From NCBI GenBank assembly GCA_003058495.1, contig QBVC01000037.1:1-51705 (forward strand): a stretch of 51,705 bases of DNA. The letters run 5' to 3'. Each line of letters starts with the position of its first letter. Positions within the stretch are counted from its first letter, which is position 1. Below the pieces are notes generated by a model. That model saw nothing but the letters and a program-made list of their open reading frames with translations, did not search any database and was not told where the DNA came from. A program made the position numbers and the translations under genes. Positions 1 to 51,705 of this stretch are shown piece after piece. The stretch comes from a gamma proteobacterium symbiont of Ctena orbiculata (GTDB lineage: Bacteria > Pseudomonadota > Gammaproteobacteria > Chromatiales > Chromatiaceae).

Positions 1-243
1 GATGAGATTGAACTTGATCCCCTGGACGATGGGTGAGCCCTGTCTGTAGAAGAGAGGGAAGAGATAGCCGATCACAACCCCCTGGATCAGGATCGCGGCA
101 ATGCCCAGGATCATGATCGGCTGTTCACGCTGAAACGCTCCCCAGGCCACATAGTGGTCGTGAAACCAGATCATGTGCCAGGGATAGGCCCAGGCCATGG
201 TGATGACGAAGTAGGCCACAAGGAACAGGCCGATTCTTTTCAT
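1..243 (-). CDS. Small membrane protein, N-terminal part (cut by window edge)
   Basis: Eighty-one codons are visible and the frame stays open at the left edge, so the C-terminus is missing. The ATG at 243 is followed by a hydrophobic stretch (residues about 5-21, MKRIGLFLVAYFVITMAWAY) and a second one at about 42-62. Between them lies a short aromatic and His-rich segment (WHMIWFHDHY, residues 22-31). This pattern fits a small multi-pass inner-membrane protein. I do not recognise the family with certainty. It starts 23 bases after the stop of the damaged SRPBCC gene on the same strand, so the two were probably co-transcribed. The pairing of a SRPBCC protein, a small membrane protein and a divergent regulator suggests one stress- or solvent-responsive unit, but that is inference. 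Confidence 0.7.
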   Translation of the reverse strand, partial: MKRIGLFLVAYFVITMAWAYPWHMIWFHDHYVAWGAFQREQPIMILGIAAILIQGVVIGYLFPLFYRQGSPIVQGIKFNLI

Positions 244-266
244 TGGTCCAGCATAGTCGGTTGGCG

Positions 267-515
267 TCAATAGGAGTTGGGTCTGCCGCCCAGGCCGTCC
301 AGGTATTGTTTCAGGCTGCCGGCGATATAGTGATCCCAACCCGCTTTGCAGATCCCGTAACAGGCCATCCCGGGGGTCAAACCGAGATGGGTAAGGGTTA
401 TGTTGGAGCACCGGTTGCTCATCGGCGTCCACCAGGCCGACATCTCCTGGGTTATCGCCCTGTAGGCGCGGTGGGCGGTGACGGAACAGCGGATTGAGGA
501 TTGATAATCGGTCAA
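267..515 (-). pseudogene. Internally deleted SRPBCC (AHSA1-like) protein
   Basis: The first part (LTDYQSSIRCSVTAHRAY then RAITQEMSAWWTP) matches the opening strand and helix of an AHSA1/SRPBCC ligand-binding domain. The last part (ITLTHLGLTPGMACYGICKAGWDHY, then IAGSLKQYL) matches the closing strand and long C-terminal helix of the same fold. The roughly 60-80 residues that should form the middle of the sheet are absent. The two ends are joined through a short unrelated stretch (MSNRCSN). The product would be about 82 residues against about 140-160 for the family, so the cavity cannot form and the gene is probably dead. I chose the TTG at 515 because a GGGAG lies 7 bases upstream and domain homology begins there; an in-frame TTG at 602 gives a longer tail without homology. 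Confidence 0.7.
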
Positions 516-599
516 ATTGGCTGCTCCCGTGGCTTCCCGCAGGCTGTACTCGACAGCGCCGCATCGGCTGCTGCTGGCGAAGGGTGTGTTTCCCCCGTG

Positions 600-655
600 C
601 AATAATAATTCTATAATAAAAGTATTCTAGTAAAACAATTCTGTTATGCAAGTGT
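600..655. promoter_or_regulatory. AT-rich divergent promoter region with repeated ATTCT motifs
   Basis: This stretch lies just upstream of the HxlR regulator and behind the leftward SRPBCC gene. It is far richer in A+T than its surroundings. The motif ATTCT occurs three times (near 608, 624 and 640), spaced about 16 bases apart, with TATAAT-like sequence between the copies. HxlR-type regulators commonly bind their own divergent promoter, so this is a reasonable operator candidate. No exact dyad is obvious. Confidence 0.35.
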
Positions 656-661
656 TATTTC

Positions 662-1102
662 ATGGTGGCCAAGAGCGAGCATAAACAGCGCAGCGAATGT
701 CCCATCGCCTGCGCCCTGGATATCATCGGAGACCACTGGACCTTGCTGGTTATCCGAAACCTGATGTTTCTCGGTGTCCATGAATACAAGGATATGTTGA
801 AGATGGAGGAACAGATCTCCAGCAGCATCCTTTCGAATCGTCTGATGAAGTTGCAAAACGAAGGCTTGGTTGACTCACTGCCGCACCCGGGGAGTCAGCG
901 CCGCAAGCTGTACTATCTCACTGTGAAAGGCAAAGAGCTGATCTATATGATGACCGAACTTGTTATCTGGTCAAACAACTATCTTGAGACAGTCAATATC
1001 CCGGAAGATAAAAAGCGGCTTATCGAGAACGCGCCAGAAAGGTTCATCAAGCTCACCTTGAAGGAGCTTGATGAGTGGGAACAGCAATGTGTCAAAACTT
1101 AA
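662..1102 (+). CDS. HxlR-family winged-helix transcriptional regulator
   Basis: The 146-residue protein has the HxlR signature throughout. It begins with a conserved Cys-Pro entry (ECPIACALDIIGDHWTLLVI, from about residue 12). A recognition-helix region follows (ISSSILSNRLMKLQNEGLV, about 51-69), then a wing ending in the YYLTVKGKEL box (about 81-90). The C-terminal helices (about 90-146) would form the dimer interface. Such proteins sense thiol-reactive or small organic compounds, often through the N-terminal cysteine. They usually control the adjacent divergent gene, here the broken SRPBCC/membrane-protein pair. If that target is dead, the regulator may be left over or may act elsewhere. 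The ribosome-binding site is weak. Base composition is AT-richer than the cys genes, which would fit transfer. Confidence 0.88.
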   Translation: MVAKSEHKQRSECPIACALDIIGDHWTLLVIRNLMFLGVHEYKDMLKMEEQISSSILSNRLMKLQNEGLVDSLPHPGSQRRKLYYLTVKGKELIYMMTELVIWSNNYLETVNIPEDKKRLIENAPERFIKLTLKELDEWEQQCVKT

Positions 1103-1203
1103 GCTGCAGCAGTCAGACATGATAGTTGTTGTTGGTCTATCCAGTGGTGGCTGTCGACAACAATCGAGCCAGTTTTCCTGGCAGTGGATCGATTAGAGTG
1201 TTC

Positions 1204-1350
1204 GTCATTCCGGCGCAGGCCGGAATCCAGACCTACAGGGAGATAGGCAATTGATTAACAAACTCTATGTGGACAAGCACATACGACGGCCAGGATAAAA
1301 ATGGGGGCTGGTGGTTCGATCCCCTGGATTCCGGCCTGCGCCGGAATGAC
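1204..1350. repeat. 147-bp MITE-like element with perfect 27-bp terminal inverted repeats
   Basis: The left end (1204-1230) and right end (1324-1350) are exact reverse complements over 27 bases. Each end is itself a small hairpin (ATTCCGGC, 4-base loop, GCCGGAAT). The 93 bases between the ends hold no plausible gene. The element fills most of the 377-bp gap between the HxlR regulator and cysB (1103-1479), which otherwise shows nothing recognisable. Repeats of the type GTCATTCC...GGAATCCAG are scattered in many proteobacterial genomes as REP/BIME- or MITE-like elements. No second copy of this exact arm was seen in the window, and no target-site duplication is clear. Confidence 0.85.
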
Positions 1351-1479
1351 CTGCACCTTGATTATCCCAACTCAGCGCTGTCTGAGCTGACAGCCTCCGT
1401 CGTATCAAATGCAGACTGCTTCACCTAATCATTCTATGTAGTAGGTCCTGCATAACATTAAAAATAACCGAACTCCTTT

Positions 1480-2394
1480 TCAGCGCTCTTTGGTCACCCC
1501 GTTCTCGAGCACCATCGACTCCATCAGGTCGATGAACCTCTGTTGATAGCGCCGCAGGTACTTGTCCTTGTGGTAGGCCACCCAGGTGGTCTCCCAGGGG
1601 AGCATGTTGCCGAGATCCCGGATCTCCATATCCCTGTCCTGCTCCGCTGAATAGGCCATGCTGGCGATCAGGCCGACACCCATGCCCTCGCGCACGTAGG
1701 TCTTGATCACATCGGTATCGGCGGCGGTCAACACCACGTTGGGCTGCAGACCGGCCCGGGCGAAGGTGGTCTGCATATGGCTGGCGCCGGTAAAGCCGAA
1801 GGTGTAGGTGATCAGGGGGTAGTCGCAGATGCGCTCCAGGGAGAGGGCCCTCTCCGCCAGCACCGGATGGCCCTTGAGGGCGATGAGACTGCGGTTCCAG
1901 CGATAACAGGGTATGGCATTGAGTGAGGAGTGGTCCCCCAGCTCCTCGGTGCAGATGGAGAAGTCGACCCGATCGTTGATCGCCATCTCCACCAGCTCCT
2001 GGGGCGTGCCCTGGTGAATCTGCAGGCTGACGGTGGGGAAGTTCGGACGAAAGGCGCGGATCACGGCGGGCAGTACATAGCGGGCCTGGGTGTGGGTGGT
2101 GCCGATGCGCAGTACGCCGCTGCTCTCCTCCACATGGTCGCGGCCGACGGCGAGGATGTTCTCTCTGACCGCGAGGGCCTGTCGTGCATAGCCGAGCACC
2201 GCCTCCCCCGCTGCCGTCAGGGCGATCAGCCGTTTGCCCTTGCGCACGAAGAGCTGGGTTCCCAGCTCCTTCTCCAGCTGGGCCAGGTGCTGGGAGACGG
2301 CAGACTGCACCAGGAAGAGCTGTTTGGCCGCCAGGGTTACGTTGAAGCCCGACTCCGCCAGGGCCACCAGAGAATTGAGTTGCCGCAGTTCCAT
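1480..2394 (-). CDS. cysB: CysB-like LysR-family regulator of sulfur assimilation
   Basis: This is a 304-residue LysR-type protein. The N-terminal helix-turn-helix covers about residues 1-60 (MELRQLNSLVALAE, AAKQLFLVQSAVSQHLAQLE). The effector domain carries CysB-type signatures: IGTTHTQARYVLP at about 97-109, the region that binds sulfate or acetylserine in CysB, and DTDVIKTYVREGMGVGLIAS at about 224-243. It is divergent from cysJ with 110 bases between the starts, the normal setting for an activator of the cys genes. In the known CysB family, N-acetylserine promotes and sulfide or thiosulfate opposes activation. At 304 residues it is slightly shorter than enteric CysB (324). It could instead be a Cbl-type paralogue. 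The start follows GGAACACAGAT. Confidence 0.85.
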   Translation of the reverse strand: MELRQLNSLVALAESGFNVTLAAKQLFLVQSAVSQHLAQLEKELGTQLFVRKGKRLIALTAAGEAVLGYARQALAVRENILAVGRDHVEESSGVLRIGTTHTQARYVLPAVIRAFRPNFPTVSLQIHQGTPQELVEMAINDRVDFSICTEELGDHSSLNAIPCYRWNRSLIALKGHPVLAERALSLERICDYPLITYTFGFTGASHMQTTFARAGLQPNVVLTAADTDVIKTYVREGMGVGLIASMAYSAEQDRDMEIRDLGNMLPWETTWVAYHKDKYLRRYQQRFIDLMESMVLENGVTKER

Positions 2395-2407
2395 ATCTGT
2401 GTTCCAG

Positions 2408-2426
2408 ATAATTTATCAAAAATTAT
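2408..2426. promoter_or_regulatory. Perfect dyad in the cysB/cysJ intergenic region (candidate LysR operator)
   Basis: ATAATTT and AAATTAT form a perfect 7-bp dyad around the loop ATCAA, and the core fits the T-N11-A rule of LysR-family boxes. It lies 14 bases upstream of cysB and 79 bases before cysJ, inside a strongly AT-rich patch. It is a good candidate for the autoregulatory or activating site, but no footprint evidence is implied. Confidence 0.45.
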
Positions 2427-2504
2427 TACTTCAAAAGATATAACTCCTCAACCAATATTGCTACCCAATTCTTCCTTAAAGTTGCAATCCGGAGTTGCAT
2501 CGCC

Positions 2505-4292
2505 ATGGAAAACAGAGCCATGACCCAATCCATCCTGCCTACCCATCCGTTGGACGGCCTGCAGCTCACCCGCCTGCAGCAGGCGGTGGAGGGACTCAAC
2601 AGCGAACAGCTGACCTGGGCCAGCGGTTATCTGGCCGGGCTGGGGGCGGTGCAGCCCGCGATCGGCGAGGCGGCCAACGAGGCGCCCCTGTTGACCATCC
2701 TCTACGCCACCCACGGTGGGAATGCCCGCGGCGTGGCGGAGGCCCTGGCCGATGGTGCCAGGGCACGGGGCCTGGCGCCTCGCCTGGTCGCCGCGGAGGG
2801 CTACCGGGCCAGGGATCTGACCAAGGAGCGGTTGCTGGTCGTGGTGATCAGCACCCAGGGTGAGGGCGAGCCGCCGGAGGGCGCCTTCGAGCTGTTCAGG
2901 TATCTCAAGGGCAACAAGGCGCCACAGCTCGACGGATTGAAGTACGCAGTCTTCGGCCTGGGCGACTCCAGCTATGAGCACTTCTGCCAGGCGGCGAAGG
3001 AGCTCGATGCCCTGCTGCAGGGGTGCGGCGCCCAGGCGCTGCTGCAGCGCATCGACGCCGACGTCGATTTCCAGCGGCAGTCGACTGCCTGGCAGGGTGA
3101 GGTGCTGAGGGCGGTGGGGCAGCTGCAGCCGTCGGACCAGGCCAGGATCATCCCGCTGCAGCGCGGGACCACCGCCGGCATCAGGTACGACCGCAACCAC
3201 CCTTTCCAGAGCGAACTGCTGGAGCGGCGCCGCATCACCACGACCGATGCGCTCTCCGAGGTGCACCACCTCGCCCTGGAGATCGACCCCCAGGCAATCA
3301 GTTACCGGCCCGGTGACGCCCTGGGGGTCCTGTTCCGCAACGACCCGGCGGTGGTCGAAGAGATTCTCTCCCATACCAGGCTGTCAGGCGATACCCGGGT
3401 CAAGCTGGGTGACGATGAACTGACCCTCACCCAGGCCCTGATCGAGAGGCTGGAGCTGACCCAGCTCCACCCCCGCCTGGTCAAGGCCTGGGCCGCGCTG
3501 AGCGGCGATAGGGAATTGAGCGCCCTGAGCGAGGATGGCGAGGGATTGCGGCGCTTCGTTCAGGGGCTGCAATTGATCGATCTGCTGCAGGCCTATCCCG
3601 TCGAGCTGGACGGGCAGGGAGTGGTGAATCTGCTCCATCCCCGGCAGCCCAGGCTCTACTCCATCGCCTCGAGCCAGGCGGCCTATGAAGACGAGGTCCA
3701 CCTCGCCGTCTCCACCCTGCGCTACCGGGGGCATGGGCGTGAACACCTTGGCGGGGCCTCCGGGTATCTCACCCGGCGACTTGTCGCGGGTGAGCGCCTG
3801 GGGGTCTACGTGGCGGAGAACAACGGCTTTAGACTGCCCCAGTCCGGCGACACCCCCATCATCATGGTGGGGGCGGGCACCGGCATTGCACCCTATCGCG
3901 CCTTTCTCCAGGCCCGCGAGGCCGCGGGCGCCGGCGGTGATGGTTGGCTGATATACGGCAACCGCCATTTTCACCGCGACTTCCTCTATCAGGCCGACTG
4001 GCTCAACTATCGCAAGGCCGGCCTGCTGAAGCGGATCAGCCTCGCCTTCTCCCGCGACGGGAAGGAGCGCACCTATGTGCAGGCCCGGCTCTACGAGGAG
4101 CGGGCCGAGCTCTATCGCTGGCTGCGGCAGGGGGCCCACCTCTACATCTGCGGCGGGGTGGCGATGGAGCAGGGGGTGCGCCAGGCCCTCCAGGCCATAG
4201 CCCAGGATCAGGGCGGTCTCGACGAAGCGGCCGCAATCGAATACATCGAGTCCCTGCGCGAGCAGGGGCGTTATCAGCGAGACGTCTACTGA
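2505..4292 (+). CDS. cysJ: Sulfite reductase (NADPH) flavoprotein subunit
   Basis: The 595-residue protein passes electrons from NADPH through FAD and FMN to the CysI hemoprotein, reducing sulfite to sulfide in the cytoplasm. The flavodoxin domain (about 62-205) begins with the FMN phosphate loop LYATHGGNA (about 67-75) and includes STQGEGEPPE and FGLGDSSYEHF. A connecting/FAD domain follows, with RLYSIASS. The NADP-binding domain has GAGTGIAPYRAF and YICGG. It ends in YQRDVY as in enteric CysJ. Length matches the family (599 in E. coli). The ATG at 2505 is preceded by GGAG 10 bases upstream; the ATG at 2520 is an alternative. Its stop overlaps the cysI start (TGATG), indicating translational coupling. 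Confidence 0.96.
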   Translation: MENRAMTQSILPTHPLDGLQLTRLQQAVEGLNSEQLTWASGYLAGLGAVQPAIGEAANEAPLLTILYATHGGNARGVAEALADGARARGLAPRLVAAEGYRARDLTKERLLVVVISTQGEGEPPEGAFELFRYLKGNKAPQLDGLKYAVFGLGDSSYEHFCQAAKELDALLQGCGAQALLQRIDADVDFQRQSTAWQGEVLRAVGQLQPSDQARIIPLQRGTTAGIRYDRNHPFQSELLERRRITTTDALSEVHHLALEIDPQAISYRPGDALGVLFRNDPAVVEEILSHTRLSGDTRVKLGDDELTLTQALIERLELTQLHPRLVKAWAALSGDRELSALSEDGEGLRRFVQGLQLIDLLQAYPVELDGQGVVNLLHPRQPRLYSIASSQAAYEDEVHLAVSTLRYRGHGREHLGGASGYLTRRLVAGERLGVYVAENNGFRLPQSGDTPIIMVGAGTGIAPYRAFLQAREAAGAGGDGWLIYGNRHFHRDFLYQADWLNYRKAGLLKRISLAFSRDGKERTYVQARLYEERAELYRWLRQGAHLYICGGVAMEQGVRQALQAIAQDQGGLDEAAAIEYIESLREQGRYQRDVY

Positions 4293-5980
4293 TGGATATC
4301 AAGGTCAATCCCAACGAACTGATCAAGGCCAACAGCCGCTATCTGCGCGGCACCCTGAGGGAGAGCATGGCCGACCAGGCGACGGGTGCGCTCTCGGCGG
4401 AGGATGCCCAGATCAGCAAGTTCCACGGTTTCTATGAGCAGGACGACCGGGACCAGCGGCAGCAGCGGCAACAGCAGTTTCTCGAGCCCTACTACAGTTT
4501 CATGCTGCGGGCCCGCCTTCCCGGCGGTGTCTGCACCACCCGGCAGTGGCTGGCCATCGATGCGGTGGGGCGGGAGCTGGGCAATGGCGCCATTCGTCTC
4601 ACCACGCGCCAGACCTTCCAGTACCACGGCATAGTGAAGAAGAACCTAAAGCCGCTGATCCAGCGCATCAACCAGGCGATGATCGACTCCATCGGCGGTT
4701 GTGGTGACGTCAATCGCAACGTGCTCTGCAATCCCAATCCGGAGCATTCGGCCCTGCATGGGGAGGTCTATCTGTGGGCAAAGCGCATCAGCGAGCATCT
4801 GTTGCCGAAAACCCGCGCCTATCACGAGATCTGGCTCGACGGCGAGCCGGTGGCAGGCGGCGAGGCGGAACCCATCTACGGGGAGACCTATCTGCCGCGC
4901 AAGTTCAAGACCGCGGTGGCCATCCCGCCCCACAACGACGTCGACGTCTACACCAACGACCTGGGTTTCGTGGCCATCGCCGAGGGCGATCGGCTGCTCG
5001 GTTTCAATGTGCTTGCCGGCGGCGGCATGGGCGCCACTCACGACGATCCCTCCACCTTTCCGCGCCTTGCCGACGAGCTGGGTTTCATACCCCCCGAACA
5101 TACCCTGGCGGTGGCGGAGGCGGTGGTCAGTGTACAGCGGGATTTCGGCGACCGGGTGAGCCGCCGCCATGCCCGTCTCAAGTACACCATCGAGCGCCTC
5201 GGCCTGGAGGCCTTCCGGGCCAAGGTAGAGGAGCGCGCCGGGGTGCGCTTCGCACCCCACCGTCCAGTCCGTTTCACCAGCCAGGGCGACCGCTATGGCT
5301 GGGTTGAGGACGGAGAGGGTCGTTGGCACCTGACCCTCTACATCGAGAACGGCCGGGTGGCAGACACGCCCGCAGCCAGCCTGATGAGCGGCCTGCGCGA
5401 GATCGCCGGGATCCACCGGGGCGAGTTCCGTATCACCCCCAACCAGAACCTGATCATCGCCTCAGTGGCGGAGGATCAGAAGACGGCCATCGAATCGCTG
5501 GCCCGACAACACGGCCTGCTTGTCGACCGTCGCAGCCCGACCCGCCTCGCCAGTATCGCCTGCGTGGCCCTGCCCACCTGCCCGCAGGCGATGGCCGAGG
5601 CGGAACGCTATCTCCCCGAGCTGCTGCAGAAGATAGAGGATATAGCGTTCCGGCAGGGTATTGATCGCCAGGCCATCGTCATGCGCATGACGGGTTGCCC
5701 CAACGGCTGTGCCCGTCCCTATGTGGCGGAGATCGGCCTGGTCGGCAAGGGCCCGGGACGCTACAACCTGCAGCTGGGTGGCGATGGCATAGGCCTGCGG
5801 CTCAACCGTCTCTACCGGAAAAACCTCAACGAGGGGGAGCTGCTGGAGAGCCTGGAGGGCCTCTTCCGCCTCTATGCCGCCGAGCGCCTGCCCAAGGAAC
5901 GCTTTGGCGATTTCGTTATTCGCCAGGGCCTGGTGAAACCGGTGATCAATCCGGCGGAGGACTATCATGAGTCCGCTTGA
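4292..5980 (+). CDS. cysI: Sulfite reductase hemoprotein subunit (siroheme, 4Fe-4S)
   Basis: The 562-residue protein holds the siroheme and 4Fe-4S cluster where sulfite is reduced to sulfide. The cluster ligands are visible as C424-x5-C430 ([10 protein letters not shown]) and C469-x3-C473 ([10 protein letters not shown]). They are offset by exactly 10 from the E. coli residues 434/440/479/483. Two sulfite/nitrite-reductase ferredoxin-like repeats and basic substrate-site residues ([17 protein letters not shown]) are present. Length matches CysI (570). The ATG at 4292 overlaps the cysJ stop, and [20 protein letters not shown] is the usual CysI opening. A much longer reading frame extends upstream inside cysJ but shows no homology. 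The 3' end overlaps cysH by 14 bases. Confidence 0.97.
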
Positions 5981-6689
5981 AGCCCTGAAACCGCAGCAGC
6001 AGGCGCTGGCGGGGGATCTCGAGGAGATCAATCGCAAGCTGGAGGGGATGAGCGCCGAACAGCGTGTCGAGTGGGCGCTTCACTACCTGCCTGGCAACCA
6101 CATCATGACCTCCAGTTTTGGTATCCAGGGCGCCCTGATGCTCCACCTGGTAAGCCGCATCCTGCCCGATATTCCGGTGGTGTTGGTGGATACCGGCTAT
6201 CTCTTTCCCGAGACCTACAGCTTCATCGATCAGCTGAGTGAACGCCTGCAGCTCAATCTGCAGGTCTACCGTGCCCCGGAGTCGCCGGCCTGGCAGGAGA
6301 GTCGTTACGGCCGCCTTTGGGAGCAGGGCCTGGGCGGGATCGAGCACTACAACCGCATCAACAAGGTGGAACCCCTGCAGCGAGCGTTGAAGCAGCTCGA
6401 CGCCGGCAGCTGGTTTGCCGGACTGCGGCGGCAGCAGTCCCAGAGCCGCTCGACACTGCCGGTGGTGCGTGTTCAGGACGGCCGCTTCAAGGTCCATCCC
6501 GTGATCGACTGGCACAACCGGGATGTACACCGCTATCTGCAGAAGCACAACCTGCCCTACCACCCGCTATGGGAGCAGGGCTATGCCTCCGTCGGCGATG
6601 TGCATACCAGCCGTCCGCTGGAGCTGGGCATGCACGAGGAGGAGACCCGCTTCTTCGGACTGAAGCGCGAATGCGGCATACATGAATGA
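5967..6689 (+). CDS. cysH: Phosphoadenosine phosphosulfate (PAPS) reductase
   Basis: The 240-residue enzyme reduces PAPS to sulfite with thioredoxin or glutaredoxin. The PP-loop-like nucleotide site is [13 protein letters not shown] (about 48-60), followed by [13 protein letters not shown]. The catalytic cysteine sits in the C-terminal tail ECGIHE (C236). The two Cys pairs that hold a 4Fe-4S cluster in APS reductases are absent. This is therefore the PAPS-specific E. coli type, consistent with cysC (APS kinase) directly downstream. It starts inside the last codons of cysI (14-base overlap), so translation is coupled. The sulfate adenylyltransferase genes (cysD, cysN) are not in this window. 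Confidence 0.95.
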
Positions 6690-6733
6690 ATAGTTTTGAG
6701 TTTTAAATTTTTAAAGTTAAGGAGTAAGAAAAA
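6690..6733. repeat. AT-rich remnant resembling the window's TTTTGAG/GAATTTT repeat family
   Basis: The 44 bases between cysH and cysC contain TAGTTTTGAGTTTTAAATTT, in the same style as the arms of the larger elements at 16836 and 18791. Only one arm is recognisable and there is no matching inverted copy, so it may be a decayed or solo arm. The AAGGAG that drives cysC lies at its right end. Confidence 0.4.
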
Positions 6734-7360
6734 ATGAGCAGCAACATCGTCTGGCATTCCCACCCGGTGGACCAGAAGACCCGGGCGCAACAGAAATTCC
6801 AGCGCCCGCTGGTGATCTGGTTCACCGGCCTCAGCGCCTCGGGCAAGTCGACCATCGCCGGGGCCCTGGAACAGATCCTCACTCTGCAGGGGTATCACAC
6901 CTACCTGTTGGACGGCGACAACGTCCGCCACGGTCTCTGCCGCGACCTGGGATTCAGCGATGATCACCGACAGGAGAATATCCGCCGGGTCGGCGAGGTG
7001 GCGAAGCTGATGGCCGATGCCGGGCTGATCACCCTGGCCGCCTTTATCTCACCCTTTCGCGCCGACCGCCGCCTGGTGCGCGAGATCATGCCCGGGGGTC
7101 AGTTCGTGGAGGTCTTCGTGGATGCCGACCTCTCGGTCTGCCGCAAGCGCGATCCCAAGGGGCTCTACGCCAAGGCCGATCGGGGCGAGATCAGGCAGTT
7201 CACCGGTATCGACAGCCCCTACGAGGTGCCGCAAGGGCCCGAGGTGCATATCCGTGCCGGTGAGGTCTCAGTGGCGGAGGCGGTGAACCAGCTGCTGGCC
7301 TATCTGCAGGATGCAGGTGCTCTGCAGGCGGGCTACAAGCCGGTTGCCCTCGAAGCCTGA
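6734..7360 (+). CDS. cysC: Adenylylsulfate (APS) kinase
   Basis: The 208-residue protein phosphorylates APS to PAPS. The Walker A loop is GLSASGKS (residues 32-39). Other family features are [18 protein letters not shown] (the APS/lid region), [33 protein letters not shown], and [11 protein letters not shown] near the C-terminus. Length is typical (about 200). The ATG at 6734 follows a strong AAGGAG with 7-base spacing, so it can be translated independently of cysH. PAPS is the substrate of CysH upstream and of the sulfotransferase encoded convergently at 7715-8245, so this gene links assimilation and sulfation. Confidence 0.96.
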
Positions 7361-7375
7361 GGCGGGTGTTGGTAG

Positions 7376-7702
7376 ATGTTGCTCTCATTTGCGGACAAAA
7401 AAGCCGAGAAACGGTCTCAGCAGGCCATTTCCTCGGATCGCCCCATACGCAGTCTGGCGAAGGCGATCTCATGGCGCGTGACCGGCTCCATCGACACCAT
7501 TCTCCTCTCCTGGTTCTTCACCGGCAACCTGACCACCGCGGCGGCTATCGGTTTGACCGAGGTGATAACGAAGATGGTGCTCTACTATCTGCATGAGCGG
7601 ATCTGGAACCGGATAGGCCTCGGCCGATCCGAAACGGACCGTTGGCAAAGGTCGGAGGTGTTGAAAGAGAAGCCGGCGGTGGCTTCGGGCACTAACTACT
7701 AG
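7376..7702 (+). CDS. DUF2061 small membrane protein
   Basis: The 108-residue protein carries a recognisable DUF2061 block: RSLAKAISWRVTGSIDTILL (about 25-44), then SWFFTGNLTTAAAIGLTEVI and TKMVLYYLHERIWNRI. This predicts two transmembrane hairpin segments (about 35-50 and 54-73). The biochemical role of the family is unknown. It starts 15 bases after cysC and is surely co-transcribed with it. My inference is a membrane role linked to sulfate activation, perhaps transport or anchoring. The C-terminal 30 residues are polar and poorly conserved in appearance. The ATG at 7376 is the first in frame and has only a weak GGTAG-like ribosome site. Confidence 0.85.
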   Translation: MLLSFADKKAEKRSQQAISSDRPIRSLAKAISWRVTGSIDTILLSWFFTGNLTTAAAIGLTEVITKMVLYYLHERIWNRIGLGRSETDRWQRSEVLKEKPAVASGTNY

Positions 7703-7714
7703 GGAGTAATGACA

Positions 7715-8245
7715 CTAATCCGAAGCGTTGTAACGGGTCCGCCACTCTGCAAGCCCCTTCTCCAGGTCGCCCCGGGCGTCGATCCAGTGCCAGAAGTCGG
7801 TGAAATCGGTATCGGCGTTCTCCAGGCTGAAGATCATCTTGTGGCGTTTGTCCTTGAGGAAGAGTGCAATATTGTAGGTTAGAGTATCAAGATAGTCGGA
7901 TGCGATCTCAGCCGGTGACTGTCCCTCTCCACCCATGAGGATACCCTCCCGGTATGCCGACATGATGCCGTAGTCCATGCGCTTGACGAAGCTCTTCACC
8001 GATGCCTCGCGATCCCTGGTGAGGTGTACGTAGTAGGCGTCGTCGCCATACGCTTGATCGAGTCTGCCGAGCAGCCAACAGAGCCTGTTGTCCGCCTCGA
8101 TATGGTTGTCGGGATAGGCCAGCCGCTGATCGCCGGTGAGGGTCGAATGGGATTCGTGGGCTGCGGAGTAGTTGCTGATGTGCCTGCAGGCCTCGATGAA
8201 GGTTGTCGATCCGCAGCGTCCGGCATTGAGGATAAAGATATTCAT
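7715..8245 (-). CDS. PAPS-dependent sulfotransferase-like protein
   Basis: The 176-residue protein opens with MNIFILNAGRCGSTTF, the 5'-phosphosulfate-binding loop of sulfotransferases (residues 7-16). It later has VHLTRDREASVKSF (about 73-86), matching the 3'-phosphate-binding motif, in which the conserved Arg and Ser contact PAPS. The acceptor is unknown. It is short for the fold (usually 220-300), with a compact C-terminal part. It lies 2 bases downstream of the glycosyltransferase gene on the same strand, so a sulfated glycan or glycoside product is the simplest inference. It converges on the cysC/DUF2061 operon with a 12-base gap and no visible terminator between them. Confidence 0.82.
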   Translation of the reverse strand: MNIFILNAGRCGSTTFIEACRHISNYSAAHESHSTLTGDQRLAYPDNHIEADNRLCWLLGRLDQAYGDDAYYVHLTRDREASVKSFVKRMDYGIMSAYREGILMGGEGQSPAEIASDYLDTLTYNIALFLKDKRHKMIFSLENADTDFTDFWHWIDARGDLEKGLAEWRTRYNASD

Positions 8246-8247
8246 GG

Positions 8248-10083
8248 TTATTGAGAAAGGGCCAGCTGCCAGTTTGCACGATCCTGCCCGTAGCTGCGTA
8301 GTGCCTGCAGGATCTGTTGCTTTCGCTTCTCCCGATGCCGGGTTGATTCGAGCAACCTGTATCCCGGTGATTGTTCGCCGAAGTTATGTGCCATGTTGTT
8401 CATGAAGCATCGGAAATTGTTGACTGCTGGGGCGGCCTCTTGTCTCTGCCACCACCAGCTGTGGTGGTCTTCGAAGTGTTGTTCAAGGGTCTCAAGTCTC
8501 ACCATGATCTCTTTGTGTATCTCCCTGTAGCGATTCAGCATGGCCGATTCGGTGTCGTCCAGAATACCCTGCATACGCTCGTCGCTCAGTGGGTGTTGGG
8601 GGTAGCCGGCTGCGATCAATCCCTGCAGGGTGAACAGCATGATATCGCCGAAGAACTGACGTTCGAACTCAGCTGAAATATCGATGTCCGATTTCGCTTT
8701 GTCGATGCCGGCCCTGAATTCGGATTCTCCCGTCTCGTCATGGGTGCGTCTATGCATCAACGGCAGATTGGCGGAGACGAAGCGATCGCCCAGCTCCGAT
8801 TGCATGATCCGTCCCAGCTGCGGACCGGCCATGCGCAGCTTTAAATCCGCAAAGGGAATGAAGTAGTTCAGCGCCTTGGGGCTGATGACAAAGTTACCCG
8901 TGTAGAGGGTGCGGGCGGGGGTGAGTTGATCCGCTGCCGCCGTGCATTCATAGTGGTTTTGGCGGGTAGGGTGTACGCCGTCGAAAAAGCGGTTCAAAAG
9001 ACCGGAAAAGTCGTTGAGACAAGCCAGCAGATCGTGCTCTTCCTGCAACCGGCATAGATACCTGAAGGCCTCACCGGGGGGTTGGAAACCAAACAGATCC
9101 GCCATGTCGTGATAGGCGGCATCGCCCCCTCCACTTTTCGGCTGCTGATGGAAAGGACAGCTCACGTGGGGTCTATGTTCGGCGATATCGGAGACGAACC
9201 CCAATAGATCCTGCAGGAAGTTACCCGCCATCACCGCCGGCGATACCGGCGGGTCCCCGACCACCTTGCCGGTCAGTACCAGGGTTTCGCTGCTGGAGAA
9301 TATGCGCTCGAGCCGGTGAAAGTAGTTGATTGCATGGATCCCATCGCTATGACTCAGGGTGTTCACCCGGAACTCCTGATCGCTGTCGATGAACCAGATC
9401 AGTGTGCGCTCATCGTCACCAATGAGCCGCTTCAGTTTCAGGTAGCTTAAGTTGCGGGTGATGGAGGCGCCTTTGTGGTGGAAAGCCGCGGCCGGATGGT
9501 TGCCGACGATGGTGGTCAATCTTTCCCGCTGACAGCTGCTAAGTAGATCGAGTTGCTGCAATTGTTCTTGTGGACCGAAATAGAGGGTTTCGAGTCCCAG
9601 TCGGGTGAATTGCTCCGTTCTCTCTTTGGTCCGATCCCTGTTGCCGGGCTCCTTGCTGTCATCGGCGATCACCACGGCTATCTTCCGATAGTTACCCTCG
9701 ACCTGACCGCCGTAGGCGAAATGGCGGCAGAGGCCGAGCAGGCTCTGCAGGCAAGTCTGCAGCTGCTGCGGCCTGTCGGCGACGGGTATTACGACAATGA
9801 AGCGGTATCGGTTGTCGTTCCCCTGGTCTCTGATCAGTGACTCCATTTCGAGAAACAGCCGGCGGTGGAGATCGAGCAGCTCCCGGGGATAATCACTCTG
9901 CTGCATCTCCTGTTCGAGAAACAGGGTTGCCCTGTCGATGAGTTCGATCAGAGAAGTTGTGTTGGCGCTGCAGGGCTCACCGGCTCTCATTCTCTGCCAG
10001 CGCCCGCTGATCTCCTGCAGCGATGAACGGGAATCGAACTTATTGAAGAAGTCGTGCAGGGCTTGTGTTCTATCCAACGTCAT
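8248..10083 (-). CDS. Large GT2-like glycosyltransferase-domain protein
   Basis: The 611-residue protein contains a GT-A nucleotide-sugar fold. RFIVVIPVADRPQQLQTCLQ (about 94-113) gives the first strand and helix, IAVVIADDSKE (about 135-145) the next strand, and LIWFIDSDQEF (about 228-238) the metal-binding DxD (D233-S-D235). About 90 residues precede the domain. More than 350 follow it, including a predicted helical tail rich in Glu and Arg, which is long for a simple family-2 enzyme. No membrane segment is evident, so it should be cytosolic or peripheral. Its gene is 24 bases after the ThDP enzyme and 2 bases before the sulfotransferase. The donor and acceptor cannot be predicted. Confidence 0.75.
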   Translation of the reverse strand: MTLDRTQALHDFFNKFDSRSSLQEISGRWQRMRAGEPCSANTTSLIELIDRATLFLEQEMQQSDYPRELLDLHRRLFLEMESLIRDQGNDNRYRFIVVIPVADRPQQLQTCLQSLLGLCRHFAYGGQVEGNYRKIAVVIADDSKEPGNRDRTKERTEQFTRLGLETLYFGPQEQLQQLDLLSSCQRERLTTIVGNHPAAAFHHKGASITRNLSYLKLKRLIGDDERTLIWFIDSDQEFRVNTLSHSDGIHAINYFHRLERIFSSSETLVLTGKVVGDPPVSPAVMAGNFLQDLLGFVSDIAEHRPHVSCPFHQQPKSGGGDAAYHDMADLFGFQPPGEAFRYLCRLQEEHDLLACLNDFSGLLNRFFDGVHPTRQNHYECTAAADQLTPARTLYTGNFVISPKALNYFIPFADLKLRMAGPQLGRIMQSELGDRFVSANLPLMHRRTHDETGESEFRAGIDKAKSDIDISAEFERQFFGDIMLFTLQGLIAAGYPQHPLSDERMQGILDDTESAMLNRYREIHKEIMVRLETLEQHFEDHHSWWWQRQEAAPAVNNFRCFMNNMAHNFGEQSPGYRLLESTRHREKRKQQILQALRSYGQDRANWQLALSQ

Positions 10084-10107
10084 CCTCTGTCGTTATCAGC
10101 CGGGAGT

Positions 10108-11775
10108 TCAGCGCTTGGAGGAGTAGTTGGGAAAGGCATCCTTGTCGATGCCGATATCGATCAGGTTGATTGCCTCTTCCAGATCGTACTCTTGGAAAAG
10201 CTGGTCCAGGTCCCGGGTCGTCGTCACCCGCTTGTAGTTGATGCCGAAGGAGCGCGCGAGTTGGCTGTAGTCGGGATTGACGAAATCGCAGTTGATGAAG
10301 CGCTGTTGGTAGAGCTGGTGCTGGTTTTTCCGGATCAGCCCCATGGTGCCGTTGTTGAAGAGGACGATGTTCAGCGGCTGCCGGTAGTTGACTGCTGTCA
10401 TGATCTCCATGCAGCACATCTGGAATCCGCCGTCGCCGAGAATGGCGAAGGTGGGTCTCCGCAGGGAGAACTGGGCGCCGATGGCGGCGGGTATGGCATG
10501 CCCCAGGGAGGAGATGCCGGAGTTGGGGAAATACCGGTTGCCACTGGAGACCTCGTAGAAGTTCTGGGCGAAAATGATGTTGTCATCGAAGACCCGTATC
10601 CCCGCCGGGTATTCCGCCGCCAATCTCTTGAAGAAGGCCTCGGCGAGGGAGAAGCCCGATTTGAAGATGTTGTAGTCGCCATCGGCGGATGACTTGAGAT
10701 CGGTGATCCTGCCGACGGTTTCGGATTGGCCGCTCTCAAGCCTCGGGTTGGCGCGCAGTCTTCCCAGGAGCGCGTTGAGCACTTCGCCGATATCGCCGCA
10801 GATGGCGAGTTCGGCATCGAAGACCTTCCGCAGTTGCTGGGGATCGCTGTCGATCTGGATGATCTTGCGCGCGCCCAGCAGGGCGTCGTCCCAAAGATAG
10901 CTGGTGCGCTCGTTGAAAGCGGCGCCGAGAACGATCAGCAGGTCGCACTTCTCGACGATGTATTTGTAGGCGTTGCCGCTCGAGGTTACCCCCAGACTGC
11001 CGAGGGAGAGCGGGGACTGTTCGCTGACGACCCCCTTCCCTTTGAGGCTCGAGGCGACCGGAAGCTGCAGCAGACGGCTCAGTTCGGAGACCGACTCCCT
11101 GGCATCTGAACGGATAGCCCCGTATCCGGCGACGATGACCGGCTGTTTGGCCTTGAGAAGCAGATCGCAAAATCGGTCCAGCAGGGTTCCGTCCACCGGA
11201 TTGAAGCGTGGCGCCGAGTCGATCGTCAGGTCGTCGAGCAGGGCTTCGTCGATCAGTTCACTCTGCACATTGAAGGGGATGCTCAGCAACACGGGCCCCG
11301 GAATGGGCGCCAGCAGCGCCTTGCTCGCCTGAATCAGGACCTGGGGAAGATAGTCGGTTCTCTCCACCGCCTTGGCGTATCGGGTGATCGGCCTGAAAAG
11401 CGCGGTCTGGTCGATGCTGCCGCCTTCGCCTGAGCTCTCCTGCAGGCCGCCCTTGCCGAAGATATAGGTGGGTGCTTCGCCGGTGATGGCGATTACCGGC
11501 TGTCTGTCCGCATGGGCGTTGGCGATGCCGGTGATCAGATTGGTGGCGCCGGGTCCGGCGGTGGCGATGCAGGCGGCGACCTTGGCCGAGGCCTTCGCAT
11601 AACCCCCGGCCATGAATGCCGCGCCCTGTTCGTGTTTCGCCAGGATGCTCTGGATGGTTGAATCGTAGAGGGCGTCATAGATCGGCAGGATATGGGCGCC
11701 AGGCATGCCGAAAATGGCATCTATACCCATGCGTTCCAGATATCTGACGATAAATTCACTGACTTTTATCTTCAT
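10108..11775 (-). CDS. IlvB-like thiamine-diphosphate-dependent enzyme
   Basis: The 555-residue protein has the three-domain acetolactate-synthase architecture. The N-terminal PYR domain carries the catalytic glutamate (KHEQGAAFMAGGYA, E49) and the GPGATNL loop. A central Rossmann-like domain follows, then the C-terminal PP domain with GDG (447-449) and NN (474-475) binding ThDP and magnesium. No regulatory ilvN subunit is nearby. The partner genes encode a glycosyltransferase and a sulfotransferase, so it is probably not the biosynthetic IlvB. It may make or break a carbon-carbon bond on a 2-keto acid for a specialised product. I place the start at the ATG at 11775 (MKIKVSEFIVRYLERMG), where homology begins; a longer in-frame extension to 11886 looks non-coding. 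Confidence 0.82.
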   Translation of the reverse strand: MKIKVSEFIVRYLERMGIDAIFGMPGAHILPIYDALYDSTIQSILAKHEQGAAFMAGGYAKASAKVAACIATAGPGATNLITGIANAHADRQPVIAITGEAPTYIFGKGGLQESSGEGGSIDQTALFRPITRYAKAVERTDYLPQVLIQASKALLAPIPGPVLLSIPFNVQSELIDEALLDDLTIDSAPRFNPVDGTLLDRFCDLLLKAKQPVIVAGYGAIRSDARESVSELSRLLQLPVASSLKGKGVVSEQSPLSLGSLGVTSSGNAYKYIVEKCDLLIVLGAAFNERTSYLWDDALLGARKIIQIDSDPQQLRKVFDAELAICGDIGEVLNALLGRLRANPRLESGQSETVGRITDLKSSADGDYNIFKSGFSLAEAFFKRLAAEYPAGIRVFDDNIIFAQNFYEVSSGNRYFPNSGISSLGHAIPAAIGAQFSLRRPTFAILGDGGFQMCCMEIMTAVNYRQPLNIVLFNNGTMGLIRKNQHQLYQQRFINCDFVNPDYSQLARSFGINYKRVTTTRDLDQLFQEYDLEEAINLIDIGIDKDAFPNYSSKR

Positions 11776-11945
11776 CAAACTGCATTTATACGGACAGGCC
11801 GGGTTGCGCCCGCCGATCGGGCAGTTTGCAACCGCAGCTTGCCTTTTATTGAGACGCAAGAGCGCTGAGGATAGCCAGATTCCCAACCAATGTCATCCTG
11901 GCGCTGCCGCTCAAGCGGGGTCCGTGGTGCGGGGAGGGTAGTGCT

Positions 11946-13142
11946 TCAGCCGCTCCCCGGGGAAGAGAAAACAAGGCGGCTCTCGCGGCCTATGGCGGGT
12001 ACTTTCGGCACCAGCAGGGAGAGGCTGAAGGAGATCGCCGCCATGGCCGCGCCGGCGAGAAAGACCAGGGCCGGAGAACTGAGCCAGACGATGCCGAAGA
12101 GCGCGGGGATGATCACCGCCGCGATATGGTTGATGGAGAAGCTGACGCCGGCGGTGGAGGCGATATCCTCCGTCGCGGCAATCTTCTGGAAGTAGGTCTT
12201 GAGGGCGATGGCCATGGCGAAAAAGAGGTGATCGATGATATAGAGCACGGCGGCGATCCAGGCTGTCTCCACCAGTGCGTAACCGCAAAACACCAGGATC
12301 AGGCCCGCATATTCGATCAGCAGCGCGCGACGCTCGCCGATGCGGCCGATCAGGCGGCCGATGCGCGGCGCCACAAAGACGTTGATGCCGGCGTTGATCA
12401 GGAAGAGCAGCGCTATCTGGGAAACCGAGAAGCCGAACTTCTCCACCATCAGAAAGCCGGCGAACACGATGAATATCTGGCGCCGCGCCCCGGACATGAA
12501 GGTGAGCGTGTAGTAGAGCCAGTAGCGCTTGCGAAACACCATGTGCTTGTGCTGCTCCGTCTTCTGCGGGAAGAGCGGAAAGCCCAGCCAGGCGATCAGC
12601 ACGATCAGCAGGGTCAGTCCCCCCATGATCAAGTAGATCAACGGGTAGTCGAGCTGCAGCTGGTCGTCGAACAGCCAGATCAGGGCGAAGGTCAGAATCG
12701 AGGCGAATGAGCCCGCGGCGATCAGGCGTCCGAGGGTCTCCGGTGTTCGCGCCTTGTCGATCCACTGCAGGGCGAGGGAGGTCTGCAGGGTTTCGTAGTA
12801 GTGAAAGCCGATGGACATGATCACGGTGGTGATATAGAGCCCCGCCACCGAGGGAAAGAGCCCGGTAACCGCGGTGCCCAGGCCGAGCAGCGCCAGGGCG
12901 AGATAGGCCAGGCGCTGCTCGCGGATCAGCAGCAGCAGGAACACCACCCCGAAGGCGAGGAAACCGGGGATCTCGCGCAGGCTCTGCAGGATGCCGATCT
13001 CCCTGCCGCTGAATGCGGCGCGCTCGATGGCAAAGTTGTTCAACAGGGTCATCCAGGCCGCATGGCTGAGGGGCACGGCGATGGCCATCAACAGCAGCAG
13101 AAACTGGGGTCGCTGGATTGCAGAGAGTCTGGTGTTTTCCAT
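11946..13142 (-). CDS. Major facilitator superfamily transporter
   Basis: With the start at 13142 (MENTRLSAIQRPQFLLLL) the protein has 398 residues and about 12 hydrophobic segments. A hydrophilic central loop (FPLFPQKTEQHKHMVFRKRY) separates the two six-helix halves. Positively charged RIGRLIGRIGERR resembles the MFS motif A between helices. No substrate signature is recognisable. The gene is divergent from an AraC-type regulator with only about 44 bases between the starts, suggesting regulator control. It lies 170 bases upstream of the ThDP/glycosyltransferase/sulfotransferase genes on the same strand, so it may be the transporter for that block. An alternative start at 13193 would overlap the AraC gene and seems less likely. 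Confidence 0.85.
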   Translation of the reverse strand: MENTRLSAIQRPQFLLLLMAIAVPLSHAAWMTLLNNFAIERAAFSGREIGILQSLREIPGFLAFGVVFLLLLIREQRLAYLALALLGLGTAVTGLFPSVAGLYITTVIMSIGFHYYETLQTSLALQWIDKARTPETLGRLIAAGSFASILTFALIWLFDDQLQLDYPLIYLIMGGLTLLIVLIAWLGFPLFPQKTEQHKHMVFRKRYWLYYTLTFMSGARRQIFIVFAGFLMVEKFGFSVSQIALLFLINAGINVFVAPRIGRLIGRIGERRALLIEYAGLILVFCGYALVETAWIAAVLYIIDHLFFAMAIALKTYFQKIAATEDIASTAGVSFSINHIAAVIIPALFGIVWLSSPALVFLAGAAMAAISFSLSLLVPKVPAIGRESRLVFSSPGSG

Positions 13143-13186
13143 AAGTGAGATTATGGGCCAGTTTTTGTTGGCGCAATAGCTATAAT

Positions 13187-14017
13187 ATGACAATGAATAT
13201 CGAAAAAAAGACAGTCGATCCCAACACCCATGTGGGTCATGTCATCGATCCGCAACGTCCCGTCCTCTCTGTCTCCACGGAGAGGCGGGGTATGGAGCTG
13301 GTGACCCGGCACGCCCATCTGCGGGGGCAGCTGCTCTACGCGATTCGTGGCGTCATGCGGGCGACCACCGACAAGGGGGCCTGGCTGGTGCCGCCGGCGC
13401 AGGCGGTCTGGATCCCCCCCGGGGTGATGCATGAGGTGGAGATGACCCAGCCGGTATCGCTGCGCTCGATCTATATCGATCCCGCCTATGTCGATGGGCT
13501 GCCCGGGCGCTGCAGCGTGTTGAGGATGACCCCGCTGCTGCGTGCGCTGATCCTGGAGGCGAGCCAGATCGGCAATCACTATCCCGCGGACAGCCCGGCG
13601 TGGCGATTGATGATGGTGATCGTGGATCAGCTGCAAAAGATCGAGCAGTTCCCCTTCCATCTGCCGTTTTCGGATGAACCGCGGATCCGCAAAATCATCG
13701 ATGCCCTGGTGGCCGATCCCGCGGACAGGCTGACCCTGGCACAGTGGGCGATGCGGGTGGGGGCCAGCGAGCGCACCCTGGGACGGTTGTTTCTGAAACA
13801 CCTGGGAATGAGCTTTGGCGGCTGGCGGCGACGCCTGCGACTGCTCGAAGCCATGGACAGGCTGGCGGAAGGCGTCTCGGTCAACGAGGTGGCATTCGAG
13901 CTGGGCTATGCAAGCCCAAGCGCCTTTATCGCCATGTTCCGGGAAAACCTGGGCGACTCCCCGGCCCGCTTTTTCAATGAGAGCAACCGCCACCCCCTGC
14001 CCACCGCCCGGGAATAG
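13187..14017 (+). CDS. AraC-family transcriptional regulator with N-terminal cupin domain
   Basis: The 276-residue protein begins MTMNIEKKTVDPNTHVGHVI. An N-terminal cupin-like sensor (about 25-105) includes LVTRHAHLRGQLLYAIRG and VWIPPGVMHEVEM, with the His residues typical of the AraC-binding fold. The C-terminal tandem helix-turn-helix (about 170-265) includes LTLAQWAMRVGASERTLGRL and VNEVAFELGYASPSAFIAMF, the most conserved AraC box. It faces the MFS transporter gene, a classic local regulator-transporter arrangement. The start lies immediately downstream of a TATAAT (13181-13186), so either that is not the promoter or the real start is a later ATG such as MELVTRHAH. The effector is unknown. 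Confidence 0.88.
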   Translation: MTMNIEKKTVDPNTHVGHVIDPQRPVLSVSTERRGMELVTRHAHLRGQLLYAIRGVMRATTDKGAWLVPPAQAVWIPPGVMHEVEMTQPVSLRSIYIDPAYVDGLPGRCSVLRMTPLLRALILEASQIGNHYPADSPAWRLMMVIVDQLQKIEQFPFHLPFSDEPRIRKIIDALVADPADRLTLAQWAMRVGASERTLGRLFLKHLGMSFGGWRRRLRLLEAMDRLAEGVSVNEVAFELGYASPSAFIAMFRENLGDSPARFFNESNRHPLPTARE

Positions 14018-14040
14018 GGGGCGCTGATCCGCTTGCGGTG

Positions 14041-14069
14041 TTGGCTTTATGACAGGCATGGTTTATCAT
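14041..14069 (+). promoter_or_regulatory. Candidate sigma-70 promoter of rpoZ
   Basis: TTGGCT (14041-14046), a 17-base spacer and TATCAT (14064-14069) lie 62 bases before the rpoZ ATG. The match to consensus is moderate, but this is the only plausible pair in the 114-base gap after the AraC gene. Confidence 0.35.
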
Positions 14070-14131
14070 CTCTCTCCTTTTATCAGCCTCGAGCCAAATA
14101 AATAGCGTTTGGCCGTTCCTGGAGAACACCA

Positions 14132-14404
14132 ATGGCACGCGTCACAGTTGAAGATTGCATGGACTATGTGGACAACCGTTTCGATCTGGTTCTGCTGGCC
14201 ACCAAACGGGCGCGTCAACTGGTCAACGGCGTCGAGCCGCTGCTTCCCTGGGAGAACGACAAACCCACGGTGATGGCCCTGCGCGAGATTGCCGAAGGCC
14301 TGATCTCCCACAGCGACATGGAGAAGCAGGAGGCCGAGGAGGATCTGGTGGTGGATGAGGCGATGATGGATATCGACATCACCCCCATCGATCCCGCCAG
14401 CTGA
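14132..14404 (+). CDS. rpoZ: RNA polymerase omega subunit
   Basis: The 90-residue protein begins [20 protein letters not shown] and contains ATKRARQL and [13 protein letters not shown], the core omega motifs that clamp the beta-prime C-terminus. It helps polymerase assembly and, in E. coli, contributes to a ppGpp-binding site. It stands just upstream of spoT, the standard gammaproteobacterial pair. The guanylate kinase gene gmk, normally just upstream, is not here; an AraC regulator occupies that side. The acidic C-terminal tail ([16 protein letters not shown]) is usual for the family. The ribosome site is GGAG, 8 bases before the ATG. The 250 bases between rpoZ and spoT hold no gene. Confidence 0.96.
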
Positions 14405-14655
14405 TAATCCATAGACTCTCTGCGGAAACCCATTTCCCGAATGGCCGCCGTCCGGCCGCCACTCCACAGCTTAGCGCTTGCAACCGAAGGCTGAATAGGC
14501 ACAGAATCGCTTCTGATGCCCGGTCTGTTTCTTGACCCGTTCAACCTGTTGGGAGAAGCTGCATCACAATACCCTACGCCGATATCGGCACAAGCCAGAT
14601 AGAATCAGGTAAAAGGCCGATGCAGAATCGAGCAAGCGCGACATCGGAGTGGCGA

Positions 14656-16827
14656 ATGAGCAACCCCTTAGGCAAACTGGAGGAAGATCAGGAGACCCCG
14701 CGTTTCCTCATCAGCGACCTCTGTGCCTATCTCGAGGCTTACCTCTCCGCGGAACATATCCGTGAGGTCTATCGGGCCTATCTGTTCGGCGCCGAAGCCC
14801 ACGTGGGGCAGCATCGCAAGACCGGGGAGCCCTATATCTACCACCCGGTTGCGGTGGCGCGCATTCTGGCCGATATGCGCATGGATTATAAGTGCCTGAT
14901 GGCGGCGATCCTGCACGATGTCATCGAGGATACACCGACCGCCAAGGAGCAGCTCGCGGATACCTTCGACAGCGAGATCGCGGAGCTGGTGGACGGCGTC
15001 AGCAAGCTCTCGAAGATCGACTTCAACTCCCAGGCGGAGGCCCAGGCCGCCAGTCTGCGCAAGATGCTGCTGGCGATGACCAAGGATATCCGGGTGATTC
15101 TGATCAAGCTTGCCGATCGCCTGCACAACATGCGCACCCTGGGTGTGATGAAGCCCGAAAAGTCGCGGCGCATCGCCAAGGAGACCCTGGATATCTTCGC
15201 CCCCATCGCCAACCGCCTGGGTATCAACAGCATGCGTCTGGAGTTGGAGGAGCTGGGTTTCGCCGCCTACTGGCCGATGCGCTACCGGGCGTTGAAGAGC
15301 GCGGTAACCGATGCCCGGGGCCACCATCGCGAACTGGTGGAGAACGTGGAGTCGGCGATCCGCGCCCGGATCGAACAGGAAGAGATCATGGGGCAGGTCT
15401 TCGGCAGGCAGAAGCATCTCTACAGCATCTATAAAAAGATGCTCAACAAGAAGGTGAGCTTTTCCGAGGTGGTGGACGTGTTCGCCTTTCGCATCGTGGT
15501 CGATGCGGTGGATACCTGCTACCGGGTGCTGGGGGTGGTGCACAACCTCTACAAGCCGATGCCGGGCCGCTTCAAGGACTATATCGCGATCCCCAAGGCC
15601 AATGGTTATCAATCGCTGCACACCGTGCTCTTCGGCCCCCAGGGGATCCCCATCGAGATCCAGATCCGCACCGAGGAGATGGACAAGCTGGCGGAATCGG
15701 GCATCGCGGCCCACTGGATGTACAAGACCGGCGAGGCGAGCGGTCAATGGGTCAAGTCCCGGGCCTCGGACTGGCTGCAGAACCTGCTGGAGATGCAGCA
15801 GGGGGTGGGCGACTCGGTGGAGTTTCTCGAGCACGTCAAGGTCGATCTGTTTCCCGACGAGGTCTACGTGTTCACCCCGCGGGGTCGGATCATGGTACTG
15901 CCGAAGGGCGCCACGGTGGTCGATTTCGCCTACAGCGTCCATACCGATGTGGGCAATACCTGTGTCGCCGCGCGGGTCGACCGGCGCCTGGTGCCCCTGC
16001 GCACCCGCCTGCACAACGGCCAGACCGTGGAGATCATCAACTCCGAAACCGCGGGTCCCAGCCCGGCCTGGCTCAACTTCGTGGTGACCGGAAAGGCGCG
16101 CGCCAATATCCGCTCCTATCTGAAGAACCTCAAGACCCAGGAGGCGATCAGCCTGGGCAGGCGCCTGCTGGAGCGCGAACTCAATCTGGTCTCACTGACC
16201 CTCGATCAGGTCGAGCAGGAACAGATCGATCAGCTGTTGGGCGAGTTCCGCCTGGAGAAGCTGGAGGATCTGCTTGCGGGTATCGCGCTGGGCAACCACA
16301 TGCCGATGCTCGTCGCCCGCAGACTGGCGGGCGAGGAGCTGACGCCACAGACAGCCGACTCGGGTCAGCAGCAGGAACCCCCCTCGGGTTCGTTGGCGAT
16401 CAAAGGGACCGAGGGCATGGTGGTGAATTTCGCCAAGTGCTGCCGACCGATACCGGATGACCCCATTGTCGGCGTCTTCAATCCGGGGACCGGAATCGTC
16501 ATCCACCGCCAGGGCTGTCCGAACCTGGGGGACTATAAAAAGCACGGTCACAAATGGATCGAGGCGGAATGGGAAGGGGAGGTGGAAGGCGAGTTCGCCA
16601 CCATGATCCGCGTCGAATCGGGCAATCAGAGGGGGGTGCTGGCCTCCGTTGCCTCGGTCATCTCGCAACAGGGTTCGAATATCGAACATGTGGGTTCCGA
16701 GGAGCGGGACGGTCTCTCCTCCACCATGGTCTTCGTCATCACCGTGAAGAACCGGCAGCATCTGGCGAGGATACTGCGGCATGTGCGTTCCCTGCCCTCG
16801 GTGATGCGCATCAACAGAGTTAAATAG
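14656..16827 (+). CDS. spoT: Bifunctional (p)ppGpp synthetase/hydrolase
   Basis: The 723-residue RelA/SpoT-type protein has an intact N-terminal HD hydrolase (H63, H87-D88 and E91-D92 in YIYHPVAVA and ILHDVIEDT). A synthetase domain follows (FAFRIVVDAVDTCYRVLGVV; GRFKDYIAIPKANGYQSLHT). Then come a TGS domain (VYVFTPRGRIMVLPKGATVV), the conserved-Cys region (NFAKCCRPIPDDPIVG) and a C-terminal ACT domain (RVESGNQRGVLASVASVISQ). The intact HD residues make it a SpoT-type bifunctional enzyme rather than a RelA synthetase. It sets the stringent-response alarmone level in the cytoplasm. I prefer the ATG at 14656 because GGAG lies 6 bases upstream; an in-frame ATG at 14620 would add 12 residues. Confidence 0.95.
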   Translation: MSNPLGKLEEDQETPRFLISDLCAYLEAYLSAEHIREVYRAYLFGAEAHVGQHRKTGEPYIYHPVAVARILADMRMDYKCLMAAILHDVIEDTPTAKEQLADTFDSEIAELVDGVSKLSKIDFNSQAEAQAASLRKMLLAMTKDIRVILIKLADRLHNMRTLGVMKPEKSRRIAKETLDIFAPIANRLGINSMRLELEELGFAAYWPMRYRALKSAVTDARGHHRELVENVESAIRARIEQEEIMGQVFGRQKHLYSIYKKMLNKKVSFSEVVDVFAFRIVVDAVDTCYRVLGVVHNLYKPMPGRFKDYIAIPKANGYQSLHTVLFGPQGIPIEIQIRTEEMDKLAESGIAAHWMYKTGEASGQWVKSRASDWLQNLLEMQQGVGDSVEFLEHVKVDLFPDEVYVFTPRGRIMVLPKGATVVDFAYSVHTDVGNTCVAARVDRRLVPLRTRLHNGQTVEIINSETAGPSPAWLNFVVTGKARANIRSYLKNLKTQEAISLGRRLLERELNLVSLTLDQVEQEQIDQLLGEFRLEKLEDLLAGIALGNHMPMLVARRLAGEELTPQTADSGQQQEPPSGSLAIKGTEGMVVNFAKCCRPIPDDPIVGVFNPGTGIVIHRQGCPNLGDYKKHGHKWIEAEWEGEVEGEFATMIRVESGNQRGVLASVASVISQQGSNIEHVGSEERDGLSSTMVFVITVKNRQHLARILRHVRSLPSVMRINRVK

Positions 16828-16835
16828 GAATTATG

Positions 16836-16958
16836 AATTTTGAATGTTGAATTTTGAATTATTGTTGTGTTCGCAAGGCTCACACTTTTTTAATATCAAC
16901 AGATGTGTGCGAAGCACACGCAAAACAATTCAAAATTCAAAATTCAACATTCAAAATT
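16836..16958. repeat. 123-bp AT-rich inverted-repeat element between spoT and ridA
   Basis: The outer arms, 16836-16860 and 16934-16958, are perfect 25-base inverted repeats built from GAATTTT/GAATGTT units of about 8 bases. Inside lie a second, imperfect dyad (GTGT...CACAC near 16867-16885) and a perfect hairpin, GTGTGC-GAA-GCACAC (16905-16919). The core of that hairpin is GCGAAGC. The element begins 9 bases after the spoT stop and ends about 20 bases before ridA, so its transcript would fold strongly and could end or protect the spoT message. No open reading frame is present. It is non-autonomous if mobile. Confidence 0.85.
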
Positions 16959-16978
16959 AACAAAACTGGAGTTTAACA

Positions 16979-17362
16979 ATGAGCCGCGAAATCATCCGCA
17001 CCGACCAGGCCCCACAGGCCATAGGCACCTACTCCCAGGGGGTCAGGGTTGGCGATACGGTCTATCTTTCCGGTCAGATACCCCTGGTGCCGGAGACCAT
17101 GGAGATGGTGGATGGCGATATGGAACAGCAGATCCGCCGTGTTTTCGACAACCTGCAGGCGGTGGCCAGGGCAGCCGGGGGCAGTCTTGGGGATGTTGTT
17201 AAGTTGAATGTCTTCCTTACCGACCTGGAACATTTTCCCGTGGTCAATCAGGTGATGGCCGACTATTTCTCCGAGCCCTATCCCGCCCGCGCCGCGATCG
17301 GTGTGGCGGCGCTGCCAAAGGATGCGGGGGTGGAGATGGATGCGGTTATGCAGTTTGAGTGA
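16979..17362 (+). CDS. ridA: RidA-family enamine/imine deaminase
   Basis: The 127-residue protein hydrolyses reactive 2-aminoacrylate and related enamines released by PLP enzymes such as threonine dehydratase. Family motifs are [20 protein letters not shown] (8-27), [16 protein letters not shown] (29-44), [20 protein letters not shown], and [20 protein letters not shown] with the carboxylate-binding R104 (R105 in E. coli RidA). Length is typical. Its position downstream of spoT is common in gammaproteobacteria. The ATG follows TGGAGTTTAACA, a good ribosome site. A 25-bp inverted-repeat element separates it from spoT, so the two may be uncoupled here. Confidence 0.94.
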
Positions 17363-17490
17363 TGATTCGTGATTTTCGCCTATGATTAGCATCATATGGC
17401 AACAGTTCGCCCAGGGCCGATTGGGTGAGGTTTATCAGGTCCTCTCATTGAACTGCTTGCTGAGGAGTGATTAGCGCTAAGGCGGATAAA

Positions 17491-18231
17491 ATGGACAGCC
17501 AGTTCGAAAAGATGGTTGAGGTCAATGTTCAGGGGCGGGTGTTTATCATCTGTCAGACCCATGGCATTACCGACCCAACCATAATCGGTTACTACACAGA
17601 GATCCTGCAGCAGGCGATTGTCGCCATGCTGACTGAAGAGAGTACACCGTCCGATTTTCAAAAACTGCTCAACGAGCAAGCCGAGTGGCTTGAGCAGGAG
17701 ATCGGTCAAGTCAGGGATGCGCCGCAGGGAAACGAACCTGAGGCAGGCAGCGAAGAGGATGATGGCGACGACCAGCAAGCAAGGCTATTGAACGCCGATA
17801 AGAAGGCCACGGGTTATGTCCCTGATGCCAAATCTATGCCCGAACGCCTCAAGGACCGCCGCGCGGATATGGAGCAGCTGATTTTGAACGACTGTGTGAC
17901 CCTCAAGCTCGTCTCCCCGAACCAGGCCAAGAAGCTCAAGCACGGACTGCTGGGCAAGGATCCGGAAAAGGCGGAGGAGGAGGTGGTCGCCCTGCTGCGC
18001 AACTCCCTCCATACCCAGGTGCGCAAGTTCATTCGCAAGCACAACGGGGGTCCCTGGGCGACGGCAACCCTGCAGACGGAAGTGCGCATGGACATCACCC
18101 GCACGCGAACGGTGCGCTCCCTCGTCAGTCTATCCAGGCAGCTGCTGGAAGAGCGGCAGGAGTGGCTGATGAAGACCAAGAACAGCCTTACCGGTCGCTT
18201 CTTCGGCGGTAAGGTGAAGATGGACAAATAG
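17491..18231 (+). CDS. Hypothetical protein with acidic linker
   Basis: With the start at 17491 (MDSQFEKMVEVNVQGRVFII) the product has 246 residues. I do not recognise the family. The N-terminal part (about 1-85) is mixed alpha/beta in character, including YYTEILQQAIVAML. A very acidic, low-complexity linker follows at about 80-100 (EPEAGSEEDDGDDQQ). The C-terminal half (about 115-246) is basic and helical, ending TGRFFGGKVKMDK. No signal peptide or membrane segment is present, so it should be cytosolic. The ATG at 17491 has an AAGGCGG 5 bases upstream; a GTG at 17467 in the same frame also has a nearby AGGA. It lies 19 bases before the FMN-fold gene on the same strand, probably in one operon. 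Confidence 0.7.
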   Translation: MDSQFEKMVEVNVQGRVFIICQTHGITDPTIIGYYTEILQQAIVAMLTEESTPSDFQKLLNEQAEWLEQEIGQVRDAPQGNEPEAGSEEDDGDDQQARLLNADKKATGYVPDAKSMPERLKDRRADMEQLILNDCVTLKLVSPNQAKKLKHGLLGKDPEKAEEEVVALLRNSLHTQVRKFIRKHNGGPWATATLQTEVRMDITRTRTVRSLVSLSRQLLEERQEWLMKTKNSLTGRFFGGKVKMDK

Positions 18232-18250
18232 CACGCAAGAGTAATCCCTA

Positions 18251-18799
18251 ATGGGCAAGCAATACGACCAGATCAGCGAAAAACATATCGATTTTATTAT
18301 TCGTCAGCAGATTTTCTTCGTTGCCACCGGGGCAACCGAGGGGCGCATCAACCTCTCGCCCAAGGGATTGGACAGTCTGCGCATCGTCAATCCCGGGCAG
18401 CTCGTCTGGCTGAATCTTACCGGCAGCGGCAACGAGACCGCGACCCATCTCATTGAGGATGGCCGCATGACCATGATGTTCTGTGCCTTCGACGGAGATC
18501 CGAAAATACTCAGGATCTACGGCAGGGCAAGCAGCCACCTCGAGGGCAGCGAGGCCTGGGATGCCCATATCGGCCGCTTCCCCCTGCTCCCCGGTGGCCG
18601 CCAGATCATCCTCATGGATGTGGAGCTGGTGGCGAGTTCATGCGGCTTCGGGGTGCCTCTGTTCGCCTATCAGGGACAGCGTGATGCGTTGACTGAATGG
18701 GCGGAGAGGAAGGGTGAAAAGGGAGTCAGGGCGTTTCAGGACAAGTACAACAGATTGAGCATCGATGGCAGACCGACTGACCTTGCTGAAGAGTTTTGA
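18251..18799 (+). CDS. Pyridoxamine 5'-phosphate oxidase-fold (FMN-binding) family protein
   Basis: The 182-residue protein begins MGKQYDQISEKHIDFIIRQQ. The split-barrel FMN fold is suggested by FFVATGATEGRINLSPKGLD (about 23-42), LVWLNLTGSGNETATHLIED and RMTMMFCAFDGDPKILRIYG (about 74-93). The set resembles the PNPOx-like family of stress-related flavoproteins rather than true PdxH, because PdxH substrate residues are not seen. FMN or F420-type binding is inferred. The last codons (GAG TTT TGA) lie inside the start of the AT-rich repeat at 18791, so the repeat supplies the stop codon. The C-terminal end may therefore differ from that of relatives. Confidence 0.82.
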   Translation: MGKQYDQISEKHIDFIIRQQIFFVATGATEGRINLSPKGLDSLRIVNPGQLVWLNLTGSGNETATHLIEDGRMTMMFCAFDGDPKILRIYGRASSHLEGSEAWDAHIGRFPLLPGGRQIILMDVELVASSCGFGVPLFAYQGQRDALTEWAERKGEKGVRAFQDKYNRLSIDGRPTDLAEEF

Positions 18800-18942
18800 G
18801 TTTTGAGTTATGAGTTTTTAGTTTTGAGTTGTTAGTGCCTCAAATACCGTATGCCATGTCTCGACGCTCATATTTTCTTAAGACATCCTAAAGCATTGTG
18901 AGCGAAGCGAACTCATCAATTCATAATTCAAAATTATTTTTA
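18791..18942. repeat. AT-rich, imperfect inverted-repeat element at the 3' end of the FMN-fold gene
   Basis: The left arm (18791-18830) is five or six copies of GAGTTTTGAGTTATGAG-like units. The right arm (18917-18942, CAATTCATAATTCAAAATT) is a diverged inverted version. A GCGAAGC sequence occurs at 18902-18908, as in the sister element at 16836. The element fills the 152-base gap between two convergent genes and would fold into a bidirectional terminator-like structure. It contains the stop codon of the upstream gene. Confidence 0.7.
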
Positions 18943-18951
18943 AAAAGCTGT

Positions 18952-19368
<417 letters not shown>

Positions 19369-19595
19369 CTTTGCCTTTCCCCCGCCTGTTCTGGCATGCT
19401 GTCGAATAACGAATAGTACAATGGAGAAGTCAGCCCATCGAGTGGCTTGATTGATAAATAACAAAGGAACAGGAGATCAACTGAAGATTTGACCACAAAT
19501 GATATGACAGGGCGCATCGCTATCACACAATCCACTGCCATATTGGACGACACAGACAACCTGTGCAGGATTTCTGAACATCACTCTCCTTTTCA

Positions 19596-19640
19596 GCGAC
19601 AATTTGCGTCCATTTGCGGTACTTGGCGTTCATTTGCGGT
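19596..19640. repeat. Short tandem CATTTGCGGT repeats upstream of recG
   Basis: GCGTCCATTTGCGGT (19606-19620) and GCGTTCATTTGCGGT (19626-19640) are 14/15 identical with a 20-base period. A poorer copy (GCGACAATTTGCG) starts at 19596. Two-turn spacing on the same face of the helix suggests paired protein-binding sites just upstream of recG. It may equally be chance low complexity. Confidence 0.5.
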
Positions 19641-19667
19641 TTGTTCTTTGTTCAATATGCTTTGACT

Positions 19668-21764
19668 ATGGAAAGCGCTACAAAGAGTCTGGCTGAACAG
19701 CCCGTTACGGTGCTGAAAGGCGTTGGGGCAAGGATCGCCGAGAAACTCGCCAGGCTGGGGATCACCAGCCTGCAGGACCTGCTGTTCCATCTGCCGCTGC
19801 GCTACCAGGACCGCACCCGGATTCAACCCATCGGCGGTCTGCGCCGCGGCGATCAGGTGGTGATCGAGGGCGAGATCGACCTGGCGGAGATCAAGTTCGG
19901 TCGCCGCCGCTCGCTGATGGTGCACCTCTCCGATGGTACGGGGGGGCTGTTCCTGCGCTTTTTTCATTTCAGCAACGCCCAGCGCGAGGGATTGAATCGC
20001 GGTGTTCGCCTGCGCTGCTTCGGCGAGGTGCGCAGCGGTCCCAACAGCCTGGAGATGGTCCATCCGGAGTATCAGCGCATCGACCCGGATCAACCCATGG
20101 CGGTGGAGCATTCACTGACCCCGATCTACCCAACCACCGAAGGGGTCCATCAGTTGACTTTACGCGGTCTTATGCAGCAGACCCTGGAGTGGTTGCAGCG
20201 GGAACCGGAGGGATTGCCGGAGTGGCTGCCCGCATCGCTCCTGGGGCGTTTTCCACAAGCCGGCCTGGCAGAGACGGTCGCCTATCTCCACGCTCCGCCC
20301 CCGGATGCCGATCAGCGGCAGCTCCTCTCGGGGACCCACCCGGCGCAGCAAAGGCTCTCATTTGAAGAGTTGCTCGCCCATCAGATCAGCCTGCTCAGCA
20401 TGCGGGCCCGGCATCAGCGGATCGCTGCCCCCTCCTTTGCCGCGGACAACCGCTTAAAGCAGGCGCTGCTGGCGGCCCTGCCTTTCGAGTTGACCCCGGC
20501 TCAGCACCGGGTGGTGGAGGAGATCGAACAGGATCTGCAACTGGCAACACCGATGCAGCGCCTGGTGCAGGGGGATGTGGGTTCGGGAAAGACCGTGGTC
20601 AGCGCCCTGGCGGCGCTGCAGGCCATCGGCGGCGGCAGCCAGGTGGCGCTGATGGCCCCCACCGAACTGCTGGCGGAGCAGCACCTGCGCAATTTCTCCC
20701 AATGGCTGCTGCCCTTGGGTATCGAGATCGGCTGGCTCACGGGCCGTCTCAAGGGTCGGCCTAGGGAGGCGGTCATCGAGGGCGTCGCCTCCGGGCGGAT
20801 CCATCTTGTGGTGGGCACCCATGCCCTGTTTCAGCAGGATGTGGTGTTCAGCGATCTGGGTCTGGTGATCATCGACGAGCAGCACCGTTTCGGTGTCCAT
20901 CAACGCCTGGCGCTGCGGGAAAAGGGAAACCGGGAGGGGCATACGCCCCATCAATTGATCATGACCGCCACCCCCATCCCTCGCACCCTGGCAATGACCG
21001 CCTATGCCGATCTCGATCTGTCGGTTATCGATACGCTCCCCCCCGGCCGCCGCCCGGTTGCCACCGCGGTGATATCCGAACAGCGCCGGGACGAGGTGGT
21101 GGAGCGGGTCCGTGCGGCCTGTACCCAGGGCCGCCAGGCCTATTGGGTCTGCACCCTGATCGAGGAGTCGGAGGCGCTGCAGTGTCAGGCGGCGGAGGAT
21201 ACCGAGAAGCTGCTGGCCGAGGCCCTGCCTGAGTTGCGGGTGGCGCTGGTGCACGGACGGGTGAAACAGGAGGAGAAGGAGCGTGTGATGCAGGCCTTCA
21301 AGGATGGCGCGGTCGACCTGCTGGTCGCCACCACGGTGATCGAGGTGGGTGTGGATGTGCCCAATGCGAGCCTGATGATCATCGAGAATCCCGAACGACT
21401 CGGGCTGGCGCAGCTGCATCAACTGCGCGGCAGGGTAGGACGGGGCAGTACGGAGAGTCACTGTGTATTGATGTATCATCCTCCGCTTTCGGCGAATGCC
21501 AAACAGCGCCTGGCGATCCTGCGCGAAACCGGCGACGGCTTCGTGATTGCGCAAATGGACCTGGAGATGCGGGGGCCCGGCGAGGTATTGGGTACCCGGC
21601 AGACCGGCGAGATGCAGCTGCGCATCGCCGATCTGGTCAGGGACCAGGGAATGCTGGAGGAGGTGCGTGGCGCCGCCGAGATGCTGCTGCAGAGCGATCC
21701 GCGGGCGGCGGCGCATCTGGTCAAGCGCTGGTTGGGTGAGCGTGTCGATTATGCCAAGGCCTAG
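19668..21764 (+). CDS. recG: ATP-dependent DNA helicase RecG
   Basis: The 698-residue protein has the RecG layout. An N-terminal wedge/OB domain (about 1-200: VTVLKGVGARIAEKLARLGI, LPLRYQDRTRIQPIGGL) binds branched DNA. The two RecA-like helicase lobes carry Walker A (GDVGSGKT), MAPTELLAEQH, the DEQH box (VIIDEQHRFGVHQRLALREK), MTATPIPRTLAM, and QLHQLRGRVGRG in lobe 2. The C-terminal translocation (TRG) region LEMRGPGEVLGTRQTG is intact. It reverses stalled replication forks and processes recombination intermediates. The ATG at 19668 (MESATKSLAEQP) is chosen because homology starts there; an in-frame ATG at 19614 adds a hydrophobic leader that RecG does not have. ubiC follows 68 bases downstream. 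Confidence 0.96.
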   Translation: MESATKSLAEQPVTVLKGVGARIAEKLARLGITSLQDLLFHLPLRYQDRTRIQPIGGLRRGDQVVIEGEIDLAEIKFGRRRSLMVHLSDGTGGLFLRFFHFSNAQREGLNRGVRLRCFGEVRSGPNSLEMVHPEYQRIDPDQPMAVEHSLTPIYPTTEGVHQLTLRGLMQQTLEWLQREPEGLPEWLPASLLGRFPQAGLAETVAYLHAPPPDADQRQLLSGTHPAQQRLSFEELLAHQISLLSMRARHQRIAAPSFAADNRLKQALLAALPFELTPAQHRVVEEIEQDLQLATPMQRLVQGDVGSGKTVVSALAALQAIGGGSQVALMAPTELLAEQHLRNFSQWLLPLGIEIGWLTGRLKGRPREAVIEGVASGRIHLVVGTHALFQQDVVFSDLGLVIIDEQHRFGVHQRLALREKGNREGHTPHQLIMTATPIPRTLAMTAYADLDLSVIDTLPPGRRPVATAVISEQRRDEVVERVRAACTQGRQAYWVCTLIEESEALQCQAAEDTEKLLAEALPELRVALVHGRVKQEEKERVMQAFKDGAVDLLVATTVIEVGVDVPNASLMIIENPERLGLAQLHQLRGRVGRGSTESHCVLMYHPPLSANAKQRLAILRETGDGFVIAQMDLEMRGPGEVLGTRQTGEMQLRIADLVRDQGMLEEVRGAAEMLLQSDPRAAAHLVKRWLGERVDYAKA

Positions 21765-21832
21765 GACCCTTCCGGTTTTCGTCATTCTGGCGCCGGCTGT
21801 GCAATAATAGCCTTTTTTGGGGATGAGAGAGC

Positions 21833-22417
21833 TTGAGTCAGCAGATAAGCAGCAGCTCGAATCGGGAGCCGAACTGGTACGATTGGCGTCAACGCTCGAG
21901 TCTGCAGATACCACCGTTTGTCGGCTCCTGGCTGGGTGACAGAGGATCGCTGACTCAGCGCGTCATTCAAGGTTGCGGCGGGGGTCGGTTCCGCGTACGC
22001 CTGCTGCATCAGGGTTGGGGAACCGCTCTCAACAGTGAGTGCCGGCTATTGAGGATGCGTCGGGGGATGGTGGCGCTGGTGCGGGACGTGGAGCTGCTGT
22101 GCGATCAAATCCCCTGGGTCTTTGCGCGTACGCTGATACCGGTCTCCAGTCTCAAGGGGGCGGCGCAACGGCTGACGCAGCTTGGCGAAAAACCCCTGGG
22201 GGCGGTACTCTTCTCGGATCCGAAGGTGAAACGGGGCGCGACCCAGGTGGCCCGCCTGCTCCCCGGGCAACCCCTGTTCGAAACGGCCTGTAACAATCTG
22301 CCTGAAAAGCCGGATCATCTTTGGGGGCGTCGCACGCTGTACTATGTAGAAAAGAGGCCGTTGCTGGTGAACGAGATATTTCTCCCACCGCTACCGCTTC
22401 AGGAAGATAGCCAATGA
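21833..22417 (+). CDS. ubiC: Chorismate pyruvate-lyase
   Basis: The 194-residue protein splits chorismate into 4-hydroxybenzoate and pyruvate, the first committed step of ubiquinone synthesis. Family features are SWLGDRGSLTQRV, the RDVEL segment, the conserved WVFARTLIP, KPLGAVLFSDP, and the C-terminal RRTLYYVEKRPLLVNEIFLP, which carries catalytic and product-binding residues. No ATG fits the frame before the homologous region, so the start is the TTG at 21833, just after GAGAG. The last 4 bases overlap the ubiA ATG, giving translational coupling with the prenyltransferase that uses its product. Confidence 0.93.
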   Translation: MSQQISSSSNREPNWYDWRQRSSLQIPPFVGSWLGDRGSLTQRVIQGCGGGRFRVRLLHQGWGTALNSECRLLRMRRGMVALVRDVELLCDQIPWVFARTLIPVSSLKGAAQRLTQLGEKPLGAVLFSDPKVKRGATQVARLLPGQPLFETACNNLPEKPDHLWGRRTLYYVEKRPLLVNEIFLPPLPLQEDSQ

Positions 22418-23325
22418 CCAATCAGCAGGTTGATCTGATGCCTTCTGGCACCGGTCCCGTGGACTGGCTGGAGCGCCTGCGCCGGTATGCCCTGCTGGTA
22501 AGGCTGAACCGTCCCATCGGCATCCTGCTGCTGCTCTGGCCCACCCTCTGGGCATTGTGGATCGCCGGTGACGGCATGCCCGCCTGGAACATTGTGCTGA
22601 TCTTCATCGCCGGGGTGGCATTGATGCGCTCCGCGGGCTGTGCAATCAATGACTATGCCGATCGCGATTTCGACGGCCATGTGGCACGTACCCAAACCCG
22701 GCCCATCGCCAGCGGCCTGGTGACGCCGGCAGAGGCCTTGGGTGTCTTCCTGGCGCTCTCCCTGATCGCCGCCTCGCTGCTGTTCTTTCTCAACTGGCCG
22801 ACCCGTTTTATGTCACTGGTGGCGCTGTTGCTGACAGCCGTCTATCCCTTCATGAAACGCTATACCCACCTGCCTCAGATCGTGCTGGGTGCCGCCTTCG
22901 GCTGGGCGGTGCCTATGGCCTTCATGGCCCTGAACGAAGCCGTGCCGATGGTTGCCTGGCTGCTCTTCGGCAGCGCCCTGATCTGGGCGCTGATCTACGA
23001 TACCCAATACGCCATGGTGGATCGGGATGACGACCTCAAGATCGGGATCAAGTCGAGCGCGATCCTCTTCGGCCGCCACGACCGACTGATCATCGGTCTG
23101 CTGCAAGCGATCATGATTGCGCTGCTGTTGGTCATCGGTGACCTGGTTGGCCGCGGTCTCTACTACAATCTGGGGGTGATGGCGGGGGTTGCGCTCTTCG
23201 CCTATCAACAATGGCTCATCCGGCGGCGCGAATCCAAGGCCTGTTTTCAGGCCTTTCTCAACAACAACCAGTTCGGCATGCTGATCTTCATCGGTCTTGT
23301 GGTTGATTATCTGGCGGCGGCCTGA
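22414..23325 (+). CDS. ubiA: 4-hydroxybenzoate polyprenyltransferase
   Basis: The 303-residue inner-membrane protein transfers the polyprenyl tail onto 4-hydroxybenzoate. The first Asp-rich motif is NDYADRDFDGHVARTQTRP (N79, D80, D83, D87). The second is YDTQYAMVDRDDDLKIGIKS. Both bind prenyl diphosphate through magnesium. About eight to nine hydrophobic segments are visible, starting around residues 36-52. Length is typical (about 290). It starts within the last codons of ubiC (ATGA overlap). The gene pair downstream of recG is a known arrangement in some sulfur-oxidising gammaproteobacteria. A 38-base gap separates it from the convergent lipoprotein gene. Confidence 0.97.
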   Translation: MTNQQVDLMPSGTGPVDWLERLRRYALLVRLNRPIGILLLLWPTLWALWIAGDGMPAWNIVLIFIAGVALMRSAGCAINDYADRDFDGHVARTQTRPIASGLVTPAEALGVFLALSLIAASLLFFLNWPTRFMSLVALLLTAVYPFMKRYTHLPQIVLGAAFGWAVPMAFMALNEAVPMVAWLLFGSALIWALIYDTQYAMVDRDDDLKIGIKSSAILFGRHDRLIIGLLQAIMIALLLVIGDLVGRGLYYNLGVMAGVALFAYQQWLIRRRESKACFQAFLNNNQFGMLIFIGLVVDYLAAA

Positions 23326-23363
23326 GCGGCTCTCCAGGCAACCGTTCCCAGCCCTGCAGATCC

Positions 23364-23753
23364 TCACTTCTCCATGCACTTCTCAATTACGATCTTGTTG
23401 TAGGCCGCCGCATAATCCGATGCGCGCTGAATGAGCTGGAGGTGGATTTCACCGAATACCGTGTCGGTGGAGCCGTCCAGATAGCGGATACCGCAGATGC
23501 TCTTGGCCTTGGATTGCAGCTCCGGCTCGATACCCGGCAGCATGGTCGCCCGCGAGGCCATGGCTATCAGGCGCTTGTCGCCCTTTTCCAGCGCCTCTGC
23601 CGCTTGTTTCCCCGCGTCGGCATCCTCGACCCATAACAGTGACTCCACCGCCTTTTTCTCGTCAGCCGAGAGTTGACTCGTATCGATCCTTTCCATCTCC
23701 TGGCAGGCGCCGAACAAGAGCGTAATGAATAGAAGTGGGATGGTTGGCTTCAC
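23364..23753 (-). CDS. Small putative lipoprotein, unknown function
   Basis: The 129-residue product starts MKPTIPLLFITLLFGACQEM, a classic lipoprotein signal with lipobox LFGAC, giving a mature N-terminal Cys17. Residue +2 is Gln, which normally sends the protein to the outer membrane. The rest is mainly helical and charged (DTSQLSADEKKAVESLLW; ADAGKQAAEALEKGDKRLIA), with two later cysteines (near SICGIRYL and the final CMEK). I do not recognise a family. Its ATG overlaps the stop of the rhombosortase gene by 4 bases, so the pair is translationally coupled, and both probably belong to one operon with moeB. Confidence 0.75.
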   Translation of the reverse strand: MKPTIPLLFITLLFGACQEMERIDTSQLSADEKKAVESLLWVEDADAGKQAAEALEKGDKRLIAMASRATMLPGIEPELQSKAKSICGIRYLDGSTDTVFGEIHLQLIQRASDYAAAYNKIVIEKCMEK

Positions 23754-24346
23754 TTGCTCTCCTCACTCAGGGATGCAGGCCACAGCTCGGTTATGCCCCA
23801 TAGTATGACGCCTGTGACCGCGCCGTAAAGGTGGGCGTCAACAATCACCGATCCAGCAGCCAGGGATTCGCTGCCCGCCAGTGGACCCTGCCACTGCTCC
23901 CAGATCAGCTTGAGGATGACGAGGGCCAAAACGGAAAGCGATATCAATTGCGCTTTTCGCAGTTGTTCGAGCAGCGCCCAGATCAACAGGCCATGGAGTA
24001 CGCCTGACAGGCCCCGATACCAGATGACCTCAGGTGAGAGGAGCCATAAGCCAAGCGCCGTGCCCGGCATCAGAAACAGCAGCAGGGTGAGGTATCGCAG
24101 CGCAGGCCGGATGGCGGGAAAGAGATACCATATGAGCCACAGGCCGCAGAGGTTCATGCCCAGATGTCCCCATCCAAGATGGGTCAGGTGCGCGGTCAGA
24201 AGGCGCCACCAGTCGCCATCGGCCAGGTCGATGCGATGATACTGCAGCTCGGTAGTGAATGAACCGGGCAACAGGGCGATCAGGAGAGCGACAAGGCTGA
24301 TCGACAGCGGACCCAGCAACTGCCAAGGCGCCGTATCCGCCTTCAC
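23750..24346 (-). CDS. rrtA: Rhombosortase (rhomboid-family intramembrane serine protease)
   Basis: The 198-residue protein has about six hydrophobic segments and the rhomboid active site. TAHLTHLGWGHLGMNLCGL (51-69) supplies the conserved His and Asn residues. RGLSGVLHGLL (111-121) holds the nucleophile S114. VDAHLYGAVTGVIL (169-182) holds the catalytic partner H172. The VDAHLYGA form and small size point to the rhombosortase subgroup, which cleaves proteins carrying a C-terminal GlyGly-CTERM anchor. No GlyGly-CTERM protein is visible in this window, so its substrates must be elsewhere. It lies 6 bases after moeB and overlaps the lipoprotein start. A generic rhomboid assignment is the fallback. 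Confidence 0.88.
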   Translation of the reverse strand: MKADTAPWQLLGPLSISLVALLIALLPGSFTTELQYHRIDLADGDWWRLLTAHLTHLGWGHLGMNLCGLWLIWYLFPAIRPALRYLTLLLFLMPGTALGLWLLSPEVIWYRGLSGVLHGLLIWALLEQLRKAQLISLSVLALVILKLIWEQWQGPLAGSESLAAGSVIVDAHLYGAVTGVILWGITELWPASLSEESK

Positions 24347-24352
24347 CCGGGA

Positions 24353-25099
24353 TCAATCCCTGCCGCCGCATACCGGGCATGCGGGATCGGGGGTCAGACG
24401 CAGGCTGCGCCACTCCATCTCCAGGGCATCCAACAGCAACAGCCTGCTCTGCAGGGTCTTGCCGGCCCCGGTCAGCTGTTTGATGGCCTCGATGGCCTGC
24501 AGGCTGCCGATCACCCCGACCAGGGGGGCGAGGACGCCGTTGGCGGAACAGGTCTCATCCATCTCCCCCTCGTCGGGATAGAGGCAGTGGTAACAGGGAC
24601 CGCCCGGCTCGCCGGTGAAGACGGTGATCTGCCCCTCCATGCGGATGGCGGCGCCGGAGACCAGGGGGGTTCCCGACTGGTGGCAGGCCTTGTTGATGGC
24701 GAAGCGGGTGGCGAAGTTGTCGGTGCCGTCGAGGACCAGGTCGGCCTGCTCTATCTGCTCCAGCAGGGCGTCCTCATCGAGTTGGCGGGGAATGGTCTCC
24801 ACCCGGCATTCCGGATTGAGGGCAAGCAGGGTCTCCCGGGCCGATTCAACCTTCAGCTCGCCGATACGGGCGGTTGTGTGGACGATCTGGCGCTGTAGGT
24901 TGGTCAGGTCGACCTGGTCGAAGTCCACCAGTACCAGGGTTCCCACGCCCGCTGCCGCCAGATACATGGCGGCGGGTGACCCGAGACCCCCGAGTCCGAC
25001 GATGATCACCCGGGACTCGAGCAGTCTCTCCTGGCCTTCGATGCCGATCGAGGGAAGCATGATCTGTCGACTGTAGCGCAGCAGTTGATCGTCATTCAT
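24353..25099 (-). CDS. moeB: Molybdopterin-synthase adenylyltransferase / ThiF-like E1 enzyme
   Basis: With the start at 25099 (MNDDQLLRYSRQIMLPSIG) the protein has 248 residues. The nucleotide-binding GLGGLGSPAAMYLAAAGVGT is followed by VDFDQVDLTNLQRQIVH, ADLVLDGTDNFATRFAIN, and two zinc pairs, CYHC and CPVC. These are the features of MoeB/ThiF, which adenylates the C-terminal glycine of a ubiquitin-like sulfur carrier (MoaD or ThiS). It is MoeB-like in length. No sulfur-carrier gene is in the window, so MoeB versus ThiF cannot be settled, though MoeB placed near prmC/prfA/hemA is a familiar gammaproteobacterial neighbourhood. An upstream in-frame ATG at 25114 is also possible. Confidence 0.9.
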   Translation of the reverse strand: MNDDQLLRYSRQIMLPSIGIEGQERLLESRVIIVGLGGLGSPAAMYLAAAGVGTLVLVDFDQVDLTNLQRQIVHTTARIGELKVESARETLLALNPECRVETIPRQLDEDALLEQIEQADLVLDGTDNFATRFAINKACHQSGTPLVSGAAIRMEGQITVFTGEPGGPCYHCLYPDEGEMDETCSANGVLAPLVGVIGSLQAIEAIKQLTGAGKTLQSRLLLLDALEMEWRSLRLTPDPACPVCGGRD

Positions 25100-25246
25100 G
25101 GTCGGCTGATCCATCTCCAGGTGGCCGGTGCGGAATTGTCCCTAGCCTAACTGTTCTTCTCGTTGCGCCCAACTGTTTTTGCCTTGGGCGCCACGCCGGG
25201 GTTTTGGCGTACCGGTCCGGTAGTGATTTCAACAGGAATCGATCGT

Positions 25247-25657
25247 TCAGAGGTATTTGCGCCAATGCTCGGGACGCCGGTCCCGAAGCTTATGGTTCAT
25301 CCGTTGATAGCGGTCGGCAAAGATCATGCGGGTGCATTTGGAGTCGTCGCGGGTGCAACCGAGATTGGCCCGTTCGGTCTCTTCGGTGTAGTGGTAGAGG
25401 GCGCGCTTGAGGCGATAGAGCAGGCGGTTGTCGATATGCAGGCCCATGGAAGTGAGGCCTGTCTCTATCTGTTCCAGGGACACCTGCATCAGTTGATAGC
25501 TTACATGGAGGTGGGTCTCGGAGTGGGGTGTGGCCTCGATAATACCCTCCACATCAGCCAGCAGCATTGCCGCCGTCGCAGCCTGATTGGGATCCGGGTG
25601 GAGTTCGACGAAGTGAATGTCCCGGTTTTTCACTAGGTCGTGAAGGGATTCACCCAT
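25247..25657 (-). CDS. Hypothetical protein
   Basis: The 136-residue product begins MGESLHDLVKNRDIHFVELH. I do not recognise it. It contains a His-rich middle segment (ATPHSETHLHVSYQLMQVSL, about 43-62) and two cysteines (LGCTRDDSKCTRMIF, about 99-113). The C-terminal third is basic and probably helical (FADRYQRMNHKLRDRRPEHW). No signal peptide or membrane helix is present. The length, codon use and position in a leftward run between prmC and moeB support a real gene. Metal binding is possible from the His/Cys content but is only inference. The 203 bases upstream of it, toward prmC, hold a small repeat and no gene. Confidence 0.65.
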   Translation of the reverse strand: MGESLHDLVKNRDIHFVELHPDPNQAATAAMLLADVEGIIEATPHSETHLHVSYQLMQVSLEQIETGLTSMGLHIDNRLLYRLKRALYHYTEETERANLGCTRDDSKCTRMIFADRYQRMNHKLRDRRPEHWRKYL

Positions 25658-25722
25658 ACCGGCAATCCTAACGAATGCGCTGAAATAATCAAGCGAGGGG
25701 GTTGGCTTCTAGTTCTCCTTCT

Positions 25723-25754
25723 CGTTCCCATGCTCCAGCGTGGGAATGCAGACG
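25723..25754. repeat. REP-like hairpin repeat (CGTTCCCA...TGGGAATGCAGACG)
   Basis: TTCCCA and TGGGAA form a 6-bp stem around a TGCTCCAGCG loop. The surrounding sequence is the type of short palindromic repeat found scattered between genes of many gammaproteobacteria. A spurious small reading frame runs over it. It sits between prmC and the hypothetical gene, close to the prmC 3' end. Confidence 0.6.
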
Positions 25755-25860
25755 TCATTTAAATATCGGGCCATATTTGGATTCACACGGCTGACCGCAC
25801 CGTTATTGGATGGATAGAAGTGGTCTTCAACGGGTGCGTGCGGTGGGACATGCGGTACCG

Positions 25861-26769
25861 TTATTGGCTGGAAGAGGTGAGGTTGGCGAGGGTCAGATAC
25901 CAATTGTGTTGATCCCTGGCCCCCGTGGCCTGGGCTTCGGTGACCCGCGGGTGACCTGCAAGGTCCCTGTGGGTAGCGATGCGAAGGAAACCCGCGGCAT
26001 TCAGCAAATCCTGTACCGCCGCGGCCTGCTGATAGCCGTGTTCAAGCAGCAGCCAGCCCCCTGGATTCAATCTGCCGTCGCTGACCTGGCGGATGATGAC
26101 CCGGATGGCATTCAGTCCATCATTCCCGGAGACCAGGGCCAGTTCGGGTTCCAGTGGCAGATCGCCCTGATCGAGATGCGGGTCGCCGGCTTCGATATAG
26201 GGTGGATTGCTCACAATCAGGTCAAAGCGATCCTTCGCCGGCAGCGCCTCGCACCAGCTTCCCTGGTGGAAGCTAATCCGGTCGAATCCGAAACCGGCGC
26301 TGTTCTCTCTCGCCTGGGCCAGCGCCTCGGCCGAAATATCGGTGGCCAGGATCTCCGCCTGTGGATGTTCACTCGCCAAGGCCAGGGCAATGGCGCCACT
26401 GCCTGTGCCGAGATCGGCGATGCGGCAGCGGGGTCTCTGCGCCAGATGGTGCAGCGACCGTTCCACCAACAGCTCGGTCTCCGGACGGGGAATCAGGGTG
26501 TGGGGATTGACCTTCAGGGTCAGGGACCAGAACTCCCGTTGCCCGGTGATATAGGCGATCGGCTCATGGGAGAGGCGCCGTTGGATAAGCTGCAAATAGC
26601 GCTGATACTGCTGTTCCGTCAGCTCCTGCTCCGGCCAGGCGAAGAGATGGCTGCGCGGCTTGTCGAGGAGATGCGAGAGCAGCAGGGCGGCCTCCAGCTC
26701 GGGATTGGCATGGGGTAGCGCGGCAAGGGCCTGTTGTGCTGACTTCAGGGCCTGATGCAGGGTGGTCAT
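25861..26769 (-). CDS. prmC: Release-factor glutamine methyltransferase
   Basis: The 302-residue enzyme methylates the Gln of the GGQ motif in RF1 and RF2. An N-terminal helical substrate domain (about 1-80) precedes the SAM-binding domain. That domain has DLGTGSGAIALALASEHPQA (119-138), ATDISAEAL and the catalytic NPPY motif (188-191, in IVSNPPYIEA). The substrate gene prfA lies just upstream on the same strand. I start it at 26769 (MTTLHQALKSAQQAL), which is where homology begins; the frame extends ten residues further, overlapping the end of prfA. Length is slightly above the usual 277 because of a C-terminal extension (ARDQHNWYLTLANLTSSSQ). Confidence 0.94.
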   Translation of the reverse strand: MTTLHQALKSAQQALAALPHANPELEAALLLSHLLDKPRSHLFAWPEQELTEQQYQRYLQLIQRRLSHEPIAYITGQREFWSLTLKVNPHTLIPRPETELLVERSLHHLAQRPRCRIADLGTGSGAIALALASEHPQAEILATDISAEALAQARENSAGFGFDRISFHQGSWCEALPAKDRFDLIVSNPPYIEAGDPHLDQGDLPLEPELALVSGNDGLNAIRVIIRQVSDGRLNPGGWLLLEHGYQQAAAVQDLLNAAGFLRIATHRDLAGHPRVTEAQATGARDQHNWYLTLANLTSSSQ

Positions 26770-26788
26770 CTCGGCGAAGCCGGCCAGT

Positions 26789-27868
26789 TTAGGCTTCACC
26801 CATGGCGGCCAGGGCTTCCAGCTGCTGTTCGCGCAGCAGCGGCGCTATCACCTGGTCGAGGGATCCGGTCATCACCTCATCCAGCTTGTAGAGGGTAAGG
26901 TTGATGCGGTGGTCGGTGAGGCGGTTCTGGGGAAAGTTGTAGGTGCGGATGCGTTCGGAGCGATCGCCGCTGCCGACCTGGAGCTTGCGTGAGCTGGCCT
27001 GCTCACTGACGATCCTCTCCTGGGCCTGGGATAGCAGCTTGGCCTGCAAGAGCGACATGGCGCGGGCCTTGTTCTTGTGCTGCGAACGCTCGTCCTGACA
27101 CTCAACCACGATCCCGCTGGGCAGGTGGGTCAGGCGAACCGCGGAGTCGGTCTTGTTGACGTGCTGCCCGCCGGCGCCGGAGGCGCGGTAGGTGTCGATG
27201 CGCAGATCGTTGCTGTTGATCGCCACATCGTCGACCTCCTCCGCCTCGGGCAGGATCGCCACGGTGCAGGCGGAGGTATGAATCCTTCCCTGGGATTCGG
27301 TCTCCGGTACCCGCTGTACGCGATGGGTCCCCGATTCAAATTTCAGGCGCGAGTAGACGGCACTGCCGCTGATGCGGCATACCACCTCCTTGTAACCGCC
27401 ATGCTCTCCCGGGCTCTCGCTGATGGTTTCGGTCTGCCACTGCTGGCTCTCCGCATAGCGCAGATACATGCGCAAGAGGTCGCTGGCGAAGAGCGCCGCC
27501 TCGGCGCCGCCGGTACCGGCACGCACCTCGAGGAAGACGTTGCGCTGATCGTTGGGGTCGGCGGGGATCAGCAGCAGCTGCAGTTCGGGTTCCAGGCGCT
27601 CCTTGGTTGCCTCTGCCTCGGCCAGCTCCTCCTTCGCCAGCGGGGCCATTTCGGGGTCGTTGATCATCTCCTGGGCCGCGGCCACATCCTCTTCGGCGCT
27701 GAGGTAGCCCCGATAGGCATCCACCACCGGCTCCAACTGGGCGTATTCACGTCCGAGATCGCGAAACTGCGTCTGGTTGCCCTGGATTTCCGGATCGGCG
27801 AGGAGTGCGGTGATCTCTTCGAAGCGTTCTGCGATCTGGTCCAATTTGCCGCGCAGTGAAGGCTTCAT
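26789..27868 (-). CDS. prfA: Peptide chain release factor 1
   Basis: The 359-residue protein recognises UAA and UAG and triggers peptide release. The stop-codon reading motif PxT is PET (188-190, in [20 protein letters not shown]). The catalytic GGQ is at 233-235 in [20 protein letters not shown]. It is followed by [14 protein letters not shown]. Length matches the family (360). It belongs to the hemA-prfA-prmC operon. Its ATG at 27868 overlaps the hemA stop by 4 bases, and the gene is directly followed by prmC, whose product methylates Q235. Confidence 0.97.
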
Positions 27869-29133
27869 GTTTTGTTATCGGTTTTATTGAGCTGAAACAG
27901 CGTGTTGGCCGCTTCGAGCAACTCCACCTGTCCATTGAATCCGGCCTGACGCATCTGCGTGCTGGGGGTGTGCAGCAGCTTGTTGGTAAGGGTGTGCGCG
28001 ATGAACTGCACCACCTCTTCGGGCGGCTTGCCTCTGCCCAGTTGCCCCAGCGCCTTCTGCATCACCTCGTCGCGGAGCCGTTCGGCATAGTTGCGGTAGT
28101 CCTGGATCAAACCCACCGCATCCAATGAGCGCAGCCAGCCCATGTACTCGCCGACATAGTGATCGATGATCTCCTCGGCCTGCTCCGCCGCCTCCTCCCG
28201 GGAGCGCATGTTCTCCTGGATGACTTCATCCAGATCGTCCACGGTGTAGAGATAGATGTCGCTGAGGTCGGCCACCTCGGGTTCGATATCCCGCGGTACC
28301 GCGATGTCGACCATGAAAATCGGTCGATGCCTGCGCTCCTTGAGGGCGCTCTCCACGCTCCCCTTGCCCAATACCGGCAGCGGACTGGCTGTCGATGAGA
28401 TCACGATATCGGCCTCGGCCAGGTGGCCGCTCAACTCGGTCAATGCGATGGCGTAGCCGTCAAACTGCGCCGCCAGGGTGTGGGCCCGCTCCACGGTGCG
28501 GTTGGCGACGATGATACGTCCGATTCCGTTCTGGCTGAGGTGCCGGGCGGCCAGTTCGACGGTCTCTCCGGCGCCGATCAGCAGTGCGGTCTGCTCGGAG
28601 AGTTCGCTGAAGATCTGCTTGGCCAGGCTTACCGCCGCAAATGCCACCGAGACCGGGCTGTTGCCGATCGCGGTGTCGGTACGTATCTGTTTCGCCGCGG
28701 TAAAGGCGTGCTGGAAGAGCTTGAACAGCATCTTGCCCGTGGTGCCGGCGTCGGTGGCGGTCTGAAAGGCCGACTTCACCTGGCCGAGGATCTGGGGCTC
28801 GCCCAGGACCAGGGAATCGAGGCCGCAGGAGACCCGCAGCAGGTGTTTCACCGCGTCCAGTCCGAAATGGCTGTAGAGATAGGGGGTGATCCGATCCTCA
28901 GACAGACCGTGAAAGTTGCTGACCCAGTCCGCCAGGGGTTCATGGTCCTCCTGGCTGAGGGAGCAGTAGAGTTCGGTGCGATTGCAGGTGGAGAGGATGA
29001 CCGTCTCCTCCACTGCCGGATTCTCCTGCAGACTGCGCAGGGCACCGACGATGATATCGGGGCCAAAGGTCACCTTCTCGCGGATATCCACGGGTGCGGT
29101 TTTATGATTCAGTCCGAGGGCGATGATCGACAT
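27865..29133 (-). CDS. hemA: Glutamyl-tRNA reductase
   Basis: The 422-residue protein reduces glutamyl-tRNA to glutamate-1-semialdehyde, the first committed step of tetrapyrrole synthesis. This also feeds the siroheme used by CysI in this window. The catalytic cysteine is C50 in [31 protein letters not shown] follows, then an NADPH domain ([15 protein letters not shown]) and a C-terminal dimerisation helix. It heads the hemA-prfA-prmC operon. It starts [20 protein letters not shown], the standard N-terminus that carries the heme-regulated degradation signal in enterics. Confidence 0.97.
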
Positions 29134-29487
29134 GCGATATTTAGGCAGCTTCTGAATGATGGGAAATTTTGTTATATCAAAGGGTTGAATTCAAGTTAAA
29201 TCGACCTTGGCCCAGCCGGCCGTGGATAGACTGTGGGATGGTATACAGTTTATCCTTAAGCCACTCTTAATGTTCAATGTCCATGATTGTTGCTAGCGAT
29301 TGGATACGCAATGACTATCACCATTAATGACAATTAAGGTTAACCCCGATTGCTAAACCACCGGGTTGTCTGTTATTAATGTGATTTCATGATAATTTAT
29401 AACGACCATAAAAAATATCTATATCTAATTCAATAATATTTAGGGCGGCCTATCCCACGCAACCGCCGAAAACAGGAGGATCAGTCT
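29134..29487. other. 354-base intergenic region between hemA and the LolA-like operon
   Basis: This divergent spacer contains the hemA promoter at its left side. The long AT-rich right part (about 29330-29450, with many TAAT/ATTA runs) probably holds the promoter of the LolA-like operon. A loose dyad, GGATGG...TTTATCC, lies near 29237-29255. No open reading frame or RNA gene was recognised. In Pseudomonas-type genomes a TPR/lolB gene faces hemA here; it is absent. Confidence 0.6.
29171..29199 (-). promoter_or_regulatory. Candidate sigma-70 promoter of hemA
   Basis: On the minus strand, TTAACT (29199-29194), a 17-base spacer and TATAAC (29176-29171) give a fair match to a sigma-70 promoter. 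Transcription would start near 29164, leaving a leader of about 30 bases before hemA. Confidence 0.5.
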
Positions 29488-30465
29488 ATGCAGGTGCAAA
29501 AGTTTCTGTCCATGGCAATCGTCGGCGGTCTAGTCGTATCCAGCAGCGCCATAGCGGGGGTGCCCAAGGATCTGCCGCTACCCAGCGGCACACCGGATGC
29601 CAATGCCATTGCGGACCAGGTCTACTTCGTCAACCACTTCTATTCGCTGAAGAACTACGGTATCACCAACGCCAACAAGGATCCCAAGCGGAGTAATAGG
29701 GCCATCCCCGGCAAGATCACCGTCATCGTGAACAAGTCGGCGGGCCAGAAACCCACCACCATCACCGTGGAGCGCTACCTGAACAACGAATACGGTGACG
29801 GTTCGACCAATGCGCAGGATATCGCCATCTTCCGCTCCGGGAAGCTGAAGGGCACCGGGATGCTGATCACCGACTATGTCGATGACAACAAGAGCCAGTC
29901 CTACTCCATCTGGCTGCCGGCGCTGCGCAAGATCCGCCGCTTCGCGGAACCGGCCCACGACGACGCCTGGGGCGGCACCGACTTCACCTTTGGCGATGTG
30001 GTCCTGCGCAAGCCCAAGGATGAGACCCACGAGCTGCTGGGCACCGAGACCTTCGACGATTGCCTCGGCGCCATTGGTCAGGCGGAATCGAAGAACAAAT
30101 ACCTGCCCAAACCGCCTGCCGCGGCCTGCGATCACAAGGGTAAAGAGGTCTATAAGCTGAAGAGCACCACCAAGCGCGAGAACTGGTGGTACGACCATCG
30201 CGTCAGCTATGTCGATACCAAGACCTTCGCCGACTACCGCACCGAATATTTCAAGGGCGATGAGAAGGTAAAGGTGATCGACCGGGACTGGAGGTCCTTC
30301 GAACTGGACGATCCTCGTGCTCAATTCTGGGGTTACTGGTACGGCAAGACCTTTGCCACCGGGCACGAGACCTGGGCGGTAATCCCCAGGGATATCGTCC
30401 AGTACAATCAGGGGTGGGCGTCTGACTTCTGGTCAGAGAAGACCTTGAGAAAAATAAAACGTTAA
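29488..30465 (+). CDS. LolA-like periplasmic protein (outer membrane lipoprotein-sorting family)
   Basis: The 325-residue product has a cleavable signal peptide (MQVQKFLSMAIVGGLVVSSS, cut near AIAG). The core resembles the LolA-like fold: TDYVDDNKSQSYSIWLPALR (about 129-148), KIRRFAEPAHDDAWGGTDFT and FGDVVLRKPKDETHELLGTE. This is the DY...W-Y/LPALRKIRR...GTDFTFGD pattern of the family. In other bacteria such proteins are encoded beside DUF1302 and MMPL/RND genes, as here, and are thought to carry lipids or hydrophobic cargo across the periplasm. A strong AGGAGG precedes the ATG. It heads a three-gene operon ending at 35792. Confidence 0.87.
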   Translation: MQVQKFLSMAIVGGLVVSSSAIAGVPKDLPLPSGTPDANAIADQVYFVNHFYSLKNYGITNANKDPKRSNRAIPGKITVIVNKSAGQKPTTITVERYLNNEYGDGSTNAQDIAIFRSGKLKGTGMLITDYVDDNKSQSYSIWLPALRKIRRFAEPAHDDAWGGTDFTFGDVVLRKPKDETHELLGTETFDDCLGAIGQAESKNKYLPKPPAAACDHKGKEVYKLKSTTKRENWWYDHRVSYVDTKTFADYRTEYFKGDEKVKVIDRDWRSFELDDPRAQFWGYWYGKTFATGHETWAVIPRDIVQYNQGWASDFWSEKTLRKIKR

Positions 30466-30473
30466 AAGATAAA

Positions 30474-30502
30474 TGGGCACGCCCGTGATGCGGGCGCGCC
30501 CA
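30474..30502 (+). other. GC-rich intercistronic hairpin
   Basis: GGGCACGCCC and GGGCGCGCCC pair, with one mismatch, around the loop GTGATGC just after the LolA-like gene. No T-run follows, so a partial terminator or mRNA-stabilising hairpin is more likely than a full terminator. The next gene starts about 105 bases on. Confidence 0.6.
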
Positions 30503-30607
30503 ACCAAATACGGCCTGCCGGCAAGCGGCGGGCAAACACCATCATCGAAACCGGCATACGGAAATAACAAGGGCTGCTGGATTCGATGAACTCGGGAGGA
30601 ACCATAC

Positions 30608-32866
30608 ATGTTCAAACGCTGTAAGTTGCATAGCTCGATCCTGCTTGCCTTGATTCTACCCACTGCTGCCATTGCCGAAGTAGAGGTCACGGGTTATCTG
30701 AAAAACGAGACATCCGTCTTTACCCGCGACGGTCAGGTGACCGGCGAGGCGGACACGATGGTCGATGATAGGGGTCACGACAAGGGCGACCTGCTGAAGT
30801 TCGAAAACTCCGCGCGCCTGTTTCTCAACGGTTATCTCGGTGAAGAGAGTACCTGGCACGCCGATCTGAATTTCATCTACGACTCCGAAGGGGTCAATGA
30901 CATGTACAAGGGGCACGAGCTCTATACCCAACACGACTATCTCAGGGAGCTCTACCTGGATACCACGCTGTTGGGCTGGGATCTTCGCCTGGGTAAACAG
31001 CAGGTGGTCTGGGGCACCGCCGACGGCATCAAGCTGTTGGATATCATCAATCCCACCGATTTTCGTGAGCTCAACCAGAATGCCATGGAAGATGCCCGGA
31101 TTCCGATCTGGATGATCAACGCGGAACGCAATATCGGTGACAACAGCAATATTCAGCTTATCGTCTCCCAGGTGGAGGAGAACAAGATCCCCGGGCTCAA
31201 TCCCGATGGCGATGCCGGTCATCCCTTCCTGATGAAGGGGGTCGAGACAATCAGCGGCGGGGTAAACGGCTTTTTCAATGTGGCGCCGGCCCTGAGTAAC
31301 GTGGCGGCGACCTTCAATGGTGCGGCCATGAATGGCGCCTTTACCGGAGGCGCGATGCTTCCGCTTGGTCTGAATCTGTTCGCCGGTCTCACGGTGGATG
31401 GCTTCGCCGGCGGTTCCTGGGATGCCTCCACCCCAGGTCTGCTGAACCCGGGAACCGGGGCGCCCGACGTCACCAACTTTACAAGCTTTCCCGGTTTCTA
31501 TCTGCTGAATCAGTTCGCCCAGTACGGTTTTACCGGGCAGCCCGGTTTTCCCGCCGGTGTGGTCGATCCGAACGGCAATGCGGGTGTTACCAACCTGACG
31601 CCTATCACGGGGATTACACCACTGGATCCGACAAGCCCCGACGTGAGCTGGGTCACCGAGGTTCAATGGGCGCCTGACACAGCAAGCTCTGCCTTCGAAT
31701 ATATGTCGATGGCAACCTTCGCCACATTCAACACCTTTACCAGCTTTTCCCCAACGGCGCCCACCGGTCTTACCGGCACCTCAAGTGAGTGGGTGCGCGA
31801 CTATCCGGATGATGGCGAAGCCAATGCAGGTTTTCGCTTCCGCAACTCCACCGACGGCGGCCTCAACTGGTCGGTCAACTACTTCTATCACTATGGCGCA
31901 AATCCGGACCTCGATCTCAGCTGGCGCAACTCGGCCGGGGATGAGTTGACCGTGCAGCGGGCGCCAACCCTGTTCTTCGATACCAACGGTACCGCCGGTC
32001 CACAGGCGGACGATACTTATGTTCCCGATGTATCGACCAGTCTCACCAGGGATCAGGCCAGGGCCAACTGGGATATGGGCAACCCCACCACAATCTTGGC
32101 ACATGACGGCACCGGCTCCACCTATTACGGAGCCCTCGATCCCACCGGTGTCTTGCCGGCCTTGGCTGACGGTAATCCGTTCAATGATGCCATGGCGATG
32201 GGCGCGGGTGCGCCAACCTTGCGTTTCACCGAGTCTCTGCACCGGGTCAACAGCCTGGGCGCCTCCTTCGACTACGCCCTCGACATGGGCGATATCCCGT
32301 TGGTGCTCAGGGGTGAGTTCCTCTATGACGAGGGTGACACGCAGCCGGTGATCGACAAATTCCTGCTCGCCATCGGCGACCTGACCAATGCCCTGAAGAT
32401 GGAGGATGCCGACTACTTCAGGTATGTCCTGGGCGCCGATATCACCGTCGCCACCAACCTGCTGATCAGCGGTCAGTTCATCCAGTTCCGCAATCTCGAC
32501 TTCGTCGATGAGAAGGACAGTTGCATGACCCAGACCGGGGTAACGGTGGATTGCAGCCGCTATACCGCCGATTTCCCCACCATGAGCCTGAGCAATGGCT
32601 TGATGATGGGGTATGAGGACAAGGAGTTCTACTCCCTCTTCTTCTCCAAGCCCTTCGGCGATTCCCAGGAGCATCGCTGGAACAATATCTTCATCTACGA
32701 AGAGGGTGGCGGCAAATGGAACCGGCTCGATATCGAGTACACCTTTACCGATACCATCCTCGGTTCAGTGGAGTGGAACAACTACTGGGGTGATGAAAAC
32801 ACCACCTTCGGTCAGTTCGAAAACAGTTCCAACTTCCAGGTCGGCCTGAAGTGGATCTTCGAATAA
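30608..32866 (+). CDS. DUF1302 family outer-membrane protein
   Basis: The 752-residue product has a signal peptide (MFKRCKLHSSILLALILPTA, cut after AIA) and a beta-barrel-like body. Alternating strands begin VEVTGYLKNETSVFTRDGQV and continue with LDLRLGKQQVVWG-type DUF1302 signatures (WDLRLGKQQVVWGTADGIKL, DIINPTDFREL). It ends in FQVGLKWIFE, an aromatic-terminated strand suited to BamA recognition. A long Gly/Ala/Thr/Pro-rich segment (about 215-385, with little strand character) looks like a large surface loop or plug and makes the protein longer than many relatives. DUF1302 members occur with LolA-like and MMPL genes, so it may be the outer-membrane conduit or recipient of the system. GGGAGGA precedes the ATG. 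Confidence 0.88.
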   Translation: MFKRCKLHSSILLALILPTAAIAEVEVTGYLKNETSVFTRDGQVTGEADTMVDDRGHDKGDLLKFENSARLFLNGYLGEESTWHADLNFIYDSEGVNDMYKGHELYTQHDYLRELYLDTTLLGWDLRLGKQQVVWGTADGIKLLDIINPTDFRELNQNAMEDARIPIWMINAERNIGDNSNIQLIVSQVEENKIPGLNPDGDAGHPFLMKGVETISGGVNGFFNVAPALSNVAATFNGAAMNGAFTGGAMLPLGLNLFAGLTVDGFAGGSWDASTPGLLNPGTGAPDVTNFTSFPGFYLLNQFAQYGFTGQPGFPAGVVDPNGNAGVTNLTPITGITPLDPTSPDVSWVTEVQWAPDTASSAFEYMSMATFATFNTFTSFSPTAPTGLTGTSSEWVRDYPDDGEANAGFRFRNSTDGGLNWSVNYFYHYGANPDLDLSWRNSAGDELTVQRAPTLFFDTNGTAGPQADDTYVPDVSTSLTRDQARANWDMGNPTTILAHDGTGSTYYGALDPTGVLPALADGNPFNDAMAMGAGAPTLRFTESLHRVNSLGASFDYALDMGDIPLVLRGEFLYDEGDTQPVIDKFLLAIGDLTNALKMEDADYFRYVLGADITVATNLLISGQFIQFRNLDFVDEKDSCMTQTGVTVDCSRYTADFPTMSLSNGLMMGYEDKEFYSLFFSKPFGDSQEHRWNNIFIYEEGGGKWNRLDIEYTFTDTILGSVEWNNYWGDENTTFGQFENSSNFQVGLKWIFE

Positions 32867-32903
32867 CGATTTAAAATAATCCAGCTTCATTTGGTCCTAA
32901 CCC

Positions 32904-32941
32904 GATGCGGGTGTCCGGTAGCGATACCGGGCATCCGCATC
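32904..32941 (+). other. Long intercistronic hairpin before the RND gene
   Basis: The 17-base arms around GCGA pair almost perfectly: GATGCGG...CCGGTA on the left and TACCGG...CCGCATC on the right. There is no T-run. It lies between the DUF1302 and RND genes and may set differential expression by stabilising the upstream message. Confidence 0.7.
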
Positions 32942-32966
32942 AAACAGCGCTTACACGGGGTGAGCC

Positions 32967-35792
32967 ATGAGTGGTTCTGCGTCATCTAATGCAACAGGCA
33001 ATCAGTGGGCCGAGGCGTATGCCGATTTTGTAATCAAATTTCGCTGGCCCTTGATGCTGATCCTGTTGGTGGTCACCGTCCTGGCCGCCCTGCAGATCAA
33101 ATATCTGGATATGCGCAACGATCCGGATACCCTGCTGCCTCCCAGCAACCGCTATGTGGCGACCAACCTCTATGCCGAATATGAGTTCGGCATGGGCAAC
33201 CTGATGGTGTTCACCCTGCGCATCAACGAGGGGGATGTCTACAAAGGCTGGTTCGTCAACAAGATCCAGGAGATACACAATCGGCTGGTGGATCTGCCCA
33301 AGGCGAGGGAGTCCAATTTTATCGATATCGCCGCGAAGAAGATCAAGTTCATGGGGGCCGATGAGAACGGCCTGGTCTTCAAGCGCCTGATCCCGACGGA
33401 AGGCATCAGCAGCGATCCTGAAAAAGCGCAACAACAGCTTGCGTTTTTGAAGGAGGGTATAGAGACCAATCCCGTGATCGGTCCGATGCTGGTGGGATTC
33501 GAGGATGCGGATGGCAACAAGTGTGAGTTTCAGGAGAAGGACGAGAAGAACTGCATTGCGAAATCGCTCTATATCATCGGCGACTACACCGACGAGGTAA
33601 AGGAGATCTATCTGCCTTGGGTGAGACAGATCCGGGCGATGATGGATGAGTATGGCGAGGATGAGCGATTCGAAGTGCTGGTGGCGGGCGAACCCTACTT
33701 CCTAGCGTGGATGCTGGCGGATCTGGTCAACAAATGGTGGCTCTTCGTGATCTCGTTCGCCATCGTCATCGCCGCGCTCTGGTTCGAGTTCCGCAACTGG
33801 CGCGGATCCCTGTTTCCGATCATCGGCGTCAGCGCGACCATAATTCTGACCTTGGGACTGATGGGCTTCTCAGCCTTCAAGCTGACCACGATGATGGTGC
33901 TGACGCCGATGCTGCTGCTGGCGATCGGTATCGGCCACTCGGTTCAGGTGACAAGGCGGTTTATGCAGGAACAGGCCAAGTCGGGGGATTGCGAATCCGC
34001 AGCCAGGACGGCGATCTCCCACACCATCGTGCCGGCCACCCTCTCCATCGTCACCGACATGGTCGGTTTTGCCACCCTGGCGACAGTGGATATCTCTTTC
34101 TACAAGGCCTACGCCTATTTCGGCATGTTCGGCATGCTGACCCTGCTGTTTACCACCACCACGCTGATTCCGTTGTTGATGATGACCTTCCCCTGCAGCC
34201 AGGTGGATATGTCCGAGGGGCACGAGCAATCCTGGGAGACCAAGGTTGGCGGGTTGATCACCGGCATGCTTAACGGTCCCGGCAAGGCGATTCCCATCCT
34301 TTTCGTGGTGGTGATTTTCGCCTGGTCGACCTACTACACGGAAATCGGCAGGGGTCTCTCGGCGATGATGGCCGGCGAGGCCGGCAGGGACGATCCCGAG
34401 GTGGCCCGCATCCAGGATGAGTTCGATATCATGCCGGGGGTTGAGAAGGGCATCAACTACTCCCGTGCCGCATTCAAGGAGAAGTCGATCACCATCCAGC
34501 ATATCGAACGCCTGAATACGATCATGCCCGGGGTGATCTCGGTATCGATCCCGATTCGCGGTAAGCAGCCGGTTACCGAGCTCTGTGTGGAAACCCTGTT
34601 TCCTGAGGAGATCTATGACATCGAGGATCCGCTGGAGAAGGCTGCCGCCTGCGAAAAGGCGAAGACTGAGCTGGCCTGTTGGGATCCGGATCCCTGCGGC
34701 GCCCAGGGTATCTTCAACCAGGCCGACGTGCTTGCCGATATCGAGGCGATGGAGGAGTGGATGCGCGCCCACCCCTTTATCGGTTTTACCGGCTCCTACG
34801 CGCAGTATATCCGTCTGGTGAACATGCTGTTGACCGCGGAACCGGGAGAACAGCCGGAGATCGGCGATCTCTATATCCCCACATCGGAAAAGCTGCGCTC
34901 CATCGATCCCGAGGATGACAGGATCGGCGACGATATCGTCCAGCTCTACAACGGCCTGCTTGAGACCATGACCGAGGAGGGGGACATGGACTCCTTCGTG
35001 ATGAAGAACTGGAACGAGGGCGTGGTGATGGGCTTCATCAACACCATGGATCCGGTGGAGGCCCATGTGGTCACCATGGACATTCAACAATACATCGAGG
35101 AACACAAGAGCGACCCCGGGTTCAGCAAGGTCAATTTCGGCTTGCGCTCCGGACCGGTTGACGACCTCTCCGGCGACTACAACGAGCTTTCCGTTGATGG
35201 TCCAGGCTATGTCAGACCCGGCGTCGGCGGTTTCCTGGGCGCCACCGAAGCGACCCGTGAAGTGGCGGTGGACAACTGGCTGACCGGGCCGCTGTTGACG
35301 GCTGCCGCGGTATTTATCATAGCCGCCTTGATATTCCGTTCCCTCGTGGTCTCGGTAATCCTCATGGTGCTGCTGTTCATCACGCTCTATGCCCAGTACG
35401 GCCTCGGCGGATATATGACCGTTATCAAGAACTGGTCGGGCAACCTGGCGTTCCATCTTCAGGTCGCGCTGAGCATCGCGATGGGTCTTGGTATCGACTA
35501 CGGCATCTATATGATGTCGAGGCTCAGGGAGGAGATGCAGGCTACCGCGGGGGACTGGCAGCAGGCATTGATCAATACCCTGAATACAACCGGATCGGCG
35601 GTGATTATCTCGGTGATCGTTCTGCTCGGCTGCTTCATACCGCTGTTGAATACCGATCTCGCCAATACCTGGGGGCTGGGCATCTACATCAGCCAGGCGC
35701 TGCTGATCGATGTGGTCACCGCGCTCACGATCCTCCCCATGCTGGTTGCCTGGATGAAGCCGAAGTTTGTCTTCGGCAGTTATAAAAACTAA
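32967..35792 (+). CDS. MMPL/RND-superfamily transporter
   Basis: The 941-residue inner-membrane protein has two repeats, each with one N-terminal helix, a large periplasmic domain and five helices. TM1 is at about 26-46 (WPLMLILLVVTVLAALQIKY). A cluster spans about 253-415 (with GIGHSVQVTRRF) and another about 770-935 (with GLGIDYGIYMMSRLREEM). The GxxxDY-type motifs in the middle of each half fit proton relay. The periplasmic loops are unusually Cys-bearing (C186, C196, and several more in LCVETLF...ACEKAKTELACWDPDPCG), suggesting disulfides. In the family the usual cargo is lipids or hydrophobic molecules. Co-operon with LolA-like and DUF1302 partners supports envelope lipid export. The start is MSGSASSNATGNQWAEAYAD. 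Confidence 0.9.
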   Translation: MSGSASSNATGNQWAEAYADFVIKFRWPLMLILLVVTVLAALQIKYLDMRNDPDTLLPPSNRYVATNLYAEYEFGMGNLMVFTLRINEGDVYKGWFVNKIQEIHNRLVDLPKARESNFIDIAAKKIKFMGADENGLVFKRLIPTEGISSDPEKAQQQLAFLKEGIETNPVIGPMLVGFEDADGNKCEFQEKDEKNCIAKSLYIIGDYTDEVKEIYLPWVRQIRAMMDEYGEDERFEVLVAGEPYFLAWMLADLVNKWWLFVISFAIVIAALWFEFRNWRGSLFPIIGVSATIILTLGLMGFSAFKLTTMMVLTPMLLLAIGIGHSVQVTRRFMQEQAKSGDCESAARTAISHTIVPATLSIVTDMVGFATLATVDISFYKAYAYFGMFGMLTLLFTTTTLIPLLMMTFPCSQVDMSEGHEQSWETKVGGLITGMLNGPGKAIPILFVVVIFAWSTYYTEIGRGLSAMMAGEAGRDDPEVARIQDEFDIMPGVEKGINYSRAAFKEKSITIQHIERLNTIMPGVISVSIPIRGKQPVTELCVETLFPEEIYDIEDPLEKAAACEKAKTELACWDPDPCGAQGIFNQADVLADIEAMEEWMRAHPFIGFTGSYAQYIRLVNMLLTAEPGEQPEIGDLYIPTSEKLRSIDPEDDRIGDDIVQLYNGLLETMTEEGDMDSFVMKNWNEGVVMGFINTMDPVEAHVVTMDIQQYIEEHKSDPGFSKVNFGLRSGPVDDLSGDYNELSVDGPGYVRPGVGGFLGATEATREVAVDNWLTGPLLTAAAVFIIAALIFRSLVVSVILMVLLFITLYAQYGLGGYMTVIKNWSGNLAFHLQVALSIAMGLGIDYGIYMMSRLREEMQATAGDWQQALINTLNTTGSAVIISVIVLLGCFIPLLNTDLANTWGLGIYISQALLIDVVTALTILPMLVAWMKPKFVFGSYKN

Positions 35793-35835
35793 AAAAAGCG
35801 AACTGGGCTGAATCATCGATTCAGCACAGACTCGA

Positions 35836-35862
35836 GCCGGCGTTTTACGCCGGCTTTTTTTT
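35836..35862 (+). terminator. Rho-independent terminator of the LolA/DUF1302/RND operon
   Basis: GCCGGCG, loop TTTTA, CGCCGGC, then eight T residues (35855-35862) form a textbook intrinsic terminator 44 bases after the RND stop. A second dyad (GCTGAATCATCGATTCAGC, about 35808-35826) lies just before it. Confidence 0.93.
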
Positions 35863-35902
35863 GCTATTGGTCTCGATCGCATTTTTATGCTACCAATTCC
35901 CT

Positions 35903-36577
35903 ATGCCTGAACAGTTATTCGACAGCTGGCCCGATAGATACCGGCGCTGGTTTGAAACCCCGATCGGCCGGCTTGTCAAGGTGTACGAGTCGCGCTTGAC
36001 CTTGCGGCTGTTACAGCCGCAACCGGGCGAGATGATCCTCGATGCGGGCTGCGGTAGCGGGATATTCACCGCGCCCATGCTCGATGCGGGAGCGCAGCTG
36101 GTGGGAGTCGATCTCTCAGCGCCGATGCTGGCCGAGGCGCGGCGGAATCTAAGGGGTGACCGTTTTAGCGCTTCGGTGGGCAACATCTGCGCACTGCCTT
36201 TCGCCGATCAATCCTTCGACAAGGTTGTATCGATCACTGCCCTGGAGTTCATCGAGGATGCCCAGTCCGCCATCAATGAACTGTTTCGTGTCTCCCGCAC
36301 CGGCGGCAGCGTGGTGGTGGCGACACTGAACAGTCTCAGTCCCTGGGCGGAACGCCGAACCAAGCAGGCGGAAGGGGATCCGGGGTCGGTGTTTCGCGAG
36401 ATCTACTTCCGCTCTCCGGCCGAGCTTGCGGCCCTCGCTGCGTGCCCTGCAAGGATTGAAACCGCGATCCACTTTCCCAAGTCGGCAACCCCGCAGGAGG
36501 CCGCGAGGTTGGAGGCCGAGGGTGAGGCGCACAACCTCGACAGCGGTGCCTTTGTCATCGCCCGCTGGACGGTTTGA
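35903..36577 (+). CDS. SAM-dependent class I methyltransferase
   Basis: With the ATG at 35903 (MPEQLFDSWPDRYRRWFETP) the protein has 224 residues. The SAM-binding glycine loop is LDAGCGSGIFTAPML (about 46-60). Next come the acidic VGVDLSAPML strand end, the adenine-contacting ALPFADQSFDKVVSITALEF, and VSRTGGSVVVATLN. These are UbiE/COQ5-like methyltransferase-11 features, but the substrate cannot be assigned. It stands alone just after the terminator of the RND operon. The upstream part of the frame (before 35903) lies on the terminator and is not translated. Confidence 0.87.
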   Translation: MPEQLFDSWPDRYRRWFETPIGRLVKVYESRLTLRLLQPQPGEMILDAGCGSGIFTAPMLDAGAQLVGVDLSAPMLAEARRNLRGDRFSASVGNICALPFADQSFDKVVSITALEFIEDAQSAINELFRVSRTGGSVVVATLNSLSPWAERRTKQAEGDPGSVFREIYFRSPAELAALAACPARIETAIHFPKSATPQEAARLEAEGEAHNLDSGAFVIARWTV

Positions 36578-36741
36578 CCGGGCCTTCATTCCTTTATTTC
36601 CCATGGATTCAGCCTGGTGAATTAATCGCCTATTCCAACTTCAGTGATCTGATCTCAAGCCGAAAAGGATTTTATAAAAGAAAACTATATATGGCTGGAA
36701 CCTGCAGGCCGGTCTCATAATCAGCCATATGGGGCTTGTAA

Positions 36742-38484
36742 ATGAAAGGAAATCATATTGCGGAATACCGCTATGTCGATCCCGATACCAAGAATCCCGT
36801 GCTTCTCTACAGCGATGAAGTGCATGAGATCTATTGGCTTGGTATCCCCGAACATACTGCATTTCGCAGCAACATCTACCTGATCAAGTCCGGCGACGAG
36901 GCCCTTATTGTCGACCCGGGTCATCAGGCCTATTTCGAGAGGACGCGCAACCGGGTGGAACAGATCATGGACCCTGCACGGGTCAGTGGTCTCATCATCT
37001 GCCATCAGGATCCGGATGTGGCAGCCTCGATAACCCAGTGGCTGCAACTCAACCCGGGAATGCAAATCATTACTTCACCAAGGACTAATGTACTCCTGCC
37101 GTACTACGGTGCCAGCAACTACCGTTGGCACAACGTGGTTGACGATTCGAGCTTCATTTTTGAGAGTGGAAGGCGGATCAACTTTATCGAGGCGCCTTTT
37201 CTGCATTTCGCGGGGGCATTCACCAGCTTTGATGAATCGAGCGGGTTTTTGTTGTCAGGCGACATATGGGCCGCGATCCAGCTTGAGTGGCGACTGATAG
37301 TGGATGACTTCGAACAGCATGCCTCGGTACTCGATCTCTTTCATTTGGATTACATGGGGTCGAATATTGCCTGCCGTGGCTATGTGGACAAACTGCAGGA
37401 TTACACAATCGATGCAATACTGCCCCAGCACGGTTCGATAATCGATTCCGCCAATGTGGAAAATGCATTGCATTATCTCGAGTCGTTGGTGTGCGGTACG
37501 GATATTATCTATCCGCATCTGACAAACGGCGTACCGGACGAGTCGGAATCGAGGATTATGGAACTTAAGCAGCAGGTAAAATTGCTTAAGGAGACATCAC
37601 AACAAAGCGACCTTGTGCGAAAACGGTATCAGGATTCACTCGCAACCCTGAAACAAAAGGACCTCGAGTTAAAACAGAAAAAGAGGATGATCGAGAAGGA
37701 TCTCGAGATGCTGAAAAAGATGCAGCAGGAGTTGGTCGAAAAGGAGAAGATGGCCGCATTGGGCACTCTGGTCGCAGGTGTCGCTCACGAAGTCAATACC
37801 CCAATCGGTGTTGCAATAACATCTATTTCTTCCTGCGGCGAAGCGCTTAAAAGTGTGAAAAAACGCTACGAGGAGGAGGAGTTGTCGGAAACGGATATGG
37901 AGATGTTCCTGGAGACCGCCGCTGATTCCATGCGGCTTACCAGGTCGAGCCTGGAGCAGGCGGCGAAATTGATCAGCAGCTTTAAAAAAATATCGGTAGA
38001 TCAAAATATCGATGACATGCGGGAAATAGATGTCAATGAATATCTTCTCGATATTATCAGGACTTTCTATAATCAGCTGAAAAAAACAAAAATCGAGGTC
38101 GATCTTGAATGTCCCCAGGGGCTGATTGTCAGGACCTATCCGGGGTCGCTGGCGCAGATACTTAACAATCTGTTGTCGAATGTAATCAGCCATGCCTATG
38201 AGGCGGATGAAAATGGGACCGTGATGATTAAGCTTCACAAGGAAGATGGTTTTCTGTACATGGTATTTACAGACCAGGGCAGAGGCATGGATGGGACGTT
38301 CAAGGAATCAATATTTCAACCGTTTACTACTACCGCGCGCAGCAGAGGTGGTAGTGGCTTGGGATTGAACATTGTCTATAACCTGGTTACACAGCGTTTC
38401 GGCGGCGAAATCAGCGTTGAGAGCGAACCTGGGAAAGGTAGTTGTTTCTACCTGAAACTCGCTGTAGAGGAACAGGGAGTGTGA
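36742..38484 (+). CDS. ODP (di-iron, FprA-like) sensor histidine kinase
   Basis: The 580-residue protein fuses a metallo-beta-lactamase-fold ODP domain (about 20-265) to a coiled coil (about 270-335) and a histidine kinase (about 336-580). The di-iron ligands H88, D90, D92, H155, D174 and H230 match the flavodiiron ligand set in the first five spacings (88/90/92, +63 to 155, +19 to 174). The extra His after the Asp pair is missing (D92-V93), and there is no flavodoxin domain. The kinase carries the phospho-acceptor H349 (GVAHEVNTPIG), an N-box (NNLLSNVISHAYE), G1 (DQGRGM), an F box and G2 (GGSGLGLNI). It has no membrane segment. It directly precedes the HD-GYP regulator gene, so it probably phosphorylates that protein in response to oxygen or redox. 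Confidence 0.87.
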   Translation: MKGNHIAEYRYVDPDTKNPVLLYSDEVHEIYWLGIPEHTAFRSNIYLIKSGDEALIVDPGHQAYFERTRNRVEQIMDPARVSGLIICHQDPDVAASITQWLQLNPGMQIITSPRTNVLLPYYGASNYRWHNVVDDSSFIFESGRRINFIEAPFLHFAGAFTSFDESSGFLLSGDIWAAIQLEWRLIVDDFEQHASVLDLFHLDYMGSNIACRGYVDKLQDYTIDAILPQHGSIIDSANVENALHYLESLVCGTDIIYPHLTNGVPDESESRIMELKQQVKLLKETSQQSDLVRKRYQDSLATLKQKDLELKQKKRMIEKDLEMLKKMQQELVEKEKMAALGTLVAGVAHEVNTPIGVAITSISSCGEALKSVKKRYEEEELSETDMEMFLETAADSMRLTRSSLEQAAKLISSFKKISVDQNIDDMREIDVNEYLLDIIRTFYNQLKKTKIEVDLECPQGLIVRTYPGSLAQILNNLLSNVISHAYEADENGTVMIKLHKEDGFLYMVFTDQGRGMDGTFKESIFQPFTTTARSRGGSGLGLNIVYNLVTQRFGGEISVESEPGKGSCFYLKLAVEEQGV

Positions 38485-38487
38485 GTG

Positions 38488-39993
38488 ATGACTAAGCTGT
38501 TTTTCTCACGTGGGACAAAGAAGAAAGCGCTCCCCGGTGCGGGTTGGAAAGTGCTTATTGTCGACGATGAAGAGAGCATCCATGAAGTGACGGAGCTGGC
38601 GCTGAAGCACTTTGATTACAAGGGCAGAGGCATCGAGTTCATCTCTGCCTATACGGCGCAGGAGGCAAAAGATATTGTCCGCAAGGAGCGGGATATAGCA
38701 ATCGTTTTGCTGGATGTGGTAATGGAGACGGAGAATGCGGGTTTTGAGGTTGTTGAGTACATTCGAGATACCCTGGGTAATAACCATGTTCGTATAATCC
38801 TGCGTACAGGCCAGCCGGGTTATGCACCGGAGCATTATGTCATCGACCACTATGATATCAATGACTATAAAGAGAAGACCGAGCTCACCCAGGAAAAGTT
38901 GTATACCACCGTACGCATGGGGCTCAAGTCCTATGAAGATATTACGTCGCTGAACAGCCAGAGAAGGTCGCTTGAATATATCGTGCAGGCCGCGCCTGCA
39001 ATATTCAAGATTACGACACTGGACAATTTCTTCCGCTCAATTCTCAATTCCGTGATTGATTTGCTGGGCATATCGGAAGGCCACAGTAAAGTGGATCTGC
39101 TTACCGGCTTTGTCGCCTACCCGATATCAGCACAAGGAGAGTATAAGGTCTGTCATGGTATCAACAATCATGGCGATTGGGAGGAGGAGGGGTCGAAGAT
39201 AGCCGTAATGCTGCATAGGCTCCATCCTCAACTCGACAACATCCAAGGTGCCTTTAATGTAGAAGAGGGAACTTTCGCAATCCCGATTAAGGACAAGAAC
39301 GAGATTGTGGCCGCTATATTGCTGGAGAACCTGGGCGAGATAAGCGAGCATAGCAAGCGGTTGTTGAATATCCTCTCGATGCAGGCGAGTTCCGCATTCA
39401 AGAATATCGATCTGTTTGAACTGCTATCTAAAGAGCACCAGGAAACGATCAATATATTGGCGATGGCCTCGGAGCTGAAGGATGAACATACGGGCGATCA
39501 TATCAGGCGAATGGAGACGGTTACCCGGCTCTTGGCGGAAGAGCTGGGGATCGATGAGGAGGATGCGATCCATATGGGGCATGCGGCGACACTGCACGAT
39601 ATTGGCAAGCTGTCGGTTCCAGACAGTGTCCTGCAAAAACCCGGTAAACTATCTGACAATGAGTTTGATATCATCAAACTGCACACATTGAACGGCGAAA
39701 AAATATTGGCTGGCCACAGTCAATTCGAGATGGCCCGCGAAATCGCCATGACTCACCACGAGCACTATGATGGCAGCGGCTATCCAAACGGACTTGCGGG
39801 AGATGATATACCCCTTTGCGGGAGAATTACCGCATTGGCCGACGTCTACGATGCGCTGTCCAATGCAAGGCCTTACAAGGACGCCTGGCCGCTTGATGAG
39901 GTGTTGGAGTTGATCTGGAATGAACGCGGGAAACAGTTCGATCCGGAAGTGGTGGACGCCTTTTTTCGACTGATAGAGCAAAACTTGATATGA
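38488..39993 (+). CDS. REC-DUF3369-HD-GYP response regulator (candidate c-di-GMP phosphodiesterase)
   Basis: The 501-residue protein has a receiver domain (about 21-145) with acidic VDDEES (25-30), phospho-acceptor D76 (IVLLDVVMET) and a conserved Lys region. A DUF3369 linker follows (about 165-315). The HD-GYP domain (about 318-490) carries HDIGK (H370, D371), H399, the paired HH (423-424) and DGSGYPNGL (428-436). Those residues fit an active phosphodiesterase that would lower c-di-GMP. The start at 38488 (MTKLFF) follows GGGAG and the stop of the kinase gene, so the two are coupled. It is the natural phosphorylation partner of the ODP kinase. A degenerate catalytic site cannot be excluded without structural comparison. 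Confidence 0.93.
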   Translation: MTKLFFSRGTKKKALPGAGWKVLIVDDEESIHEVTELALKHFDYKGRGIEFISAYTAQEAKDIVRKERDIAIVLLDVVMETENAGFEVVEYIRDTLGNNHVRIILRTGQPGYAPEHYVIDHYDINDYKEKTELTQEKLYTTVRMGLKSYEDITSLNSQRRSLEYIVQAAPAIFKITTLDNFFRSILNSVIDLLGISEGHSKVDLLTGFVAYPISAQGEYKVCHGINNHGDWEEEGSKIAVMLHRLHPQLDNIQGAFNVEEGTFAIPIKDKNEIVAAILLENLGEISEHSKRLLNILSMQASSAFKNIDLFELLSKEHQETINILAMASELKDEHTGDHIRRMETVTRLLAEELGIDEEDAIHMGHAATLHDIGKLSVPDSVLQKPGKLSDNEFDIIKLHTLNGEKILAGHSQFEMAREIAMTHHEHYDGSGYPNGLAGDDIPLCGRITALADVYDALSNARPYKDAWPLDEVLELIWNERGKQFDPEVVDAFFRLIEQNLI

Positions 39994-40023
39994 GCTGGTC
40001 TTGAATTGAAAAGGAAGGTCAAT

Positions 40024-41511
40024 GTGAGACGGTCAGATTTGCGCAAACTTCTCGCCATCTTCTCGATGCTGTTTATTGCACCGGTTATGCTCTTGTTCGG
40101 TATATCCGCCTGGCTGTATCTCAACGAAGTGGAGACCGCGGAAAGAGTTACCCATCAAACGGAGAAACTGCAGCTGGCGCAGAGCAGGGAAGTGCTTGAA
40201 AATCACCTGCACAATGCTATCCGTGACCTGATGTTCCTGGCTGATATCGACGAACTGCGGCGGCCGCCAACATTTTTTGATCAAAACCGAAGCAATGAGG
40301 CTCTAGTCCGCCACTTCAAATCAATGGCGGAGAGGAAGGGGCAGTATGACCAGATACGGTTTCTTGATCCGTCAGGGAAAGAGATGGTTCGGGTGAACTA
40401 CCGCGACGGCGGAGGCGTGAACGTTGCCGAGCCCAATCTGCAGCACAAGGGTGGAAGATATTATTTCACCGAAACGATGGTGAAAGGGCCCGGCGAGGTG
40501 TTCGTGTCGCCGATGGATCTTAATGTCGAGCATGGGGTTATAGAGTCGCCGTTCAAGCCGATGATTCGCCTGGCAACCCCCATTTACGACGATTCCGGCA
40601 ATAAGCATGGCATGGTCATTATCAACTACCTTGCAGGCAAGCTCATGGCGTCACTCAAGGTGCAAGCCGATATGTCACCAGCCAAGCTGTTATTGCTCAA
40701 TCGCGACGGTTACTGGTTGAAAGGGGAGTCGCCTGCTGACGAATGGGGCTTTATGTTTCCAGAAAAGCAAGGGCTCGTCATGGCGAATCGTTACCCGGAT
40801 GCCTGGGGGGCAATTAGCGGTGGCGAATCAGGACAGATAAGCAGTGAATACGGCCTGTTCACTTATACAACCCTTGCCGTGGAACAATTGCTGGCAGACC
40901 TGGATCTGAAGCACGAAGCCGCTGCCGGCGCGGCTGACGGACAATCTACGTTGTGGAAGCTGGTGCGCTTTATTCCGCAAAGCGGGCTTGAACAGCCGGC
41001 AGATGCATTGGCCGAGCGATATCTTGCGGTGAATGGAATACTGCTCATGGTATGGGGTGTTGTGGCGTTGTTGCTAAGCCGGGCGAGGCTGTACAGGATC
41101 GAGGCGGGCCGGCAGTTGCATGACAAGGAAAAGAGAATCAGTGAAATCGTGAACAGCGCATTTGATGCAATCATCACGATAAACGAGAGGGGCATCATCG
41201 AAACCTTCAACCCGGCAGCATGCAGTATGTTCGATTACCGGGAGGGCGATGTGCTCGGTCAAAAAGTCAATATGCTGATGGCCTCCCCGAATCGTGAATA
41301 CCATGACCTGCATATACAGAACTATATAGAAAGTGGCATCGGAAAGTTCATCGATAAACCAGGCCGGGTTACCGGAATAAGAAGCGACGGAAGCGCGGTT
41401 GAAATTGAGATCTGCATCGGAGCAAAACAGGTAAACGATCATTGGCTGTTCACGGCGATATGTCGACGCTATCAGCAAGCTGACGATGGTGCGGGTAAAT
41501 TGGCTGTTTAG
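40024..41511 (+). CDS. Membrane sensor with periplasmic dCache-like domain and FixL-like PAS, no output domain
   Basis: From the GTG at 40024 (AAGGAAGG ribosome site 5 bases upstream) the protein has 495 residues. It has an N-terminal helix (about 10-33), a large periplasmic domain (about 35-333, including IRFLDPSGKEMVRVNYRDGG and RYYFTETMVKGPGEVFVSPM, as in dCache-type sensors), and a second helix (about 335-353). A cytoplasmic PAS follows (about 372-483). The PAS resembles FixL, including H427 (YHDLH) where FixL has its heme-ligand histidine, and R448. It then stops: there is no kinase, GGDEF, EAL or methyl-accepting tail. It may signal through a partner such as the kinase two genes upstream, or it may be truncated. 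Two in-frame TTG/ATG alternatives upstream are poorer. Confidence 0.82.
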   Translation: MRRSDLRKLLAIFSMLFIAPVMLLFGISAWLYLNEVETAERVTHQTEKLQLAQSREVLENHLHNAIRDLMFLADIDELRRPPTFFDQNRSNEALVRHFKSMAERKGQYDQIRFLDPSGKEMVRVNYRDGGGVNVAEPNLQHKGGRYYFTETMVKGPGEVFVSPMDLNVEHGVIESPFKPMIRLATPIYDDSGNKHGMVIINYLAGKLMASLKVQADMSPAKLLLLNRDGYWLKGESPADEWGFMFPEKQGLVMANRYPDAWGAISGGESGQISSEYGLFTYTTLAVEQLLADLDLKHEAAAGAADGQSTLWKLVRFIPQSGLEQPADALAERYLAVNGILLMVWGVVALLLSRARLYRIEAGRQLHDKEKRISEIVNSAFDAIITINERGIIETFNPAACSMFDYREGDVLGQKVNMLMASPNREYHDLHIQNYIESGIGKFIDKPGRVTGIRSDGSAVEIEICIGAKQVNDHWLFTAICRRYQQADDGAGKLAV

Positions 41512-41545
41512 ACCCTGTTCATGATGGCAGTCTATTGGTGATCGA

Positions 41546-42385
41546 TCATGAACGGCGCTGGTTGCCGCCTCGCCTTTTCCCGCCACGTGACTGTCGCTTC
41601 AACTTGATATAGTTCCGTACTCTTTCTCCCAGAGGCAGGTGGCTGGAGGGACAGCTCGAGCTCAGTGATTGAGGGGGTTCGGGTACTTCGTCCCAGCTAT
41701 CGACGATCTGGCCGTCCGCCAGTTTGATCAGGCGTCCGGCAGCCTGCTTGACGTCCGGGTCGTGAGAGGAGATGAGAAAGGTCGTTCCGAAGCGGTGATT
41801 CAATTCGTGCATCAGACGGATAAGACGCCTGCCGGTCGTACTGTCGAGATTGGCCGTGGGCTCATCCGCAAGAATCAGTTTTGGATTCGAGGCAAGTGCC
41901 CGTGCAACCGCGACACGCTGCTGTTGACCACCCGACAGCTGATCCGGCCTTCGGTAGCCAAGGTGACCTATCTCAACCTCGTGCAGCCAGTGGTTCGCTA
42001 TCTCCATACTCTCTTTTCGGCTCTTCCCCTGCAGCTGGCAGACGTAGGCTACATTTTCACGAGCGGTAAATACGCGAACAAGGTTATAGGCCTGAAAGAC
42101 AAAACCGATATTACGCAAGCGGAACTGGGTACGCTGATCACTGTTCATGCCAAGGATGTCTTGGCCCAGCACCTCGACACTGCCGCTGTCTGCGGATTCC
42201 AGCGCGCCAACGATATTCAGCAGGGTGCTCTTGCCTGATCCCGAGCGTCCGGCGACGACCGCAAACTCACCGGCTGCGATCTCGAGGTTGAGTCCATGCA
42301 ATGCAGGAAACGGCATGGTGCCGACCCAGTAGCACTTGTGCAGGTTGCGCAAATCTATAATTGACGAATCCTGGTTGTTGCCCAT
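41546..42385 (-). CDS. ABC transporter ATP-binding protein (LolD/MacB type)
   Basis: The 279-residue ATPase has Walker A GRSGSGKST (46-54), the signature LSGGQQQRVAVARAL, Walker B LILADEPTANLDS and an H-loop SSHDPDV, all intact. FVFQAYNLVRVFTARENV is typical of the LolD/MacB/FtsE group that works with FtsX-type permeases, two of which lie just upstream. The C-terminal tail (about 240-279) is basic and extended. It is the last gene of the leftward operon LolA-like, FtsX, FtsX, ATPase, and is 34 bases from the 3' end of the convergent PAS sensor. Such transporters either extract lipoproteins/lipids from the inner membrane or drive periplasmic partners. Confidence 0.93.
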   Translation of the reverse strand: MGNNQDSSIIDLRNLHKCYWVGTMPFPALHGLNLEIAAGEFAVVAGRSGSGKSTLLNIVGALESADSGSVEVLGQDILGMNSDQRTQFRLRNIGFVFQAYNLVRVFTARENVAYVCQLQGKSRKESMEIANHWLHEVEIGHLGYRRPDQLSGGQQQRVAVARALASNPKLILADEPTANLDSTTGRRLIRLMHELNHRFGTTFLISSHDPDVKQAAGRLIKLADGQIVDSWDEVPEPPQSLSSSCPSSHLPLGERVRNYIKLKRQSRGGKRRGGNQRRS

Positions 42386-42404
42386 CTACTATCTGTTACC
42401 TTAT

Positions 42405-43655
42405 CTATTGTATGCGCAGCGCTTGACTCAACGACAAGTGGGTTGCTCTCCATGCCGGGTAGATGCCGGCCAACAAGGCGGCAATCAGTGTGGCGCTGAG
42501 AATTTTCACCGCCGAATCCGGGGTCAGCTGGGGATGGATCACAGGATCCATGTAGAAAAACTCAAAGGCGTTTGCAAAGCGTGTCAGGTTGATGCCTGAA
42601 TCGGCGAGGGAATAGACCAGTAGGCTGCCCCCCAGATATCCCAAAATTGCGCCGATGAAAATGAGCATCACGGCTTCCAGCAGCAGCATCAAAAATATCC
42701 GTATCCTGGTAGTGCCTATTGCAACGATGACGCCAAGCTCTTTCTGGCGTTCATGCAGAGAGATAAGCATGGTGTTGAGGATTTCAATAATCACCAGGAT
42801 AATCACAACCAGCAGGATGACGAAACCGTAGGCATCACTGAATTCCAGCCACTGTCTGACCATTGGGTCGAGTTCTTGCCATGGCATGATCTCATATTTG
42901 TGTTCAGACAACTGTTGGGTAAAGAGCCGGTAGAGGGCGTCGGTATGCTCATGGATATCCGCACGAATGACGATATCCGTGACCGAATCGCCCATTTGCA
43001 GCCATTGTTGTGCGCTGTTGAGGCTGATCAGGGCCAGGCTTCTGTCTATCTGCGGCGCCCCGGTCTCAAGAATGCCGCGGAGAAAAAAGACATCCGAGAC
43101 CATCTCGCCGTTCAATCGCTGTACCATCAAGATGATTCTGTCACCCAGCTCCGCGCCCAGGTTTTGGGCAACTGTATGACCGAGTATCAGGTCGTGGCTT
43201 ATGCCGGGTCTCAACCAGGTACCGCTAGTCACCCGCTGATCCATGGATGTCACCCATGTCTCCTGTTCCGGGTCGGTTGCCATGACCTGTACGCCAGCGC
43301 TGCTGCCGCCGACGGATGCCAGACCCGAAGTTCTGATACGCTGGGTCCAGCCCACTATTTCGCCATAGCTCTGCATCAGCCTTGAGACCTCTTCCGGTTC
43401 CTTGATCCGGTCATTGAGGTTCTGCGAGGCCTCGAAACCTGCGGCATGGATCTGCAGATGTCCGGTATAGCTGAGGATGAAGTTTGTCTTCATTTGGTTC
43501 AGCCAGCCGTCATTCAATGCACTCAGCAGGGTCAGCGTGGCGATGCCGAAGATCATGGTCAGCAGGGTAATCAGGGTGCGGCGCCGGTTGCGCACCAGAT
43601 TACGGGCGGCAAGATGCAAGTAGGTGATCGGACTTAGGCCTCGCGGGCTATCCAT
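42405..43655 (-). CDS. FtsX-type ABC transporter permease (second of two)
   Basis: The 416-residue protein has the type VII ABC layout. One helix lies near the N-terminus (about 23-48, NRRRTLITLLTMIFGIATLT). A large periplasmic region (about 50-285) follows, then three C-terminal helices (about 287-312, 328-355, 376-400). The C-terminal FtsX box is LISLHERQKELGVIVAIGTT. It resembles LolC/LolE and MacB permease domains. Its start overlaps the preceding permease stop by 8 bases (43648-43655), so the two are co-translated and likely form a heterodimer served by the ATPase at 41546-42385. The substrate is unknown; the nearby LolA-like protein suggests lipoprotein or lipid handling. Confidence 0.9.
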   Translation of the reverse strand: MDSPRGLSPITYLHLAARNLVRNRRRTLITLLTMIFGIATLTLLSALNDGWLNQMKTNFILSYTGHLQIHAAGFEASQNLNDRIKEPEEVSRLMQSYGEIVGWTQRIRTSGLASVGGSSAGVQVMATDPEQETWVTSMDQRVTSGTWLRPGISHDLILGHTVAQNLGAELGDRIILMVQRLNGEMVSDVFFLRGILETGAPQIDRSLALISLNSAQQWLQMGDSVTDIVIRADIHEHTDALYRLFTQQLSEHKYEIMPWQELDPMVRQWLEFSDAYGFVILLVVIILVIIEILNTMLISLHERQKELGVIVAIGTTRIRIFLMLLLEAVMLIFIGAILGYLGGSLLVYSLADSGINLTRFANAFEFFYMDPVIHPQLTPDSAVKILSATLIAALLAGIYPAWRATHLSLSQALRIQ

Positions 43656-44892
43656 TTCTTATCGCCTCCACGGGTTGCAGCTTGCTTGCGCGCCACGCGG
43701 GATAGAGACCCGCAAAGATCGAAGCGACAAGTATTACCCCGCTGGTGATGCCTAGATGGTCGAGCTTGAGATGAGGGTGGATCAGCGGGTCGACATAGAA
43801 CCGCGATGTTGAGCCGAGCAGGATTGAGAGATCGATGCCGTACTTGCCGGTGAATAGCACAATCACATAACCCAGGAGAATGCCGGAGACTATTCCCACT
43901 ATGCCTATCACCACCGCTTCCACCAGCAGAATAGCGGCAATCTGGTAACCCGTGGTGCCAATCGCCATCAATACGCCGAATTCTCTCGTCCTTTCCAGCA
44001 TGGAAATCAGCAGGGTGTTGAGTTCGCCCGCGAGGACGATGAACAGCACTACGCCGAGAAACAGATAGAGAAAACCATTATGCAGGCTTACCCACTCCTT
44101 CATCACCGGGAACATCGCGTACCAGGGCATAACCTCAAGCCGCTCCCCCTGCAGGGCTGCTTCGAGTTCGGCCGTCAGGGCGGGGACGCGACTTTCGTCG
44201 CTGCCGATGACGACCGTGGTTACCCGATCAGGCATATCGACCATCTGCTGCAGCGTGGCGAGGGTGGTAATCGCCATCCCCTTGTCGAGCCCCATTTCGC
44301 CGCTGGTGATGATACCAATCAGGGTGAAAGACTCAGCCAGCATGGCGCCAAAGCGGTCGTAGCCGATGATCACCACCTCATCGCCGAGTTTGACCTGAAG
44401 ATTGTTGGCGGTGGTCGCGCCGAGAATAATTGTGTATTCGTCTTCAGGGGCCAGGAATCGGCCGATCCCGATCCGTTTGCCGAGTTGGGTTACCTCTCCC
44501 TCACGCAGCGGATCCATACCAATCAACATTACACCCTGGGTGGTGATGTCGGAGGCGGCAAGGCCGAAGCTCTCCAGGCGCATGCTGTAACGGGATACAT
44601 CAGCCTGCCGCAGGGCCGCAACCACCTTTTGCGGATTGGCGATTGCCTTGGACAGTTCGGGATGCTGAAAAAACCCCTGGTGATGGATCTGTATGGAGCC
44701 AATGATGGCGTCCTGAAAGTTACCCAGCATGTTGCGGTGAAGGCCCTCGTTGAATCCCCAGAGAAAAATCAGCGAGGCGAGGCCGACCGCAATTGCACCA
44801 ATGGTGAGAAAGGTCCGGCGACGATGGGCGAGCAGATTTCGTAACGCTACAGTCAGGATGGTATTGATGACTGTTGAGGTTGACTGGTTCAT
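43648..44892 (-). CDS. FtsX-type ABC transporter permease (first of two)
   Basis: The 414-residue protein has the same design as its neighbour: N-terminal helix (about 24-45, RRRTFLTIGAIAVGLASLIF), large periplasmic domain, and three helices toward the C-terminus. The FtsX box is LLISMLERTREFGVLMAIGT. The ends of the two proteins are clearly related (IHPHLKLDHLGI / IHPQLTPDSAVK; AGLYPAWRASKL / AGIYPAWRATHL), so they arose by duplication and probably make a LolC/LolE-like pair. It starts 82 bases after the LolA-like gene. No lipoprotein-release specificity residue can be read confidently. Confidence 0.9.
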   Translation of the reverse strand: MNQSTSTVINTILTVALRNLLAHRRRTFLTIGAIAVGLASLIFLWGFNEGLHRNMLGNFQDAIIGSIQIHHQGFFQHPELSKAIANPQKVVAALRQADVSRYSMRLESFGLAASDITTQGVMLIGMDPLREGEVTQLGKRIGIGRFLAPEDEYTIILGATTANNLQVKLGDEVVIIGYDRFGAMLAESFTLIGIITSGEMGLDKGMAITTLATLQQMVDMPDRVTTVVIGSDESRVPALTAELEAALQGERLEVMPWYAMFPVMKEWVSLHNGFLYLFLGVVLFIVLAGELNTLLISMLERTREFGVLMAIGTTGYQIAAILLVEAVVIGIVGIVSGILLGYVIVLFTGKYGIDLSILLGSTSRFYVDPLIHPHLKLDHLGITSGVILVASIFAGLYPAWRASKLQPVEAIRNG

Positions 44893-44974
44893 CTGCTTAC
44901 CGGGAAGTGATTAGCCTGGTACCTGTATTCAAGGATTATCCATTTTCCGCATCCACGGTACCAGTATGCGTCAA

Positions 44975-45721
44975 CTATTTTGTTTTGTCGGGGGTGAAGA
45001 TTTCGTCTGACAGCGGAACGTTGAAGTTAATCGACTCTAATGTAATGACCGTGCGTTTGCCTGTCTGGTCCAGGGGGGTCATGGTCCAACGGGTCGGTAT
45101 CAGGCGTCCGTCCATCTCCTTGACCTGGTCAAAGGTCATGCGCCGGTTGGCCCTTTTCTCGCATAGATACTCCATTTCCACTGGAATGCCATCGCCGCGA
45201 ATGCGTTGGATAAGTCGTTTCCAGGTGACCTTGGCCGTGGCGGAGGGCGTCGACTCTATGGTTACGATGGCCGCATCCCCCTCACCTTCCCGCTGCAGAA
45301 TTCGGTGGCTGTAGTGATTGATGAGCGAATCCGTCTCCAGCAGATCCTGATTGTTGAAATCCGAACCCATCCAGGGATCCTGCATCATTGCCGGCGAGAT
45401 CTTGATCTGCCTGCGCAGCTTGGGCAGATACATGGAGAGAATATTGTCGACCTTCAGGTAGACCGTACCCTTGGTTTTGCGGGGCGAGAGGATCTCCATG
45501 CGAAAGCGGTTGTTGACCATGTCATCATGACTGCGGAACGCCATGGTGCGCTGCCAATCAGGGCGGATGATATCGACCTGATAGACAGCGACGGAAGCGT
45601 TGGAACGCATCAGCGCTTCGGTCTTTTTCAGCAGCGCCACCGCCTCCGCTTCCGATTCACCCGCCAGGCTAGCGCCGCTGCAGATGATCAGGAGCCAGAA
45701 GGCTCGAATTAACCCTTTCAT
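44975..45721 (-). CDS. LolA-like periplasmic protein (outer membrane lipoprotein-sorting family), second copy
   Basis: With the start at 45721 (MKGLIRAFWLLIICSGASLA) the product has 248 residues and a signal peptide. The mature part shows the same family pattern as the protein at 29488. It has MAFRSHDDMVNNRFRMEILS, TVYLKVDNILSMYLPKLRRQ (LPKLRR), then DPWMGSDFNNQDLLETDSLI (GSDF...DLL), and ends in ESINFNVPLSDEIFTPDKTK. Here it is the first gene of an operon with two FtsX permeases and an ATPase, analogous to LolA with LolCDE but of a distinct family. Cargo is unknown. This is the second LolA-like gene in the window, about 15 kb from the first. Confidence 0.88.
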   Translation of the reverse strand: MKGLIRAFWLLIICSGASLAGESEAEAVALLKKTEALMRSNASVAVYQVDIIRPDWQRTMAFRSHDDMVNNRFRMEILSPRKTKGTVYLKVDNILSMYLPKLRRQIKISPAMMQDPWMGSDFNNQDLLETDSLINHYSHRILQREGEGDAAIVTIESTPSATAKVTWKRLIQRIRGDGIPVEMEYLCEKRANRRMTFDQVKEMDGRLIPTRWTMTPLDQTGKRTVITLESINFNVPLSDEIFTPDKTK

Positions 45722-45761
45722 AGAATAACTCACATCCGTAGTCGGAAATCCAGATAGTTTG

Positions 45762-45767
45762 ATTATA
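45762..45767 (-). promoter_or_regulatory. Candidate -10 element of the ABC/LolA-like operon
   Basis: A perfect TATAAT occurs on the minus strand 41 bases before the LolA-like ATG, in an AT-rich patch. The -35 region is weak (CTAGCA at 17-base spacing), which suggests an activator-dependent promoter. The rest of the 266-base gap to pth shows no gene. Confidence 0.4.
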
Positions 45768-45987
45768 AGCATTTGTTAATATATTGCTAGTTCAACGACT
45801 GCCAAGTCATCGCGTCGAACCGCTCTGGCTCCCCGCACTGTTAGGTAACTATCTGTAATTAAGGAATTTTAAAAGATAGGCGCAGCATGCCCAGGGTCTG
45901 TGACAATCCCATATTTATCATTCCCACGCAGGGGCATGGTCACCAGTCCGCCTGGGTAGGGATAGGGACAGGTGGATGCCAGGGGAT

Positions 45988-46572
45988 CTATCGGCTGCTA
46001 TGGAGTCGGTTCATTGCCTTCTGCAATTCCCCTTTGACGATCTCATCCAGCGACTCGATGGCCTGGTCAATGGCCCCTTCGATTGCCTCCCGGTCGCCCT
46101 TGGAAGGGCGCCCCAGCACATAGTTCACCACGGCATTGCGATCGTTGGGGTGATCGATGCCGATGCGCAGGCGGTGGAAGTCCCTGCTGCCGAGGGCGCT
46201 CATGATATCTCTCAATCCATTGTGTCCCGCATGTCCTCCACCCGTCTTGAGGCGCACCTGCCCCGGTTCCAGGTCGAGCTCGTCATGAACCACGAGGATC
46301 TCCCCGGGTGCGATGCGGAAATAGCTGGCCAGGCTGGATACCGCCTGACCGCTTCGATTCATAAAGGTCTTGGGTTTTAACAGACGAAGCTCTTTGCCGG
46401 CGATTGTCAATTTGCACACCAGGCCGAGGTGGCGTGATTCGCTGCGAAAGGATTGGTGCAGCTGCTGGGCCAATCTATCCACAAACCAGAAGCCGGCGTT
46501 GTGTCTTGTCGCTTCGTAATCCGCGCCGGGATTGCCCAGGCCGACGATGAGTTTGATGGGCTGGTCTACCAC
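45988..46572 (-). CDS. pth: Peptidyl-tRNA hydrolase
   Basis: The 194-residue enzyme releases tRNA from abortive peptidyl-tRNA. The catalytic and binding residues N14, H24, M71-N72 and D97 are in place (GLGNPGADYEATRHNAGFWF, KPKTFMNRSG, VVHDELDLEPGQVRLKTGGG), offset by 4 from E. coli. Length is typical. It lies downstream of rplY on the same strand, the common gammaproteobacterial order prs-rplY-pth. Its 3' side faces the upstream region of the LolA-like operon, with 266 bases between. Confidence 0.97.
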   Translation of the reverse strand: MVDQPIKLIVGLGNPGADYEATRHNAGFWFVDRLAQQLHQSFRSESRHLGLVCKLTIAGKELRLLKPKTFMNRSGQAVSSLASYFRIAPGEILVVHDELDLEPGQVRLKTGGGHAGHNGLRDIMSALGSRDFHRLRIGIDHPNDRNAVVNYVLGRPSKGDREAIEGAIDQAIESLDEIVKGELQKAMNRLHSSR

Positions 46573-46635
46573 TCTATGCTTCGTTTAGCGCGCATTTAAC
46601 GGAAAAATCGTGGCGGCCGACTTCAAGAGGAGCGA

Positions 46636-46656
46636 GGGGGCGGTGGAGACGCCCCC
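46636..46656 (-). other. GC-rich hairpin between rplY and pth
   Basis: GGGGGCG and CGCCCCC pair around a 7-base loop just after the rplY stop. There is no T-run, so it may attenuate or separate rplY and pth expression rather than fully terminate. The 94-base gap contains nothing else. Confidence 0.55.
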
Positions 46657-46666
46657 ACGAATGAAG

Positions 46667-47305
46667 TTACTCCTCGGGCGCTTCGCCACCACCCTCTTCG
46701 GGTTCTGCTTCTTCATCTTCCACGATTTCGGTGGTGTGAGCCGTGTGGATGGTGAGAACGATAGGATCCTCATTGCCTTCATGGGTGATCAGGTCGACAC
46801 CCTCCGGGAGTTTCACTTCCGAGGCGTGCAGGACGGTACCCATCTGCAGGTTGGACATGTCGACCTCGATGAACTCCGGCAGATCCTTCGGCAGGCAGCT
46901 GATCTCCATGTCGCTCATGACATGGCTGGCCTGGCCACCGGCCTTGATCCCGGGACAGGTCGATTCATTGATAAAATGGATCGGCACATGGAGGCGGATC
47001 TTCTCGTCCGCCTGCACGCGTTGAAAATCGACGTGGAGGATGAAGGGCTTGGCCGGATGGCGCTGCAGGTCCTTCAGCACCACGGTCTCCTGCTTGCCCT
47101 CGAGCTTCAGGCTCAGAAGATTGGCGTAGAAACCCTCGATCTCCAGCGAGTGGGCCAGTTCATTGTGGGGTACGCTGATCATGGTCGGATCCTTGTGGGC
47201 TCCGTAGACGATGCCCGGTATCAGGCCGGCGCGACGCAGGCGGCGGCTCGCACCTTTCCCTGAATCGCCCCGTTTTTGAGCGTTGACTTCGAAATTGGCA
47301 GACAT
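46667..47305 (-). CDS. rplY: Ribosomal protein bL25, long (Ctc-type) form
   Basis: The 212-residue protein starts MSANFEVNAQKRGDSGKGAS and contains RLRRAGLIPGIVYGAHKDPT, the 5S rRNA-binding L25 domain. A C-terminal TL5/Ctc domain follows (about 95-180), then an acidic tail (EDEEAEPEEGGGEAPEE). It binds 5S rRNA in the large subunit. Enteric L25 is only about 94 residues; the long form is usual outside enterics. The reading frame extends further upstream, but the ATG at 47305 is where homology begins. It sits between prs and pth in the standard order. Confidence 0.96.
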   Translation of the reverse strand: MSANFEVNAQKRGDSGKGASRRLRRAGLIPGIVYGAHKDPTMISVPHNELAHSLEIEGFYANLLSLKLEGKQETVVLKDLQRHPAKPFILHVDFQRVQADEKIRLHVPIHFINESTCPGIKAGGQASHVMSDMEISCLPKDLPEFIEVDMSNLQMGTVLHASEVKLPEGVDLITHEGNEDPIVLTIHTAHTTEIVEDEEAEPEEGGGEAPEE

Positions 47306-47496
47306 GGCTGACTCCGTATCTGTAGGATTGGTTGAGTGGGACAGGCCGCCCCGCGACCAAAGCGGCCCTCGCTCGCTGCTTCTGGTGCAGCGGACGCGCG
47401 ATTCTAACAGGATTGGCTTTTTTTTCCAGTCCCAATCGGCAATCCCGACCCTGAATCCCGCCTCACGGGCCGCCGCTTGAGAGGGCTCAAGCCCGG

Positions 47497-48450
47497 TCAG
47501 TCGATAAAGAGAGAGCTGACCGACTCTTCGTTGGAGATGCGCCGCATCGTCTCCGCCAGGAGCTCGGCAATGCTTACCTGGCGTATCGGGGTGCACTGCT
47601 TGGCCTCCTCCGAAAGCGGAATCGTGTTGGTGACCACCAGCTCGTCGATTTGGGAGTTGCTGAGATTGGCGACCGCCGGCCCGGAGAGCACCGGATGGGT
47701 ACAATAGGCCACGACCTTGGCGGCACCGTGCTCTTTCAGTGCCGCCGCTGCCTGGCACAGGGTGCCGGCTGTGTCGACCAGGTCGTCGATCAGGATACAG
47801 CTGCGCCCCTCCACCTTGCCGATGATGTGCATCACCTTGGCTTCGTTGGGTCTCGGGCGGCGCTTGTCGATAATCGCCAGCTCGGCGTCATCCAGCCGTT
47901 TTGCCAGCGCCCGTGCCCGCACCACGCCGCCGACATCGGGGGAAACAACGACGATGTCAGGATGCTTCTGGCGCCATACATCACCGAGGAGTATCGGTGA
48001 GGCGTAGACGTTGTCCACCGGGATGTCGAAAAAGCCCTGGATCTGGTCGGCATGCAGATCAACGGTCAAGACCCGGTCGGCACCGGCGGTGCCGATCATC
48101 TTCGCCGCCAGGCGGGCGGTGATCGGGACCCGGGCGGATCGGGGGCGCCGATCCTGCCGGGCATAGCCGAAGTAGGGGATGACCGCGGTGATGCGCTTGA
48201 CCGAGGACCAGCGCATGGCATCGATCATCACCAGCAGCTCCATCAGATTCTCGTTGGTGGGTGCCGAGGTGGGCTGGACAATGAAGACATCGCGGCCGCG
48301 CACATTCTCATGGATCTCCGCCATGACCTCGCCGTCACTGAAACGACCGACTTGCATCTTTCCAAGTGGGAGGCTGAGGTGGGCGACGATTTCAGCGCTC
48401 AGCTCCGGGTTGGCGTTTCCGGAGAAAACCATCATGGCTGTGGCAGACAC
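47497..48450 (-). CDS. prs: Ribose-phosphate pyrophosphokinase (PRPP synthetase)
   Basis: The 317-residue enzyme makes PRPP from ribose-5-phosphate and ATP, feeding purine, pyrimidine, histidine and NAD synthesis. Conserved motifs are [17 protein letters not shown], the flexible-loop [23 protein letters not shown], and the PRPP-binding [19 protein letters not shown] (about 223-241). Length matches the family (315). It lies between the tRNA-Gln gene and rplY, the usual gammaproteobacterial neighbourhood. A GCTTGAG...CTCAAGC stem with a 4-base loop follows its stop, with no T-run. Confidence 0.97.
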
Positions 48451-48490
48451 GGTTTTGATCCCCTATATCAAACAGTGATTGGCAGTGAAA

Positions 48491-48565
48491 TGGCTGGGGC
48501 GGCAGGATTCGAACCTACGAATGCTGGGATCAAAACCCAGTGCCTTACCGCTTGGCGACGCCCCA
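48491..48565 (-). tRNA. tRNA-Gln (anticodon TTG)
   Basis: The 75-base gene reads TGGGGCG...CGCCCCA on the minus strand, with encoded CCA. The anticodon loop is TTTTGAT (anticodon TTG) and the T-arm loop is GTTCGAATC. The first pair is U1-A72, typical of tRNA-Gln. It lies between prs and ispE, its standard place in gammaproteobacteria. Confidence 0.97.
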
Positions 48566-48573
48566 AATTAACC

Positions 48574-49440
48574 CTATTCGGGTTGGAGTAACTCCTTCAG
48601 CGGGGAACGGTTAGCCCCGCGAGCAACAAAACCATCCAAACTCGCCGGCTTCTTCGCAAGCAGATCCTGAGCCGACTGCCGGTCGGCAAAGGCGGCGAAA
48701 ACACAGGCCCCGGTACCGGTCAGCCGGGCATCCGCATACTGGTTCAGCCAATCCAAGGCCTGCGCCACTTCAGGATGGCGCCTGCGTACGACAGGAAGAC
48801 AGTCATTATGACAGTTACCCTGCAGAAAGGCGCGTATTGTGATCCGGGGTGAGTTGCGTGTCAAATCAGGCTGGCTGAAGATATCTGCCGTGGAGACATG
48901 GCAGGCGGGTTGTAGCAGCAGATACCAGTTCTCGGGTAGCTCGATATCGGTCAACTCCTCCCCGATACCTTCAGCCCAAGCGGCATGACCATGAATGAAG
49001 ACCGGTACATCCGCGCCAAGTCCGAGGGCGATTTTCATCAGCTCCGGGGGGGAGAGCGAAAGATTCCAGAGTCGGTTGAGCACCATCAAGGTGGTTGCGG
49101 CATCCGAGCTGCCGCCGCCCAGTCCGGCGCCCATCGGCAGCTGTTTTTGCAGTCTGATTTCGACGCCAAGACGGCTGCCGCTCAGCCGCTGCAATTTCAG
49201 CGCGGCGCGATAACAGAGATTCTCGGTCCGTGCCAGGTCACTCAGGTTGTCATGGAGGACGATCCGGCCGTCGTTGCGAGGCCTGAAGCGAAGCTGATCG
49301 TGAATATCGAGAAACTGGAAGACGGTTTGCAGTTGATGGTAGCCATCGCCGCGCCTGCCGATGATGCGCAGCATCAGGTTCAGTTTTGCCGGAGCCGGAA
49401 AGGCGAGATTTTCGTCAGACAAACTGCGTGACGACATGGA
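48574..49440 (-). CDS. ispE: 4-diphosphocytidyl-2-C-methyl-D-erythritol kinase
   Basis: The 288-residue GHMP kinase phosphorylates CDP-methylerythritol in the MEP isoprenoid pathway. Family features are AFPAPAKLNLMLRIIGRRGD (about 12-31) and the ATP-binding PMGAGLGGGSSDAATTLMVL. The C-terminal RLTGTGACVFAAF resembles GHMP motif 3. I start it at 49440 (MSSRSLSDENLAFPAPAKLN), where the frame leaves the TPR gene; a longer frame to 49560 is not supported. The gene normally next to it, lolB, is not here: the TPR lipoprotein gene follows directly, 5 bases away. Confidence 0.95.
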   Translation of the reverse strand, partial: SMSSRSLSDENLAFPAPAKLNLMLRIIGRRGDGYHQLQTVFQFLDIHDQLRFRPRNDGRIVLHDNLSDLARTENLCYRAALKLQRLSGSRLGVEIRLQKQLPMGAGLGGGSSDAATTLMVLNRLWNLSLSPPELMKIALGLGADVPVFIHGHAAWAEGIGEELTDIELPENWYLLLQPACHVSTADIFSQPDLTRNSPRITIRAFLQGNCHNDCLPVVRRRHPEVAQALDWLNQYADARLTGTGACVFAAFADRQSAQDLLAKKPASLDGFVARGANRSPLKELLQPE

Positions 49441-49445
49441 ACGGG

Positions 49446-51179
49446 TCAGTTCTCCGCACCCAAACGCTTCATGACAGGCTTGATGAACCTGTTGTCGGGA
49501 TCCCGCTCGTTGGCCGCATTCCAGATCTCGATGGCGCGTTGCTGCTGCCCAAGATGCCATAGCACTTCACCCAGGTGGGAGGCGATCTCGGCGTCGGGGC
49601 TGAGTTCGGCGGCCCTGTTGAGAAATTCGAGGGCGGTTTCCAGATTGCCCAGACGGAACTCCACCCAACCCATGCTATCGAGAATGGCCGGGCTTTTCGG
49701 TTTTATCTCCAAGGCCTGTTCGATATAACCCTTTGCCTCCTGCAGGCGGTTGGTCTGGTCGGCCAGGGTGTAGCCGAGGGCATTCAGGGCGTCGGCGTGC
49801 TTGGGTTGGGTGGCGAGGATTTTGCGCAGGTCCTGCTCCAGCAGATCGATCCGTTTCAGGTCGGCGGCGTTCAGTCCACGGGCATAGAGCAGGTCGGTGT
49901 TGTCCTCAAAGATCTCCAAGGCCTTGCTGTAGACCTGGTGGGCGGTCTCATAATCCTTTGCCTCGCGCAGCAGTTCCGCCTCGATGATGTAGAACTTCAC
50001 CTCATGGGGGCTCTGGGTGATGCGCAGCCGCTGCAGGGTTTCGCGGGCCTGGTTCAGGTTTCCCTGATCGGCCAGGATCTTTGCGATTCGAACTTGTGCA
50101 TCGACCAGGTTTTTTCCTTCCACGCGACTGTACCAGGCCAGTGCCTGTTTCGGTCTCTTCTCCTCCTCGGCAATCATCCCCAGGTAGAAACTTGCCTGGT
50201 TGCGTTTCTGCCGCCTGTCGACGAGCTTCTGCAGATACTCCTTTGCGTCTTCATAACGCTCCATCTGTAGATTGATGATGCCGAGCGAGAAGGTGATATC
50301 GCCGTCGTCAGGATCCTCTTCATAGAGTGTCTGGTAGATCTCCAGAGCCGCTTCAGGTTGGTTCATCTCGAGCAGGAGCCTGGCGTATGCCTTGCCCAGT
50401 TGGGCGTTGCCCGGAGAGTCCTCGTAGGCCTGCTTGATAAAGGCCACACCCTGCTCTTTTTGATCCATGTTGATGAGGATTTGTGTCTTCAGGACGAGAC
50501 TCTGATTGGATGCCGGTTCGAGGGAGAGGGAGCGATCGACGTACTGCAGTGCGAGGCCGTGTTGCTTGGCGTGATTGGCGGTAAGGGCAAGGGCGTAGAA
50601 TGCCTTGCCATCCTGGCTCTCATCTTTGACCAGCTGCTGCATGATGAGCAACGCCTGATCGGGTGCCGCCGATTTTTCAGCGATTGCGGCGGCCTGGAGA
50701 TAACCGGAGAGACCCTGGCCGTTTGCAATCTCCACCACCTGCTGCAGGTGGTGGATTGCCTGGCTGAAATCACCTTTGCGTATGTAGAGGACCGCGGTTA
50801 TTTGGTGGGCCTTGAGCGATTGTGGTGAGATATCGACCCATAGGGTTGCGGCGGTTAGGGCGGCATCGGGCATGTTCGCCTGCAGACCCAGCCCGGTGGC
50901 CCGTTCTGCGGCACTCTCGTCCCGTGACTCCTTGGCGGCCTGCAGTGCATGTTCGAAGGCAAATTTACTGTGGCCGCGTTGGGCGGCGATTTCACCGGTC
51001 AGGGTGTTGTAGATCAGGTCTTCGCTGAGACCATCCGCGGCTTGGGCCGGTTGCGATGGGAGCTTGGCGTCTTCCCCCGGAACCGCAGCGCTCTGCGGGC
51101 CCGGTGGAATGCTGGCGCAGGCGGAGAGCAGGAGACAGGGTAAAATAAGGAGATACTTAATTTGTCGGTTGATATGCAT
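49446..51179 (-). CDS. TPR-repeat lipoprotein
   Basis: The 577-residue product has a lipoprotein signal (MHINRQIKYLLILPCLLLSA, lipobox LLSAC, lipidated C21). The rest is about ten or more tetratricopeptide-like helix pairs (for example NDPDDGDITFSLGIINLQME-type units, AKSPAILDSMGWVEFRLGNL and LEFLNRAAELSPDAEIASHL). Proteins of this kind are encoded beside hemA and lolB/ispE in Pseudomonas and relatives, with an uncertain role in the envelope. Here it is upstream of ispE on the same strand, and hemA lies about 22 kb away. It has a periplasmic scaffold character. Confidence 0.9.
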   Translation of the reverse strand: MHINRQIKYLLILPCLLLSACASIPPGPQSAAVPGEDAKLPSQPAQAADGLSEDLIYNTLTGEIAAQRGHSKFAFEHALQAAKESRDESAAERATGLGLQANMPDAALTAATLWVDISPQSLKAHQITAVLYIRKGDFSQAIHHLQQVVEIANGQGLSGYLQAAAIAEKSAAPDQALLIMQQLVKDESQDGKAFYALALTANHAKQHGLALQYVDRSLSLEPASNQSLVLKTQILINMDQKEQGVAFIKQAYEDSPGNAQLGKAYARLLLEMNQPEAALEIYQTLYEEDPDDGDITFSLGIINLQMERYEDAKEYLQKLVDRRQKRNQASFYLGMIAEEEKRPKQALAWYSRVEGKNLVDAQVRIAKILADQGNLNQARETLQRLRITQSPHEVKFYIIEAELLREAKDYETAHQVYSKALEIFEDNTDLLYARGLNAADLKRIDLLEQDLRKILATQPKHADALNALGYTLADQTNRLQEAKGYIEQALEIKPKSPAILDSMGWVEFRLGNLETALEFLNRAAELSPDAEIASHLGEVLWHLGQQQRAIEIWNAANERDPDNRFIKPVMKRLGAEN

Positions 51180-51407
51180 ATATCTAGTAGTAATAAATGT
51201 AATTTAGGCTGACTGCAAGTGTTGTCTTGCGCCACAGACAGGGTAAATCCGAGCATTATTGCGCATGATGGCTGTTATCAGGCTGTCGGCTTCAGGACGT
51301 CCCGCCGGATTTTCCTTCAACGCCGTCGATATGGCCACCATTTCCCTCCGCCCCGGAGAGGTGAATCCGGCTTAAGCAATAGACAAAAAAATGTTTGGGA
51401 TGTTGTA

Positions 51408-51436
51408 TTGACTTTGAACGGTCTAGGCGTCAGAAT
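51408..51436 (+). promoter_or_regulatory. Sigma-70 promoter of tRNA-Tyr
   Basis: TTGACT (51408-51413), a 17-base spacer and CAGAAT (51431-51436) form a good promoter 15 bases before the tRNA-Tyr gene. The start would be near 51443. The rest of the 272-base gap upstream (51180-51451) holds nothing recognised. Confidence 0.7.
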
Positions 51437-51451
51437 GCCCGGCTCTCGCTT

Positions 51452-51536
51452 GGAGGGGTTCCCGAGTGGCCAAAGGGATCAGACTGTAAATCTGACGGCT
51501 CCGCCTTCGGAGGTTCGAATCCTCCCCCCTCCACCA
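51452..51536 (+). tRNA. tRNA-Tyr (anticodon GTA)
   Basis: The 85-base gene includes the encoded CCA. The acceptor stem is GGAGGGG/CCCCTCC, the anticodon loop is CTGTAAA with anticodon GTA, and the long variable arm (ACGGCTCCGCCTTCGGAG) identifies a class II tRNA. The T-loop is GTTCGAATC. Confidence 0.97.
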
Positions 51537-51634
51537 GGTGATGCCGGGAAAAAGATCGGTATGGACGACGGACTTGAAGGCTCTTCCACTCTGGCCAAGA
51601 GGGGGAGGATGCGGACCGATCAGAGGTTCGACGA

Positions 51635-51700
51635 AACCGCGAAGCGGTTGAGAACGCCGCACGCAGTGTGGCGGCCCGGAGGGCGGAAGGCCGGAGGCCT
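51635..51700 (+). other. Array of four consecutive hairpins with GNA triloops downstream of tRNA-Tyr
   Basis: Four adjacent perfect or near-perfect hairpins follow each other. They are AACCGC-GAA-GCGGTT (51635-51649), CGCCGCAC-GCA-GTGTGGCG (51655-51673, one G.U pair), GCCC-GGA-GGGC (51674-51684) and AGGCC-GGA-GGCCT (51688-51700). All loops are GNA. The first contains GCGAAGC, a sequence known to form an unusually stable DNA mini-hairpin. The region could be the processed 3' leader of the tRNA transcript, a repeat, or a structured RNA. The window ends here. Confidence 0.6.
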
Positions 51701-51705
51701 GGAGT

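Follow-up and report, generated by a model that had tools for sequence, protein, structure and literature searches.

The window, by which we mean the whole 51,705-nucleotide stretch of DNA analysed here, makes up contig 26 of a genome of 4.5 Mb. In the collection searched, the named genomes most closely related to it come from symbionts of lucinid clams: Candidatus Thiodiazotropha endolucinida (72%) and symbionts of Ctena orbiculata (81%, and 93–95% on two contigs). The window encodes a protein in which an ODP domain is followed by a linker predicted to be helical and by a histidine kinase, and, behind it, a response regulator and a membrane-type sensor protein (Table 1). Upstream lies a methyltransferase gene (35861–36577), at whose place three species with separate ODP and kinase genes (L005 4520–7702, L040 and L043) have a divergent 1060-aa PAS-GGDEF-EAL gene.

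Table 1 Features of the ODP–kinase locus, in positions of the window (FDP, flavodiiron protein).
Feature	Positions	Strand	Remarks
odp-HK fusion gene	36742..38484	+	580 aa; frame open over exactly these positions
ODP domain (flavodiiron-like MBL-fold)	36862..37434	+	residues 41-231
Metal motif HQDPDV: H88, D90, D92 and V93 (His in FDPs)	37003..37020	+	
H155, ligand column	37204..37206	+	127/127 distinct ODP domains
D174, ligand column	37261..37263	+	126/127 distinct ODP domains
Q229-H230 of PQHG motif	37426..37431	+	Q 126/127, H 127/127 distinct ODP domains
Junction codons 263-264, GGC GTA	37528..37533	+	TAA ATG in G003, G008, G013, G019; TAATG in G009; GGT ATG in G020
Helix motif of type 1 (proposed coupling helix), residues 267-315, where the linker helix starts	37540..37686	+	profile match; linker dN/dS 0.027
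H349, predicted phosphoacceptor (HEVNT)	37786..37788	+	weak HisKA match
HATPase_c domain, residues 469-575	38146..38466	+	PF02518, E 2e-23
Response regulator REC-DUF3369-HD_5 (HD-GYP), predicted c-di-GMP phosphodiesterase	38485..39993	+	PF00072, PF11849, PF13487
Membrane-type sensor protein, HK_sensor_dom (dCache-like) and PAS, no output domain	40006..41511	+	possible third operon member

An ODP domain and a kinase in one frame

The Pfam ODP profile (PF19583) aligns over its full length (1–194 of 194) with the open reading frame (ORF), scoring 189.4 bits against a cut-off of 27.2, and the fold of the domain is nearest to that of solved ODPs. The same open frame holds the HATPase_c domain and, by Pfam, no flavodoxin domain, in agreement with the earlier note, which had read from the DNA an ODP sensor domain fused to a histidine kinase with the flavodoxin domain gone. 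Pfam, sequence matches to the PDB, a domain model and the conservation of ligand columns all support a flavodoxin-free ODP-type domain in one chain with a histidine kinase.

Where the earlier note had seen six FprA-type ligands, the six residues H88, D90, D92, H155, D174 and H230 all fall on ODP/FprA motif columns, although D90 stands for the glutamate of the FDP/FprA motif. The D174 column is that of the bridging aspartate in FDPs. The domain carries the motif set HxDxD[V/I], His, Asp and QH; the HxExDH motif of FDPs is absent from the ORF, which has HQDPDV in its place, and the FDP of the same genome has HLEPDH and PTHG. Across 127 distinct ODP domains (the set excludes one FDP, 11 repeats and 8 domains that do not exceed 180 aa), H88 and D90 are conserved in all and D92 in 126, with the other columns given in Table 1. 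Where the earlier note had seen the next histidine replaced by valine, V93 is indeed present, but Val or Ile occupies that column in 124 of the 127 domains, and we rejected the reading of this valine as an unusual loss of a metal ligand. For the T. maritima ODP, a glutamine at motif 5 is described as an unusual ligand (PMC7785958).

That such a domain would sense O2 instead of reducing it fits the known ODP family, by analogy and within the portions of its literature covered. Fe(II) is a serious candidate for the signal because the founding paper, in its title, names the T. denticola ODP as an Fe[II] and oxygen sensor. One may go further and suppose that the domain chiefly reports iron availability (apo versus Fe(II)-loaded), with O2 as a secondary modulator, which we consider unlikely though deserving of attention: besides that title, the PDB titles of solved ODP structures include apo, zinc and peroxo-diiron states, and the conservation of the ligands is equally expected of an iron sensor, but the findings here fit iron and O2 alike, and control of an HD-GYP protein suits both.

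In the kinase part, the HisKA match stays under its Pfam cut-off (18.2 versus 26.9 bits) with the HEVNT motif in place at residue 349, and the kinase boxes are found at H349, N475/N480, D511–G515 and G536–G542, the HATPase_c domain having its N, G1, F and G2 boxes. A plasmid search matched 2016 records, none above 80% of the query, and the 15 matches listed all hit the kinase part.

The REC-HD-GYP gene follows the kinase directly in all seven genomes that have the unit, the other six copies being 77–95% identical to that of the window. In the window's regulator, on which Pfam was run (the source of the DUF3369 call), the REC match barely passes (30.5 versus 30.2 bits) and HD_5 is above its cut-off, and the motifs HDIGK and HHEHYDGSGYP are present. 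From this adjacency, we infer that the regulator is the cognate partner of the kinase. The dCache-PAS protein comes behind the regulator in six of the seven genomes (58–85% identical); G013 (L042) has two REC-HD-GYP copies (8639–10144 and 10719–12224), and the dCache-PAS gene is absent there.

Split and fused forms of the unit

Among 22 genomes of the genus searched, seven have the ODP–kinase unit, split in five and fused in two. In four of the split genomes the ODP gene ends in TAA and the kinase ATG comes directly next, and in the fifth the two genes overlap (Table 1). The split kinase is 316 aa long; its one copy run on Pfam (L042) has the ATPase domain, a sub-threshold HisKA match and coil-type matches under the cut-off, and no recognised sensor domain. 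The earlier statement that the ODP ‘directly drives a kinase’ has to be amended: in the five sister species the kinase is a separate protein, so that the ODP probably controlled it in trans before the two genes fused.

The second fused assembly (G020, L006) has no stop at the junction either: two contigs miss residues 246–247, the frame is open from 248 through the junction, and the codons there are GGT ATG, so that G020 seems still to carry the former kinase start codon, now internal to one long frame. Between the window and G020, dN/dS is 0.048 for the ODP and 0.068 for residues 248–580, which include the still lower linker (258–335; 0.027). Given a second assembly without a stop and low dN/dS, gene decay is unlikely and a fusion produced by sequencing error was rejected. 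Separately, in Ca. T. endolucinida (L012 / L005), odp has an in-frame TAG at codon 62, and the kinase and regulator frames are open.

In the ODP tree, the fused pair groups (100/99) within the split set, and the outgroup ODPs are likewise encoded as separate genes; the fusion thus looks like the derived state, and one stop-codon loss in the common ancestor of the window and G020 would be the simplest account. The split G013 branches first, outside the fused pair (90/89), which is not decisive in a tree that leaves 8 of its 14 inner branches open, has branches flagged as long and an outgroup that is not one clade.

Further ODPs were noticed besides this unit. The window's own genome also encodes a separate ODP that belongs to a different subfamily (L001), together with the FDP (L003) and a weak ODP match (L004). 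Paralogues roughly 54% identical to the window's ODP lie directly before PAS-GGDEF or PAS-GGDEF-EAL genes (L045, L046, L047, L044, L050 and L048); that of G009 (L050) is split over two frames, and the partner frame in G019 (L048) stops within its PAS domain.

The idea that an ODP–kinase fusion is unique to this clade was rejected, as we found three more, one in a GAF-PAS kinase and two in hybrid kinases (L155, L162 and L165). A census with custom HMMs and a greedy ORF picker, which missed the ODP ORF in L058, L060, L065, L067, L070, L106, L113, L117 and L172, returned 147 ODP ORFs, 134 of them distinct and including one FDP. GGDEF is the fusion partner of 66 of the 133 distinct ODPs and a kinase that of 4 (window included), and in 63 the profiles detect nothing else of such kind in the ORF, which is sometimes long; because candidates were picked by frame length and others by choice, these fractions are not frequencies. 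Two contigs of a viral collection (L198 4917–6461 and L199 4914–6758) encode an ODP-like domain with changed ligands (PHRG/PQRG for PQHG), fused to a C-terminal part that we take, from its motif, to be DHH-like.

The helix behind ODP domains

Many genes right behind stand-alone ODPs start with similar helical segments despite different outputs. We built a profile of this type-1 motif from seven ODP partners (PAS-GGDEF, PAS-GGDEF-EAL, GGDEF, PAS-HD-GYP and PAS-HK-REC), leaving out the Thiodiazotropha kinases, and ran it against 965 ORFs. It recovered its own rows and close copies, the linker of an ODP-GGDEF fusion (L121, 5e-8) and, between 3.5e-7 and 3e-6, both the separate kinases and the linkers of the fused proteins (residues 267–315 in the window), and the best ORF without an ODP link reached 1.4e-3. 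None of 3,000 heptad-preserving shuffles equalled the real score, by a margin that is thin for the window (29.1 versus 28.6). The type-1 motif includes a Gln-Ser-x-Arg stretch. The ERT signature, which marks the central heptad of the signalling helix (S-helix) according to PMC1592074, is found in none of the nine rows of the type-1 alignment.

Across 398 genomes of the phylum, the type-1 profile gave 15 hits at E ≤ 0.001, 14 of which lie directly behind a same-strand ODP and include three training rows and two previously seen loci. Ten loci were unseen, all of them from family f198, and the motif comes with an ODP in nine, one of these truncated by a contig end. The exception, a motif protein without an ODP (L189), lies behind a gene that, from its sequence, is presumably RNase R-like. 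Among 274 genomes of the class, every hit at E ≤ 1e-4 is ODP-linked (four in number, three known and one new, G360, its ODP recognised by its last residues at the contig start), and two weaker ones have no ODP (G396, 1.3e-4; G255, 9e-4). By genome, the type-1 hits without an ODP are G569 (2.7e-8), these two and, above 0.001, G371, G227, G211, G453:C1:2108228 and G622.

For ODPs at least 50% identical to that of the window, at loci fetched for reasons other than the motif, we found it within 450 nt in 16 of the 18 readable places, 7 of the 16 being in the profile; for ODPs under 35% identity, it occurs in 0 of 127 places. L172 and L049 are ODPs of the same subfamily without a downstream motif. 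Since the motif was discovered on the loci used for this comparison, only the unseen loci serve as tests: the 10 of type 1 in the phylum, G360 in the class and 8 of type 2. At 12 split loci, the motif starts 29–50 nt behind the ODP domain; the window has 33 nt there, so that its fusion preserves the arrangement, and in the L121 fusion (alias L183) the distance is longer, at 135 nt. As the full-length structure model is unusable (pLDDT 49.8), the geometry of the helix is taken from sequence.

A second ODP group carries a different motif (type 2; L111, L169, L170 and L177, then L171 and L112), for which 11 of 12 hits at E ≤ 0.001 in the 398 genomes lie behind an ODP. Outside the training loci, 8 of 9 are ODP-linked, and at loci not met before, which excludes G425, 7 of 8, those seven all in f198; without an ODP are G746 (2.4e-4, a frame with stops) and, above 0.001, G488, G525, G636 and G547. 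With all unseen ODP-linked phylum loci of both types in f198, these loci are not independent. A third linker type is found in ODP-GGDEF fusions and also in L162 and L165, two ODP proteins that end as hybrid kinases with REC and Hpt; the C-terminal parts of two further proteins with that linker (L129 and L133) have no profile name.

The co-variation of ODP subfamily and helix type, while outputs are swapped, is what one would expect of a docking or transmission element, but an ODP–helix unit handed down from a common ancestor could show it too, with no docking involved. We accordingly weighed whether the helix might be inherited baggage of an ancestral ODP-coil protein that dimerises its partner without touching the ODP, which would act otherwise, for example via local O2 or iron. 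The motif is coiled-coil-like, shuffles of the window's heptads come near the real score, common descent of neighbouring genes gives co-occurrence, and the unseen ODP-linked loci are of one family. Against this, the motif type tracks the ODP subfamily while output domains exchange, dN/dS in the linker relative to G020 is low, and the motif does not have the ERT signature by which the general signalling helix is known, so that we judge the baggage account improbable. A docking and transmission role for the helix may also extend further: we lean, by a little, towards ODPs being general plug-in sensor subunits, each subfamily recognising a dedicated helix, of type 1 or type 2, at the N-terminus of its partner. 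Such helices would have been moved onto kinases, onto diguanylate cyclases and onto EAL and HD-GYP phosphodiesterases, and fusions like that of the window would arise by simple stop-codon loss between sensor and plug, leaving the geometry unchanged.

Proposed mechanism and known systems

Taken together, the comparisons of ODPs, helices and operons suggest to us a kinase with a diiron sensor for O2/Fe(II), which would set c-di-GMP breakdown through its HD-GYP neighbour. More fully, with a probability of roughly 0.65 and from sequence comparison, it would be a cytoplasmic sensor kinase in which an ODP diiron sensor subunit has become fused to the soluble, sensorless kinase that it once served in trans, with the helix as docking or transmission element and the REC-HD-GYP protein as recipient. 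The ODP domain would hold two irons, and O2 (or Fe(II) or the redox state) would alter the metal site and the ODP dimer, a change that the coupling helix would relay to the DHp bundle, where it would set the balance between autophosphorylation of H349 and phosphatase activity. The phosphoryl group would then pass to the next-encoded REC-HD-GYP protein and in this way set c-di-GMP breakdown. On this proposal, ODPs of the subfamily would use the helix for docking and transmission with separate partner proteins, and the fusion would have turned the ODP–helix contact covalent at the same spacing.

Nitric oxide as the signal is very improbable: fold relatives include nitric oxide reductases by their PDB names, and the NCBIfam model nearest to the regulator is labelled nitric NosR, but that match, at 146.2 of 400 bits, is far under the cut-off and has its best stretch in the HD-GYP part, and the covered portions of the ODP literature give no NO signal for an ODP. 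We hold it just as improbable that the kinase has been joined to a metal-dependent hydrolase or to a scaffold that is inert apart from dimerising, as the MBL superfamily fold and a weak Pfam match to Lactamase_B might suggest.

ODPs and, as a class, their fusion to signalling domains are already known (PMC7319448); the new part is possibly a general coupling element, that is, a helix motif common to unrelated ODP partners. Searching the literature by title and abstract opening, a scope outside which most subscription papers fall, we found no ODP kinase or coupling helix; a search for ODP with metallo-beta-lactamase and GGDEF found none, and for Thiodiazotropha signalling the matches listed were general c-di-GMP or kinase papers. 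The covered ODP literature likewise yielded no description of the handover from a soluble ODP to a receptor or enzyme. Natural alleles in which the same proteins are split or fused at one codon, together with a motif that predicts the partner, make this handover testable with small soluble proteins, and the helix suggests itself for building O2-switched kinases and c-di-GMP enzymes. In relatives of clam symbionts, ODP signalling would thereby reach beyond chemotaxis into two-component regulation and the control of c-di-GMP.

Among known systems, H-NOX/HnoK and NosP/NahK also have a gas sensor that works in trans and whose gene adjoins that of a kinase or c-di-GMP enzyme, but these are haem sensors of unrelated fold, so the analogy is functional only. 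Unlike FprA, ROO and flavorubredoxin, the window's protein lacks a flavodoxin domain and has Asp in the place of Glu, Val in that of His and Gln before the last His, and therefore no electron path for turnover is evident from the sequence. Closer is the class of ODPs fused to signal transduction domains from Muok et al. 2019, which, as partly retold in PMC7319448, has the ODP and transmitter in one chain, as here. The T. denticola ODP (TDE2498) shares the motifs HQDPDV, SGDI and PQHG with that of the window and, according to PMC7666581 and PMC6978683, works in trans on the sensorless receptor TDE2496 in the CheA pathway; like the split pairs described here, it is encoded apart from a sensorless partner and acts on a kinase pathway. 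Whereas in T. denticola that partner is a chemoreceptor and the ODP is separate, in the window it is a two-component kinase, the link is covalent and an HD-GYP regulator adjoins.
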